In this document: positions 1 to 45,610 of the stretch, piece after piece
How the letters are laid out: every line of letters starts with the position of its first letter
How positions within the stretch are numbered: the first letter of the stretch is position 1
DNA from: Bacillota bacterium
GTDB lineage: Bacteria; Bacillota; Bacilli; Alicyclobacillales; SLC66
Reading direction: 5' to 3'
NCBI GenBank assembly: GCA_021805735.1
Contig: JAJZEE010000023.1
Span: 1 to 45,610 of the forward strand
Length of the DNA stretch: 45,610 nucleotides
Program-made: the position numbers and the translations under genes
Notes under the pieces: model-generated
What the model was told of the DNA's origin: nothing
Databases searched by the model: none
What the model saw: the letters and a program-made list of their open reading frames with translations, nothing else

Positions 1-199
1 TGATATTCGCGATGTTCAAATAGCTCTGCTTGCTTGCAGTCGGCCCTACGCAGTACGCTTCATCGGCCAACTGGACATGCAAGGCGTCACGGTCCGCCTC
101 TGAGTACACAGCAACAGTCGCAATGCCCAACTCGCGGCACGCCCTGATGATCCTGACTGCGATTTCTCCCCGATTCGCTACCAGTATCTTTTTGAACAT
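1..199 (-). CDS. accC: Biotin carboxylase subunit of acetyl-CoA carboxylase (N-terminal part)
   Basis: The reading frame starts with ATG at 199 and runs off the left edge after 66 codons. It begins [18 protein letters not shown], the typical start of biotin carboxylase, the ATP-dependent enzyme that carboxylates the biotin on AccB in the first step of fatty acid synthesis. Only the start of the biotin-carboxylase N-terminal domain is visible, so catalytic residues cannot be checked. A CGGAGG ribosome site lies 5 nt before the ATG. It follows accB by 11 nt, so the two are surely one transcript. The family identity is certain; the rest of the gene lies outside the window. Confidence 0.95.
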
Positions 200-210
200 G
201 GAGACCTCCG

Positions 211-708
211 TCACGCCAGTCTGACTCGGAATAGCGGTTGACCGTACTCGACCAACTGTCCGTTTTCCGCAAGCACTTCAACAATCTCCCCACGCACATC
301 CGCTTCAATCTCATTCATGAGTTTCATGGCTTCCACGATGCAAACCACCGTCTTTTCCGTCACCTTGGCGCCGACTTCGACATACGAAGGCGATGTGGGC
401 GCTGGCGCCCGGTAGAAAGTTCCCACCATGGGCGACTTCACAACCGCGCTGGCTGAGTCCTCCGACAAAGGTTCCGCCCGTTCCTCGACAGGTTTTGCGG
501 ACGCCGCGTGGACCGCCTCTGGCATGGCAATCGGCGTCGGCGACCCTCCGGTTGCCGTGTGCGCGCGCGCGCCATTAACAACAGCGTGCTGAGCCTCCGC
601 CTTCTTGATCAAAACTTTTAGCTCACCCGTTTCAATATGCAACTCGTGAATGTTCGTTTCATCAACCAGCCGGATGAACTCGCGAATGTCGCTGACCTTC
701 AACAACAA
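211..708 (-). CDS. accB: Biotin carboxyl carrier protein of acetyl-CoA carboxylase
   Basis: A 165-residue protein that carries the covalent biotin between AccC and the carboxyltransferase. The N-terminal helical part (about 1-35) is followed by an Ala/Pro/Glu-rich linker (about 40-90) and a C-terminal biotinyl domain with the motif EAMKLMNE, whose Lys129 is the expected biotinylation site. The start is one of three consecutive TTG codons, 6-12 nt after AAGGAG; I use the first, at 708. It heads the accB-accC pair downstream of the spoIIIA operon, the same order as in B. subtilis. Confidence 0.95.
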
Positions 709-744
709 CGACCACTCCTTATGTACACAATATGACTGTTAGCC

Positions 745-753
745 AGTATAGCA
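745..753 (-). promoter_or_regulatory. Possible extended -10 promoter for accBC
   Basis: On the minus strand, TGCTATACT matches an extended -10 element (TGnTATAAT) about 37 nt before the accB start codon. No good -35 hexamer lies 16-18 nt upstream, which is usual for extended -10 promoters. This is inferred from sequence only. Confidence 0.45.
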
Positions 754-998
754 CAATTCAGGACAGGCCGCGCGTTCCTCGGAGCGACTCACAGGATCCG
801 TGGGCAGCCGGCGCCTACGGCGGCGCCAACCTGAACACTCTGTCGGTTCGGTTCGGCTGCCGCCATAGCAGGCCAGGCTTCCTGTTCACCACGGTCCCTA
901 TTTTCGTTGTTCATCCGCTTCGTTCCATCTGCAAGGCTCCCCAAACCGCAAACACTCTGACGCGCTGTTCTGGACACACATCACGCGTACGACGCTCA
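754..998. other. Intergenic stretch between spoIIIAH and accB
   Basis: About 245 nt with no convincing gene. A 62-codon minus-strand frame (789-977) lacks a ribosome site and has low-complexity Ala/Gly composition, so I do not call it. No hairpin followed by a T-run was found for the end of the spoIIIA operon. Some read-through from spoIIIAH into accBC is therefore possible. Confidence 0.5.
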
Positions 999-1586
999 TC
1001 AAGCGTGCGGACTGACCGTAACCTGGTTGGACTGGATACCCAGAGTCTGAGCCACCAGATTAATCACCTTGACGGCCGCAGTCGGACTGAGCGACTGCGT
1101 TTCAACCCAGACGTGCACTTGATTTTTCGGGTTGAACACGACCAGGGAATCCGGGTATTGTCCTACCAGCAGATCGTGAATGCGGCTGGCTTGCTCTGTC
1201 TGAGTCTGAATGGCCGTCAACTCGGTGTACGCCTGGGATGCGACTTGTTGACTGACCTTTGGATTTGTGAGCGTCTGTTGCAGGGTCTGGATCACCTTGG
1301 ACTGTGCCTGCGTCTGATCAAGGCTCGCCTGCACAAACCAGTCGCTCGGACTTTGACCGGACAGGATACTGTTCGCAGACGTTGTCACGGTGCTGGGAGT
1401 TTTACCGTTTCCTTTTCCGGAACCACTGGCGGATACGCTGCCGCCCGCGCCAACGACTGTCGTGGCGGTAGTGCCGACGCCCTGCGCAGTGTTTGGAGTC
1501 GGTGGCGTGCCTAGCGTATAGTAGCCGATCAACATCAGCGAAAAGACCATCATGGTCGAAAGCCAAACCGTTTGCCGTTTCACCAT
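999..1586 (-). CDS. spoIIIAH: Stage III sporulation protein AH
   Basis: Mother-cell membrane protein whose extracellular domain meets forespore SpoIIQ and forms the channel across the intermembrane space. The N-terminus MVKRQTVWLSTMM leads into one membrane segment (about residues 6-26), followed by a Ser/Gly/Thr-rich linker and a C-terminal ring-building domain ending in the QVTVSPHA tail. I chose the ATG at 1586 because it matches the usual start (K-K/R-Q-T-V-W-L) and sits 12 nt after GAGGGAG. The frame stays open to a GTG at 1628 with in-frame ATGs at 1607 and 1598. It is the last gene of the spoIIIA operon. Confidence 0.92.
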   Translation of the reverse strand: MVKRQTVWLSTMMVFSLMLIGYYTLGTPPTPNTAQGVGTTATTVVGAGGSVSASGSGKGNGKTPSTVTTSANSILSGQSPSDWFVQASLDQTQAQSKVIQTLQQTLTNPKVSQQVASQAYTELTAIQTQTEQASRIHDLLVGQYPDSLVVFNPKNQVHVWVETQSLSPTAAVKVINLVAQTLGIQSNQVTVSPHA

Positions 1587-1668
1587 TTGAATCTTCATCT
1601 CCCTCATCTGTCTTATCTGCGGGTTCACCCTGTAAACCCGGGCCAGTCCGTACTGTGTCGCATGATCG

Positions 1669-2262
1669 CTATTTGCGCGGTAACACGGTAATCTCGTAAC
1701 TGGGGATGCCGAGTACGTCCTGAACTGCGCTGACGATCTCCGACTGCATCATGACGACATCCCGAGCATGGGCTACAACCAGCACTCCTGTGACTTTGGG
1801 CAGTTCCTGCTGAATCACGAGCGGTGTTTGATTGCCATTTGAACCTTGAATAGTAACGGTCTGACTCTGCGTTGATGCGGTCGTCGTCGTTGACGAGTTC
1901 CCCCCGCCTTGCTGCACAGTCGACTGATTGGATGTCTGTACGTTTTGTCCGTACTGTTCAATCGGTGTCGAATTGACTGTGACCATCACGAGCGCGTCGC
2001 TGATCCCGCTGATCTGATCGATCATACCCTCGAGTTCGTGGTCGTAAAACGTCTCGTACGCGATCACTGAACGCAATGGCGCATCTGTAGTTCCCGATCC
2101 TCCGGCCGCCGCGCCGCCGTTTCCGACGCCCCCAGGAGAAATGACCGGCGTGGCGCCAGAGCTTCCCTGATTCTGGCCAGAGTTTCCACCTCCCCCGCTC
2201 GCGCCAAACAGTAACAGCAAAATGCCGACAGTAGTGATCGCCAGCAACCACTTGTTGGCCAT
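1669..2262 (-). CDS. spoIIIAG: Stage III sporulation protein AG
   Basis: Ring-forming channel component: one membrane segment (about residues 3-21) followed by a Gly/Ser/Asn-rich linker and a C-terminal secretin-like ring-building domain (ALVMVTVNSTPIE through GIPSYEITVLP). The start is uncertain. The only in-frame ATG is at 2262, yet the strong GGGGGGAGGTGA ribosome site is 34 nt further upstream. An ATG at 2291 directly after that site is one base out of frame. Eight extra codons (I-N-D-A-I-K-K-L) between 2286 and 2263 look coding. Either initiation is at a rare ATC (2286) or one G is missing from GGG near 2287-2289. Confidence 0.9.
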   Translation of the reverse strand: MANKWLLAITTVGILLLLFGASGGGGNSGQNQGSSGATPVISPGGVGNGGAAAGGSGTTDAPLRSVIAYETFYDHELEGMIDQISGISDALVMVTVNSTPIEQYGQNVQTSNQSTVQQGGGNSSTTTTASTQSQTVTIQGSNGNQTPLVIQQELPKVTGVLVVAHARDVVMMQSEIVSAVQDVLGIPSYEITVLPRK

Positions 2263-2311
2263 CAGTTTCTTGATTGCGTCATTGATCCCATGTCACCTCC
2301 CCCCTTCCGTG

Positions 2312-2833
2312 TCAGGTTTGCCCTCCGGTGTAGATCACCCGCACCGCCCCAGGCGCGAGTCCCAATGATTCCGCCACCTGTGCCTGCACGGCCGAGGCGA
2401 CGGCGGGCTTGACGGCCCCAATGACAACAGTCACAGCAGTGACAAGCGGCGCGCCGCCTGCTCCAGGAGACGTCATGACTTGCACACTCTGGACACTTAC
2501 GCCTTGCAACTGCAAAATCTCCTGTCGCAGTGTCGCGGCGAGATCTGTCTGAAACGCCCCTGCAGATCCAGAACCGGACGCTGCGGAGCCTGCGCCGACG
2601 AACTGCGCCGATTGAAAGACGGGGCCCGTCAGTCTTGCCGCCGCCGCTTCCAGATTAAAATGGGTGGCAACCAGCACCCTGAGTGGATCAAGCATCGTCA
2701 GCATCACCACCAGGCCAAGAACCGTGCGAACGTACTTCTGCATTACGTTGCTGGGCAAAGCGAGATCGAGAAATACGGCGAGCAGAATGACAATGACCAG
2801 GTGACGAAGCCACTCCGACAGTGCGCCTATCAC
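2312..2833 (-). CDS. spoIIIAF: Stage III sporulation protein AF
   Basis: A 173-residue membrane protein of the SpoIIIA complex. Two N-terminal membrane segments (about 8-26 and 34-52; ...VVMLTMLDPL) are followed by an extracytoplasmic domain that resembles a ring-building fold in the family. The GTG start is preceded by GAGGTGA, in which the TGA is also the stop codon of spoIIIAE, so the two are translationally coupled. Confidence 0.92.
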   Translation of the reverse strand: MIGALSEWLRHLVIVILLAVFLDLALPSNVMQKYVRTVLGLVVMLTMLDPLRVLVATHFNLEAAAARLTGPVFQSAQFVGAGSAASGSGSAGAFQTDLAATLRQEILQLQGVSVQSVQVMTSPGAGGAPLVTAVTVVIGAVKPAVASAVQAQVAESLGLAPGAVRVIYTGGQT

Positions 2834-2837
2834 GCCC

Positions 2838-4187
2838 TCACCTCACAAACGCGCTCAAGTTTGTGGTGGCTACCGCGATCACCATTGAGAAGAAGAACAT
2901 CAGACCGACTGCAGCCAAGGCGGCAAACACCAACACGAGACTCTTTCCTACTGTCGCGAGACTGGTGATGACCGGCGAATCGCCGAGCGGTTGCAGTATT
3001 GCCGCAGAACCGCTGTACACGACGGACAGAGCCAGAATCTTTAGCGCCGGAAAAGCACAGATCAGCAACAGCACCACAGCGCTCGCCACGCCCGTCGCAT
3101 TCTTCACGATCAGTGAAGCGCCCGCTATCGATTCCGAAGCGTCCGACAGGGCCTTCCCGATGACGGGAACAAAAGTGCTGGCCACGAACTTTGCGCTGCG
3201 CAGAGTGACTCCATCGGCGATGCTGGCCAGAGATCCCTGTACGGACATGATGCCTAGAAAGGAGCTCATCCCGATCCCCAAAACCGCCAACGTTACATTG
3301 CGGATGAAGCCGGCCAGTTCGGTGACTCGATAGCGACCCGAAACGGCGCTCACAATAGTCAGGACAGCCGAGAAGAAGATCATTGGAAACACCCAACTGT
3401 GCACCACAAGTCCCATTGCGTTTACGATAAACACGATCAGCGGATGAAACGCCGCCGCGGAAGTCAGTCCGCCTGACGCGGTGATAAGAGCGAGCACAAC
3501 TGGCAGGGAACCGAACATGACTGCCGTCATGGTATCGATCGCCCCACCCGCGTACTGGGTCGCCTCTCGAAACGACGATATCGCCAGTACAATCAACACG
3601 AGATGGACGACCCAAAAGGCAACCTTGCTCACCAACTGTGACGCAAATGCTGTCTGCACCGTTTCCAGAATCGCGGACAGCACAGTCAAAATGATGATGA
3701 CGCCGAGCAGCCGCGCATTCTCCCACAGGACGTTAAAAAAGTAGCGGACCAGCCCCTGCGCGAGTTTGTCAAACGGAAGACCCTGATTGCCAGGAAAAAA
3801 GGCGGGTACAAATTGACCCTCAGGGCTTGCCGGCACGTAGCCGCCATAGGTGGTATCGAGATTGTTCCAGGCTTTCTCGATGGCATTTCCTGAGATCGCC
3901 TGATACTGTGACGTTTCCCGTTGCAGCGGCGACGGCACAGCGGCAACAGAACTGGAAGCGACCGATCCTGTGTCTGTGATTCCCGTGCTGATGCCTGGCG
4001 CAGAGGTTGCCGCGCCTGCGGACACTCCCGCAGAAGCTGGCGGCGGTTCCCCCGACACGCCCGGCCCCATGCCGCTCGCGTACGCGACCGGAACACTATG
4101 CAAACAGGCAACGACAAACAGAACTGCCAACAATCGTCGCACCTCGGTGACGCGAAACCGCTGCAACCTGCGGCGAGCCATCGTCAC
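2838..4187 (-). CDS. spoIIIAE: Stage III sporulation protein AE, polytopic membrane protein
   Basis: A 449-residue protein. An N-terminal signal-like segment (about 19-38, ending PVAYASG) is followed by a Gly/Pro/Ser-rich extracytoplasmic stretch (about 39-125) and then about seven to eight hydrophobic segments ending near the C-terminus (FFFSMVIAVATTNLSAFVR). SpoIIIAE is the large permease-like subunit of the mother cell-forespore complex. It is separated from spoIIIAD by an unusual 299-nt gap holding two structured repeats, in an operon otherwise tightly packed. Confidence 0.93.
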   Translation of the reverse strand: MTMARRRLQRFRVTEVRRLLAVLFVVACLHSVPVAYASGMGPGVSGEPPPASAGVSAGAATSAPGISTGITDTGSVASSSVAAVPSPLQRETSQYQAISGNAIEKAWNNLDTTYGGYVPASPEGQFVPAFFPGNQGLPFDKLAQGLVRYFFNVLWENARLLGVIIILTVLSAILETVQTAFASQLVSKVAFWVVHLVLIVLAISSFREATQYAGGAIDTMTAVMFGSLPVVLALITASGGLTSAAAFHPLIVFIVNAMGLVVHSWVFPMIFFSAVLTIVSAVSGRYRVTELAGFIRNVTLAVLGIGMSSFLGIMSVQGSLASIADGVTLRSAKFVASTFVPVIGKALSDASESIAGASLIVKNATGVASAVVLLLICAFPALKILALSVVYSGSAAILQPLGDSPVITSLATVGKSLVLVFAALAAVGLMFFFSMVIAVATTNLSAFVR

Positions 4188-4219
4188 TCCCCCTATCCCG
4201 GAAAATGTTCCTGCCGACC

Positions 4220-4289
4220 GGATTCATATGCTGTGCCCCTGCTCAGACACGGCTGCGCCGAACTCGCGACGGGCACAGCATATGAATCC
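4220..4289. repeat. Hairpin repeat, copy A (19-bp perfect stem, conserved loop)
   Basis: Arms 4220-4238 (GGATTCATATGCTGTGCCC) and 4271-4289 are perfect inverted repeats around a 32-nt loop containing CACGGCTGCGCCGAACTCGC. It is preceded by TATCCCGGAAAATGTTCC and followed by a smaller hairpin near 4299-4320 (TTTTGC TTC GCAAAA). The same loop with a different but self-complementary stem recurs at 4363-4435 and, more diverged, at 38244-38322. It lies in the spoIIIAD-spoIIIAE gap and contains no gene. Confidence 0.85.
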
Positions 4290-4362
4290 TGGCGAAGTGA
4301 GATTTTGCTTCGCAAAACTCAGACATGGCCGTATATCCCGGAAAATCGATCGTCTCTGCCCG

Positions 4363-4435
4363 CCGGAATCGTATGCTGCGCCGCTTCTCAAACACGGCTG
4401 CGCCGAACTCGCCTCGGCACAGCATTCGATTCCGG
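4363..4435. repeat. Hairpin repeat, copy B (18 of 20 bp paired, conserved loop)
   Basis: Arms 4363-4382 (CCGGAATCGTATGCTGCGCC) and 4416-4435 pair at 18 of 20 positions around a 33-nt loop that matches copy A over CACGGCTGCGCCGAACTCGC. The upstream flank repeats TATCCCGGAAAA and adds CGTCTCTGCCCGCC, which also precedes copy C. The downstream flank GCGGGTTTTTCATTCC resembles that of copy C. Copies A and B are about 140 nt apart in the same orientation. Confidence 0.85.
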
Positions 4436-4486
4436 CCAAGCGGGTTTTTCATTCCACTGACGGCGTTGCCCAGAGGCATGCGGGTC

Positions 4487-4873
4487 TTATGGGAGCAAAT
4501 GAGTCACCGTTTCCACAACCGCTGTCACAATGGGTACCGCGAGTACCAGGATGGCCAGTTTCCCAACGAGCTCGATCTTGCCTGCAATTGAGCTGACGCC
4601 TGCGTCACGCGCGATCTCAGCCCCGAACTCTGCGATATACGCGATGCCGATGATCTTTATAATGGTGGCGAAAAAGAGCACGTTCACATCAGCCAAGGCG
4701 GCCAGTCTTTCTATCGGAGCAAGAATCCCTGTGACCCGCTGCAACGCGATCAGGAAAAGCACCGCGGAAATCAGCAGAGTCAGCAAAAAGGACACTTGCG
4801 GTGCAAGTTCGCGGACAGACGTCAGGAGCAGGGCTCCGACGATACCAAACAAGACGATTTGCAAGATGTCCAT
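4487..4873 (-). CDS. spoIIIAD: Stage III sporulation protein AD
   Basis: A 128-residue membrane protein (MDILQIVLFGIVGALLLT...) with about four hydrophobic segments, a core membrane part of the SpoIIIA complex. The ATG at 4873 follows AAAGGTG by 6 nt and matches the family N-terminus. The frame is open further upstream, but that part overlaps spoIIIAC. An intergenic region with repeats follows before spoIIIAE. Confidence 0.93.
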   Translation of the reverse strand: MDILQIVLFGIVGALLLTSVRELAPQVSFLLTLLISAVLFLIALQRVTGILAPIERLAALADVNVLFFATIIKIIGIAYIAEFGAEIARDAGVSSIAGKIELVGKLAILVLAVPIVTAVVETVTHLLP

Positions 4874-4883
4874 AGCCGCACCT

Positions 4884-5087
4884 TTATTGATTTGCGAAGA
4901 CATTTTGAATTTGCACGAACAGATGGCCAATATTGGAAACTACCACCGCCGCCACAAGAACGAGCGCACTGATGGTCACAAGCGTTGCGATTTCATCACG
5001 ACCTGACTGTTTGAGCAGACTGGACAGTACAGCTGCGGCGATACCCACGACAGCGATTTGAAATAATACGTGCAACTCAAGACTCAT
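4884..5087 (-). CDS. spoIIIAC: Stage III sporulation protein AC
   Basis: A 67-residue protein with two membrane segments (about 6-23 and 34-55) separated by KQSGRDEIATL, the typical SpoIIIAC arrangement and length. Ribosome site AAGGAGGA lies before the ATG at 5087. It sits between spoIIIAB and spoIIIAD in the operon. Confidence 0.93.
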   Translation of the reverse strand: MSLELHVLFQIAVVGIAAAVLSSLLKQSGRDEIATLVTISALVLVAAVVVSNIGHLFVQIQNVFANQ

Positions 5088-5105
5088 CGGCGAGTCCTCC
5101 TTGAA

Positions 5106-5639
5106 CTAAATCAGCATTATGACGATGAGCAGACCAGCCAAAACACCCAGTGTCTGATATACCCGTTCATAACGCGCTCGTTCGTCGACCGCCTCGCGCT
5201 CACGATCTGTGAGCAGAGAGAGCGCCGCATCCAGGTGTGCGATCTGTTCTGTAGCTCCGACTGTACCGAGCGAATGACCGAGCGTCGTCAGAATTTCACG
5301 ATCCTGCGCTCGCAAGGCAGTGTGCGGAACATGTTCCCCAAGAGCCACAGCCCAAGCCGTCTGAGCCGTCATACCAGGTTGTCTCAGCAGCGCCGCAGCC
5401 GCTTCAAATAACCTCGCGAGCGCGCGACCCTCTTTCCCTTGGCTGCTTACCCGCGAAAACGCGTCCGCCAGAGGCAGTCGATGATACGCGATGTCCGTAC
5501 GCAGTGTCCGCAGAAGACTCGTCAACTCTCTGAGATCCCGCGGTCGCTGACTGTACTCGCTCGCGATCATGCGACCCCAAACGGTCGAGGCGGCAATCAC
5601 GGCCCCCGCACCGGCGATCTGCAACCATGTCAGTGCCAC
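5106..5639 (-). CDS. spoIIIAB: Stage III sporulation protein AB
   Basis: A 177-residue protein with an N-terminal membrane segment (about 5-20), a cytoplasmic helical region (SEYSQRPRDLRELTSLLRTL...) resembling type II secretion GspF-like helices, and a C-terminal membrane segment (LGVLAGLLIVIMLI). It overlaps the end of spoIIIAA by 10 nt. In the family it is a membrane platform partner of the SpoIIIAA ATPase. Confidence 0.92.
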   Translation of the reverse strand: MALTWLQIAGAGAVIAASTVWGRMIASEYSQRPRDLRELTSLLRTLRTDIAYHRLPLADAFSRVSSQGKEGRALARLFEAAAALLRQPGMTAQTAWAVALGEHVPHTALRAQDREILTTLGHSLGTVGATEQIAHLDAALSLLTDREREAVDERARYERVYQTLGVLAGLLIVIMLI

Positions 5640-6646
5640 GCCGCTGTCACCTCGCGCAATTGACCATCGTACACCCGCTCGATCGTACCAGGCCCATGCT
5701 TGCGACCGACAAAGAGAATGCGTTCAATCGCCCCTGCGCGAAGCAAGTCGCGCACAGCCTCTCGGGATTGCAGATCACTCACTGTCCGCGCATGGAGCGT
5801 TCCGATAAAGCACACTCCGGCGAGCGACACGTCAGCAATCGCCTGCACATCAGCCGCGCTGCCAATCTCGTCAGTCATTAACACCTGCGGCGCCATGGAT
5901 CTCAGCATCAGATACATTCCCGCCTGTTTGGGGCATCCGTCGAGGACGTCCGTCAATAAACCAACATCAAATTGAGGCGCCCCTTTATAGCAACCCGCGA
6001 TCTCCGAACGCTCATCCACAATCGCGACGCGCAGGGGCCCCAGGTGTGAAGAGAGTTCCCCATTGCCTAGCAGGCGGGCCAGATCGCGTAGTAGAGTTGT
6101 CTTGCCGGAGAGCGGCGGCCCCGCAATCAGCGTTGGCAGCAGACGATGACGCTCTTCCAGGATGTAGGCGCTCAGGCGTTCAGCGCTTCCAATGATCTGC
6201 CGCGCAAGGCGAATATTGACCGAACCGACGTCCCGAATGCTCCTGACGTGATCCTGTTCATCGACCACAACTCGACCAGCTACGCCGACGCGGTGACCGC
6301 CCGCCAGGGTCACATAGCCGCGGCGCAGTTCCTGCTCCACGGCGTATACGGAAGATCCTGTGACAGTCGCCATGACGTGACGCAGATGTTCGGGGGAGAT
6401 GATCATGCCCCGCGCGATTGCCACACCGACCAGTTCCAGTGGTCGGTGAAGGCGCATGCGAATCTCCTCAAGGCGACTTTGCTGCGCAGCCGTGAGATTT
6501 CGGACGATCAGGGCCACATCAGGTGGAAGCAGATCGATCACGGCTCCCGGCAATATGTCCGTCGTAGTCACCGCTGCGTTCACCGTCCGTTCGCCCGTCG
6601 CTATGCTTGTTCGATCAGTTAGATGTATATGGGACGGGGTGTGCAT
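5630..6646 (-). CDS. spoIIIAA: Stage III sporulation protein AA, ATPase of the channel complex
   Basis: A secretion-type ATPase. Walker A GPPLSGKTT spans residues 176-184 and the Walker B region IVDERSEIAG is near 209-218. A downstream stretch (LRSMAPQVLMTDEIGSAAD) is typical of SpoIIIAA. The ORF can begin at 6646 (338 aa), but the family usually has about 307 residues and no clear ribosome site precedes 6646. A GTG near residue 36 (V-I-D-L-L-P-P) fits the usual length, so the start is uncertain by about 35 codons. It is the first gene of the spoIIIA operon; no clear sigma-E promoter could be assigned. Confidence 0.92.
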   Translation of the reverse strand: MHTPSHIHLTDRTSIATGERTVNAAVTTTDILPGAVIDLLPPDVALIVRNLTAAQQSRLEEIRMRLHRPLELVGVAIARGMIISPEHLRHVMATVTGSSVYAVEQELRRGYVTLAGGHRVGVAGRVVVDEQDHVRSIRDVGSVNIRLARQIIGSAERLSAYILEERHRLLPTLIAGPPLSGKTTLLRDLARLLGNGELSSHLGPLRVAIVDERSEIAGCYKGAPQFDVGLLTDVLDGCPKQAGMYLMLRSMAPQVLMTDEIGSAADVQAIADVSLAGVCFIGTLHARTVSDLQSREAVRDLLRAGAIERILFVGRKHGPGTIERVYDGQLREVTAAWH

Positions 6647-6779
6647 TTATACCATTTGCAAATGCTAGACAAGAGATGCGGACAGTGAGCCAATGAGGTG
6701 AATAGCCTGCACACAGCAAGTGCGCCGCGGATACCATAGAGAGAGGCTGAATTGCCGTCCTCGCGGGAGGAGTTGTGTC

Positions 6780-6908
6780 ATGCACGATACATTTGCGTTA
6801 GTGACCCGATGGATCGTCGTCTTTCTCGTGATATTCCTGCTTTGCATGCTGCTTGTGTTCAGTTGGCTCAAACGACCCAGAGAAGCGGCCACACCAGTAC
6901 GCGCCTGA
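6780..6908 (+). CDS. Small single-span membrane protein
   Basis: A 42-residue frame, MHDTFALVTRWIVVFLVIFL..., with one strongly hydrophobic segment (about residues 11-29) followed by a basic SWLKRPRE tail, so the C-terminus is probably cytoplasmic. An excellent ribosome site, GGGAGGAG, lies 7 nt before the ATG, which is the main reason to call it. It stands alone on the plus strand between the minus-strand spoIIIAA and efp. I recognise no family. The position beside spoIIIAA invites a sporulation role, but nothing in the sequence proves it. Confidence 0.6.
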   Translation: MHDTFALVTRWIVVFLVIFLLCMLLVFSWLKRPREAATPVRA

Positions 6909-7183
6909 CTCAGGCTCCGCGAAGGGCGGACAGAACGCGGCCATCGGGTATGAGCGCAGATTAGGACCCAGGTTGGACCGAAGCAGGACAAAAGCGCGGG
7001 GTCTTGGCCGCAAGATGGCTCAGACCAACACGCAAAAATGCTCGCCCAACGCGAAAAAAGGGTTCATCCTACGCCCGAATCTGCGTGGGTAAACCCCTTG
7101 GCCATCTACGATTCTCTTTGTATGCGTGTCCGAAATGAGCCAAAACGCTTGCAAGACGGAGGGCTTCACCTGCTTGAACGATT
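6909..7183. other. Intergenic region without a recognisable gene
   Basis: About 275 nt lie between the small plus-strand gene and the ORF-like tail downstream of efp. Frames here lack ribosome sites. I saw no tRNA-like fold, no clear terminator and no repeat. Confidence 0.5.
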
Positions 7184-7333
7184 TTACTTCTCGGGCCTTG
7201 CCAGCCTTGGTGCTGCGAGTCGGTATACTTCCTCCCGTTCTCGCGGTCCAATGGCGACGACCTCCATGACGACAATTCCATCTGGACGTTCAAGAGGTTC
7301 ATCACATCGACATCTGTCGGCAAACTGCTGAAC
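7184..7333 (-). pseudogene. Open frame directly after the efp stop, possible relict small gene
   Basis: In the same frame as efp, its TGA stop is followed by 49 uninterrupted codons and then TAA. The conceptual peptide looks protein-like (RCRCDEPLERPDGIVVMEVV then IGPREREEVYRLAAPR). There is no ATG, GTG or TTG before its ATG at codon 23, and no ribosome site, so independent translation of the whole frame is unlikely. It could be a decayed small gene, a misread start, or chance. I recognise no family. Confidence 0.3.
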
Positions 7334-7891
7334 TCAGGCGCGCGACACGTAGAGGCCGGACCTGGTGTCGATAATCAGGCGATCCCCAATGTTCACGAAA
7401 AAGGGCACCTGAACACTATAGCCAGTTTCCAGTTTCGCAGGTTTGCTGCCGCCGGTTGCCGTGTCGCCGCGGATACCCGGTTCCGTCTCGACGACCTCCA
7501 GTTCCACCGTGTTTGGCAGGTCGAGACCGATCGCATCACCATCGTACAGCACAACGACACAGTTCATGTTTTCCTTAAGAAAATTGAGTTCATATTCGAG
7601 CTGTTCCTTTGGCAGGTTGATCTGCTCAAACGTTTCCGTATCCATAAACGTATAATTGTCACCGTCCGAATACAGGTACTGCATTTGTCGATTTTCTATG
7701 CGCGCGCGGGCTACCTTTTCACCCGCCCTAAACGTCATTTCCTTGACGCCGCCCGTGCGGATATTTTTCAATTTGGTACGCACAAAGGCCGCGCCTTTCC
7801 CTGGTTTAACGTGCATGAACTCAATCACGCGCCAGATGGACCCGTCATATTCGATCGTGGTGCCAGGACGAAAATCGTTGCTTGAAATCAT
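7334..7891 (-). CDS. efp: Translation elongation factor P
   Basis: A 185-residue, three-domain beta-barrel protein that relieves ribosome stalling at polyproline. It begins [17 protein letters not shown], and the [10 protein letters not shown] loop carries Lys32 at the site modified in many bacteria. The C-terminal signature ([13 protein letters not shown]-like end) is intact. AGGAGGT precedes the ATG. It follows the Xaa-Pro peptidase gene by 28 nt, as in B. subtilis (yqhT-efp). Confidence 0.97.
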
Positions 7892-7919
7892 TGGACAGTT
7901 TCGACCTCCTGAGTGCGAT

Positions 7920-8987
7920 TTACAAAATCAACAATTCCTTCGTCGCATGCGTCAATCGCGCGCATCCGTCCGCCGTCAGCACAATGTCATCCTCAATGCG
8001 AACGCCGCCAAATCCTGGGATGTAAATTCCCGGTTCTACCGTGACAACCATGCCTTCTTGTAACATATCTTCAGACTTTCGCGCAAGTCTCGGCGCTTCG
8101 TGCACGGCGAGTCCGAGTCCGTGACCGAGGGAATGGCCGAAGTTGTCTCCGTATCCGCCGTCGCGGATGATATCGCGCGCCAGGGCATCCGCAGCCTCTC
8201 CGCCCATACCTGATCTGATCCCCGCCAGCGCGTGTTCCTGCGCGCGCAGCACCAGCGCGTAAACATCCTTGTGACGGTCACTTGGCGGACCTACCATTAC
8301 AGTGCGTGTAATATCGGATGCGTATTCGTTATAGCGGGCGCCAAAATCGAGCGTCACGAATTCACCGCGTCCGATCACGCGGTCTGAAGCGACCCCGTGT
8401 GGCAGAGCTGAACGTTCACCACTGGCCACAATCGTCGTAAAAGACACACCAGAGGCTCCCTGTCTGCGCATGTACACTTCCAGTTCCAACGCCACTTCAC
8501 GCTCGCTCACGCCGGCGCGGATGAATCCCGCAATATGCCGAAACGCATCGTCCGCAATCTTTGCGGCTTCCCCTATCCGCTCCAGTTCAGAGGTTTCTTT
8601 GACCATGCGCAGTCGTTCCACAACATCATCGAGCGGCACGAGTTCAATCCCGGGAATGGCATCCCGGAGTTTCAAAAAGGACTTGTATGTAACGGACCCA
8701 GGTTCAAAACCGAGTCGCCGAATCGCCAGACGCTTCACTTGCTCGTGAAGCGTCTCCAGCCACTGCGCAGCATGCATCATGACAGTTACGCCCTGCGCCT
8801 GTGCCTTCGCCTGTTCAGCGTAGCGAGAATCCGTCAAGAGCATGGTCTCTTGCGCCGTCATCAGCACATAGCCGGAAGATCCCGTAAATCCAGTAATGTA
8901 ATACCGATTGTCAGGCGCGTAAGTCAGAAATCCATCGACTTCCGCAGCTTCAACCCGCTCCCATATGCGCGCTCGCCGTTTGTCCAC
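7920..8987 (-). CDS. Xaa-Pro dipeptidase/aminopeptidase, M24B family
   Basis: A 355-residue metallopeptidase of the creatinase/prolidase type, equivalent in position to B. subtilis yqhT. The N-terminal creatinase-like domain (about 1-120) is followed by the pita-bread catalytic domain. The five metal ligands are visible: Asp214, Asp225 (YASDITRTV), His289 (HSLGHGLGL), Glu318 (VTVEPGIY) and Glu332 (VRIEDDI). It probably releases N-terminal residues ahead of proline in the cytoplasm. It lies between aroQ and efp in one operon. Confidence 0.93.
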
Positions 8988-9014
8988 ATGTGATTCCCCC
9001 TGTGTATAACCTCT

Positions 9015-9449
9015 TCAAGACAGCTTTGCGGCGAGAGCCCGCAGCGCCAGTTCATATCCGACAGGTCCAAAGCCAGTGATTTGCCCCACCGCGACAGGCG
9101 CAATCACAGACTCGGAACGAAATGACTCTCGAGCGTGAATATTAGACAGATGAACCTCAACGACAGGCAGTTCAATGGCAGCTACAGCATCGCGCAAAGC
9201 GATGCTGTAGTGTGTATAGGCGCCGGGGTTTATAACGACGCCGTCCGCCCGCCCCATCGCGGCGTGCAGGCGATCGATGATGGCGCCTTCACTATTGGAT
9301 TGAAAAAAATCCACGGAGACGCCGAGCGAATCTGCCACTTCCTGCATGCGCTGATTGATCTCAGCGAGTGTCACAGTTCCATAGACAGTCGGTTCCCGCT
9401 GTCCGAGCAGATTCAGGTTGGGTCCATGAATCACCACAATGTGTCGCAT
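9015..9449 (-). CDS. aroQ: 3-dehydroquinate dehydratase, type II
   Basis: A 144-residue enzyme for step three of the shikimate pathway. Signature motifs are [13 protein letters not shown], the catalytic-Tyr loop [20 protein letters not shown] with the catalytic His, and [16 protein letters not shown] chose the ATG at 9449 because AGGAGGTG lies 9 nt upstream and the family begins M-x-x-I-x-V-I-H-G-P-N. The 38 extra upstream codons in the open frame lack support. Confidence 0.95.
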
Positions 9450-9498
9450 CCGGTGACACCTCCTGCCGATTCTCAATGATTGTACCACGCGTTTCGTC

Positions 9499-10968
9499 TC
9501 ATTGCTCCGGCGTATGCCGCAAAATGGGGCTGCGCGCCGCCGTCGTTTCATCGAGTCGATCAATCACGGTTTCATGCGGCGCCATTTTCACAACGTCCGG
9601 CGTTTCCTCCGCTTCTCTGGCGATGCGGATCATCACGTCAACAAACGCATCGAGTGTTTCCAGGCTTTCTGATTCAGTCGGTTCAATCATCATCGCTTCT
9701 TCCACATTGAGCGGAAAATAGATCGTCGGCGGGTGATACCCAAAATCGAGAATTCGCTTGGCAATGTCGAGCGTCTTGACGCCGTGCGCCTTAAACGACT
9801 TTCCGGACAGCACAAATTCATGTTTGCAGACGCGATCAAAGGGCACGTGATAGTGCGGCGACAGACGTCGGAGCAAGTAGTTCGCGTTCAGCACGGCGTC
9901 TTCAGCCACACGCCGCAGTCCATCCGGCCCCATCGTACGGATGTACGCGTACGCGCGCACAAGAATGCCGAAGTTCCCGTAAAATCCCTTCACTTTCCCT
10001 ATGCTCAACGGTCGGTCCTCATCCAGATGAAAGGACCCGTCAGACCGCTTGGCAACTGTCGGAACGGGCAGAAAAGGAATCAGGGCCGCCTTGACTCCCA
10101 CGGGTCCGGATCCCGGTCCACCGCCTCCATGCGGTGTTGAAAACGTCTTGTGCAGATTCAGGTGAACGACGTCAAACCCCATATCGCCGGGGCGCGCATA
10201 CCCGAGAATAGCGTTGGCGTTGGCGCCATCGTAGTAGAGCAGGCCACCGGCCTTATGCACAATATCGGCGATCTCGACTATGCTTTCCTCAAACAGTCCG
10301 AGCGTGCTTGGATTCGTAAGCATGAGAGCTGCCGTATCGGAACCCACTGCGCTCTTCAGAGCCTCCAGATCGACCGCCCCACGCTCATCGGAACGGATGG
10401 TCACAATCGTAAAACCAGCCATCGCCGCGCTGGCCGGATTGGTGCCGTGGGCGGAATCAGGAACAATGACCTTGGTTCTGTGTTCTCCCCGCCGCTCGTG
10501 ATACGCGCGGATCATCATCAGCCCCGTCCACTCGCCTGCGGCCCCCGCGGCAGGCTGCAGACTTACGGCGTCCATGCCGGTGATCTCAGCCAGATACCCC
10601 TGCAGACGGTACATCAGTTCAAGAGCGCCCTGCACGCTCTTTTCAGGCTGATACGGATGAATCAGTGCAAATCCGGGAAGTCTGACAGCCGCTTCATTGC
10701 GCTTTGGATTGTATTTCATTGTGCAGGAACCAAGCGGATAAAAGCCCGAATCTACACCGTGATTGCGCTTTGAGAGACCCGTATAATGCCGGATCAGGTC
10801 AACTTCGCTCACCTCGGGCAACAGGGGCGCCGCTTCCCGCAAGTAGTCCTGGCGAAGCAGCGCGCCCGTTTCGACATCCGGAACATCAAGTTCCGGCAGG
10901 CTGTATCCTGCGCGTCCCGCAACGCTGCGTTCAAATATGAGTGGATAATCGGTCGTCTGCCTGCTCAC
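9499..10968 (-). CDS. gcvPB: Glycine dehydrogenase (decarboxylating) subunit 2
   Basis: A 489-residue C-terminal half of the P-protein of the glycine cleavage system. It decarboxylates glycine with PLP and passes the aminomethyl group to lipoyl-GcvH. Lys274 in [16 protein letters not shown] is the PLP lysine. It overlaps gcvPA by 4 nt (ATGA), so synthesis of the two subunits is coupled. It is the last gene of the riboswitch-controlled gcv operon. Confidence 0.97.
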
Positions 10969-12311
10969 ATCATCGCCTCCAGTCGCTCTGCAGTGTGGTC
11001 GATGGCGGCCTTTGGCATCACTTCCGTGACCGTCACCAGGACATGCTCACCAAGTTCGGGATAAAACCGCCCAAGCGGCACCCCGAAGTAAATGCCTTCA
11101 GACGCCAGAGTGGACACGATATGGTCGCTCCTTGTTCCTAGGCGCAGCACAAATTCATTAAAGTAGGAACCCGTAAACGCCAGTTCCGCTCCCGCAGCCG
11201 TGAACCTGTCGGACGCATAGTGCGCCTTGACGAGGCACTGACGCGCGACTTCCCGAAGCCCGTTTGGCCCCATGTAACTGAGGTACACCGAGGCCGCCAA
11301 CGCATTCAGGGCCTGATTGGAGCAAATGTTCGACGAAGCCTTTTCCCGACGAATATGTTGCTCGCGAGCCTGCAGTGTCAGGACAAACCCACGGCGGCCA
11401 TCACGGTCTTTCGTCTGCCCGGCGATGCGTCCCGGAAGTCGACGCAACAGAGCGGACGTCGTGGCCATGACGCCGAGATAGGGACCGCCAAATGACAGCG
11501 AGTTGCCGAGCGCCTGTCCTTCCGCGACTGCGATGTCGGCTCCGAGCGAGCCAGGCGCCTCCAACAATCCCAGAGCGACAGGATAGGTGCTCACGATGAG
11601 CAGAGCGCCACGGGCGTGAACACGTTGCGCGATTTCACGGACATCTTCGACAGAGCCAAAAAAATTTGGATACTGAATGATGACAGCCGCCGTATCGTCT
11701 GAGAGTTCCCGTTCCAAATCGCGCAGTGCGAGCTGCCCATCGCTCATCGCAAGTTCTGTCACGCCGATCGATTGGCCAGCGGCGTAAGTACGCAGCACGG
11801 CCCGGTGATCAGGATGTACAGTGCGCGCGACGAGAACCTGGTTGCGTCTGGTATGACTGCAAGCCATAAGCGCGGCTTCACCGAGTGCGGTTGCCCCATC
11901 GTATACGGACGCGTTAGAGACTTCCAGGCCCAGAAGATTCGCAACGAGCGTTTGATACTCAAAGATCGCCTGCAAAATACCCTGACTGATTTCCGGCTGA
12001 TACGGCGTGTAGGCCGTATAGAATTCGGATCTGCCAATCACGGCGTCCACAACACTGGGAATAAAGTGATGGTAGGCGCCCGCCCCCAAAAACGAGATGG
12101 CGTCCTCAACATGCACATTGCGTTCAGCGAGCCCCTTCAGTTCTTTCATCAGTTCCCACTCACTGGCGGACGCGGGCAAGTTCATCGGACGATCGAGACG
12201 GACGGACGCTGGAATGTCCGCAAACAGTTCTTCCACTCTTGAGAGTTCCAGCGAGCGCAGCATGCGCGCCCTGTCAGCGACTGTGTTTGGAATGTAGCTA
12301 AATGGTTTCAA
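10965..12311 (-). CDS. gcvPA: Glycine dehydrogenase (decarboxylating) subunit 1
   Basis: A 448-residue N-terminal half of the P-protein, homologous in fold to GcvPB but lacking the PLP lysine. Typical stretches are [17 protein letters not shown] and [13 protein letters not shown], near residues 93-138. The ATG follows GGAGGGACC. It forms the heterotetramer with GcvPB. Confidence 0.97.
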
Positions 12312-12332
12312 TATGGTCCCTCCTTGGGCACG

Positions 12333-13421
12333 TCATTGACTACGTCGATAAAATGGGGTCTTGACAATGGAGCCAGGCACCTCTTTCCCGCGAATGTCGA
12401 TTGTGAGCGGACGCCCGATTTCCCCGTGCAACCGTTCCACCAGGGCCAGACCAATACTTTGCCTGAGTGTCGGACTCATGGTGCCGCTGGTCACATAACC
12501 GACTTCCTGCAAAGCGACGCGCACCTTATGCCCCGCCCGCGCAATTCCGCGATCCTCAAGGACAAAACCCACCAATTTTCTCGGAACGCCCTCTTGCTTC
12601 TGCGCCATCAGTGTCGATTTGCCGATAAAATCGGGCTTGTCGAATTTGACGAACGGCGCGAGGCCAGCCTCCAAAGGTGAAATGTCGTCAGCCAGTTCAT
12701 GACCGTAAAGCGGTAGTCTGGCCTCAAGACGCAACGTATCGCGCGCCCCGAGTCCGATCGGCAACAGACCCAGGTCCGCCCCCACCTCCAGCAGCGCCAT
12801 AAAGAGGCGCGCCGCGTCCTCAGCCGCCGTGTACAATTCGAACCCATCCTCACCGGTGTACCCTGTCCGCGATACCAGACAGGAGATTCCCGCCACCGAA
12901 ATATCCTCGCGAAAGTGATAGTAGGCGATCTCCCGCACCCCATGATCGGCGACGCGCGTCAGGATGGTCTGCGCGAGCGGTCCCTGAAGCGCCAACTGGG
13001 CTATGTCCGAAGATCGATTTACGACCTGCGCTCCCTCGCTGTGGCGCGTAAACCACTCGAAGTCCTTGTCGATGTTTGCCGCGTTGACGACCACCAGATA
13101 ATGATCGATTGTGAATCGATAAATGAGCACGTCGTCCACAGTTCCGCCGCGTTCATTGCAAATCGGCGTGTAAAGCGCCTGCCCGTCCACCAGACGGCTG
13201 ACGTCGTTTGTGGCGAGGCTCTGAAGGCAAGAGAGCGCCTGCGGCCCGGATACGTCGAGTTCACCCATGTGTGAAACGTCAAAGAGACCCGCCCGCGTTC
13301 GTACGGCAGTATGTTCGGCCAATATGCCTGTGTACTGAACCGGCAGATCCCATCCCCCGAAGTCGATCGTCTTGCCGCCATATCGTTGATACACGTCATA
13401 TAGGGGCGTACGCTTTAGCAA
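12333..13421 (-). CDS. gcvT: Aminomethyltransferase (T-protein) of the glycine cleavage system
   Basis: A 362-residue folate-dependent enzyme that releases ammonia and forms methylene-THF from aminomethyl-GcvH. Family motifs seen are [31 protein letters not shown] and [14 protein letters not shown]. The open frame reaches 13460, but the TTG at 13421 sits 8 nt after GGGAGG and gives exactly the usual 362-residue length ([11 protein letters not shown]). It is the first gene of the operon, directly behind the glycine riboswitch. Confidence 0.96.
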
Positions 13422-13458
13422 GAGTCTTACCTCCCTTATCCAAATGTTGAAGCCACGC

Positions 13459-13498
13459 AAAAAACAAAAAGAGACACCGAAAAAACATCCGGTATCTC
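13459..13498 (-). terminator. Riboswitch expression-platform terminator before gcvT
   Basis: On the minus strand GAGATACCG (13498-13490) pairs with CGGTGTCTC (13479-13471) around a T-rich loop, followed by TTTTTGTTTT. It lies between the second glycine aptamer and gcvT and is the obvious intrinsic terminator to be relieved when glycine is bound. GAGGAGATACC, overlapping the 3' end of aptamer 2, could take part in an antiterminator. Confidence 0.8.
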
Positions 13499-13697
13499 CT
13501 CTGTCCCTTTACCTGAGAGTTCCCTTCGTCGGTCGCCCAATCACCAAGACGAAGTTTCCCCGTTGGTGGCCACACTGCGCACTCTCCAGAGAGGCGTCCA
13601 ACCGCGGTACTTTTACCTGAGAGATTCACACTGCAAGACCGCTCTTGCCGCTTGCTCCTTCGGCGACGGCTCTGTTGCGCCGTTCTCTCCCGCGACT
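13499..13697 (-). promoter_or_regulatory. Tandem glycine riboswitch
   Basis: Two glycine aptamers in a row on the minus strand. The first runs from CGGGAGAGAAC through GCCGAAGGAGCAA to CTCTCAGGTAAAAG. The second runs from CTCTGGAGAGTG through CCGACGAAGGGAA to CTCTCAGGTAAAGGGACAGAG. Both contain the conserved core and the A-rich 3' side of the class. It precedes gcvT and ends at a terminator, so glycine should switch the degradation operon on. Confidence 0.95.
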
Positions 13698-13724
13698 GTC
13701 ATCCGCATATGCCATTGTATTCTT

Positions 13725-13753
13725 AGTATAGCTGTTGGGAGCGCTGATTTCCA
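13725..13753 (-). promoter_or_regulatory. Possible sigma-A promoter of the gcv riboswitch transcript
   Basis: TATACT (13730-13725) is a good -10 element about 30 nt before the first aptamer. TGGAAA, 17 nt upstream, is a weak -35 candidate. Assigned on position and sequence only. Confidence 0.4.
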
Positions 13754-13832
13754 GCAGAGGAAACGGACATACTAATGAGGCTGGCAAAGGAAACATTCGG
13801 ACGACGCGTAACTAATTGGGGGTGAACCCGCT

Positions 13833-15503
13833 TTGTATACTTACCACGAACACACGGAGTTGCGCACATTACTGGCTGAGCGTGGAGACATGCCAGCCGG
13901 AAAATGGTCCATGTTTACCCTCGCGTTTGAAGCGCATGGACAGTCAGTTTCGGAATCCTTCGACGAATTGACCTGTCTGGGGGTACTGCCAGGACTTGTG
14001 CCGTTCGATCATCAGATCAAAACGGCAAGGCGGGTGATCAATGAACTGCATGGGCGGGCCCTTCTCGCAGACGAAGTGGGACTTGGCAAGACGATCGAGG
14101 CGGGGCTCATCTTAAAAGAATACCTCCTGCGCGGATTGGTCAAAAAAGCGCTCATTCTTGTACCTGCGTCTCTGGTTTTGCAGTGGACTCGCGAACTCAA
14201 TGAAAAGTTCGCCGTATCCGCTTTTGCGCAGCGCAATGAGTGGTCATGGACAACGTATGATGTTTTGGTGGCCTCGATCGACACGACAAAACGGGAACCG
14301 CACCGCTCGCAAGTACTGAATCAGGACTGGGACCTGTTGATTGTCGATGAAGCGCACAAATTGAAGAACAGCAAAACGCGCAATTGGCAGATCGTCAATC
14401 AGTTGCGGAAAAAATATCTGCTGCTGGTCACGGCCACGCCTGTGCAAAATGACATGCGTGAACTCTACAATCTGATCAACCTGCTGCGCCCCGGTCAACT
14501 GGGTAACCAAGCGATGTTTCGTTCTGCTCATGTCAATTCTAAGCGCGTACCAAAAAACCCGCGCGCACTGCGGTCCGCAATCGACGAAGTGATGGTTCGA
14601 AATCGGCGCCGCGACGGCGGGGTCGATTTTACCGAGCGCTTTGTCGAAGCGCTGCAGGTTCAGCTGTCTCCGGACGAACAGGGCCTGTACGATGCGGTCA
14701 CCGAGTTCATCCGGGACGAATATGTGCGGCGCACGGAACTGCATCGCAGCGTATTGTCCCTGATTACCCTGCAGCGCGAGATTTGCAGCAGTTCCTACGC
14801 CGCCATGTGCACGCTTGAAACTATGCAAAAGGACAAGCGCCTCACACCCGCTGAGTTGGCGCGGTTGCGTGATCTTTATCACCGCGCTGAGTCCGTTCCG
14901 AATTATACCAAGGTGAACCGAGTGATTGAGCTGGTCAAGGAAATTGGCGACAAAGTCATTATATTTACAGAGTACCGCGCCACGCAGGATTTCCTGCTGT
15001 ACATGCTGCAGCAGTCCAATATCAGGGCTGTGATCTATCGCGGTGGTTACAAGCGAGGAAAGAAAGATTGGATGAAGGATCTATTTGAACACCGCGCCCA
15101 GGTGCTAATCGCCACCGAGGCAGGCGGCGAAGGCATCAACCTCCAGTTTTGCAACCAGGTCATCAACTTTGACTTGCCCTGGAACCCCATGCGCATCGAA
15201 CAACGCATAGGGAGGGTCCACCGCCTGGGCCAGACACGTCCTGTCCATATTCGCAACTTTTCAACGGTTGGCACGATCGAAGAACACATGGTCACGCTGC
15301 TGCAGGATAAGATTCGCATGTTCGAGCTGATCATCGGTGAACTCGACGTCATCCTTGGCCCGAAAGCATTTGAAGATGACCTCATGCGTACTTTCATGGA
15401 GAGTCGCGACGAGGCGGAAGTCAAGGCTCGTTTGTCCGCGCTCTCAAAGCGCGTGCAGGCGCGCAAATCAAGCGCTGGAACTGGCATGGAACACAACGCC
15501 TGA
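13833..15503 (+). CDS. SNF2-family DEAH-box helicase/ATPase (YqhH-like)
   Basis: A 556-residue superfamily-2 ATPase. Motif I is DEVGLGKT (80-88), motif II is DEAH (172-175), TATPVQND is motif III, and the C-terminal helicase domain contains ATEAGGEGINLQFC and QRIGRVHRLGQ (motif VI). The TTG start at 13833 follows GGGGGTGA. It is divergent from gcvT, as yqhH is in B. subtilis, and is followed by yqhG. The biochemical role of this lineage is not established; relatives remodel RNA polymerase or chromatin. No nuclease domain is visible. Confidence 0.88.
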   Translation: MYTYHEHTELRTLLAERGDMPAGKWSMFTLAFEAHGQSVSESFDELTCLGVLPGLVPFDHQIKTARRVINELHGRALLADEVGLGKTIEAGLILKEYLLRGLVKKALILVPASLVLQWTRELNEKFAVSAFAQRNEWSWTTYDVLVASIDTTKREPHRSQVLNQDWDLLIVDEAHKLKNSKTRNWQIVNQLRKKYLLLVTATPVQNDMRELYNLINLLRPGQLGNQAMFRSAHVNSKRVPKNPRALRSAIDEVMVRNRRRDGGVDFTERFVEALQVQLSPDEQGLYDAVTEFIRDEYVRRTELHRSVLSLITLQREICSSSYAAMCTLETMQKDKRLTPAELARLRDLYHRAESVPNYTKVNRVIELVKEIGDKVIIFTEYRATQDFLLYMLQQSNIRAVIYRGGYKRGKKDWMKDLFEHRAQVLIATEAGGEGINLQFCNQVINFDLPWNPMRIEQRIGRVHRLGQTRPVHIRNFSTVGTIEEHMVTLLQDKIRMFELIIGELDVILGPKAFEDDLMRTFMESRDEAEVKARLSALSKRVQARKSSAGTGMEHNA

Positions 15504-15613
15504 TGGACCAGGCTGAGACGTCTGTCGACCTGAGAGATGAAACCGTGACGCCCGTCGACCTGAACCTGACTCCACTCGTCTGTCGGTCATATTGCGCATT
15601 GAGGAGACTCCCC

Positions 15614-16558
15614 ATGAACCAGGATGAACATTCACTTTTTGACTATTGTGAGCGCTATTTTCGTCATGTGGGCGCCACCCGGAAGCCGGGGCCGCCCGAT
15701 GTGCTGTGTGTGGAACTGCCACGCGACGTGGACAAGGAATTGACGGATCGGCCCTTCTATTGGATGTGGGTCGAAGCCATGAACGAACATCCCGCCAATA
15801 CCGTGCTTTATTTGAAGTTCAAACCGGAGAGTGAGGATGCGGGAGCGCCGCCGCAGGCGAAACCGGAGCTTGTGGTTCCTGGCTGTTATCGGATGCTACG
15901 GCTCTATGCCAGCGCCAAGGCTCGGGGCGCTTTCGCCACCGCTTACGAAACGGCCCCGGTGCTTTTCCCCTACGCGGTCTTCGTAGTCAAGGTATCGTTC
16001 GTATCAGACCGCAGAAAGGATTTTCTGGAGTCATACGCCATTGATCTGCAAACTTTGCAGGTATATGGCGACGCAATGACCGGGCTGATGAACCGCACAT
16101 TGCTCGATGAACGTCCGCAGCACGTCCGTCTGATGGCGGCGCCGATCGACATGGACCAGGTCTTCGCCTTACTGCTCGGTTGCGTGCGCCTGGATGTGGA
16201 AGCGCGCGATCATCGGTGGGCCATTGAGGCTCGGCAACGGCTCGAATTGGAATTGGGTCGCCTGGACGCCTATTACACGTCCCTTCCGGGCGAACAGGGG
16301 GATTCTCCGGCGCCTGTATCGGATATCGCGGATGTCGCGCATCTCGCGCTGTCTTCGGCTGCTGAACGGGAATTGCGCAAAGCAGAAATCGTGTGGCGCA
16401 CAGAGCCAAAGGTGGAAGTTCGACCACTTCAGATGGCACTCGCCTATCTGGCAACGCCACCAGGATCCGGCCCGCGCGGCGGTGGAACTTCCGACTCAGT
16501 GAGCATTCCTGCGCCGAACCACTCCCAGCCGCCAAGCCCGGAGAACTCTATGGGCTAA
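15614..16558 (+). CDS. YqhG-family protein of unknown function
   Basis: A 314-residue protein recognised as YqhG-like by its N-terminal region (SLFDYCERYFRHVGATRK, then LPRDVDKELTDRPFYWMWVE) and by its place directly after the SNF2 helicase. The ATG at 15614 follows GAGGAG by 7 nt. The frame is open back to an ATG at 15503 that overlaps the helicase stop, so a longer protein cannot be excluded. No membrane segment or catalytic motif is visible. The C-terminal 30 residues are Pro/Ser/Gly-rich and probably disordered. Confidence 0.8.
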   Translation: MNQDEHSLFDYCERYFRHVGATRKPGPPDVLCVELPRDVDKELTDRPFYWMWVEAMNEHPANTVLYLKFKPESEDAGAPPQAKPELVVPGCYRMLRLYASAKARGAFATAYETAPVLFPYAVFVVKVSFVSDRRKDFLESYAIDLQTLQVYGDAMTGLMNRTLLDERPQHVRLMAAPIDMDQVFALLLGCVRLDVEARDHRWAIEARQRLELELGRLDAYYTSLPGEQGDSPAPVSDIADVAHLALSSAAERELRKAEIVWRTEPKVEVRPLQMALAYLATPPGSGPRGGGTSDSVSIPAPNHSQPPSPENSMG

Positions 16559-16602
16559 AGGGGCGGCAGCGCGGCGTTCGTTCTACCCTTTTCGTCCAGG
16601 AC

Positions 16603-17910
16603 TTAAAGCAGGGGCTGACGAGGCCCGTCCAAATCGCCAGCATGACCTGCAGCAAATTGTCCGATTACGGTTTGCAACTCTTGTGACACGGCTTGCAGTT
16701 CCTCGGCGCCTGCGCCTACACTCTGAACGAATGCCAACTGGGTTTCCGAGACCCACGACACCTGTTTGGATCGTTCAGACAACGCCTTAGAAAACTCAAC
16801 CAGACGCCTCAGTGAAGCTGATACATCATGCGAACCCGCGAAAACCTGTTCTGCTGCTTGTGCTTCTTCCCTAATTCTGGCGGCCACATTGCCTGCCGAT
16901 TCTACGATCGCTTCAAACGCCTGACCGGCGCCTGCAGCCACAGTGATCCCAGCCGCGACCTCCTCCATGGCGGCCGTCAAAGCAAAAGCTGAACGCGCTG
17001 TTTCTTCCTGCATGCCTGAGATAAGCTTAACAATTTCGCGCGCCGATTGCTGCGCCTCCTCGGCCAACTTTCTGATCTGCGACGCCACAACCGCGAATCC
17101 GCGCCCATAGTCTCCAGCCCGCGCCGCTTCGATCGCTGCGTTAAGCGACAGCAAGTGCGTCTGTCGAGCAATATCCGTCATGATTTCTGTGATCTGACCA
17201 ATCTGCTCCGACCGTTGCTCCAGGTTCTTCACGCCCTCGCCCAATCGTTGCACGGAATCCTGAATAGCGTTCATTTGCCGCAACGCCCGTTCAATCGCGA
17301 CGTGCCCGTCCTCTGCCTGTTGAACCGCTGTCAGCGAAAGAGCCGCGACAGCAACGCTCGTTTGGGCGACTCTCTGCATGCCAAGCGCTACTTCGTCCAG
17401 CGACCTGGCATTGGACGCCACTTCGGACAACTGCTGTTCGGAGTGTGTGGTGACATCAACCATCAACGTAATCACTTCGTTCGTCGAAGCAAATGTCTGG
17501 CCCGCATGACTTGAGAGACTCTCCGACAGTTCCGCTATGCGGCTGGACGTTAGTTTAACCTGCGCCATCACATCATGCAGCACCGCCGTCATTGCGTTCA
17601 CGGAGTTCGCGATGGGTTGCAGTTGACCGACCTGCTTCGGGCTCACCATGACCGTCAGATCGCCCTTGGAAATGAGCAGCAGAGAGTCGATGATTGTCGT
17701 CATAGGCCGGACAACCCGATGATAGTTGAGCGCGCCGATCAGTGCGCCAAGCGCCCCGCCGGCCACCATAACAGAACCTACCCGAATCAACGTCTGTTCA
17801 ACCGGAAGAGGTTTGAGCGACAACAGCATCATGTAGCCTATGACCCCGGAACCAATGGCCGCAAATACAACCGTTCGCATAATGTAACGAGAAATCGGGA
17901 GACCGCTCAT
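16603..17910 (-). CDS. Methyl-accepting chemotaxis-type signalling protein
   Basis: About 435 residues. Two N-terminal membrane segments (about 10-30 and 45-65) lie close together with almost no external sensor domain between them. A HAMP-like region ([20 protein letters not shown]) and a long coiled-coil signalling domain with the conserved hairpin tip ([17 protein letters not shown] then [18 protein letters not shown]) follow. The tip residues for CheA/CheW contact are intact. With so small an external loop it may sense an internal or membrane signal. I prefer the ATG at 17910 (GAGGGGAAAG upstream) over the GTG at 17934. Confidence 0.9.
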
Positions 17911-17933
17911 ATACTTTCCCCTCTCTCGACTCA

Positions 17934-17960
17934 CAAGGCAATGCCATTACGGTTGCCTTG
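17934..17960. repeat. 8-bp inverted repeat between dnaI and the chemoreceptor gene
   Basis: CAAGGCAA (17934-17941) and TTGCCTTG (17953-17960) pair around an 11-nt loop. No T-run follows on either strand, so it is not a standard terminator. It could be an operator or a structured leader. The c-di-GMP riboswitch core is not present. Confidence 0.4.
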
Positions 17961-17997
17961 GTTCACAAGATGGTAACAATTATACACGCATCGGGCA

Positions 17998-18924
17998 TTA
18001 GTCGTCCAAAAGCTCCATATGTGTAATGCGATAGTCGTCGCCGTCCAGATATGCGACTCGGCTGGACCCGATAATTCGACTTTTCAGTGGATCTGTCAGC
18101 GCAAGCATGTCTGAATGCATGCGTCCATACAGGTCGGGCGGCGCAAAGTTGCTGGCGTATAAAGTTGGCAGTTTGGCGGCAAAACGCTGGTTGACAATCC
18201 GGAACAGTTTTTCGAGCGTAAATTCATTAGGACGTTCCTGGCCGATTTCGTCTATCGCAAGCACTGACACAGTGGAAAACAGGTTCAAAGCCGGTTCGAT
18301 GTCCCTGTTTTCGCCGATCATGCTGCGCAACCGGTCAAACAGCGAGTCAGCGCGGACAAATACGCAGGGAACTCTACGCTCTTCCAACCGATTCAGCATC
18401 GCATGCAGCAGATGAGTCTTTCCAACGCCGGCGGGGCCAAAAATGTACAGTCCCTTCATCTGATCGCCAGGCGTGAATTGAGTGGCGAAGGCGTAGGCCA
18501 CAGAGTACAGCTTTGGCTTGCGAATCTTTTGCTGTTCAGGAAAATTGGCAAACGTCAACTGCCTGTCATACTGTGTCCGCAGGGAGTACGAATCGTATTT
18601 GGCCGCCCTCTGTACGGTCAGATGATCCCTGTACGGCTGACAATACCCTGTTTCAACGGTCAATTCTCCATTGTAAAGAGCCAACCGATGATACATGCCG
18701 CGAGCATCACCCATTTTGCCGCAACGATCGTACCCGCGACAGGCGCCACAGATCTGTTCTTGCCCGAGCAACTCCAAAAGCAGTGGTTCCGCGCGCAACA
18801 CCGCTTCATCTGTAGCCGCCAACTCCGCGAGGGCGGGCAGGAGCCGCCGCAATTCCTCCGGGGAACGCGACGGCCGATTCCTGACCACCTTTGGCAGCAG
18901 TTCCGCTACACGCTCGAAACTCAT
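17998..18924 (-). CDS. dnaI: Helicase loader (primosomal protein DnaI-like)
   Basis: A 308-residue AAA+ protein that loads the replicative helicase. The N-terminal domain holds a cysteine cluster (CGACRGYDRC, then GYCQPYRDH) fitting the DnaI zinc-binding region. The C-terminal ATPase domain has Walker A FGPAGVGKTHLLHA and Walker B VLAIDEIG. Length matches DnaI (about 311). It is unusual in being coupled to asnB (ATGA overlap) rather than to dnaB, and I see no dnaB nearby. The C-terminal ATPase also resembles DnaC and IstB, but the N-terminal domain favours DnaI. Confidence 0.85.
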   Translation of the reverse strand: MSFERVAELLPKVVRNRPSRSPEELRRLLPALAELAATDEAVLRAEPLLLELLGQEQICGACRGYDRCGKMGDARGMYHRLALYNGELTVETGYCQPYRDHLTVQRAAKYDSYSLRTQYDRQLTFANFPEQQKIRKPKLYSVAYAFATQFTPGDQMKGLYIFGPAGVGKTHLLHAMLNRLEERRVPCVFVRADSLFDRLRSMIGENRDIEPALNLFSTVSVLAIDEIGQERPNEFTLEKLFRIVNQRFAAKLPTLYASNFAPPDLYGRMHSDMLALTDPLKSRIIGSSRVAYLDGDDYRITHMELLDD

Positions 18925-20843
18925 ACGGTTGCCCCCGCGAGAATGCGCATCCGTCGGGCTGCCACATACTCCGATTCCTTTGACACAAACACTCGAGACT
19001 GCTCGACAAAAGTCTCATGCCACAACAGGAAAATGACGATCGTCCATATCTTGCGCGCATTGTCGCGGATTCCGGAACGGTGGTCTTCAAGCATTTGCAA
19101 GACGTAGTCGCGGTCGAAAAGATCGTGCAAGCAGCTCGACCCAATCAGATCACGCGCAAACTGGTAGTGTTCCTCCCGGAGCCATTTTCTGGTCGGCACG
19201 GGAAACCCCAGTTTTTTGCGTTCTGTGACCTCCTTTGGCAGAATTCCTCGTACGGCTTCGCGCAAAACATGCTTCGTGGTGCCATTGGCCAGGCGATAAT
19301 CCGCAGGAATCCCCGCTGCAAATTCAAATACCTCCTTGTCCAAAAACGGCACACGCAGTTCGAGGCTATTCGCCATGGTCATCTTGTCCGCTTTCATCAG
19401 AATGTCGCCTGGAAGCCAAGTATGCAAATCAATAAACTGCATCTTGGTGACGTCGTCCGCATCGGCAATCTGACGATAGAAAGGTCCGGTAACGTCCAAC
19501 GGACGTTTGAAGCCTTCGCGCGAAGGATCGACCCGCGCAAAAGACGCTTTGTCCGCCTCAGAAAACAGGTAGGCGTTGCCAAAGAAACGATTTTCGACGG
19601 CCTTTGCCCCTCTCATCAGGAAACTGCGTCCTTTCACGCCCTCCGGAAGAAGTCGCGCCACTTCGCCCATGCCCTGACGCATGCTCATGGGGAAAAAATC
19701 AAACACTCGCAATGACAGCGGTTCCCTGTAGATCGTATAACCGCCAAAGATCTCATCAGCGCCTTCTCCAGACAATACGACAGTAACGTATTGACTCGCC
19801 AATTCTGCCACAAAGTGCAATGCGATAGCGGATGGATCGGCTACTGGTTCGTCCTGATGAAAGACAAGTCGAGGCAACTCTTTCAGGTAGGCGTCAGCGC
19901 TGATGACAGTATCCCGATGGATGGTTCCGAGTAACTTCGCGGTTTCACGGGCATACGCGATCTCGCTTAATCCTCCCGCGCCCTCAAAGCCAACGGTAAA
20001 CGTCTGTACTTCCTCGAGTTCCTTGAGCAGCGCGACTATGGCGCTCGAATCGACGCCGGAGGACAGAAACGCTCCACGAGGAACATCGCTGTTCATATGC
20101 ACACGGACCGAATCGCGGAGTCTCTCAATCGTTCCCTGAATATAGTGCTCCATCGACTCCCGACCGGGATTGAACTGCAGCTGGTAGTAGCGACGCTCTG
20201 AAATCTCCCCGTTGCGGATGATGATATAGTGAGCTGGCTGCAACTTGCGTATGCCGTCAAACATCGTCATGGGTTCAGGCACGTATTGAAAAGTAAGGTA
20301 GTTCCAGAAAGCTTCCCGGTTGACCTCTCGCGAAACGCCGCGCATCTGCAGCAGACTCTTGATTTCTGAAGCAAAACCGATCTGGTCAGATCCAGGATAA
20401 TAATAGAGCGGCTTGATGCCAAAAGGATCGCGCGCCAACAACAGTTGCCGCTCCCTGCGATCCCAGATCGCAAACGCAAACATCCCCCGCAGTTGTTTGA
20501 CGCAATCGACTCCGTATTCTTCGTATAGGTGGACAATCACTTCCGTATCTGACTCCGTCTTGAACACATGGCCTCGCGCAACCAAGTCCGAACGCAACTC
20601 TCTATAGTTGTATATCTCACCATTAAACACAATCCAGACGGATTCATCCTCGTTGGCGAGCGGCTGATGACCGCCCTCCAGATCGATTATCGACAGTCGC
20701 CGGAAACCAAGACCCACAGGACCGTCAAATACGTACCCGTCGTCATCTGGACCGCGATGCACGATGGCCGAATTCATGGCGTACACATCGGCCCTCTCAC
20801 AACTCTCTCCACGACGGTCTATCAGCCCCACAATGCCGCACAC
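18921..20843 (-). CDS. asnB: Asparagine synthetase, glutamine-hydrolysing
   Basis: A 640-residue enzyme making asparagine from aspartate, ATP and glutamine. It starts MCGIVG, so Cys2 is the N-terminal nucleophile of the glutaminase domain (HRGPDDDGY, FNGEIYNYREL). The synthetase domain has the pyrophosphate loop LSSGVDSSA and the ELRVPFLDKEV motif. Length is near the AsnB family norm. The stop overlaps the start of dnaI by 4 nt. Confidence 0.95.
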   Translation of the reverse strand: MCGIVGLIDRRGESCERADVYAMNSAIVHRGPDDDGYVFDGPVGLGFRRLSIIDLEGGHQPLANEDESVWIVFNGEIYNYRELRSDLVARGHVFKTESDTEVIVHLYEEYGVDCVKQLRGMFAFAIWDRRERQLLLARDPFGIKPLYYYPGSDQIGFASEIKSLLQMRGVSREVNREAFWNYLTFQYVPEPMTMFDGIRKLQPAHYIIIRNGEISERRYYQLQFNPGRESMEHYIQGTIERLRDSVRVHMNSDVPRGAFLSSGVDSSAIVALLKELEEVQTFTVGFEGAGGLSEIAYARETAKLLGTIHRDTVISADAYLKELPRLVFHQDEPVADPSAIALHFVAELASQYVTVVLSGEGADEIFGGYTIYREPLSLRVFDFFPMSMRQGMGEVARLLPEGVKGRSFLMRGAKAVENRFFGNAYLFSEADKASFARVDPSREGFKRPLDVTGPFYRQIADADDVTKMQFIDLHTWLPGDILMKADKMTMANSLELRVPFLDKEVFEFAAGIPADYRLANGTTKHVLREAVRGILPKEVTERKKLGFPVPTRKWLREEHYQFARDLIGSSCLHDLFDRDYVLQMLEDHRSGIRDNARKIWTIVIFLLWHETFVEQSRVFVSKESEYVAARRMRILAGATV

Positions 20844-20900
20844 ACCAACGCACCCTCTCTAACGTGAATCTCCCTCTCGCTCATCGCGGGATATCAGATC

Positions 20901-21455
20901 CTACAACACATAATGCCTTCTCGCAGCGCCGCGCCAATGGATCCATTCCGCCATCAGTTGACTCGCTGCCGCAGATAAGTCATAGGACTCCACAGCGACG
21001 TGGGCGAACGCATACAGAGGCTCCCTTGTTCGATACAGCGTCTCCAGAGAAGCCTGCAGATTGTCTCCGGCCAGCAGAGGGCGAGTCGCATCGGAGCCTA
21101 GCCGCTTCTCGATGACATCGAGTGCAGCCGTGACGTGAACGATGAAACAACGCTCACGGAGCGCATCGCGCACGCGTTCAGACTTCACCGCTCCGCCTCC
21201 CGTCACGAGGACCCCATACGAAACACTTTCGGAGCATGCCGCGAGGATCACCTGCTCTTCCACTTCACGAAAATAGTCTTCTCCATGGCATACGAACACT
21301 TCTCGCACGGACATCCCGAGGCGCCGTTCGACAAGATCGTCAGTATCCGCCAGACGCAGTCCATAGGTTGCCGACAACTCGCGTCCCAGCGAAGACTTTC
21401 CTGCTCCGGTAAATCCGATCAGAGCAATCACCAGGACACCGTTCCTTCCGTTCAT
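20901..21455 (-). CDS. aroK: Shikimate kinase
   Basis: A 184-residue P-loop kinase that phosphorylates shikimate. Walker A is GFTGAGKSSLG (about 14-24), the shikimate-binding region is DTDDLVERR, GGGAV is the conserved substrate loop, and the lid residues lie in DATRPLLAG. It sits next to the comG operon, as in B. subtilis. The ATG at 21455 is near a TATGTTAACATA palindrome. Confidence 0.93.
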   Translation of the reverse strand: MNGRNGVLVIALIGFTGAGKSSLGRELSATYGLRLADTDDLVERRLGMSVREVFVCHGEDYFREVEEQVILAACSESVSYGVLVTGGGAVKSERVRDALRERCFIVHVTAALDVIEKRLGSDATRPLLAGDNLQASLETLYRTREPLYAFAHVAVESYDLSAAASQLMAEWIHWRGAARRHYVL

Positions 21456-21474
21456 CCCACACTTGCGTATATTC

Positions 21475-21486
21475 TATGTTAACATA
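21475..21486. promoter_or_regulatory. Perfect 12-bp palindrome upstream of aroK
   Basis: TATGTTAACATA lies about 20 nt before the aroK start, in an AT-rich patch where a promoter would be expected. It could be an operator. A short AT-rich palindrome can also occur by chance. Confidence 0.25.
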
Positions 21487-21524
21487 CTCAGGACAGTTGA
21501 ACATTAACCTCTCAAAAAGATCCT

Positions 21525-21944
21525 TCAGGGCATCTCCCGCCAGGTAGTCACCGACATAGTGGTCAGATCAACCGCAGCCCACACCACGGCCTTTCCCCCC
21601 CGAATCGTCAGGCCTTCCGATTCGATCACTGGCGCACTCGCGCCACCACCGCCGCCGACTACCGTCACATGGTAACTCCCCCTTGCCAATGTTCCGTTTA
21701 ACCCCGTCGGCGACCGGTCTGTAGCCAAACGGGAAATCTCGGCCTCAATACCTGCCCTGGCCAGATCATAGGCCGCCAAAACATCGGCGCGTTGGCTGAC
21801 CCGGGAACTGACGCCGATGGCGATAGACAGCAGTGTCGTTGCCATGACGGCAGACACCATTAAGAGAAGCAGAGCCACAGGGGCGGCATAACCGGATTCG
21901 TCAAAATGAACCCCTCGCAAAGACAAGAAATAAATCGGTGACAA
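21525..21944 (-). CDS. comGG: ComGG-like minor pseudopilin component
   Basis: A 139-residue protein with an N-terminal membrane segment (APVALLLLMVSAVMATTLLS) preceded by the short leader FDESGY, then an extracytoplasmic domain. It resembles PilX/ComGG-type minor pilins, and its place as the seventh gene after comGA identifies it. The start is uncertain: the TTG at 21944 is used, no ribosome site is seen, and it overlaps the end of comGF by 44 nt. Minor pseudopilins are thought to start or cap the DNA-uptake pilus. Confidence 0.7.
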   Translation of the reverse strand: MSPIYFLSLRGVHFDESGYAAPVALLLLMVSAVMATTLLSIAIGVSSRVSQRADVLAAYDLARAGIEAEISRLATDRSPTGLNGTLARGSYHVTVVGGGGGASAPVIESEGLTIRGGKAVVWAAVDLTTMSVTTWREMP

Positions 21945-22461
21945 GTCCAGATCCCCCTTGTCGCACGGTCACCCGGACTCCAGTTCCAGGGGCGACTGCA
22001 TACGATAGCCCACTTACGTGAGACGCTACCGGAACGGCGCCGTATCCGTTGCGGGACCGCTCTATGAGATGTGACCATGGAGACAACCGATAAGCTGCCG
22101 TGGATCCATCCTGAAGCCCAATTGAGATCTCATCATTGGCATAGGAATAACTGACCGCAGATCGAATGTCGCTGGCCATAGCGTGATAAAGCACCCATGA
22201 ATCGTCGATTCCCGCTACGGCCGTCGTCAATTGAAAAAATGCTCGTTCCATCGCAACCAACGACCCGACTGCAACAATCATTACGACGCCGGTAATCCAG
22301 AGGGACATGATTGTTTCAAGCAACGAAAACCCCCCTTCATGCCACCGCGCCCTAGCGGAACCCCGCTTCCTGCATGATTGGCCATCAACATCACCACACG
22401 GCGATTCGCCCGATCCCACGCTGTCACAACTGTACCTTTGAGTACTGCAACGTCTCTGCAT
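21901..22461 (-). CDS. comGF: ComGF-like minor pseudopilin
   Basis: A 186-residue protein with the prepilin signal GGFSLLETIMSLWITG (cleavage expected between Gly44 and Phe45) followed by a membrane helix and an extracytoplasmic domain. The leader of about 44 residues is long and Cys/Arg-rich for a class III signal peptide, so the true start may be further in. The ATG at 22461 follows GGGGAG by 6 nt. Position in the comG operon supports ComGF. Confidence 0.75.
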   Translation of the reverse strand: MQRRCSTQRYSCDSVGSGESPCGDVDGQSCRKRGSARARWHEGGFSLLETIMSLWITGVVMIVAVGSLVAMERAFFQLTTAVAGIDDSWVLYHAMASDIRSAVSYSYANDEISIGLQDGSTAAYRLSPWSHLIERSRNGYGAVPVASHVSGLSYAVAPGTGVRVTVRQGGSGLVTDLFLVFARGSF

Positions 22462-22780
22462 CAGCTTCTCCCCGCCCGGATCCGTCTTGGTACGTGACGC
22501 GAACATCGATCGTCAGCAGGTCTGGTCCGCAGCGGCCAAGCGTCGTCGCGATGTTGTACAACACGCCGTCTTCTGTCGTCTGCTGGGTGGTCGCTGGAGA
22601 CTGGCCCCGCCCCAAGTTGCGCGCTTCAGCCTCAAGGCACCCCTGCGCCAGGTACAGGGCGCCGCTTTGAGCCATCTCATGCTGAACACTCTTCAATGCG
22701 TCTTCGGTGGCGCCAAGTGAACCCACGAGAATGAAGACACTGATCCACGCCGCAAGGACAGCCTCAACAACAGTCACCAC
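22424..22780 (-). CDS. comGE: ComGE-like minor pseudopilin
   Basis: A 118-residue protein beginning MVTVVEAVLAAWISVFILVG, a pilin-like N-terminal helix with the Glu that marks position +5 of mature pilins. The usual Gly before the cleavage site is absent, because a GTG start (22780, after GGAGG) directly precedes the helix. Upstream in-frame codons reach a TAA without another start. It may therefore need no cleavage or have another start. Assigned mainly from its position between comGD and comGF. Confidence 0.68.
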   Translation of the reverse strand: MVTVVEAVLAAWISVFILVGSLGATEDALKSVQHEMAQSGALYLAQGCLEAEARNLGRGQSPATTQQTTEDGVLYNIATTLGRCGPDLLTIDVRVTYQDGSGRGEADAETLQYSKVQL

Positions 22781-22815
22781 CGCAACCCTCCAATGCCGTT
22801 ATCCTCCGTTGCCTT

Positions 22816-23274
22816 TCACGAACTCACCATGTGTGACACCAGTCTCATCTCACCGTACTGCATGTAGAGAACGATGTCGGCTACCCGACCGGTCGGACTC
22901 ACAAATCCGATCTGCCCGCTCTCACTCACCGTTCCGTAGTCGTCGAAACGCACCGTGGGCTCGGGCAAATGCACGTATCCATCGAAGTACGTGGTGGGCC
23001 AGGCAAAGAGGCGGAACTGTTCGATGCCCACAAGATCGCCATAGAGAAAATACCACCCCTGTTCAGGCGCGAAACGCACCTCCTGATACTGTCCCAAATC
23101 CTGCGCCCGCAACTGCTGACTCCGCAAATCCGACATGGTCTGCGCGGCGGTGTCCTGCAGCGCCGCCCACTCATACAGCGCCATGATATTCGGAAGTGCG
23201 ACGGCCGCCGCAATCCCCCAGATCAAAAGGACTACGATAGCCTCAACAAGAGTGAATCCCTGATCGGACCGCAC
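22816..23274 (-). CDS. comGD: ComGD-like pseudopilin
   Basis: About 152 residues starting VRSDQGFTLVEAIVVLLIWG, with cleavage expected at G|F and Glu at +5. The membrane helix is followed by a GspH/FimT-like extracytoplasmic domain. The GTG at 23274 lies one base after the comGC stop with GGGGG 8 nt upstream, so it is coupled to comGC. The frame is also open to an ATG at 23331, inside comGC, without a ribosome site. Confidence 0.78.
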   Translation of the reverse strand: MRSDQGFTLVEAIVVLLIWGIAAAVALPNIMALYEWAALQDTAAQTMSDLRSQQLRAQDLGQYQEVRFAPEQGWYFLYGDLVGIEQFRLFAWPTTYFDGYVHLPEPTVRFDDYGTVSESGQIGFVSPTGRVADIVLYMQYGEMRLVSHMVSS

Positions 23275-23275
23275 T

Positions 23276-23674
23276 TCAGTCGCCCCCGAGGGAACCATGA
23301 TCCGTACACGAAACCGTCGCAGTCGTTCCATTCGATGATACGGTGATGACGTAACTTCCTCCGCTCGGACATGTGGGAATGCTGTCGAGATACCCCGCAG
23401 TGACCAAATCCTGCAAATCTCCCTGTACAGTGGTCTCCTGAGGAAACTGATGATTATTCAGATAATACTCGGTCAAGGCCGCGCGAATCATGCGTTGGTT
23501 ACCCTCACAACCGGTTTTGGCCGCATTGACACCGGCGACCTGAAGATTCGGCAAGGTGATGGCCATCACAACCGACACGACAAACAGCGCCACCACCATC
23601 TCAACAAGAGTGAAACCTTCCTCCGACCTCCTCGCGCGCCACGCCTGCACCACCGACGCTACCGCCAGTTTCAT
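23276..23674 (-). CDS. comGC: ComGC, major pseudopilin of the competence pilus
   Basis: A 132-residue prepilin with the class III signal EEGFTLVEMVVALFVVSVVM, followed by the ComGC-like region (NLQVAGVNAAKTGCEGNQRM, TEYYLNNHQFP, SIPTCPSGGSY). Two to three cysteines in the mature part fit the disulfide-stabilised ComGC type. It should polymerise into the pilus that brings DNA to the membrane. The next gene, comGD, overlaps or abuts it. Confidence 0.9.
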   Translation of the reverse strand: MKLAVASVVQAWRARRSEEGFTLVEMVVALFVVSVVMAITLPNLQVAGVNAAKTGCEGNQRMIRAALTEYYLNNHQFPQETTVQGDLQDLVTAGYLDSIPTCPSGGSYVITVSSNGTTATVSCTDHGSLGGD

Positions 23675-23687
23675 CCGTCATCCCACC

Positions 23688-24731
23688 TTACGAGAGTTGT
23701 CTTACCAACTGCATCATCGGCCACATGAGCAACATGGTCGCTAGACCTACAACACCGCCCAGAAAAAATGTCATGGCGGGTTCTACCGTGCGAAGTACAC
23801 GTTCAAACCAACGATCAAGATAAGCCTCCAAATAGTGAAACAGGCGCTCAGATCCACGTTCCAGGTCCCCCGTCCGTTCCGCCAGTTCCATCATGTCTTT
23901 GACCACAGGCGGCATCAGTGACAGGTTGGCGAGGGCGTCCGACAGCGGCACACCGCTCTCAATCTCCATCGCGGCTTGCGTCCACATCTCCCTCATCCCG
24001 GCAGTATCCGCCCGCGCCATGACCCGTAGCGCCTGGAGCAGGTCAATGCCCGCTCCAAGCAACAGGTTTAGCACTTCCATACCCTCTCTCGCCTTCCACA
24101 TCTGAATCAGGCCGCGGCTCACTTTCCACTTCAGACCGACCACAAGAATGCCCGGGCGAATCGTCTGTCGGGCCGTTACGCCAACGATGACCAACAGCCC
24201 CAGCGCCAAAAGGGTTACAGGCATCACGTCGGCTGTCAACCGACTGAATGAAAACAGCAGTTCCGTCGGACCGCTCAGTTTCAAGTTCATGGCGTGGTAC
24301 ATGTTCTCAAAGTTCGGCATGACCATGGCGGCCAGAACGTAAGTAAGAACCACGCACAAGAGCGCAAGAAGCAGCGGATAGGCCAGCATCTTTGCCAGAC
24401 GTGTTCGATACCCTCGTTTGCGCTCCAAATGAAATCCCGTTCGACCCGCAGCTTGCGCAACATCGCCCGCCAATTCACCCGCCTGCAAGAACCCCACGAC
24501 AGACGAAGTGAACCCGACAGCGGCCAATCCCTCTGACAACGGTCGTCCGGACTCAACTCCCCGTCGCAACGTCTCCAGATCTTTAGCATGGGCGCCATGC
24601 CTGGCCTGCAGAATCTGCAGAGCCAGATGGAGATCCAGTCCAGCTTGCAAGAGTTCACTCAGATCGACCAGGAGATACTCCATAGCCAGTTCTGTCCATT
24701 TCCCCCTGTTCAGCAACGGCAATCCCCCCAT
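23688..24731 (-). CDS. comGB: ComGB, platform membrane protein of the competence pilus
   Basis: A GspF/PilC-family protein of about 347 residues with two homologous GspF domains and three membrane segments (one near the middle, LLLALLCVVLTYVLAAMVMP, and one at the end, FFLGGVVGLATMLLMWPMM). The start is inferred: the ATG at 24731 gives the expected N-terminus and overlaps comGA by 77 nt. The ATG at 24683 is an alternative. Confidence 0.88.
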   Translation of the reverse strand: MGGLPLLNRGKWTELAMEYLLVDLSELLQAGLDLHLALQILQARHGAHAKDLETLRRGVESGRPLSEGLAAVGFTSSVVGFLQAGELAGDVAQAAGRTGFHLERKRGYRTRLAKMLAYPLLLALLCVVLTYVLAAMVMPNFENMYHAMNLKLSGPTELLFSFSRLTADVMPVTLLALGLLVIVGVTARQTIRPGILVVGLKWKVSRGLIQMWKAREGMEVLNLLLGAGIDLLQALRVMARADTAGMREMWTQAAMEIESGVPLSDALANLSLMPPVVKDMMELAERTGDLERGSERLFHYLEAYLDRWFERVLRTVEPAMTFFLGGVVGLATMLLMWPMMQLVRQLS

Positions 24732-25791
24732 CCTGCTCTGACGTACCCAGAACACCGTATACAGAGAGTCGCCGCTCGCCGCGCCACTGACTCTGAGCGG
24801 ACCGGAGAGAGTAGGAGCGAATCTTCTTGCCGCGCACCGCCTCAATGACATCGACAACCCCATCGGCCCGCAACAGTGAAAACACCGCACGCCGACCAAC
24901 AAGTCCAACACCAATGCAGGCGCCGCACCCATAACCGCGGCATTGCTCGCACATGACTGGCAGCAGCGTCTGCCAGATTACGAGTTGCAGCGCGCTTGCA
25001 AGCAGAGACGCGTCTATACCGAGTTCCAGTAATCGCAGAACCACTTGCTCCACGCTGTCGGCATGAATGGTACTGAGCATGAGGTGACCGAGCAGTCCGG
25101 CGCGCACCGCAATCTGAGCCGTCGCCTCATCGCGGATTTCGCCTACCATGATCACGTCAGGATCCTGACGCAGCGCAGTTCTCAACCCCTGCGCAAAGGT
25201 CAACCCCACACGGTCGTCCACCTCAACCTGGCTGTACGCGTCGATTTTCCGTTCAACGGGATCTTCAATCGTTAACACTGAGTCACCCGCCTGGCTCCGT
25301 TCCGCCAATATCGCGTGCAGGGTCGTACTCTTTCCAGCGCCCACTCTGCCCGATACGAGGATCATGCCTCCTTTGGCAGCGGTCTTGCGCACTTCGTGCA
25401 GGTGCGCGGGCTCCAGTCCCAGCGACGCAACTGTGCGCCACTGTGTATCCACCGGCAACAGCCTTGCCACAACGCGTTCACCCCTGACCGTGGGCATCGT
25501 CGCGACGCGAACGTCCACTGCGCCATGCGGAGTTTCAAGGCGAACCTGCCCGTCCTGAGGCCGCCGTTGTTCCGCCAATGACAACTTGGCCAACACCTTT
25601 AACCGCCCGACCACCTGCCTCGGAATTGTCCGCGTCAAGTGCGAGACGGCATCAGCGTCGATCAGCTTACCGTGTATGCGAAAGCGAATCGCCAGGTGAT
25701 CAGCGACGGGATCGAAGTGAACGTCAGACGCGCGCAGCCACACCGCGACCGCGACGATCTCGTCAACAACCTCACCGGCCATCGTCACCAC
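24655..25791 (-). CDS. comGA: ComGA, traffic ATPase of the competence pilus
   Basis: A 378-residue GspE/PilB-type ATPase. The Walker A region is ILVSGRVGAGKSTTLHA, the Asp box is DSVLTIEDPVE, Walker B is QDPDVIMVGEIRD, and the His box is LMLSTIHAD. A tetracysteine-like zinc cluster (CEQCRGYGCGACIGVG) lies near the C-terminus. The GTG start at 25791 follows GGGGAGGG by 7 nt. It powers pilus assembly and heads the comG operon. Confidence 0.93.
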   Translation of the reverse strand: MVTMAGEVVDEIVAVAVWLRASDVHFDPVADHLAIRFRIHGKLIDADAVSHLTRTIPRQVVGRLKVLAKLSLAEQRRPQDGQVRLETPHGAVDVRVATMPTVRGERVVARLLPVDTQWRTVASLGLEPAHLHEVRKTAAKGGMILVSGRVGAGKSTTLHAILAERSQAGDSVLTIEDPVERKIDAYSQVEVDDRVGLTFAQGLRTALRQDPDVIMVGEIRDEATAQIAVRAGLLGHLMLSTIHADSVEQVVLRLLELGIDASLLASALQLVIWQTLLPVMCEQCRGYGCGACIGVGLVGRRAVFSLLRADGVVDVIEAVRGKKIRSYSLRSAQSQWRGERRLSVYGVLGTSEQDGGIAVAEQGEMDRTGYGVSPGRSE

Positions 25792-25978
25792 TTCAAATCC
25801 CTCCCCGTCGGTTCATGGTGAGATCCCGTACTCTGCCTTTTTCGGCAAAGCGACAGTGGAACAAGCGCCTCTTGCGTCGACCTCACAACGAACCTGTTCT
25901 AAGTCGTTGGGTCAACTCCTGTACACCATAAGCTCATTTGTATAACGCTTTGAAAGAAACGCTAATCGGAACAGAGGG
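25792..25978. promoter_or_regulatory. Upstream region of the comG operon
   Basis: About 190 nt that should hold the comG promoter and competence regulator sites. I see a TTGACC (minus strand, near 25908-25913) without a good -10 at the right distance, and no clear pair of ComK-type boxes. No gene is visible. Confidence 0.3.
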
Positions 25979-26089
25979 GCAAGAACACGAGAGACAAGCG
26001 GTCATAGGAGCGTGGGGGAGATGAACAGCCTTGAACGAGAACATGGCAAGCGCGAGAACACGAGAGACAAGCGGTCATAGGAGAGTGGG
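25979..26089. repeat. 38-nt direct repeat, two copies with a 35-nt spacer
   Basis: Copy 1 (25979-26016) and copy 2 (26052-26089) match at 36 of 38 positions over GCAAGAACACGAGAGACAAG and the following CGGTCATAGGAGCGTGGG. The period is 73 nt. They lie between comGA and the JAMM gene, outside any supported gene. The cause is unknown: regulatory site pair, duplication, or relict of a mobile element. Confidence 0.85.
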
Positions 26090-26103
26090 CGACGAGGACT
26101 GCA

Positions 26104-26574
26104 TTACGGAGCGGCGATGTCCAGCGGAACCGGTTGCGCGCAGTATCCCTCCTCTGTGCGATGATATTTGTACACTCGACAGGCAGGCGCGCCCTGGCGA
26201 AAGTTGACCACGATGTGGAGCACCTCGCGATATCCGTAGGCGTTTTGCAGATCAGTATGTGATGGTTCCCCATTGCCATCTGGATGACTGTGCACAGTAG
26301 CGACGACGCGCCTTCCTTCCCGGTCAGCACGCAAGATAGCGCGGGTCGCGTGGACCGCGCGCGCCAGATACCGATGCGTTGACGGCAACGCCCCTTCAAG
26401 CGGCACGAACTCATCACCGTAAAATGTGTCGTCGACGCGATCGCCAATGAGAATGCCTCCACTTTCAAACGGCAACCACTGTGATACATGCCGGCCAATT
26501 GCCTCCAGCGCGTGAACGGTCACGATCAGGGCGCGCCGATCGCCGCCATCGCGCTGATTGCCTTCCCACTCCAC
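26104..26574 (-). CDS. JAMM/MPN+ family metalloprotease-like protein
   Basis: A 156-residue protein with a complete JAMM zinc motif: Glu37 (FESGGILIG) and HSHPDGNGEPSHTD giving His95, His97, Ser105 and Asp108 with exact HxHx7SxxD spacing. Bacterial members remove peptides from ubiquitin-like carriers such as ThiS/MoaD or act in amino-acid or sulfur metabolism. No such carrier is nearby. The GTG start at 26574 follows GAGGAAGTG and overlaps the Nudix gene by 49 nt, so both come from one transcript. The substrate is unknown. Confidence 0.85.
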   Translation of the reverse strand: MEWEGNQRDGGDRRALIVTVHALEAIGRHVSQWLPFESGGILIGDRVDDTFYGDEFVPLEGALPSTHRYLARAVHATRAILRADREGRRVVATVHSHPDGNGEPSHTDLQNAYGYREVLHIVVNFRQGAPACRVYKYHRTEEGYCAQPVPLDIAAP

Positions 26575-26996
26575 GCTATCACTTCCTCTTCAACCGACAT
26601 CTCGCGCATCTGCGCCAGCGTGAACCAACCGAGCCCCTCCGATTCGTCATTGGCCACGACGTCCGTACCTGCCACAGGGCGGGCGAAATAAATGAGATCA
26701 ATGTGCTGATGTCCGGGCTCGATGTCCTCAAGCTGAATGCCCGCCGGACGTGGCAATGCGTGATCAAATCCCTGTGGTTCAAGGTCGGCCACCAGTTCGA
26801 CGCGCAGCCCAGTTTCCTCAAACACCTCCCGAATGGCCGCCTGGTCGGGCAGCTCCGGCGCATCGACATGTCCGCCCGGCGGGAGCCAACGTCTCAATTT
26901 GCGATGAAACAGCAACAGAACCCGATCGCCGTCCACAACGATGCCCGTTGCCACGAAATCACGAGTGACGCCCTCGCTGCCCTTATACACCTTCAT
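26526..26996 (-). CDS. Nudix hydrolase
   Basis: About 156 residues with a perfect Nudix box, GHVDAPELPDQAAIREVFEE followed by TGL, which binds metal and catalyses pyrophosphate hydrolysis. The ATG at 26996 has GGGGAGG only 2 nt away; the GTG at 26990 (8 nt spacing) may be the real start. The upstream frame overlaps obg and is unlikely to be used. The substrate cannot be told from sequence. It is downstream of obg and overlaps the JAMM gene. Confidence 0.85.
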   Translation of the reverse strand: MKVYKGSEGVTRDFVATGIVVDGDRVLLLFHRKLRRWLPPGGHVDAPELPDQAAIREVFEETGLRVELVADLEPQGFDHALPRPAGIQLEDIEPGHQHIDLIYFARPVAGTDVVANDESEGLGWFTLAQMREMSVEEEVIAWSGKAISAMAAIGAP

Positions 26997-27012
26997 CGCC
27001 TCCCCGCCGTGA

Positions 27013-28290
27013 TCACTCCACAAAATCAAACTCCATATCCCCGACTCGAATCGTGCTCCCGTCCTTCGCCCCACGCGCCCGCAATGCATCGTCAACACCT
27101 GCGCGGCGCATGATGGACTGAAACCGTTTGACGGCGTCATACTGGTCAAAATTAGTCATCGCAACCAGCCGATCAAGTTCAGCGCTCTCGACGACATAGA
27201 CTTCCTGATCGCGCGAGATCGCAAACTCCAACCGCTCGGAACGCGCCCGATACACAACCTCTTCATCCGTTTCCTGCACGGGATTCGGTTCCCCCGACAC
27301 CTGGGCAGACACCATATCGGCCACTCGCCGCATCAGGGTGTCGACACCCATCCCTGTAGCGGCAGAGATCGCAATGACCTCTATGTCTGGCAATACTTTT
27401 TTAAAAGCCTCAAGATGGGCGGGGGCTTCCGGGATATCCATCTTGTTGGCGGCGACTACCTGTGGACGCCTTGCCAGGACCTCGTTGTAAGCGACCAATT
27501 CCTGATAGATCGCGTGATAGTCCGCAACCGGATCGCGTCCTTCCGACGCGCCCATATCAATAACGTGAACCAATACTTTTGTTCGTTCGATGTGGCGCAG
27601 AAATTCATGCCCCAACCCATGTCCGGCGTGCGCGCCTTCGATGAGTCCGGGAAGATCGGCCAAAACAAAGGACCGTTCGCCGTCTACCGCAACGACGCCG
27701 AGATGCGGAGTCAGCGTCGTGAAGTGATAGTCCGCCACTTTCGGACGGGCCGCGCTGACGACGGACAGCAGCGTCGATTTGCCTACGCTCGGAAATCCAA
27801 CGAGGCCGGCATCGGCCAGTAACTTCAGTTCCAGCAACACATCCCGCTGTTGGCCAGGCTCTCCGCGCTCGGCCATATCGGGAGCCTTGTTGCGGGCGCT
27901 GGCAAAGCGCGCATTTCCCCGGCCGCCCCGGCCGCCCTTGACTATAATCGCACGTTGCCCGTGAACCGTCAGATCCGCGATGAGTTCCATGGTCTGGGCG
28001 TCGCGCACAATCGTGCCAGGGGGCACTCGCACCACCAAATCCTCGGCATTGGCGCCGTGTTGGCTCTTGGGTCGTCCGTTCTCGCCTGCGGACGCTCGAA
28101 AGTGCCGCTGATAACGAAAGTCCAGGAGCGTCCTTAACCCGTCTTCCACAACAAATACAACATCTCCGCCACGTCCGCCGTCGCCACCCGCTGGTCCACC
28201 CATGGGCACGTACTTCTCACGGCGATAAGCGACCATTCCATTGCCGCCAGCGCCCGCCTTGACTTCAATTTTCGCTACATCGACAAACAC
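27013..28290 (-). CDS. obg: Obg/CgtA GTPase
   Basis: A 425-residue ribosome-associated GTPase needed for growth and linked to sporulation initiation and stress in relatives. It has a glycine-rich Obg fold ([20 protein letters not shown], then [14 protein letters not shown]), a G domain with G1 GFPSVGKST and G4 NKMD, and a C-terminal OCT domain. In B. subtilis spo0B precedes obg; here rpmA is the next gene upstream. Confidence 0.96.
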
Positions 28291-28322
28291 GGCTCACACC
28301 TCCCTACTGCGCAAAGTGAAGT

Positions 28323-28353
28323 AATAAAACCCAGTCGCGTCAAGGCAACTGGG
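28323..28353 (-). terminator. Probable terminator between rpmA and obg
   Basis: On the minus strand CCCAGT (28353-28348) and ACTGGG (28335-28330) form a 6-bp stem with a 12-nt loop, followed by TTTTATTACTT. It would end or attenuate the rplU-prp-rpmA transcript before obg. Confidence 0.6.
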
Positions 28354-28382
28354 CGATATTTCAAAGCAAACCCGCATGAATG

Positions 28383-28432
28383 GCGTCTCCCCATTGCCCG
28401 TGAATCATGAATATCCGGGTCAATGGAGACGC
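28383..28432. repeat. Long imperfect hairpin between rpmA and obg
   Basis: GCGTCTCC-CATTG-CCCG (28383-28400) can pair with CGGG-CAATG-GGAGACGC (28416-28432), with small bulges and a 15-nt loop. It is not followed by a T-run. It does not share the loop of the hairpin family at 4220 and 38244. Confidence 0.5.
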
Positions 28433-28493
28433 TGACCATTCGATGGTGAATACCGGCTCGGATGTACACAGTTGCTGCAACTCACCTTGCCGC

Positions 28494-28805
28494 TTACGCG
28501 TTGACAGTCACAGCGGGCTCCGCAACCGCAACCGGATACACGCTGACGCGCTTGCGATCACGGCCCCAGCGTTCAAATTTTACACGTCCGTCTACTTTCG
28601 CAAACAGGGTGTCGTCACTTCCCAGTCCAACATTGACACCCGGATAGATGCGAGTGCCCCGCTGACGGACCAAAATGCTTCCGCCTGTGACAAACTGACC
28701 GTCTCCACGCTTGACGCCAAGCCGCTTCGACTGACTGTCGCGACCGTTGCGAGTCGAGGATACACCCTTTTTGTGGGCGAACAACTGCAGATCATAACGC
28801 AACAT
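28494..28805 (-). CDS. rpmA: 50S ribosomal protein L27 (bL27) precursor
   Basis: A 103-residue protein with the Firmicute N-terminal extension MLRYDLQLF before AHKKG, which Prp removes so that L27 can enter the ribosome near the peptidyl transferase centre. The C-terminus is about ten residues longer than usual ([13 protein letters not shown]). AGGAGGT lies upstream. It is preceded by prp and rplU. Confidence 0.95.
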
Positions 28806-28842
28806 GATTTTTACCTCCTAAATGTGTATGGCGACTTGTCTG

Positions 28843-29160
28843 TCACGTCTGCCGGAGAGAAACCGCGATGTACTGTTTGTGGTCCTCTGCGAGACTCATC
28901 AGGCCAACCTTCAGGCTTTTGGCCAAGAGTTGTACGTCAGGCGCTTCTGTCACAATCATGTCAAAAAAGCCGTTTCTCACTCGATGATCCAGCGCTACAT
29001 CGCAGATCGCCTCAACGCTGTTTACAAAGTTGATGGTTAGCGCCGACACCGCTGCGCAAACCAGATCATGACCATGGACGCCCGATCCTGCATGTCCCTT
29101 GACAACAAATCGGGTGATAGACTGTTCATCCCGAGCGTACCAGATCTCCGCATGAATCAT
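28843..29160 (-). CDS. prp: Ribosomal-processing cysteine protease Prp
   Basis: A 105-residue protease that trims the L27 extension. Catalytic residues are visible in GHAGSGVHGHDLVCAAVSAL: His23 and Cys35. It lies between rplU and rpmA, the conserved arrangement, and the presence of the L27 extension in the next gene agrees with its role. The ribosome site is weak. Confidence 0.93.
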   Translation of the reverse strand: MIHAEIWYARDEQSITRFVVKGHAGSGVHGHDLVCAAVSALTINFVNSVEAICDVALDHRVRNGFFDMIVTEAPDVQLLAKSLKVGLMSLAEDHKQYIAVSLRQT

Positions 29161-29167
29161 GTCCGGA

Positions 29168-29479
29168 TTACGCGTTGATAGCGTTCACTTTCAGCTTGGT
29201 ATACGGTTGCCGATGACCCTGTCTACGGCGATAGTTTTTCTTGGACTTATATTTGAACACCAGAATTTTTTTGGCCTTTCCGTGCTCTACGACAGACGCT
29301 GTCACAGAAGCTCCCGCAACATGAGGAGCGCCCACGGTCACCTCGCCGTCCTTTTCCACCAAAAACACCTTGTCCAGCGTCACCGTGTCACCCACGACAG
29401 CATCAAGCTTCTCCACATACAGTGTCATGCCTTCTGACACTTTAAACTGCTTTCCACCTGTTTCGACAATCGCGTACAT
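29168..29479 (-). CDS. rplU: 50S ribosomal protein L21 (bL21)
   Basis: A 103-residue protein beginning [14 protein letters not shown] and containing the L21 signature ([19 protein letters not shown]). I chose the ATG at 29479 (GGAGG 8 nt upstream) over the longer frame. First gene of rplU-prp-rpmA. Confidence 0.96.
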
Positions 29480-29590
29480 AACGCGCACCTCCAAGATTCG
29501 ACTCGCTGCGCCGGGCACGGAAGAGTTCCGATTTGTAAAGGCCAGGGCGCATGCGGTTAAAGACATAGGCGACAGTTACAAACTGCTCGC
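29480..29590 (-). ncRNA. Probable L21 leader RNA
   Basis: About 110 nt of 5' leader before rplU. TTTGTAA (29582-29576) pairs perfectly with TTACAAA (29538-29532), closing a domain, followed by a small GGAA-CTC-TTCC hairpin. Firmicute rplU operons often carry an autoregulatory L21 leader at this position. I could not compare it to the family model. Confidence 0.5.
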
Positions 29591-29593
29591 AAT

Positions 29594-29623
29594 ATGGTAC
29601 CATAAGAACCCTCACAAAAGCAA
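29594..29623 (-). promoter_or_regulatory. Possible promoter of the rplU operon
   Basis: On the minus strand TTGCTT is followed after 18 nt by TACCAT, with an extended TG (TGGTACCAT). It sits just upstream of the leader, overlapping the end of spoIVFB. Modest match. Confidence 0.4.
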
Positions 29624-30484
29624 TTCCGAAATTGACTCCGTCCACATCCCCCGCTCAAAAATGGCCTCCAGCACCCGCTGTTCCGTGACGGGTTCCGCCA
29701 GCATGTCTGAGTGCGCTGAACCGCGCACATAGATGATGTGGTAGACGCCCGGCGCAAAGGCGGTCGCTACATCGCCAATGGCCGCCTCATACGGCACCAC
29801 GAGCGCGCGCACGGGCAACGGCGCAGCATACTGGTCCCTTCTTTTGGCGTCAAGAAAACGCAACGTATCATAGCGACTATGGCGATGCAGGGTATACGCC
29901 GAAAAGAGCAGAAATATGCCTAGCGCCAGCAGTCCGACATCCGCGTAACCGAGCCATAGAGACAGTGCGCCCAGAATCATGAGCGCTGCCGAGAGATAAA
30001 AGGACATTTTTGTCACCACTCTTGTCGCCGCTTCATACCCGCGCGTAAGGGCGAGACCCGCGCGAGCAATCCGCCCTCCGTCCAGGGGAAGTCCGGGGAG
30101 GAGATTGAACAGACCGAGCGTAAGATTGATCGTGACAAATTCATTCGTGAAACGCTCCGGAACCAGACCGATGACGTGCAACCCCAGCGCCGCCATGGTC
30201 AGCAGCAAGTTTACGAGCGGGCCACAGATGGCGATAACCGTTTCATGGCGGGAATTCCAGCCCAGATTTCGCGCTCCCAGACTTGCCACTCCGCCAAACG
30301 GCAACAACTCCACAGACTCCGTTTTGTAGCCGTACCTTGCAGCGGCGACCACATGCCCGAATTCGTGGAGAAGTACAATGCCAAACAGCATCAGCGCCTG
30401 ATCGAGATAGTGGGCGTAGGCTGCCAGCGCCAGCACCGCGAGAAACAGCGGATGCACCCGGACTTTCACGGCAAACAGGTTCAT
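29612..30484 (-). CDS. spoIVFB: SpoIVFB-like intramembrane metalloprotease
   Basis: A 290-residue M50 (site-2) protease of the mother cell that cleaves pro-sigma-K in relatives. The zinc motif is HEFGH (40-44) and the third ligand is Asp135 in NLLPGLPLDGG. About six membrane segments are followed by a C-terminal CBS-like domain (from about 220). It overlaps spoIVFA by 4 nt, as in the B. subtilis spoIVF operon. Confidence 0.92.
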   Translation of the reverse strand: MNLFAVKVRVHPLFLAVLALAAYAHYLDQALMLFGIVLLHEFGHVVAAARYGYKTESVELLPFGGVASLGARNLGWNSRHETVIAICGPLVNLLLTMAALGLHVIGLVPERFTNEFVTINLTLGLFNLLPGLPLDGGRIARAGLALTRGYEAATRVVTKMSFYLSAALMILGALSLWLGYADVGLLALGIFLLFSAYTLHRHSRYDTLRFLDAKRRDQYAAPLPVRALVVPYEAAIGDVATAFAPGVYHIIYVRGSAHSDMLAEPVTEQRVLEAIFERGMWTESISELLL

Positions 30485-31419
30485 TTTGCAAGCCCCAGAA
30501 TGGATTTTGGATCGCGGTAGGAACCTCCGCGAATATATCCAAACGTCAGATTGCCGCTGTTGTTCGGCAGATAGCCGATCGTCTCTCCGGCAGTCACGTA
30601 TTCCTGCACATGGACGACCACCTTGCCCAAATGCGCGTAGAACGTCTGCCCAAAAGCACCGTGGTCAATCAGCACATAGCTGCCGTTAGCCTGGCTTTCC
30701 CCCGCAGCCACCACAAGGCCATCCGTGGCGGCCACCACCACCGAACCCGGCCGTCCGTGCAGCACAATATCTGGCGAAATCACGGAATAGGTTCTCGTAA
30801 TCGGACCACTGACCGGCGCTACGACATCAAGCGGCGGCGCGCTCACGCTGATCGTGGTGGTATGGGAGACCGCATCGGCGCCAAGCGTAGTTTTGACGAC
30901 GGAAGGAGCATCCCTGATGTAATCGGTCGCAAACATCTGCCGCATGTCCTGGCGAACCTGCAAGGCGATCGGTCGATTGCTGTGAAACATGAGAGCCGTG
31001 ACGCCAAGCAAGAAGGCCGAGGCCAAAATTTGCAACGTCCATGTAGACACGCCGCGCTCATGGGCAACCCCGTAAGAGTCGTGTGGGCCGCGACGATTGC
31101 GCCCCGACTCGGCGCCGCGTCTGTACAGGCTTCGATCCTGACTATACGCTGCGGAACGGGCATGATCCGTTTGAGGCGACGGAGACTTGAGAATAAATGG
31201 TTCGGTCTCTTCCTGCACAGGAAGGCTCTGGCGCGCCTGACTCGCGTCCTGCGAAGCCGGGTTCTGCAAAGTCGCGTCGCTCCGGGCGTCCGACCACTGC
31301 GCACCGGTCCATGAACGGGGCGAGCCGTACAGATCGTCGTCAGGAACTACCGAGTATTCCGGGCGGATATCGCGTTTTCGTCTGGCGGAGTCGTCTTTTC
31401 CGATCGGAAACAAAACCAT
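30481..31419 (-). CDS. spoIVFA: SpoIVFA-like regulator with degenerate M23 domain
   Basis: About 312 residues. A charged cytoplasmic N-terminal part (about 1-145) is followed by one membrane segment (WTLQILASAFLLGVTALMF) and a C-terminal LytM/M23 beta domain (ATDGLVVAAGES, DHGAFGQTFYAHLGKV). The final HxH of active M23 enzymes is missing (LTFGYIRGG), so it should be non-catalytic, as SpoIVFA is. It holds SpoIVFB inactive until signalled. The start is uncertain: ATG at 31419 touches the AAGGGGGG site, TTG at 31413 has better spacing. Confidence 0.88.
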   Translation of the reverse strand: MVLFPIGKDDSARRKRDIRPEYSVVPDDDLYGSPRSWTGAQWSDARSDATLQNPASQDASQARQSLPVQEETEPFILKSPSPQTDHARSAAYSQDRSLYRRGAESGRNRRGPHDSYGVAHERGVSTWTLQILASAFLLGVTALMFHSNRPIALQVRQDMRQMFATDYIRDAPSVVKTTLGADAVSHTTTISVSAPPLDVVAPVSGPITRTYSVISPDIVLHGRPGSVVVAATDGLVVAAGESQANGSYVLIDHGAFGQTFYAHLGKVVVHVQEYVTAGETIGYLPNNSGNLTFGYIRGGSYRDPKSILGLAK

Positions 31420-31500
31420 CCCCCCTTGACAAAGAGCTTGGCAAGCCATGGAAAGACTCGTCCATCTATCTCTATGTACAGGCGGGGATGGATATGCGAT

Positions 31501-32295
31501 TTAACGAAGTCCGATCAGTTTGCGCATCCGTTTGAAAAAGCCCGCTTCTTCGTCCAGGTTCATCAGCGGCACGGAGTCGCCAAGGATGCGCCTCGCGATA
31601 TTGCGATACGCCAGGGAAGCGCGAGAGTCCGGACGGAGGACGGTCGGCTCGCCCTGATTGGCCGCCCTGATGACGTGCTCGTCGTCTGGCACTATCCCCA
31701 GCAGATCCAGAGACAGAATGCCCACGATATCGTCGATATCCAGCATGTCTCCGTTTTTGACCATATGCGGCCGAATTCGATTGATAATCAGTTTGGCGGG
31801 AGGCAATTTGACACCTTCGAGCAGGCCGATGACTCTGTCCGCGTCGCGTACGGCCGCCTGCTCAGGGGTGGTCACCACAATCGCCTGGTCCGCGCCTGTG
31901 ATGGCCACGCGAAATCCGTGTTCAATGCCAGCCGGGCAGTCAATCACGATATAGTCGAATTGAGTCTTCAAGTTGCGTATGATCGTCTGCATCGCATCTA
32001 CACTGAGTGCAAGTTTATCTTTGGTCTGGGCTGCGGGCAGTAGAAGCAGTTGGTCAAATCGCTTGTCCTTGATAAGCGCCTGCTCCAGTCTGCAACTCCC
32101 TGAAGCCACATCGACAATGTCAAAAATGATTCGATTTTCCAGACCCATTACGACATCCAGATTGCGAAGCCCAATATCAGTGTCGACCAAGCATACTTTC
32201 TTTCCCAAAAGGGCAAGCGCGGTGCCGATATTGGCAGATGAAGTCGTCTTGCCTACCCCGCCTTTTCCGGAAGTCACTACAATAGCTTCCCCCAT
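31501..32295 (-). CDS. minD: Septum site-determining ATPase MinD
   Basis: A 264-residue ParA/MinD ATPase with the deviant Walker A GKGGVGKTTSSA and a C-terminal amphipathic membrane-targeting helix (FFKRMRKLIGLR). With MinC it blocks division at the poles. It follows minC by 12 nt. Confidence 0.97.
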   Translation of the reverse strand: MGEAIVVTSGKGGVGKTTSSANIGTALALLGKKVCLVDTDIGLRNLDVVMGLENRIIFDIVDVASGSCRLEQALIKDKRFDQLLLLPAAQTKDKLALSVDAMQTIIRNLKTQFDYIVIDCPAGIEHGFRVAITGADQAIVVTTPEQAAVRDADRVIGLLEGVKLPPAKLIINRIRPHMVKNGDMLDIDDIVGILSLDLLGIVPDDEHVIRAANQGEPTVLRPDSRASLAYRNIARRILGDSVPLMNLDEEAGFFKRMRKLIGLR

Positions 32296-32307
32296 GCGAT
32301 TACCCCC

Positions 32308-32994
32308 TTATATGACAGCGTGTGAAGAACGGGTGCGCATGCGGTGTTGCGCCAACACGGACATCTTTTCCACTGCCATCTGGTCTCCCTCTAAATAGGC
32401 GAATTCCATTTCGGCAGCCTGTGTGTAGGTTTCCGGAGAGCGACGCAACACACCGGCAATGCGAACCTGCAGAGGTTCGAAATACGCCGCCGCCACGACT
32501 GCCATGACGTTGCCGCTGGCCCCTGCATGGGCGGACCCGCGCAAGCGGCCCATGACAAACACATCGCCAGAGGAAATGATGTGCGCCCCTGGGTTGACAT
32601 CGCCGATAACCACAACGTCGCCATCGTGTTCAATCAGTTGTCCGGAACGCAGAGTGCCCTTGTACACATAGGGATCTTTGGGTCGCCAGTCCTTGAAAGG
32701 GGGCGGTCCGTCAAGACCGCTGACAATCAATTCCCCCTGAGAGGCAAAAACGTGTCTGAGCGCCTTCTCCTCGTCCTCGCTCAAGTCGCGGCTTCCCTTT
32801 TCGATGTAGGCGCTTAGCGTAGAGCCTGATAACAGCTGCTGGTGACTCCCCTGGAGCTTGTCCTCCAGTTCAGTCAGCACGTCCGTGAACGGAGCGTCGT
32901 CAGCGAGCACAAATACCAGCCCGTTGCGTATTCCCTTGATCATGACCAGATCGCGCGTTCCCTCCGACGCCGTCGACTTCGCCGACTTTGCCAT
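32308..32994 (-). CDS. minC: Septum site-determining protein MinC
   Basis: About 228 residues, with an N-terminal domain (RDLVMIKGIRNGLVFVL...) and a C-terminal beta-helical domain with the Gly-rich hallmark (GDVVVIGDVNPGAHIISSGD). It inhibits FtsZ polymerisation. The ATG at 32994 follows GGGAGG by 6 nt; the longer open frame lacks homology. Confidence 0.94.
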   Translation of the reverse strand: MAKSAKSTASEGTRDLVMIKGIRNGLVFVLADDAPFTDVLTELEDKLQGSHQQLLSGSTLSAYIEKGSRDLSEDEEKALRHVFASQGELIVSGLDGPPPFKDWRPKDPYVYKGTLRSGQLIEHDGDVVVIGDVNPGAHIISSGDVFVMGRLRGSAHAGASGNVMAVVAAAYFEPLQVRIAGVLRRSPETYTQAAEMEFAYLEGDQMAVEKMSVLAQHRMRTRSSHAVI

Positions 32995-33031
32995 GACGTT
33001 CCTCCCGTCGCCTGCTTTCCAGTGAGTGTAT

Positions 33032-34894
33032 TCAACGCGTGGAAGAAATTCTCCTGCTAGAAATCGCAAAGAATCGATCAAACATCGCTCTCGCCACAGG
33101 CCCCGTCGAATCTGCGCCGTGTCCACCGCCCGGAACCACTACCGCAATCGCAATGCGCGGGTGTTTGAACGGGGCGTAGCCGATAAAAACCGCATTGTCA
33201 AATCCCTCGACTCCTGTCTCCGCCGTTCCCGTCTTGCCGGCGGGCTGATAGGAAACCGGATGCTTGCCGTGAAACGTATAGTACGCTGTTCCATTTGGAT
33301 CATTGCAGGTCAGGTACATGCCCAACTGCACGACCTTTAAGTCTGATTCTGTAACGCCCAGCCGGGCAAGTTCCCGACTGGGGCGCACTGCCCGCGGACG
33401 CAGTCTTCCTTGAATGCGCTGCACCAGGTACGGTACAGGCTTGACTCCCTGATTGGCGATGGTTGAGGCGTATACGGCCAGTTCAAGGGGCGTGAACACT
33501 TCGTTCTGCCCGATCGCCGTATAGGGCAGATCTGTAACTTGACCAGAGCGTTCATTCACGTATCCGGTCTCCGCGCCAGGCAAGTCGATGCCAGTATCCG
33601 CCCCAAGACCAACTGCGCGTTGAAACTGCTCCAGCCTGCGCAGCGAGTGTTGGCGCGATATGGTCAGCCAATGCGTGACGCTCTCATGACCAGGCGGCGG
33701 CCACTGACCGTAAAGCAGGCTGGTCTTGTAGAAGTATACGTCGCATGACTGCGCAAGCGCCGAGGCAAGCGACAAGGAACCATGGCGAGTCCAGCAGCGG
33801 ATGATCTTCCCGTCTGTCGCCGGAAGTTTTAGCGCCCCTTCGCAGCTAAACGACGTGGATGGAGATATGGTGCGCTGAGCCAGGGCATACAGCGCAGTCA
33901 GCGGCTTCATCGTCGAGCCCGGCGACACAGCGGCCTGTATCGCCCAGTTACGCTCGGCGGGCGCAAACTGCCGCGTATACGTTCGCGTCGAAATGCCGTC
34001 CACAAACCACGTCGGCTTATACGTTGGAAAACTGGCCAACGCCAGCACCGCGCCGGTACGTGGGTCAAGCGCCACGGCCATCGCGTGGTCAACGCCGTGA
34101 TGGCCGTGCGCGCGCAAGAATCGCACCTGCCGCGCCAAAAGATCCTGTACATACATCTGGTAGTCGAGATCGATGGTCAGTGTCAGATTCTGCCCTACCG
34201 ACGCCCCTCTACTCTCCGGCAAGATTCTGACCGGCGCTCCTCTGCTGTCCACCTCTACGCAAATGCGTCCCGGCTGGCCTCGCAGCAGCGAGTCATAGGA
34301 GAGTTCCACGCCGCTCCATCCAATCTTTGAGGATGGCGGAAAACCTGCCTGATCGATATACTCCCGACGCCGTTTGGACGGAATGGAATTGATGTACCCG
34401 AGGATGTGACAGGCAGCGTCACCATGCGGATAGACGCGGACCGAATCAGGAATCACGCTGATTCCTGGCAGATCCGACTGGTGTTCCCGAACGTACGAGA
34501 CGACGGCCTCCGGGATATGGCTGGCGATGAGCATATGCACGCTGCCTGAGTCATACGCCTCCATCTGCGCGGCCAAAGTGGTCGCCGATCTTGACAGAAC
34601 GGGAGCAAGGGCCGCCGCCACAGTTTCAACGGAACGCCCATTGCGCGCATAAATCAAGCTGAACGATGGCCTGTCGTAAGCGATCAGCCGCATGTTGCGA
34701 TCATAGATCGCGCCACGCGGCGCAGGCGTCGCAAATGTATCGACACGGTTGCGCGCTGACAGCGCGGCATATCGGTCATGCGCCGCAACCTGCATGTATC
34801 CCATGCGCAAGGTAAGAATGGCCAGCCCAAGCGTCACCCACATGTGTAAGAGGTTAAAACGATGAATCCTTGCCAGCAATTTTTTGTCATCCAC
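33032..34894 (-). CDS. mrdA: Class B penicillin-binding protein (PBP2/MrdA-like transpeptidase)
   Basis: About 620 residues. A short cytoplasmic part and one membrane segment (MWVTLGLAILTLRMGYMQVA) are followed by a dimerisation/pedestal domain (RGAIYDRNMRLIAYDRP) and a transpeptidase domain with SxxK in PGSTMKPLTAL, SxD in SCDVYFYK and KTG in AGKTGTAETG. It cross-links peptidoglycan during elongation with MreBCD. The GTG at 34894 (GAGG 9 nt upstream) is preferred to the GTG at 34933. Confidence 0.92.
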   Translation of the reverse strand: MDDKKLLARIHRFNLLHMWVTLGLAILTLRMGYMQVAAHDRYAALSARNRVDTFATPAPRGAIYDRNMRLIAYDRPSFSLIYARNGRSVETVAAALAPVLSRSATTLAAQMEAYDSGSVHMLIASHIPEAVVSYVREHQSDLPGISVIPDSVRVYPHGDAACHILGYINSIPSKRRREYIDQAGFPPSSKIGWSGVELSYDSLLRGQPGRICVEVDSRGAPVRILPESRGASVGQNLTLTIDLDYQMYVQDLLARQVRFLRAHGHHGVDHAMAVALDPRTGAVLALASFPTYKPTWFVDGISTRTYTRQFAPAERNWAIQAAVSPGSTMKPLTALYALAQRTISPSTSFSCEGALKLPATDGKIIRCWTRHGSLSLASALAQSCDVYFYKTSLLYGQWPPPGHESVTHWLTISRQHSLRRLEQFQRAVGLGADTGIDLPGAETGYVNERSGQVTDLPYTAIGQNEVFTPLELAVYASTIANQGVKPVPYLVQRIQGRLRPRAVRPSRELARLGVTESDLKVVQLGMYLTCNDPNGTAYYTFHGKHPVSYQPAGKTGTAETGVEGFDNAVFIGYAPFKHPRIAIAVVVPGGGHGADSTGPVARAMFDRFFAISSRRISSTR

Positions 34895-34961
34895 GGGGGT
34901 ATTCCTCGACCTTACAGGAATCCCGTTCCCCACCCAGCATCACTGCCAATACTATGCCCTG

Positions 34962-35477
34962 TCAGGAAGTGGTCGACTCTTCCTCATAGGCAATACGCGG
35001 TTTGACACGAAACCAACGACGGTACAGATAGTACAGAACGATGGCATAGCCCATAGTGACCAAAGAGGAGCGGGCAGACTCCACAACAATCGCGTGAATG
35101 CCTACCGGAGCCTCGCCAAACAGCCTGCTCATCCCAAACGTCACCCAAGTAAAAACCTCAGTACCGGTTCCGGACAGCAATAAAGCGAGAAGCAGGCTCT
35201 CGCGCATCACCAGGCTCCGAAAATATCCGCTCATTGAGCCAATGACCGCATAGGCGAACGCGGTTTGCCCCAAAAACGCGCCGTAACTGATGTCCTGAAT
35301 GAGACCGATCAACACGCCCAGTACAGCGCCCACACGAGAGCCGCGAAAGATACCTGCCATCACCAGGCCAAGCACAACCAGGTTTGGAGCATAAGCGGCG
35401 AGAAGCGGAACGCGAAACAGGGTCGCCTCAAGCACCAGACTGACAAAGACGGCGACAAACAGCAGGATGGACTTCAT
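34962..35477 (-). CDS. mreD: Rod shape-determining protein MreD
   Basis: A 171-residue polytopic membrane protein with about five hydrophobic segments and the family features VSLVLEATLF and GLIQDISYG. The ATG overlaps the mreC stop (ATGA). Part of the elongasome with MreB, MreC and PBP2. Confidence 0.93.
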   Translation of the reverse strand: MKSILLFVAVFVSLVLEATLFRVPLLAAYAPNLVVLGLVMAGIFRGSRVGAVLGVLIGLIQDISYGAFLGQTAFAYAVIGSMSGYFRSLVMRESLLLALLLSGTGTEVFTWVTFGMSRLFGEAPVGIHAIVVESARSSLVTMGYAIVLYYLYRRWFRVKPRIAYEEESTTS

Positions 35478-36337
35478 GGTTTAACAACCTGCCCCGCTTG
35501 AGGCGCCACAACAAACACATAGTCCAACTGATTCAGGTTGGCCGACGGAACAACCACCGCCGACCGCGTGATCCCCGTACCGTCCGCCACGAGCGACTGG
35601 ACCGTTCCGATCGGTATGCCGCGAGGGTAAATGTCACTAAGTCCTGAAGTTACCACGAGATCGCCCGGTTTGATCCCGCTCGCCAGTTGGGAAATGAATT
35701 GCATCGACAACAGTGCGGAGTTCGTGTGAGAACCCGCAATCACCCCATAGGCGGGTGGTCCTGTTGAAACGATTGCCGCAGACACTCCATCAGGGGTCTC
35801 CGTTGACGTGAGCAACTCCACAGTGCTGCTATACCGCGCGACCGCGACAACACGACCAACGAGCGCCCCCGACTGGTTGAGGACTGGAAAATTGCGTTGA
35901 ACGCCACTCGCGCTTCCTACAGAAATGGTCATTTGGGAATTCCACGAGAGCGGGCTGCGCCCCGTAACCTGCCCGGCGATGAGTTGAAACTGCGGAGTTC
36001 TCCCCTTGTAGCCAAGCATCTGCTTAAGAACCTGATTTTGCTGCTGTTCTTTATAGATCTGGACGCGCAGACTTGCGTCCTCATTGACCAACGCCTTGAG
36101 TTGCGCATTCTCCTCGTACATCGTCTGCAAATCGCCGATACGGGAAAAAAACGTCTCCACCTGAAAGATGGGTTGATAAAACCAGGCGCTGACCACCGAA
36201 TCTGCGTCATGAACCAATTGCTCCGGCCATGAGAGCGCAGCCAGTCGCGAACGCAAAGACACTCCGGCCAACGCCACCAAAATGATAAGCAAGGCTAGAA
36301 GACCCAGCAATCGTCCACCCGAAAACAGTCTTCCCAC
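35474..36337 (-). CDS. mreC: Rod shape-determining protein MreC
   Basis: A 287-residue bitopic protein: N-terminal membrane anchor (LLALLIILVALAGVSL), coiled coil (about 68-105, METFFSRIGDLQTMYEENAQ-like) and a double beta-barrel domain (VTGRSPLSWNSQMTISVGSA). The GTG start follows GAGAGGC. It bridges MreB and the periplasmic-side PBPs. Confidence 0.94.
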   Translation of the reverse strand: MGRLFSGGRLLGLLALLIILVALAGVSLRSRLAALSWPEQLVHDADSVVSAWFYQPIFQVETFFSRIGDLQTMYEENAQLKALVNEDASLRVQIYKEQQQNQVLKQMLGYKGRTPQFQLIAGQVTGRSPLSWNSQMTISVGSASGVQRNFPVLNQSGALVGRVVAVARYSSTVELLTSTETPDGVSAAIVSTGPPAYGVIAGSHTNSALLSMQFISQLASGIKPGDLVVTSGLSDIYPRGIPIGTVQSLVADGTGITRSAVVVPSANLNQLDYVFVVAPQAGQVVKP

Positions 36338-36364
36338 AAATGCCTCTCTCCCAACTTGGCCTCG

Positions 36365-38136
<1,772 letters not shown>

Positions 38137-38243
38137 TAGTGTACCACGTTCGCGAACTGTGCGCTCGTTCAAATTGTGATCAACCTCGCAATCCCTGTCC
38201 GTATCGTGTAAATCCGTCTCTGCCCGCCGAAAATGTTCCTGCT

Positions 38244-38322
38244 GGTCGGAGTCATATATTGCGCCCCTGCTCAGACAACGCTGTCGCTAAACTCGCGACG
38301 GGCGCAATATATGACTCCGACC
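38244..38322. repeat. Hairpin repeat, copy C (23-bp perfect stem, conserved loop)
   Basis: Arms 38244-38266 and 38300-38322 are perfect 23-nt inverted repeats (GGTCGGAGTCATATATTGCG...). The 33-nt loop matches copy A at both ends (CTGCTCAGACA ... AACTCGCGAC) but differs in the middle. The left flank CGTCTCTGCCCGCC and AAAATGTTCCTGC, and the right flank TTTTCATTCC plus TATCCCGGAAA (38400), recur around copies A and B. A further ATGGCGC/GCGCCAT hairpin lies near 38373-38392. It occupies the maf-radC gap. Confidence 0.85.
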
Positions 38323-38398
38323 TGAGCGGGCTTCGCACCGGTGAAAAACTCGCGGCGCCTTTTCATTCCCTGATGGCGCGGCGCAGCGCCATGAAAGT

Positions 38399-38971
38399 CT
38401 ATCCCGGAAACTCATAGCCTAGTTCGGTCAGAAAACGCGCGGTCAAGGCAAGCGGAAGACCGACCACGGCATAGTAATCGCCCTCGACGCGCTCGACAAA
38501 CCGCGCGCCGACTCCCTGTATACTGTAGGCGCCAGCCTTGTCAAGAGGTTCGCCCGATTGCACGTAGGAGATGACTGCATCCTCGCTCATGGGCGCCATG
38601 ACGACGTTCACGCGGCGGTGCCCAAGCCGCGACTGACCGTTCGCGTCCAGCACTGCGACGCCAGTGACTACCTCATGACGCTGGCCCTGCAGGGCGCCAA
38701 GCATACGCTTCGCGTCAGAAGGGTCCAGTGGTTTTCCATAGATCTCCCCGTCTTTCACTACGATCGTATCGGCCCCAATTACCCAGGCCTGCATCCCAGG
38801 TTGGACCACAGCTCGCGCCTTTCTGAGGGCTAACGTTTCAACTGCTTGACAAGGGTCAAAATCGACTGGAAACGTTTCATCCGCCTCAGGAGTCACCACC
38901 TCGTGTTCCACACCAATTTGCGCCAACAATTGAGTTCGTCTCGGCGAACTCGAAGCTAGAATGACCTTCAC
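38399..38971 (-). CDS. maf: Maf-family nucleotide pyrophosphatase
   Basis: A 190-residue house-cleaning pyrophosphatase for modified or non-canonical nucleotides. ASSSPRRTQLL is the N-terminal phosphate-binding motif; GADTIVVKDGEIYGKP holds the catalytic Asp. The GTG at 38971 (GGGGG 10 nt upstream) gives the usual length; the ATG at 39019 gives a longer N-terminus. The 3' end abuts the flank of hairpin copy C. Confidence 0.93.
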   Translation of the reverse strand: MKVILASSSPRRTQLLAQIGVEHEVVTPEADETFPVDFDPCQAVETLALRKARAVVQPGMQAWVIGADTIVVKDGEIYGKPLDPSDAKRMLGALQGQRHEVVTGVAVLDANGQSRLGHRRVNVVMAPMSEDAVISYVQSGEPLDKAGAYSIQGVGARFVERVEGDYYAVVGLPLALTARFLTELGYEFPG

Positions 38972-39054
38972 TTCCGAACATCCCCCGTTTGCATCCTTTT
39001 CCACTTGTACCATTCCCAAGGAAAGAACAATCTATGTTTGTCTTTGTTATCGGC

Positions 39055-39060
39055 AGTATA
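39055..39060 (-). promoter_or_regulatory. Possible -10 element for maf
   Basis: TATACT on the minus strand in the context GTGATATACTGCC, about 85 nt before the maf start. The -35 is poor. Confidence 0.25.
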
Positions 39061-39113
39061 TCACGTCTACCACTCTTGCCCACTCCTATTGTATAGGCCA
39101 GACTTCTAATGTG

Positions 39114-39144
39114 CGGCAGGTCGCCCGATCGTTTGGACCTGCCG
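39114..39144. repeat. Perfect 9-bp hairpin between spoIIB and maf
   Basis: CGGCAGGTC (39114-39122) and GACCTGCCG (39136-39144) pair around a 13-nt loop. No T-run follows on the minus strand, so a Rho-independent terminator is not supported. It could be an RNA-processing site or a protein-binding site. Confidence 0.5.
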
Positions 39145-39174
39145 TCTGACCAGCGGACCACTCGGTGTTCCCGC

Positions 39175-39540
39175 TTAACCGCGAACGAGAGCCTCATAGG
39201 CCACAAGCGCCTCGGTCAGTAGCACACGCTGTCTCTCTGCGTCAGTCTTTGACGCCCTGCCGCTTGCGTTTCTCCCCGCGCCGGCAGCAGGAAGGAGAGT
39301 GGCGCCATAGGCATTTTGCACTGCCCTATGAAATGAGCGGAGTCGCTTGCCAAGAACGTCAAGACGGTTCCATTCTCCCTTTCCAATGGCCCCAAAAACG
39401 GTCGTGGTCGCCTGTTCCCACGCCCCGAGTTGCGGCGCCTGATAACCGGCGTGGATAGCCAACAAGCCTTCCAGTACCCGCGCGTCATCGACCACCAATT
39501 GCTCCGCTCGCTTAACCGCGCTTGGGGCAAGCCCTGTCAT
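39175..39540 (-). pseudogene. Likely C-terminal part of a SpoIIB-like protein, out of frame
   Basis: A 121-codon frame (MTGLAPSAVKRAEQLVVDD...) of mostly helical composition. Its ATG overlaps the stop of the SPOR gene. The frame is open back to 39576, where the overlapping codons (Y-V-R-S-W-T-L-P-G-K-T-L) continue the SPOR-domain protein better than its own end does. B. subtilis SpoIIB has a helical C-terminal region after the SPOR domain. I read this as the same gene shifted by one base, though a real separate coupled gene is possible. Confidence 0.55.
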
Positions 39541-40328
39541 GGGCAGTGTCTTTCCTGGCAGAGTCCACGAACGCACATAAAAGGCGCCTCAGCATGCTGC
39601 AAGTAACTTTCAAATGGTGCATTCGTTACGCCAGATGCTACTGGCGCAAACAACAGGATGTATGGGGGTCCCGCCGATACAAAGGCCCGCACACCGCTGG
39701 CCCGCAGGTCGTTCACTTGCGCAACCGCTCGGGCGCGCGTGGCAAACTCGCCGCCTTCATACATCAATGTCGACACTGCTGGGGTAACCAGAGCCGAGAG
39801 TTGCGTGGATGCGGCGACTGCTGGAGTAACGTTCACGGTAACCGCCAGATTCGCCCCAGACGCGGCCCATGTTCCGGCTGCGCGGGCGTTGGTTTGTGGC
39901 TGCGCCGGTGCAGAGAGATTCCCTGTCGCCCCGTGCACGAAGGCGATCAACAGCGCGCCAAGCGTGACGCCAGTTGACAACGCAGCGAAAGCGACCTCCC
40001 GCAACCGGGGCAGACTGACAGCCGATCGCAACAGATCCAGCGGAGACCAGTTCCCCCGTTTGGCGGCGCCCGCGCGGCCGCCGCGAGGCGCGAACCGCCC
40101 GTGCGTCGCCCGCGATCGCCGCGCGGGCGGCGGACCCAATCGCAGCCCGGGCGCATTATCGTAAGCGCTGGCCGCTTCACGCGCATGGTGGAGCAAGTCT
40201 TCCAACCCTCTATCGTTCACGGTAATTGTGTCGCCCGAACCTTGCCCCGGTTGCGATTCGGTCGGCGTCTTGATCTGTCCTGTCTGCGAATCGAGATGAA
40301 ACGTCAATTTGTACGTCAACTCTATCAC
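39537..40328 (-). CDS. spoIIB: SpoIIB-like SPOR-domain membrane protein (frame probably broken at the 3' end)
   Basis: 263 codons: cytoplasmic N-terminal part (about 1-115) with an Arg-rich stretch, one membrane segment (EVAFAALSTGVTLGALLIAF), a Thr/Ala-rich linker and a SPOR-like domain (YEGGEFATRARAVAQVNDLR, ASGVRAFVS) for binding denuded peptidoglycan. It sits upstream of maf-radC-mreB, exactly where B. subtilis has spoIIB, which helps engulfment. The last 14 codons (CVRGLCQERHCP) look unnatural; adding one T to TTTT at 39578-39581 would fuse it to the next frame. Confidence 0.75.
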   Translation of the reverse strand: MIELTYKLTFHLDSQTGQIKTPTESQPGQGSGDTITVNDRGLEDLLHHAREAASAYDNAPGLRLGPPPARRSRATHGRFAPRGGRAGAAKRGNWSPLDLLRSAVSLPRLREVAFAALSTGVTLGALLIAFVHGATGNLSAPAQPQTNARAAGTWAASGANLAVTVNVTPAVAASTQLSALVTPAVSTLMYEGGEFATRARAVAQVNDLRASGVRAFVSAGPPYILLFAPVASGVTNAPFESYLQHAEAPFMCVRGLCQERHCP

Positions 40329-40508
40329 CCACTGACTCTGATTGAATACTAGTAGACTCTATGAGCGACAAAGCGAATCTATGAATACCCGAACCCGCGA
40401 CGTTCCCATTGACCTCTCCTCGCAGGCCTGTCTTCGTTCAAAGGTTTGCCTAGTCTGAGCCCGTCCACCGTCTCATAAGATGTAGCGATCAAGGAGGGAG
40501 AACCACCG
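40329..40508. other. Divergent promoter region between spoIIB and the antiporter gene
   Basis: 180 nt between divergent genes. AAGGAGGGAG at 40493-40502 is the ribosome site of the antiporter gene. I could not fix promoter hexamers with confidence, and no RNA gene is evident. Confidence 0.4.
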
Positions 40509-41711
40509 ATGCTCACATCGCCATTTTTAACATTTGCGACTGTGTTTGTGATTGCATTTGCGATGCCAGTTCTTGCCCTGGCGATCCCTAAGCTGAGGCT
40601 GCCCACGGCTATTCTCGAAATTGCCTGCGGAGTGCTGGTTGGCGCGGGGGGCTTTCGCATCGTACTGCCCCCTGACTGGTTGCGGGTCGTCACCAGGATC
40701 GGACTTCTCTACCTCATGTTTCTCGCGGGTCTCGAAATCCGGTTGCCAACCGGGCGGCGCGATAATCCAGGCAAATCTGCGCACGCCGGCGTCACCCTCC
40801 CTCTGTTTTACGGAGCTGTCGTGAGTCTCGCGATCACAGTGGCGTTGGCGCTGGCCGCGAGCCATGCGTTGGCGTACTTTGGCATGACCCGAAATCCAAA
40901 TCTGACCGCGCTCATACTGTCCACGACGTCCCTTGGCGTGGTCGTGCCCATTCTCAAAGAAACGGAACTTATCGACCGGCCATTTGGTCAACTCCTGCTT
41001 CTGTCCGCGCTGCTGGCCGATTTCTCCACGGTGGTTGCCGCTTCGTTTGTCCTGCAGGGTCACGCCAGTCCAAAGGGCTCCCTTCTCGTACAACTCTCCG
41101 TGCTCAGCATCCTGGCGATCCTGCTGTACAGCGCAGGAAAGGTTATACTGCGTCATCTGAATCTGCGGCAGCGCATCGTGCGGGTGTCACAGTTGGGCGT
41201 GCGGGGGGCGCTGGCCATCATGGCAATCTGTGGCGCGGCGGCGCTATGGTTGCATGCAGAAGTGATATTGGGTGGATTCGTAGGGGGTCTCGTCTGCTCT
41301 TTATTGGCGGAGGAAAAGCACGAGGCATTGCGGGAAAAACTGGAGATCGTTGGCTATTCGCTATTCTTGCCGTTATTTTTCATCACCGTGGGCATGGAAC
41401 TCGATTTGAGCCACGTGAGCTTCGCCTCGGTTCTCATGGATCTGCCGCTGTACGCGGCGATCGCTTTCCTGGTCAAGATTGGCGCCGCCACTGCGTTCCT
41501 TCCCTTTCTGTCAAAGCGCCAGACAGCCGCGGCGGGCGTGCTCATGTCAACGAGATTTACGCTCGTCGTCGCAGTGGCCACATTGGCGGCGCGCGGCGGA
41601 ATTATCGACGGAACCGAGGAAGGGTTGTTGATCGCCACGGCCATGGTCACCGTCCTGATCGCCCCGCCCCTGTTTTCCCTGCTGCAAAGTCCAGTTCGGC
41701 AGACCGTCTGA
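40509..41711 (+). CDS. Cation:proton antiporter, CPA2/Kef-type membrane domain
   Basis: A 400-residue polytopic protein with about 11-12 hydrophobic segments and Na+/H+ exchanger features: LRLPTAILEIACGVLVGAGG at the start, GLLYLMFLAGLEIRLP, and a proposed ion-site region LLLSALLADFSTVV. It lacks the cytoplasmic TrkA-N domain of full Kef proteins. It stands alone on the plus strand with a strong ribosome site (AGGAGGGAG). It probably exchanges Na+ or K+ for protons; ion specificity cannot be read from the sequence. Confidence 0.9.
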   Translation: MLTSPFLTFATVFVIAFAMPVLALAIPKLRLPTAILEIACGVLVGAGGFRIVLPPDWLRVVTRIGLLYLMFLAGLEIRLPTGRRDNPGKSAHAGVTLPLFYGAVVSLAITVALALAASHALAYFGMTRNPNLTALILSTTSLGVVVPILKETELIDRPFGQLLLLSALLADFSTVVAASFVLQGHASPKGSLLVQLSVLSILAILLYSAGKVILRHLNLRQRIVRVSQLGVRGALAIMAICGAAALWLHAEVILGGFVGGLVCSLLAEEKHEALREKLEIVGYSLFLPLFFITVGMELDLSHVSFASVLMDLPLYAAIAFLVKIGAATAFLPFLSKRQTAAAGVLMSTRFTLVVAVATLAARGGIIDGTEEGLLIATAMVTVLIAPPLFSLLQSPVRQTV

Positions 41712-41817
41712 TCACTGCTGCACGCCGATCGGGGGGTGGCGGTGTCTCTTCGGTCATAAACAGGCACGGCCTCCGCCCACGAGGGGATGAAGACCGCGTC
41801 CTGAGCAAGCTGTCATA

Positions 41818-42147
41818 TCATTTGTGTCGCGCCACGGCGTCTGCGAGCGCGGGAACCCGAATCGAGCCATGAGACGCATCCCACACAACATCCCCATTTT
41901 TCACTAGCATAACCTGCGGGGACGCATGCTTCACGCGCAATCGATCAGCAAGCCAGAGAGACAATGGCCTTGACTCAATAACCTTAACCATCAAGATGGG
42001 AACTTCGTGTTTCCTGTCAAACTCGTCTACCTCCTGGTAGGCTCTGGCGCTGACAGGTCAGGTGGTGCTGTGCTTGAAGAGAAGATATAAGCCGTCAGTT
42101 CCTGTCGCGGCGCTCGTCCACTCATCTTGCGTCGAAATCTCGATCAT
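41818..42147 (-). CDS. ytxJ: YtxJ-family thioredoxin-like protein with in-frame TGA at the active-site Cys position; candidate selenoprotein
   Basis: Reading from ATG 42147, 29 codons (MIEISTQDEW..., LYLLFKHSTT) are followed by TGA (42060-42058) and then 79 codons in the same frame (PVSARAYQEVDEF..., PVSARAY, PLSLWLADRLRVKHASPQVM, LVKNGDVVWDASH) to TGA at 41818. YtxJ (DUF2847, bacillithiol system) proteins have HSTTCPIS here with the single conserved Cys; the TGA replaces that Cys exactly. Everything else is intact, at the family length (109 aa). A SECIS-like hairpin follows the TGA. Ribosome site AAAGGA lies 11-12 nt upstream. Likely selenocysteine at position 30; otherwise a one-base nonsense mutation (TGC to TGA) or sequence error. 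Confidence 0.75.
42013..42060 (-). promoter_or_regulatory. Candidate bacterial SECIS element after the ytxJ TGA
   Basis: On the minus strand the base after TGA begins CCTGTCA (42057-42051), which pairs perfectly with TGACAGG (42019-42013). Inside, CTACC (42040-42036) pairs with GGTAG (42031-42027) around the tetraloop AGGA. The apical loop begins 22 nt after TGA, within the 16-37 nt range known for bacterial SECIS, and has G in its second position, as the consensus asks. The architecture recalls E. coli fdhF. Function is inferred. Confidence 0.65.
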
Positions 42148-42222
42148 GACACGCCACATCCTTTGCCATAGCAGGTTAGATTCGCACGGCGGCCCATCTG
42201 CGGGCACACTCTCCAGTATACC

Positions 42223-42247
42223 AAAAAAGGGGAGCCGCGGCTCCCAA
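42223..42247 (-). terminator. Rho-independent terminator after the YabE-like gene
   Basis: On the minus strand GGGAGCC-GC-GGCTCCC is a strong GC hairpin followed by CTTTTTT. It ends the yabE-like transcript and precedes ytxJ, so ytxJ should have its own promoter in the 75 nt between. Confidence 0.85.
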
Positions 42248-42316
42248 CATGTCTAATACGGCGCTGTCCATCCCTTGTGTTTACCCGTTCAGCCAATTGG
42301 ACGATATGATCTCTGA

Positions 42317-43297
42317 CTAATGCCCCAATATGTAAACCTTTACGACTTGCCGTCCAAAATCGATGGCTTGGCTGACCGAGTTGTAACACAAATCGATGCG
42401 ATACCCCTGAATTGCTCCCCCCGTGTCATTGGCAACGCCATATCCATAACCGGGAATGTACAGCTTCGTTCCCAAAGGAATCACGCTGGGATCGACCGCA
42501 ACGTCTCCGTACCCCGCCGGAGCCCCCGTGGCCGTAAAACCGCCCGGACTGGAATAAGCTGTAGCCACGACAGTGAGCACTTCATTTGCAACGAGTGACG
42601 CGTCGCTGCGGGCTGTGACCGGCGCCTGTTGCTGCGCGGTGCCCACGTCGATGAGTTCCGTCACCGGTTGCTGGATCACGCGCCTCTGACTCCGCGTCAT
42701 GACCAACTTGCCGTTTACGTAAAACTTGCGCGTTACGATGCGCGCCATGCCATTTTGACCTGATCGCGCCACCACATCTGTACCCGCCTGATACGCGCTG
42801 GACGGTTGTCTCTGGATCGCATAAGGCAGCGTCAGCGACTCCGTATCCACCACTGTCTTGCGTCGGGTAATGGTGACGCGCATGCCGACCCGTATGGGGG
42901 CGCTAGTCGGCGCATTCAGTATATCTCCCTTGGCAAGGCGGATTCGCAACGATTGCAGAAGCTCTCCAACCGTGTTTGCCAGAGTGTGCACCTCGACCGG
43001 AGCTTTCGCTCCGTCGCGCAAAGTAATTGCATTTGCCTTCTTTACGACGATCTTCATTCCGTTTTGAAGTAGTGTCGCTCTTGCTGGTTCGACCAAATCG
43101 TAATCCGTCACGTGGACGCCCTGCTGCGCCAGAAACTGCGCCACCGTTTCACCGGCAAACGTGCCTTCCTGACTTGCGTGACCATTGACCACCACGTCAA
43201 CGGACTTGTATGAACTCATGCCCGTCGTTAGTCCAAGCGCTACAAGCGCCGCTGACGTCACCATCAGTCCATACTTGGTTCGGTGGAACTTCTGCAC
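42317..43297 (-). CDS. YabE-like cell-wall protein with G5 and 3D domains
   Basis: About 326 residues: N-terminal membrane/signal segment (GLMVTSAALVALGLTTG), two ubiquitin-like DUF348 repeats (VDVVVNGHASQEGTFAGETV and KIVVKKANAITLRDGAKAPV), a G5 domain (about 150-235) and a C-terminal 3D domain (VVATAYS, DVAVDPSVIPLGTKLYIPGY, GYRIDLCY) with the three Asp expected for a lytic transglycosylase-like fold. It likely cleaves peptidoglycan outside the cell. The GTG at 43297 follows GAGG by 7 nt. Confidence 0.88.
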   Translation of the reverse strand: MQKFHRTKYGLMVTSAALVALGLTTGMSSYKSVDVVVNGHASQEGTFAGETVAQFLAQQGVHVTDYDLVEPARATLLQNGMKIVVKKANAITLRDGAKAPVEVHTLANTVGELLQSLRIRLAKGDILNAPTSAPIRVGMRVTITRRKTVVDTESLTLPYAIQRQPSSAYQAGTDVVARSGQNGMARIVTRKFYVNGKLVMTRSQRRVIQQPVTELIDVGTAQQQAPVTARSDASLVANEVLTVVATAYSSPGGFTATGAPAGYGDVAVDPSVIPLGTKLYIPGYGYGVANDTGGAIQGYRIDLCYNSVSQAIDFGRQVVKVYILGH

Positions 43298-43393
43298 CTG
43301 ACCACCTCTTTTCACGTATGAAAAACCTACGGAAAAGGGGCAAAGCACCAGACAGCGCCAACTGCCTTTAAAGCTAATTTCAAGCTAGACAGT

Positions 43394-43422
43394 AGTATAG
43401 CCCGCAAACGCAAGATATGCAA
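43394..43422 (-). promoter_or_regulatory. Sigma-A-type promoter of the YabE-like gene
   Basis: TTGCAT, 17-nt spacer, TATACT on the minus strand, about 95 nt before the GTG start. Good -10, moderate -35, correct spacing. It separates this gene from the pilin-like gene upstream. Confidence 0.55.
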
Positions 43423-43475
43423 TGGCAGCGGATGGCAACACGCGGTTAGCGGTGCTGCGCGCGGCTGCAGGGATG

Positions 43476-44747
43476 CTATCCACTTACGGTGGAACTGGAA
43501 GGGATGAGCGTCACACCGCCGCCAGCGGCGCCAAACTGAAGGGTCACTGTACCAAGACAGCTGGTTGGAATTGTAATCGGTCCGGGTACAAACGAGCTCA
43601 CCCCTCCGTGAACTCTTCCGTAAACAGTCACGTTTTGCCCGTCTGGCGAGTTTGGCCCGATTGGCCCGATTGCCGTGAGCCCTTTGGTAATGTTTCCGAA
43701 AACCACTTCATTGGTTCCCGTTGCGATAAGGTGACCAAATACATTACCCCAGATCGTCACATTATTCCCTGTGATAACAACGTCCGGATTCGATTTCCCC
43801 GGTTCGACATTTCCGAAGATGTTAACATCGTTTCCTGTTATGACAAGGTTCCCCTTTATATTATTTGTGACAGTGACGTTATTTCCTGTAATGAGCGCAC
43901 AGTGGGTTTTGCCATAAATGACTGCACCAGATCCCGCCACGATTAATGGGCCTCCAATGTTTCCAAAGACGATCACATTGTTTCCAGACACGATGGCCGT
44001 TCCCTTAACGTCGCCAAACGTCCAATTGTTATTGCCGGTAACGATAAGATTGCGGTAAGAGGGAGCATCCTTAAAAAACCCGACGGCGTTGTTGCTCCCC
44101 TTAACCCAAGTGCTCGCATTGTCACCCGGCGACACGAAAACATTGCCATTGCTAGAGATCTCTCGCAGATTGGGAAATCCGCTGACCGTAGCCGTCGAAC
44201 CGTTCACCGACACCGTACCCAGACCGTTCCCTGACATGGATATTGCGGCTCCCCCTGTTCCTGATATTGACACGCCAGCAAACCCGCTCGCGTTTTTTGC
44301 GGAGACTTGGGAAAACGCCGAACCGGAGACAGGCAGTTGGGCATCCAGTGCCAGACTGACCGTCGCACCTTCGAAGAAGCCGCTCGAACTGATGCGCAGC
44401 GTATTCGCGGTAGTCGACTCAACCGATACACTGGCGCTAAATGGCGGTGACGACAACGACCCCAAATCTGCATTGACCAAGTTCACCAACTGAAGGTTAG
44501 TGGCAGGGGGCGAGGGCGTGAACAATTCATAATCGATAAGTTCCACTGCGGAATCAATGCCCATGCGGGCGTTGTATAAGGCCTGTGTATGTTCACGGTT
44601 AAAGAGCACGGATTGCGCGGACTGCAATGTAAAAGACAAAATGCTGGCGGTCAGGAGCGACAGCACAAGCGCTATCCCAACCACGCCAAGCAAAGTCGCG
44701 CCGGTTTCACGCTGGTCCGGCTGACACGCGAAACGTCTCCAGTCCAT
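43476..44747 (-). CDS. PilX-like pilus/envelope protein with a beta-solenoid repeat domain
   Basis: About 423 residues. An N-terminal membrane helix (GATLLGVVGIALVLSLLTAS) like PilX is followed by an extracytoplasmic region and, from about residue 215 to 380, at least seven degenerate repeats of about 16-19 residues around the pattern (I/V)xGNNVxxFGNIxG (e.g. VIVFGNIGGPLIVAG, VTGNDVNIFGNV-like, VTIWGNVFGHLIATG). These suggest a right-handed beta-solenoid. Only one Cys in this part. The ATG at 44747 follows GGAGG by 8 nt. Probably surface-exposed; role unknown. Confidence 0.7.
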   Translation of the reverse strand: MDWRRFACQPDQRETGATLLGVVGIALVLSLLTASILSFTLQSAQSVLFNREHTQALYNARMGIDSAVELIDYELFTPSPPATNLQLVNLVNADLGSLSSPPFSASVSVESTTANTLRISSSGFFEGATVSLALDAQLPVSGSAFSQVSAKNASGFAGVSISGTGGAAISMSGNGLGTVSVNGSTATVSGFPNLREISSNGNVFVSPGDNASTWVKGSNNAVGFFKDAPSYRNLIVTGNNNWTFGDVKGTAIVSGNNVIVFGNIGGPLIVAGSGAVIYGKTHCALITGNNVTVTNNIKGNLVITGNDVNIFGNVEPGKSNPDVVITGNNVTIWGNVFGHLIATGTNEVVFGNITKGLTAIGPIGPNSPDGQNVTVYGRVHGGVSSFVPGPITIPTSCLGTVTLQFGAAGGGVTLIPSSSTVSG

Positions 44748-44881
44748 CCCCTCAACCTCCCCAAACACCAGGTTGTGAACCGTGCAAATCCGGGCTGGTC
44801 TATCTCGCCGCGCGATCGACGTCTGGACAGAACCCGATATTCATAATCACCTGCGACTTGATAACCGAAGACCGCGCGTGT

Positions 44882-45535
44882 CTAATAACCGCTCAACCCA
44901 ATCCCATACTGGTACGTTATGGGGGTCAGTTGTGGGTTCGGGTGAGCGCTCGATTGGACGGAAGGTTGCAACGTGACAGAGAAAGCCGTAGGGCTCAGGA
45001 CTTTAAAGGTACTGCCCGCGAAGCTCGTCACTCCTGAAAAGAGCGGAGTGAATGCGTTCGGGTGACCCAGCGGGTAGAGCGCGAGCACAGTCATACCGTT
45101 ATTGGGAATGAAGGCCGCGCAGACGAAGCCATTCGCTGCTGCTTTGAACACGGCAGAATCCGGAGGCGCGATTCCCGCAAGATTCGACACCTGCAGGGCC
45201 AGAACCGGAACAGAACCCGTTCCCCCCGTCGCACCGGGAACAAACGTGGACGGATTGTCAGCATTGACCGTTCCCACTGCCAACGAGTTCTGAGCCAGCT
45301 TTTCCAGTTCCCAATAGACAAAGGAGGTGTCCGTCGTGGCGCTGGCGTGGACGCTGCTACTCTGGTACAACTGGTCAACAGAGTTCCAAAGGTAGACCAC
45401 GGCGAGACTGACCAGGCCGCCGATCAGTACGGCCGCCGTCAGTTCAATCAATGTCACACCGCTCTCAGAGTCTGAACGGAAAAACGGATACGGCTGTTTG
45501 CCAAGTATTTCACTTATACGTGTTATAAGGCGCAC
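44882..45535 (-). CDS. Prepilin-type N-methylation protein (PilW-like minor pilin)
   Basis: About 217 residues. A 27-residue leader ends in the prepilin signal SGVTLIELTAAVLIGGLVSL, cleavage expected after Gly with Glu at +5, then a long extracytoplasmic domain with low Cys content. The GTG at 45535 is 7 nt from GGAGG; the GTG at 45541 is too close. It precedes the PilX-like gene by 134 nt, so they may be co-transcribed and belong to a second pilus system distinct from comG, continuing beyond the right edge. Confidence 0.75.
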   Translation of the reverse strand: MRLITRISEILGKQPYPFFRSDSESGVTLIELTAAVLIGGLVSLAVVYLWNSVDQLYQSSSVHASATTDTSFVYWELEKLAQNSLAVGTVNADNPSTFVPGATGGTGSVPVLALQVSNLAGIAPPDSAVFKAAANGFVCAAFIPNNGMTVLALYPLGHPNAFTPLFSGVTSFAGSTFKVLSPTAFSVTLQPSVQSSAHPNPQLTPITYQYGIGLSGY

Positions 45536-45610
45536 TTTCACACCTCCATTTAGTTCAGACGTTGAACTGCGTACAATTGGCGAACTCCACTATATGACAA
45601 TATCGATATC

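What the first reader, a model, noticed from the sequence alone, without database searches (positions are those of the whole stretch)
4188..4486. Hairpin repeat family with conserved loop and covarying stem
Copies A (4220-4289), B (4363-4435) and C (38244-38322) share a related loop of about 33 nt, but their stem arms differ with compensating changes: for example arm position 4 is T-A, A-T and G-C in the three copies, position 7 is A-T or G-C, and positions 11, 12 and 15 also change as pairs between A and C. This implies selection on the folded RNA or ssDNA, or a mobile palindrome that spreads and repairs its arms against each other. I recognise no named repeat family.
Basis: partly seen in the sequence, partly recalled or inferred. 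Interest (0 to 1): 0.82.

Follow-up and report, generated by a model that had tools for sequence, protein, structure and literature searches.

The report
Mobile hairpin repeat with rewritten stems
About a hundred copies of a small hairpin sit between genes in this bacterium; they share an almost fixed core inside stems whose sequence changes on both sides at once, and relatives often carry a different hairpin at the same place, so it is a good natural system for asking how genomes keep hairpins paired.

Summary
Copies A, B and C belong to a family with 117 exact motif matches in this 3.76-Mb genome (reversed-pattern control 1). The constant part is a two-sided internal loop, CTCARACA...AACTCGC, around a small variable inner hairpin. 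It sits in a 19-30 bp outer stem that covaries: 98.5% of cells paired against 71.9% shuffled; all 16 tested pairs change on both sides. The core recurs in relatives in other stems and, in one genus, another framework. Strong matches were found only in this taxonomic family.

The hairpin is part of a small repeat with a second hairpin, whose short forms insert beside CTAT without another target duplication. No autonomous partner or REP transposase was found. Between species 95% alike, 40 sites are shared, but the hairpin class differs at 16 (12 of 26 under tighter matching). At the spoIIIA site of the finding, a more distant congener has another class. One copy has a 5' arm rewritten as the exact complement of its 3' arm.

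Best reading: a REP-like mobile repeat whose whole hairpins are rewritten in place by exchange between copies and by arm-templated correction. What reads the core is unknown.

The parts
4193..4205 (+). Left end of the first repeat unit, CTAT followed by CCCGGAAAA
   Evidence: Exact match to the left-end pattern, one of 40 in the genome
4220..4289 (+). Hairpin copy A, class A (arms 4220-4238 and 4271-4289)
   Evidence: 19 of 19 arm pairs; fold z -6.3
4242..4267 (+). Conserved core of copy A: CTCAGACA, inner hairpin CGGC-TGC-GCCG, AACTCGC
   Evidence: Motif search of the whole genome
4298..4321 (+). Second hairpin of the first unit, TGAGATTTTGC-TT-CGCAAAACTCA
   Evidence: Read from the sequence; same hairpin in many other copies
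4337..4346 (+). Left end of the second, head-to-tail unit, CCCGGAAAAT after TAT
   Evidence: Read from the sequence; aligned with the first unit
4363..4435 (+). Hairpin copy B, class B (arms 4363-4382 and 4416-4435)
   Evidence: 18 of 20 arm pairs; fold z -4.7
4387..4412 (+). Conserved core of copy B
   Evidence: Motif search
38244..38322 (+). Hairpin copy C, class C with stem extended to 23 bp (arms 38244-38266 and 38300-38322)
   Evidence: 23 of 23 arm pairs; fold z -8.7
38270..38296 (+). Conserved core of copy C, inner segment ACGCTGTCGCTA
   Evidence: Motif search
38390..38402 (+). Right end of the unit carrying copy C, CATGAAAGTCTAT
   Evidence: Exact match to the right-end pattern, one of 60 in the genome

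Best explanation
This is a REP-like, non-autonomous mobile repeat. A unit starts after CTAT with CCCGGAAAAT, carries the long hairpin with its conserved core, then a second small hairpin, and ends in CATGnnnGTCTAT. Units insert next to CTAT and can stack head to tail. Once in place, a site persists, but its hairpin is overwritten as a whole by exchange with other copies, so each genome drifts to its own favoured stems. Imperfect stems are also perfected by copying one arm from the other during replication. The arms need only pair. The internal-loop core is probably the part read as a single strand (RNA or ssDNA) by a protein. Shown: the family, the covariation, unit insertion, hairpin turnover at shared sites, one arm-copying event, fixed core orientation. 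Inferred: gene conversion as the exchange route, template switching as the repair route, and protein recognition of the core.
For: Copy number 117, 59 and 117 in three congeners. Covariation on 86 distinct copies: 98.5% of cells paired (shuffled 71.9), 16 of 16 pairs with double changes, score 0.773 against 0.237, 0 of 500 shuffles. Five unit-boundary insertion differences at CTAT between G000 and JA1.bin52. At 40 shared sites with flanks 95.0% identical, class differs at 16 and 7 hairpins are identical; at the same-class sites compared, 13 arm pairs changed on both sides and stayed paired, 13 on one side, 1 on both sides otherwise, 391 unchanged, and the core changed at 4 of 582 bases. The stricter set gives 12 of 26 with a different class; the mean ortholog hairpin distance (0.125) equals that of paralogs within JA1.bin52 (0.126). 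The same A-T to C-G double change separates the species at five unlinked sites. L030 has a 30-bp perfect stem whose 5' arm carries extra bases that complement its 3' arm. At the spoIIIA site G001 has a class-C hairpin behind the same left end.
Against: No transposase or autonomous copy was found, so the mobilising enzyme is unknown. Within-G000 paralogs are more diverse (0.178) than orthologs (0.125), and orthologs are closer than random pairing (0.160; p 0.001 over 2000 permutations), so homogenisation is partial. No donor tract was traced. Some class differences may be two neighbouring hairpins rather than one replaced: up to 350 bp was allowed, about 60 bp. The five equal changes do not say in which species the spread happened. 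In G052 a mismatch is fixed in 11 of 15 copies, so arms are not always repaired.
Confidence: 0.6

Rival explanations
1. A cis-acting structured RNA in intercistronic regions. The hairpin is transcribed with its neighbours, read as 5'-GUCGCGAGUU-[inner hairpin]-UGUYUGAGCAG-3', and selection on the RNA keeps the stem paired, for example to protect or process the upstream message.
For: Flanking co-directional genes read the strand opposite to the motif in 51 of 72 G000 placements against 6 of 72 in the other direction (p 6e-10). The core never lies inverted behind a left end (26 of 26 hits, not deduplicated; by outer marks 204 forward, 2 reverse, 23 ties of 229). Sites persist at 85-94% flank identity. 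Covariation is strong.
Against: At shared sites whole classes swap, 8 of 13 double changes are transversions that cannot pass through G.U, units are present or absent between sisters, and no shared gene function was seen in the flanks looked at. The strand bias could come from purging copies whose T-run (GCGGGTTTTT) would stop transcription, or from replication strand; in the 8-kb test mixed gene pairs gave 8 with and 6 against the neighbourhood.
Confidence: 0.25
2. A classical GTAG-type REP/BIME mobilised by a RAYT transposase.
For: High-copy intergenic palindromes; in G052 the right end reads CTAC, that is GTAG on the other strand; GTAG REPs also have sub-families with alternative complementary stem residues (PMC3733652).
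Against: 0 of 59 genomes of the order have a RAYT over the cut-off, while the control search over 14 known genomes rang over it in one. Stems are 19-30 bp and the core 26-36 nt, against 5-13 bp and 2-20 bp in that paper. Tandem units are in one orientation (32 of 32), not alternating.
Confidence: 0.07
3. Intrinsic transcription terminators that look alike.
For: In + orientation a stem is followed by GCGGGTTTTTC.
Against: In G000 and JA1.bin52 pooled, 98 placements have both neighbours reading the other strand and 10 the terminator strand; 22 are convergent. The T-run can pair with an A-run in the outer stem.
Confidence: 0.04

Closest known systems
GTAG- and CGTC-tagged REPs / BIMEs (Di Nocera 2013, PMC3733652; abstract and passages read)
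   Same: High-copy intergenic palindromes, sub-families with alternative complementary stem residues, mostly near unidirectional or convergent genes, probably transcribed
   Different: Much longer stem and structured core, no RAYT, units in the same orientation, CTAT rather than GTAG in this genus, and in Bacillota ('Firmicutes' does not occur in that paper)
IS200/IS605-derived miniature elements (insertion rules recalled)
   Same: Insertion beside a short fixed tetranucleotide without other duplication, hairpins near both ends
   Different: The IS200/IS605 copies looked at in this genome have unrelated ends
Template-switch maintained RNA hairpins (Monttinen and Loytynoja 2022, PMC8794818; abstract and passages read)
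   Same: Multi-base complementary stem changes and arm-to-arm copying
   Different: Described on RNA genes; here on a dispersed repeat where whole hairpins also swap between loci, and core inversion, which that paper reports as a by-product, is not seen
Mitochondrial double-hairpin elements (recalled, not read)
   Same: Two hairpins in a small mobile unit
   Different: Host, sequence and size; comparison not made here

Membership tests
GTAG-type REP mobilised by RAYT | RAYT transposase in the genome | tested here: not met
   0 of 59 genomes over the NF047646 cut-off
GTAG-type REP mobilised by RAYT | GTAG tag next to a 5-13 bp stem | tested here: not met
   Tag is ATAG on that strand in this genus, GTAG in G052; long hairpin stem 19-30 bp
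GTAG-type REP mobilised by RAYT | Multiple, mostly extragenic palindromic copies | tested here: met
   117 matches; 10 of 184 motif hits in G000 and JA1.bin52 loci overlapped a called ORF
IS200/IS605-derived miniature element | Insertion 3' of a fixed short site, no other target duplication | tested here: met
   Five unit-boundary differences at CTAT; whether CTAT belongs to the unit or is a 4-bp duplication is not settled
IS200/IS605-derived miniature element | Ends shared with an autonomous copy encoding TnpA | tested here: not met
   IS200-like copies have other ends; right ends without an upstream left end gave no transposase unit
Rfam family | Score at or above a curated threshold | tested here: not met
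   Only the glycine riboswitch reached threshold in the window; permissive hits to the hairpins were miRNA, BTE and snoRNA models far below their thresholds
Intrinsic terminator | Stem followed by T-run on the transcribed strand | tested here: not met
   T-run mostly on the untranscribed strand
Integron attC site | R and L boxes with integrase | not tested
   No search made

The most novel reading that the evidence does not exclude
The conserved core is the recognition site of a dedicated, still unknown system that copies whole hairpins into existing sites, so that a hairpin 'homes' onto its relatives; the same core has been captured by unrelated small elements in different genera.
Probability: 0.12. 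Interest if true: 0.85.

Novelty: new variant of a known kind. Interest (0 to 1): 0.58.

Why it matters
Compensatory changes are usually taken as proof of selection on an RNA. Here they arise at least partly by swapping whole hairpins and by copying one arm from the other, and the same sites can be compared between close relatives. That gives a natural test of how much covariation is mutation process and how much is selection. The core, kept in stems that otherwise differ, points to an unknown binding partner.

Tried and rejected
Rejected: Rfam membership; RAYT-driven REP; ordinary IS200/IS605 copies as parents; an autonomous copy between distant left and right ends (the 16 right-end hits printed were short units, long units, remnants or chance matches); terminator; leader peptide (the core falls in different frames in classes A and B, read by eye); hammerhead ribozyme and kink-turn (considered by eye, key bases vary; motifs recalled, no call); a virus source (0 exact matches in viral contigs); wider spread (1 of 398 genomes of the phylum at up to 3 mismatches, own genome only; covariance model in 3 of 398 of the class, all in this family, G001 and G052 not in that sample).

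Weak or against: the excess of C.A over G.T one-sided states on the + strand (66 against 15 cells, my count, inflated by descent; about 23 against 15 as distinct events) fits a fold on the other strand, but also a strand bias of mutation of the kind that GC skew shows, so I do not use it. A first orthology test against G001 found 0 shared sites because its distance limit was too tight; a looser one found 6 of 25 by both flanks and 2 by one, a one-to-one version 2.

Dropped rows: 11 of 233 motif hits with arm score under 15, among them 3 clearly unrelated ones, were left out of alignment A3, which took 86 of the 146 distinct remaining sequences. The first DNA search scored only 40 of 135 candidates. 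Of 117 G000 motif matches 100 were listed; 99 regex copies, allowing one mismatch, were in hand.

Not in print, as far as searched. Searches returned only unrelated papers at the top, and the core string gave 0 papers. Most subscription journals are not in that library.

Full report
What is there. The window is a whole 45.6-kb contig of a 3.76-Mb genome in 170 contigs. Copies A and B lie between genes matching spoIIIAD (4487-4930, minus) and spoIIIAE (2838-4187, minus); C lies between maf (38399-39019, minus) and radC (37456-38172, minus).

A genome-wide family. The motif CTCARACA-N8..26-AACTCGC has 117 matches in this genome (control 1), 59 and 117 in two congeners, 18 in G052 and 5 in G057 of the same family; the other genomes of the order have 0 to 2, which is background. 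A covariance model finds 11 of 11 scored candidates in G057. Outside the family nothing convincing was found. The nearest named genome is the MAG Bacillota bacterium JA1.bin52; it appears to be G002, since two fetched stretches are 100% identical. I did not identify the species of the window.

Anatomy. In the motif orientation: outer 5' arm, CTG, CTCARACA, inner hairpin, AACTCGC, GAC, outer 3' arm. Inner hairpins differ: CGGC-TGC-GCCG (classes A and B), a short GCG/CGC-type stem (class C), a stem of about 8 bp (class D), and one of about 6 bp in G052 (stem lengths read by eye). In G057 the same core sits in a different stem and a different framework. On 86 distinct copies the 16 outer pairs tested are 98.5% paired, all 16 show changes on both sides, and no shuffle or slid version comes near. 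RNAalifold finds 19 of 22 pairs with double changes.

The carrier. Around the hairpin lies a framework: CTAT, CCCGGAAAAT, CCTGCC, the hairpin, GCGGGTTTTTCATTCC, a second hairpin, CATGnnnGTCTAT. G052 has the same layout with CTAC. A short form carries CGCCGCAGGCG in place of the long hairpin; ten left and right ends lie 72-74 bp apart (counted by eye). Comparison with JA1.bin52 shows units present in one genome and absent in the other with boundaries at CTAT: L019/L132, L024/L117, L027/L074, L145/L076, L147/L110. Neighbouring short units and hairpins point the same way (32 of 32).

Hairpin turnover at fixed sites. With both flanks matched, 40 sites are shared one to one between G000 and JA1.bin52 (flanks 95.0%); 7 hairpins are identical and at 16 the class differs. 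With a tighter position limit the class differs at 12 of 26. L030/L069 and L015/L114 show near-identical surroundings and a swapped hairpin. L015 and L024 are mosaics of classes A and B. The same double change, A-T in G000 and C-G in JA1.bin52, is found at L007/L109, L017/L078, L020/L073, L021/L107 and L022/L108; JA1.bin52 has 8 copies of that form and G000 none among those in hand. G001 is more distant (flanks about 85-94%): 6 of 25 of its copies match a G000 hairpin site by both flanks, and class differs at 5 of these 6 by eye. At the spoIIIA site G001 has the same left end and a class-C hairpin with 17 of 19 arm pairs; at site C it has a class-C hairpin with another inner segment. This supports partial concerted evolution. 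It is partial because orthologs remain closer than random pairs (0.125 against 0.160, p 0.001 by permutation).

Arm repair. In L030 the 5' arm continues the palindrome to 30 bp by carrying the exact complement of its 3' arm, with extra bases absent from its JA1.bin52 counterpart. Seven class-C copies have the stem extended from the usual 19 bp to 23 bp: three of 14 in G000, among them window copy C, three of 22 in G001 and one of 3 in JA1.bin52. At same-class shared sites 8 of 13 double changes are transversions; 6 of the 13 come from one site, L033/L084, and five others are the repeated change named above. Template switching that perfects imperfect palindromes is known (PMC8794818, abstract and passages read).

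Strand. Flanking genes mostly run against the motif strand: 51 '--' against 6 '++' in G000, 47 against 5 in JA1.bin52, 15 against 2 in G001, 6 against 2 in G052. The species share sites, so these are not independent, and the genes come from my own ORF caller. The core is never inverted behind a left end (26 of 26 hits, overlapping loci not removed). This favours a strand-specific role, but purging of terminator-like orientations and replication strand remain possible. Where the two flanking genes disagree, the hairpin agreed with its 8-kb surroundings in 8 of 14 cases; where both read the hairpin's sense strand, in 28 of 29; where both read against it, in 0 of 2.

Comparison. It behaves like a REP-type repeat but fails the RAYT test, the stem-size range and the alternating layout (PMC3733652, abstract and passages; PMC2817692, passages; PMC12306157, passages). 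I file it as a new variant of dispersed mobile palindromes.

Noticed in passing
13493-13702: Two glycine riboswitch aptamers in tandem on the minus strand, the second just over threshold.
   Followed up: no
37456-39019: This stretch is 100% identical to G002 over 1564 bp although most shared loci are about 95% identical, which suggests recent exchange or assembly mixing.
   Followed up: partly
25979-26105: A 54-nt direct repeat, 83% identical, 73 bp apart.
   Followed up: no
L018, L160 and their counterparts L073, L106: Another inserted family of 113-142 bp with GGAACCTGTGAAAAAGTCCGG...CACAG and a GCGTTTGAGGCTTTAATCAAACGC hairpin, present in one species and absent in the other.
   Followed up: no
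L081, L109, L180: Short tandem repeat arrays beside or within the hairpin units; the first two differ in number between species.
   Followed up: no
L047-L054: Several IS200/IS605 copies, one followed by a group II intron-type reverse transcriptase frame (the reverse transcriptase is named by eye).
   Followed up: partly

Follow-up and report, generated by a model that had tools for sequence, protein, structure and literature searches.

A probable selenocysteine-encoding bacilliredoxin gene (brxC) with TGA at its catalytic cysteine codon

We identified a brxC/ytxJ-type gene in which an in-frame TGA takes the place of the catalytic cysteine codon. We hold with high confidence that it is a genuine selenocysteine (Sec)-encoding gene. 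It is best read as representing a new selenoprotein family, a monothiol bacilliredoxin that acts through a selenol, with Sec insertion and enzyme activity being inferred. The gene lies in the window analysed here (the whole stretch of 45,610 nucleotides, contig C135), which belongs to an assembly of 3.76 Mb that is 97% complete (source genome, G000). An earlier note had claimed an intact 109-codon YtxJ-family gene with TGA at its active-site cysteine; the coordinates proved exact and the product passed the family cut-offs. Its further claim of a Sec-containing bacilliredoxin-like enzyme is supported by the Sec machinery, the recurrence of the TGA, a downstream hairpin and the lack of decay, while Sec insertion remains unproven at the bench. 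The gene is on the minus strand, a point on which the note was silent; on the plus strand the frame of this region is broken. The relevant features, in window coordinates, are as follows:

41818..42147, minus strand: probable brxC/ytxJ-type selenoprotein gene, monothiol bacilliredoxin family (109 codons including Sec, plus terminator)
42147-42145, minus strand: start ATG of brxC (read from the sequence)
42058..42060, minus strand: in-frame TGA at the sole catalytic Cys position (Sec30, KHSTT-U-PVS; placed by alignment)
41820-41818, minus strand: terminator TGA of brxC (read from the sequence)
42159..42164, minus strand: possible ribosome-binding site AAAGGA, 11 nt 5' of the ATG (read from the upstream sequence only)
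42027..42040, minus strand: bSECIS-like hairpin CUACC-AGGA-GGUAG, 22 nt from TGA to apical loop (kept in Sec genes, absent from Cys genes)
42317..43348, minus strand: G5/3D-domain protein gene upstream of brxC (flank held in fixed synteny by Sec and Cys genomes alike)
40509..41711, plus strand: Na+/H+ exchanger family protein gene, downstream of brxC and convergent with it (flank likewise in fixed synteny)

The TGA at 42060-42058 is the sole internal stop of an otherwise intact frame, and its readthrough would give a product of 109 residues counting Sec. With this codon read as cysteine, the product matches PF11009 with an E value of 2.7e-28 (98 bits against a cut-off of 24.2) and TIGR04019 with 96 bits (cut-off 77.25), the BrxC/YtxJ match covering its whole length. 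Residue 30 occupies a column of the BrxC homologue alignment that is otherwise invariantly cysteine and never tryptophan. The active site, TUPVS, has the single nucleophile expected of BrxC, with Sec in place of the cysteine of the TCPIS type, the motif that holds the cysteine of Bacillus subtilis BrxC (as cited in PMC8301015 and PMC10950700). The source genome contains one copy of brxC.

The protein resembles the known BrxC/YtxJ family (PF11009, TIGR04019; B. subtilis BrxC) in length and in its KHST-x-x-P-I/V-S site, and syntenic orthologous Cys forms exist in the same bacterial family. In contrast to these Cys forms, its catalytic cysteine is encoded as TGA (Sec) and followed by a SECIS-like hairpin that they lack. 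Like the known thioredoxin-fold selenoproteins, namely the Sec glutaredoxin (PF00462), the UXX-star family, the thioredoxin-like Sec.1/Sec.2 and the Prx-like proteins (PMC13188914), it is a redox protein of the thioredoxin fold whose nucleophilic cysteine is replaced by Sec, but it belongs to another protein family and its TUP[IV]S motif has no resolving cysteine. AbxC of Deinococcus (NF053651) shares the domain family and gives a weak match of 43 bits, far under the cut-off of 340 bits; AbxC carries TCHKT and an additional domain at its C-terminus (PMC8301015). The only solved relative found by sequence was PDB 3IV4, a putative oxidoreductase (E 8.7e-23), and the title of its record does not call it a selenoprotein.

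The source genome contains the complete Sec machinery, comprising selA, selB, selD and a tRNA-Sec with the anticodon tca. The SelA match reached 592 bits, with its gene adjoining selD, and the SelB match 388 bits. There are two selD genes, each with TGA at its own Sec site: the copy beside selA (L170/L190, contig C112) encodes GUGCK and the copy located elsewhere (L171, contig C6) GUACK. The hairpin after the Sec-site TGA of each selD passes the same bSECIS scan as was applied to brxC. A second tRNA-Sec match, on contig C125, was rejected as a tRNA-Ser. The alpha subunit of formate dehydrogenase (C132:33471-35477, L192) was also rejected as a sign of Sec use: it is present without an in-frame stop, so the usual FdhA is not the basis of Sec use here.

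A conserved gene with an in-frame TGA could in principle also be explained by code reassignment or by a suppressor tRNA, with TGA read as tryptophan or cysteine. This explanation is scarcely tenable, given that the homologues have cysteine rather than tryptophan at residue 30, that brxC itself terminates at TGA, that in-frame TGA is restricted to the site of the catalytic cysteine, and that the genome holds a full Sec set whose SelD uses UGA at its own Sec site.

A profile search of 201 genomes, 119 of which contained BrxC, returned roughly 135 BrxC matches. TGA was present at the exact catalytic codon in nine of the 201 genomes, spanning five genera and two families, and the rest had cysteine. 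The carriers are G000, G001 and G002 (one genus); G006 and G013; G007 and G014; G004; and G053, from the second family; they are acidophiles from mine water and soil. No in-frame TAA or TAG was found among the roughly 135 matches, and this absence, together with the recurrence of TGA at one codon in nine genomes, shows that the TGA is not there by chance. In 399 Bacilli genomes, a degenerate nucleotide pattern encoding KHSxTUP[IV]S matched only this gene family, and its reversed control gave zero matches.

SelA was found in all nine TGA genomes and SelB in eight, and Sec-BrxC is associated with SelB among the 119 BrxC genomes (p = 0.0017, Fisher's test; these are related species and not independent). 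The genome search did not find SelB or tRNA-Sec in G013, nor a genuine tRNA-Sec in G001, gaps that plausibly stem from incomplete metagenome assemblies. A tenth TGA, in G057, was rejected as a further case. The alignment puts it at a tryptophan position and the genome is without SelA, SelB and tRNA-Sec, which makes it a control; it behaves as a pseudogene lesion or sequence error. This copy (L070, C1:2439818-2440126) is accompanied in G057 by a second BrxC copy that is intact and has cysteine.

The same origin, a TGC or TGT codon mutated or miscalled to TGA, has to be weighed for the nine genes. Both cysteine codons are one base from TGA, most carriers are low-coverage metagenome assemblies, and G057 demonstrates that a stray TGA can arise in a BrxC copy. 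However, the recurrence of TGA at one codon contradicts a pseudogene or an assembly error, and the nine carriers include G053, a near-closed two-contig genome that probably comes from an isolate. The lack of TAA and TAG in any BrxC match, the purifying selection past the TGA, and the linkage of the TGA to SelB/SelA and its coupling to the hairpin also count against this explanation, to which we give almost no credence.

Purifying selection acts on the sequence 3' of the TGA, with dN/dS near 0.1 in the pairs G000/G002 (0.09/0.85) and G007/G014 (0.14/1.29) and near 0.2 in G006/G013 (0.32/1.47). We conclude that this part of the gene is maintained as functional protein; none of the decay in relatives that the earlier note had named as a possible refutation was seen. 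Sec and Cys genes of the family share the flanking G5/3D-domain and Na+/H+ exchanger genes and are therefore orthologs. On a tree built with Sec written as cysteine, the well-supported branches imply three or more changes between the two states, and the best tree needs five. The congeners G053 (Sec) and G049 (Cys) are in opposite states, and G004 carries near-identical BrxC paralogs, one with Sec and one with cysteine (L077 and L079). Sec and Cys forms thus alternate at a single syntenic locus, within a genus and between the G004 paralogs.

UGA-Sec decoding is often inefficient in bacteria. This raises the possibility of a regulatory stop, with a 29-residue peptide as the usual product and the full-length Sec protein made only when selenium is plentiful. 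We consider this improbable as an account of the gene, because purifying selection both before and after the codon and the Sec/Cys orthologs at one locus show that it is the full-length product that is conserved, but a selenium-dependent output is not excluded.

Further support for Sec encoding comes from the RNA downstream of the TGA. The bSECIS model specifies a stem of 4-16 bp, a loop of 3-9 nt with a G among its first two positions, a loop placed 16-37 nt after the UGA, and an MFE of -7.5 kcal/mol or lower (PMC13188914). Running such a model on the region, as the earlier note had suggested, revealed a hairpin of this type in all nine TGA genes, with the loop G in place 19-25 nt after the TGA. 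In eight of them the loop reads AGGA or AGGU and lies 22 or 25 nt from the TGA; G053 has GGA at 19 nt. The hairpins of G007 and G014 are displaced by one codon relative to the protein alignment but retain their form. The 48 nt after the TGA have an MFE of -8.2 to -20.0 kcal/mol in the nine TGA genes. The terminal hairpin alone reaches -4.5 to -11.4 kcal/mol, whereas the best such hairpin in 19 Cys genes has only -2.5 kcal/mol.

Six of the seven stem pairs show two-sided changes, and the covariation score is 0.83, compared to at most 0.17 when the alignment is slid. The sequences were registered by the loop, which favours covariation by construction; two-sided stem changes are also present in a fixed codon register, between G000 and G006 and between G007 and G014. 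In G004, the Sec paralog has CUACC-AGGU-GGUAG and the Cys paralog CUACC-AUGU-GGUAG, so the stem is intact in both and the loop G is absent from the Cys copy. The G000 hairpin is modest when taken alone (5 bp; equalled by 12% of synonymous randomisations), while those of G006, G013, G007 and G004 are matched by 2% or less. No Rfam model matched over the gene at E values up to 5; bSECIS elements are too variable for good coverage.

We propose that the UGA would be decoded by SelB with Sec-tRNA-Sec, guided by the hairpin loop about 22 nt downstream, a step inferred from sequence. By analogy with the cysteine thiolate of B. subtilis BrxC, the selenol of Sec30 would then attack a protein-bacillithiol mixed disulfide. 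This would leave a Brx-Se-S-bacillithiol (selenenylsulfide) intermediate, to be resolved by a second bacillithiol or by Bdr/YpdA; both of these steps are extrapolated from family chemistry. B. subtilis BrxC strips bacillithiol from proteins such as GapDH, BrxB and Bdr (as cited in PMC8301015 and PMC10950700). In the source genome, the bacillithiol synthesis enzyme BshC was found over its cut-off, with 415 bits. The predicted ability of the host to make bacillithiol rests on bshC alone, as BshA, BshB and Bdr were outside the search.

De-bacillithiolation is probably the main job of Sec-BrxC, although both its substrate and its connection to bacillithiol are inferred from the family it belongs to. 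The alternative is a true selenoprotein with another principal role, such as the handling of metalloids or selenium or, foremost, the reduction of peroxides. Peroxides suit selenol chemistry, and a bacillithiol-dependent peroxidase activity is known from AbxC, an atypical BrxC found in Deinococcus (PMC8301015). We regard such a role as the less likely one, though it deserves consideration: the sequence is that of a standard BrxC, with UP[IV]S for CPIS rather than the TCHKT of AbxC, and no operon partner points to another substrate.

Sec, a rarer and more reactive amino acid than cysteine, in general has a lower pKa, exchanges faster and resists permanent overoxidation. It is plausible that these properties are gains in metal-rich acid waters; the advantage of selenium over sulphur in this enzyme is, like its catalytic role, an inference. 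Returning to de-bacillithiolation as the preferred function, we lean towards viewing the protein as the bacillithiol system's first selenoenzyme. It would be a selenol bacilliredoxin of acidophilic Bacilli, with repeated Sec/Cys switching, that is quicker than its Cys counterpart at removing bacillithiol from proteins (and perhaps at reducing peroxides) or that withstands overoxidation better.

The BrxC/YtxJ redox family is already known; what is new is its Sec form. A 2026 review catalogues 119 prokaryotic selenoprotein families or subfamilies, among which PF11009/TIGR04019 is absent, as are the words bacilliredoxin (brx), bacillithiol and DUF2847 (PMC13188914). In the open full-text literature we found no mention of a selenoprotein together with bacilliredoxin, or of YtxJ together with selenocysteine, the annotation of GenBank records being outside the scope of this search. 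Both sources agree with the earlier note, which knew of no description of such an enzyme. As far as could be found, this is the first selenium protein tied to the bacillithiol redox system. The list of selenoproteins gains a family, and selenium enters bacillithiol redox biology, where no selenoprotein has seemingly been reported. Since standard gene-calling programs would end the gene at codon 29, it has probably been missed or shortened in public genomes. The repeated Sec/Cys switching at one locus offers matched natural pairs for the long-standing question of what advantage selenium has over sulphur in a redox enzyme with a single nucleophile: the G004 paralogs would be the natural Sec versus Cys comparison, and the Sec/Cys pair within one genus is another.

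Elsewhere in the window, an imperfect dispersed repeat of 62 nt occurs at 4211-4272, 4356-4417 and 38239-38300 (65-84% identity). It was recognised via spurious ORF peptides, and a similar peptide is present in L061 at about 1340-1430, apparently upstream of selB; the repeat is possibly a small interspersed element of the source genome. Two direct repeats of 54 nt, 73 nt apart and 83% identical, lie at 25979-26105, 3' of type II/IV pilus-like genes.

Follow-up and report, generated by a model that had tools for sequence, protein, structure and literature searches.

The window (the whole 45,610-nucleotide stretch that was analyzed) carries on its minus strand a gene of 109 codons, brxC/ytxJ (41818..42147), encoding a monothiol bacilliredoxin that matched the Pfam BrxC family (PF11009, E 2.5e-28) and scored 96.4 bits against TIGR04019 (YtxJ), exceeding the cut-off of 77.25 bits for that family. 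The gene starts with ATG at 42147-42145 and stops with TGA at 41820-41818, and the frame runs from 42147 to 41821 when an internal TGA is read as a residue. This in-frame UGA (42058..42060, minus strand) is codon 30 and is proposed to encode selenocysteine (Sec). It occupies the position of the active-site Cys within the sequence KHSTT-U-PVS, aligns with the Cys of the solved BrxC/YtxJ structure 3iv4 and with the Cys conserved among homologues, and is followed by an intact frame. With Cys read for Sec, the product passes the curated cut-off, has a TCPIS-type active site and lacks a resolving Cys; no other Cys is present in any of the nine Sec-type BrxC proteins described below, that of the window included. 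Because brxC itself terminates at TGA, recoding of the UGA is local. Standard gene calling would end at this UGA, so that the enzyme would be missed or truncated. Just 5' of brxC, GGGAGCCGCGGCTCCC followed by a T run (42215-42247, minus strand) resembles an intrinsic terminator for the gene before brxC and is followed by TATACT, as judged by eye. Elsewhere in the window, two adjacent aptamers (RF00504, 69.8 and 33.3 bits) form a tandem glycine riboswitch at 13493-13702 on the minus strand.

The host genome encodes SelA (1.4e-152), SelB (4e-116), a tRNA-Sec with the anticodon tca (ARAGORN) and two SelD proteins, the gene for one of which adjoins selA. In both selD genes (L139 on contig C112 and L140 on contig C6), the Sec position is itself an in-frame TGA. 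The AGG loop described below for brxC is not common to these sites, one of which has a 3-nt GGC loop, while the best fold at the other lacks a G in the first two positions of the loop. No in-frame stop was found in the best host match to FdhA, and FdhA therefore offered no comparison of selenocysteine insertion sequences (SECIS). BshC is also encoded in this genome (3.7e-124), and a search of the host for a YpdA-type bacilliredoxin reductase returned none above its cut-off.

A match to brxC was found in 32 of 61 related genomes, the catalytic codon being TGA in nine loci and TGC or TGT in the other orthologues. Eight of the TGA loci fall in four genera of one family (L017, L018, L019, L026, L027, L029, L030 and L127, from genomes G000, G001, G002, G004, G006, G007, G013 and G014) and one in a second family (L046, from G053). 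Full-length SelA was present in 9/9 genomes with a UGA-type brxC, and the tree requires five changes between Sec and Cys, at least three of which are forced by well-supported branches. A UGA-pattern search of 59 genomes of the order recovered the same nine loci, with two further pattern matches left untranslated, and outside the order such a search added no Sec-BrxC from samples of 398 genomes each at the class and phylum levels. Four extra pattern matches were rejected as Sec-BrxC, their translations not being BrxC. One additional brxC, L128 in G057, retains the active-site Cys and has an in-frame TGA seven codons later (near position 603), at a site that is aromatic in relatives (NA[W/Y]REF); this TGA is probably a nonsense mutation, because G057 lacks a full SelA.

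The sequence 3' of the UGA was compared between pairs of Sec loci, with pN/pS values of 0.086/0.51 for the window and its congener (L017-L019), 0.27/0.64 for L026-L029 and 0.146/0.62 for L027-L030. These comparisons indicate that purifying selection acts on brxC beyond the UGA and that the gene is not decaying. The earlier note, which drew attention to the pairing after the TGA, had set it against the background of a decaying gene, a premise that proved wrong given a pN of 0.09 against a pS of 0.51 for the congeneric pair.

Immediately downstream of the UGA, the transcript can form two nested stems. The apical hairpin, CTACC-AGGA-GGTAG (42027..42040, minus strand), consists of CTACC at 42040-42036, the loop AGGA at 42035-42032 and GGTAG at 42031-42027, with pair probabilities of 0.95-0.96, and its loop begins 22 nt after the UGA. 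The outer stem, CCTGTCA/TGACAGG (42013..42057, minus strand), has its arms at 42057-42051 and 42019-42013. Re-reading of the minus strand confirmed that both stems, their arms, their coordinates and the 22-nt distance are exactly as the earlier note had given them. The apical hairpin alone has a folding energy of -4.8 kcal/mol compared to -16.3 kcal/mol for the whole 45 nt, from which the low energy comes. Against codon-preserving controls, the inner hairpin gave p = 0.04 by codon permutation and p = 0.10 by codon resampling, and the 45-nt folding energy gave p = 0.018, so that from the sequence of the window alone the inner hairpin exceeds chance only moderately. No SECIS match was found with Rfam, either across the window at the gathering threshold or at the site at a permissive threshold.

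Comparison across loci gave a clearer result. An AGGA or AGGU loop is present in 8/9 Sec loci, in two registers: in L017, L018, L019, L026, L029 and L127 the hairpin lies 22 nt after the UGA with a loop of AGGA or AGGU, and in L027 and L030 it lies 25 nt after the UGA, one codon later, with a loop of AGGU. In a hairpin-anchored alignment of seven loci, in which L027 and L030 were moved by one codon with the register set by eye, 91.8% of cells pair and 6/7 stem pairs are altered on both sides, giving a covariation score of 0.741 compared to 0.302 for shuffled and 0.02-0.16 for slid alignments. Several of these compensations accompany residue substitutions (Y to H together with D to S, and G to D together with T to I), and the protein alone therefore does not account for them. 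Codon-permutation p values ranged from 0.005 to 0.08 per Sec locus, and with one sequence per genus Fisher's method gave a combined p of 4e-5 for permutation and 3e-6 for resampling. A combined p of 2e-8 was obtained for eight loci, a figure that should not be leaned on because it treats close relatives as independent. The combined codon-shuffle p of the Cys orthologues was above 0.99, and in nearly all of them a comparable hairpin was absent or lacked a qualifying loop. At a line of -4.5 kcal/mol, chosen after the data were seen, a hairpin obeying the loop rule was found in 8/8 Sec loci compared to 1/18 Cys orthologues. The inner hairpin is thus clearly more than chance across loci, and the expectation of the earlier note that folding would surpass codon-shuffled controls held across genera (Fisher 4e-5 and 3e-6), but only to a moderate degree for the window by itself (p 0.04-0.10; 0.018 for the 45 nt). 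It is the apical stem alone that both covaries among Sec relatives and is lost in Cys relatives, and even this signal is weak in two loci. In L046 the stem is only 5 bp long and the loop, at 19 nt, is the 3-nt GGA (p 0.08-0.26), and the hairpin of L030 has a pair probability of 0.36, because another fold competes with it.

Two sets of close relatives differ in both the catalytic codon and the hairpin. In G004, a near-identical pair consists of L127, with UGA and an AGGU loop, and L028, with TGC and an AUGU loop, the stem being unchanged. Synteny extends around both copies for about 11 kb, with 86-88% identity (L170 and L171, on contigs C19 and C43). Given this synteny, we set aside the reading of the copies as paralogues; a segmental duplication, or the presence of two related strains in the assembly, is more likely. 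Between L046 and its close Cys relative L037, the codons forming the stem are different, as would be compatible with a recent origin of the SECIS, although this is a single case. Comparison of such closely related Sec and Cys forms, of which some have the hairpin and others do not, allows one to ask which minimal changes create or destroy a SECIS.

The identity of the gene, the UGA at its catalytic position, the Sec machinery and BshC of the host, the conserved and covarying hairpin and the purifying selection on the frame are all read from sequence, and on this footing we consider it very probable that a bacterial-type SECIS within the brxC coding region directs Sec into a monothiol bacilliredoxin. 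During translation of brxC, the apical hairpin with its AGG[A/U] loop would be bound by SelB-GTP carrying Sec-tRNA(Sec), and Sec would be supplied to the UGA located 22 nt before it, the codon for the catalytic Cys in Cys-type relatives; this proposed step follows the bacterial pathway as PMC13188914 summarises it. The full-length product would be a thioredoxin-fold enzyme with the active-site Sec as its sole chalcogen nucleophile, that is, a monoselenol bacilliredoxin in a BshC-bearing host, and would be expected to remove bacillithiol from S-bacillithiolated proteins and to be reset by free bacillithiol.

Other readings of the UGA and of the pairing have to be weighed against this one. That the TGA is a real stop, produced by a nonsense mutation or a sequencing error in a Cys-type brxC, with coincidental pairing, would be compatible with its occurrence in a draft genome and with the TGA found elsewhere in the Cys-site brxC of G057, which is without full SelA. 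However, nine loci from two families share TGA at this codon, a 2-contig assembly being among their sources, the UGA form is restricted to SelA genomes, and the frame beyond the TGA is under purifying selection; the comparative data already contradict a real stop, which we regard as very unlikely. Near-cognate tRNAs read through UGA as a known background process, and a residue other than Sec, for example Trp or Cys, might be inserted by such low-level reading or by a suppressor tRNA. For brxC this is extremely improbable, since the genome has the full Sec machinery, the gene uses TGA as its own stop, the site is otherwise a conserved catalytic Cys and the UGA form is associated with SelA genomes. 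It is also distinctly unlikely that the hairpin, although Sec is inserted, merely results from codon bias and from the conservation of the residues A-Y/H-Q-E-V. The conserved residues do overlap the stem, and the single-locus codon-shuffle p of the window is only 0.04-0.10, but both sides of stem pairs change together with amino-acid replacements, two different registers place AGG[A/U] in the loop, and qualifying hairpins are missing from nearly all Cys orthologues.

A further question is whether function depends on both tiers, so that the 7-bp outer stem would be essential as well. The outer stem exceeds codon permutation in the window (p = 0.004), and another outer stem, of 5 bp, is present in L027 (p 0.115). 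Nevertheless, 7/7 pairs are retained by the window and its near-twin alone (L017/L018), the congener L019 retains 5/7 with two central mismatches, and the remaining Sec loci have 2-4/7 at those positions, making an essential outer stem unlikely. The stem instead appears to be lineage-specific and not required, at most a stabiliser. The earlier note had presented both tiers as one structure, proposed covariation in the two stems as a check, and named Sec orthologues lacking either stem as the finding that would overturn it; since Sec-encoding relatives without the outer stem exist, that finding applies to the outer stem, and covariation is likewise confined to the inner one (6/7 pairs). For the inner hairpin, the SECIS reading was supported by the Sec machinery, the nine loci in which UGA takes the place of the active-site Cys and the covarying stem.

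A Sec-BrxC does not appear in the table of 119 prokaryotic selenoprotein families of a 2026 inventory (PMC13188914), nor is it named in the deep-Sep main text. No Sec form of bacilliredoxin/YtxJ was found in titles and abstracts, to which this search was confined, GenBank annotation and subscription papers being outside its scope. On balance, we lean towards regarding Sec-BrxC as an undescribed selenoprotein family that would give the bacillithiol system an enzyme that uses selenium. On this view, Sec and Cys have been swapped several times among close relatives, with gain or loss of the SECIS hairpin at those same codons (G053 having a third form besides the two registers, and the G004 copies a loop change), and nature supplies pairs from before and after a step in SECIS evolution. 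Provided that Sec is inserted, selenium is used by a bacillithiol-system redox enzyme in a group of Bacilli related to Alicyclobacillus.

The RNA element is of a known kind and fits the published bacterial SECIS (bSECIS) model, which specifies a loop of 3-9 nt with a G in the first two positions, a spacing of 16-37 nt, an upper stem of 4-16 bp and a folding energy of at most -7.5 kcal/mol (PMC13188914). The hairpin lies directly 3' of an in-frame UGA within a coding region, with loop, stem, spacing and energy in these ranges: the apical loop is 4 nt, the upper stem 5-8 bp, the loop begins 22-25 nt after the UGA (19 in L046), and the 45-nt folding energy is -8.2 to -20.0 kcal/mol. Both the loop G and the spacing support the SECIS reading of the earlier note as far as the inner hairpin is concerned. 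In contrast with known bSECIS elements, the AGG[A/U] loop occurs in a previously unlisted host gene without an Rfam model match, and different genera use two registers one codon apart. The proteins resemble BrxC/YtxJ (PF11009, TIGR04019; 3iv4) in profile score, in the TT[C/U]P[I/V]S site and in the lack of a second Cys in the Sec forms, but differ from the Cys type in that the active-site codon is UGA. As in the Sec-containing glutaredoxin and other thioredoxin-fold selenoproteins, Sec stands where a thioredoxin-fold reductase has the N-terminal Cys of its active site, but Sec-BrxC differs from these proteins in that it belongs to another family, has a U-P-x-S monothiol motif and would be linked to bacillithiol and not to glutathione.
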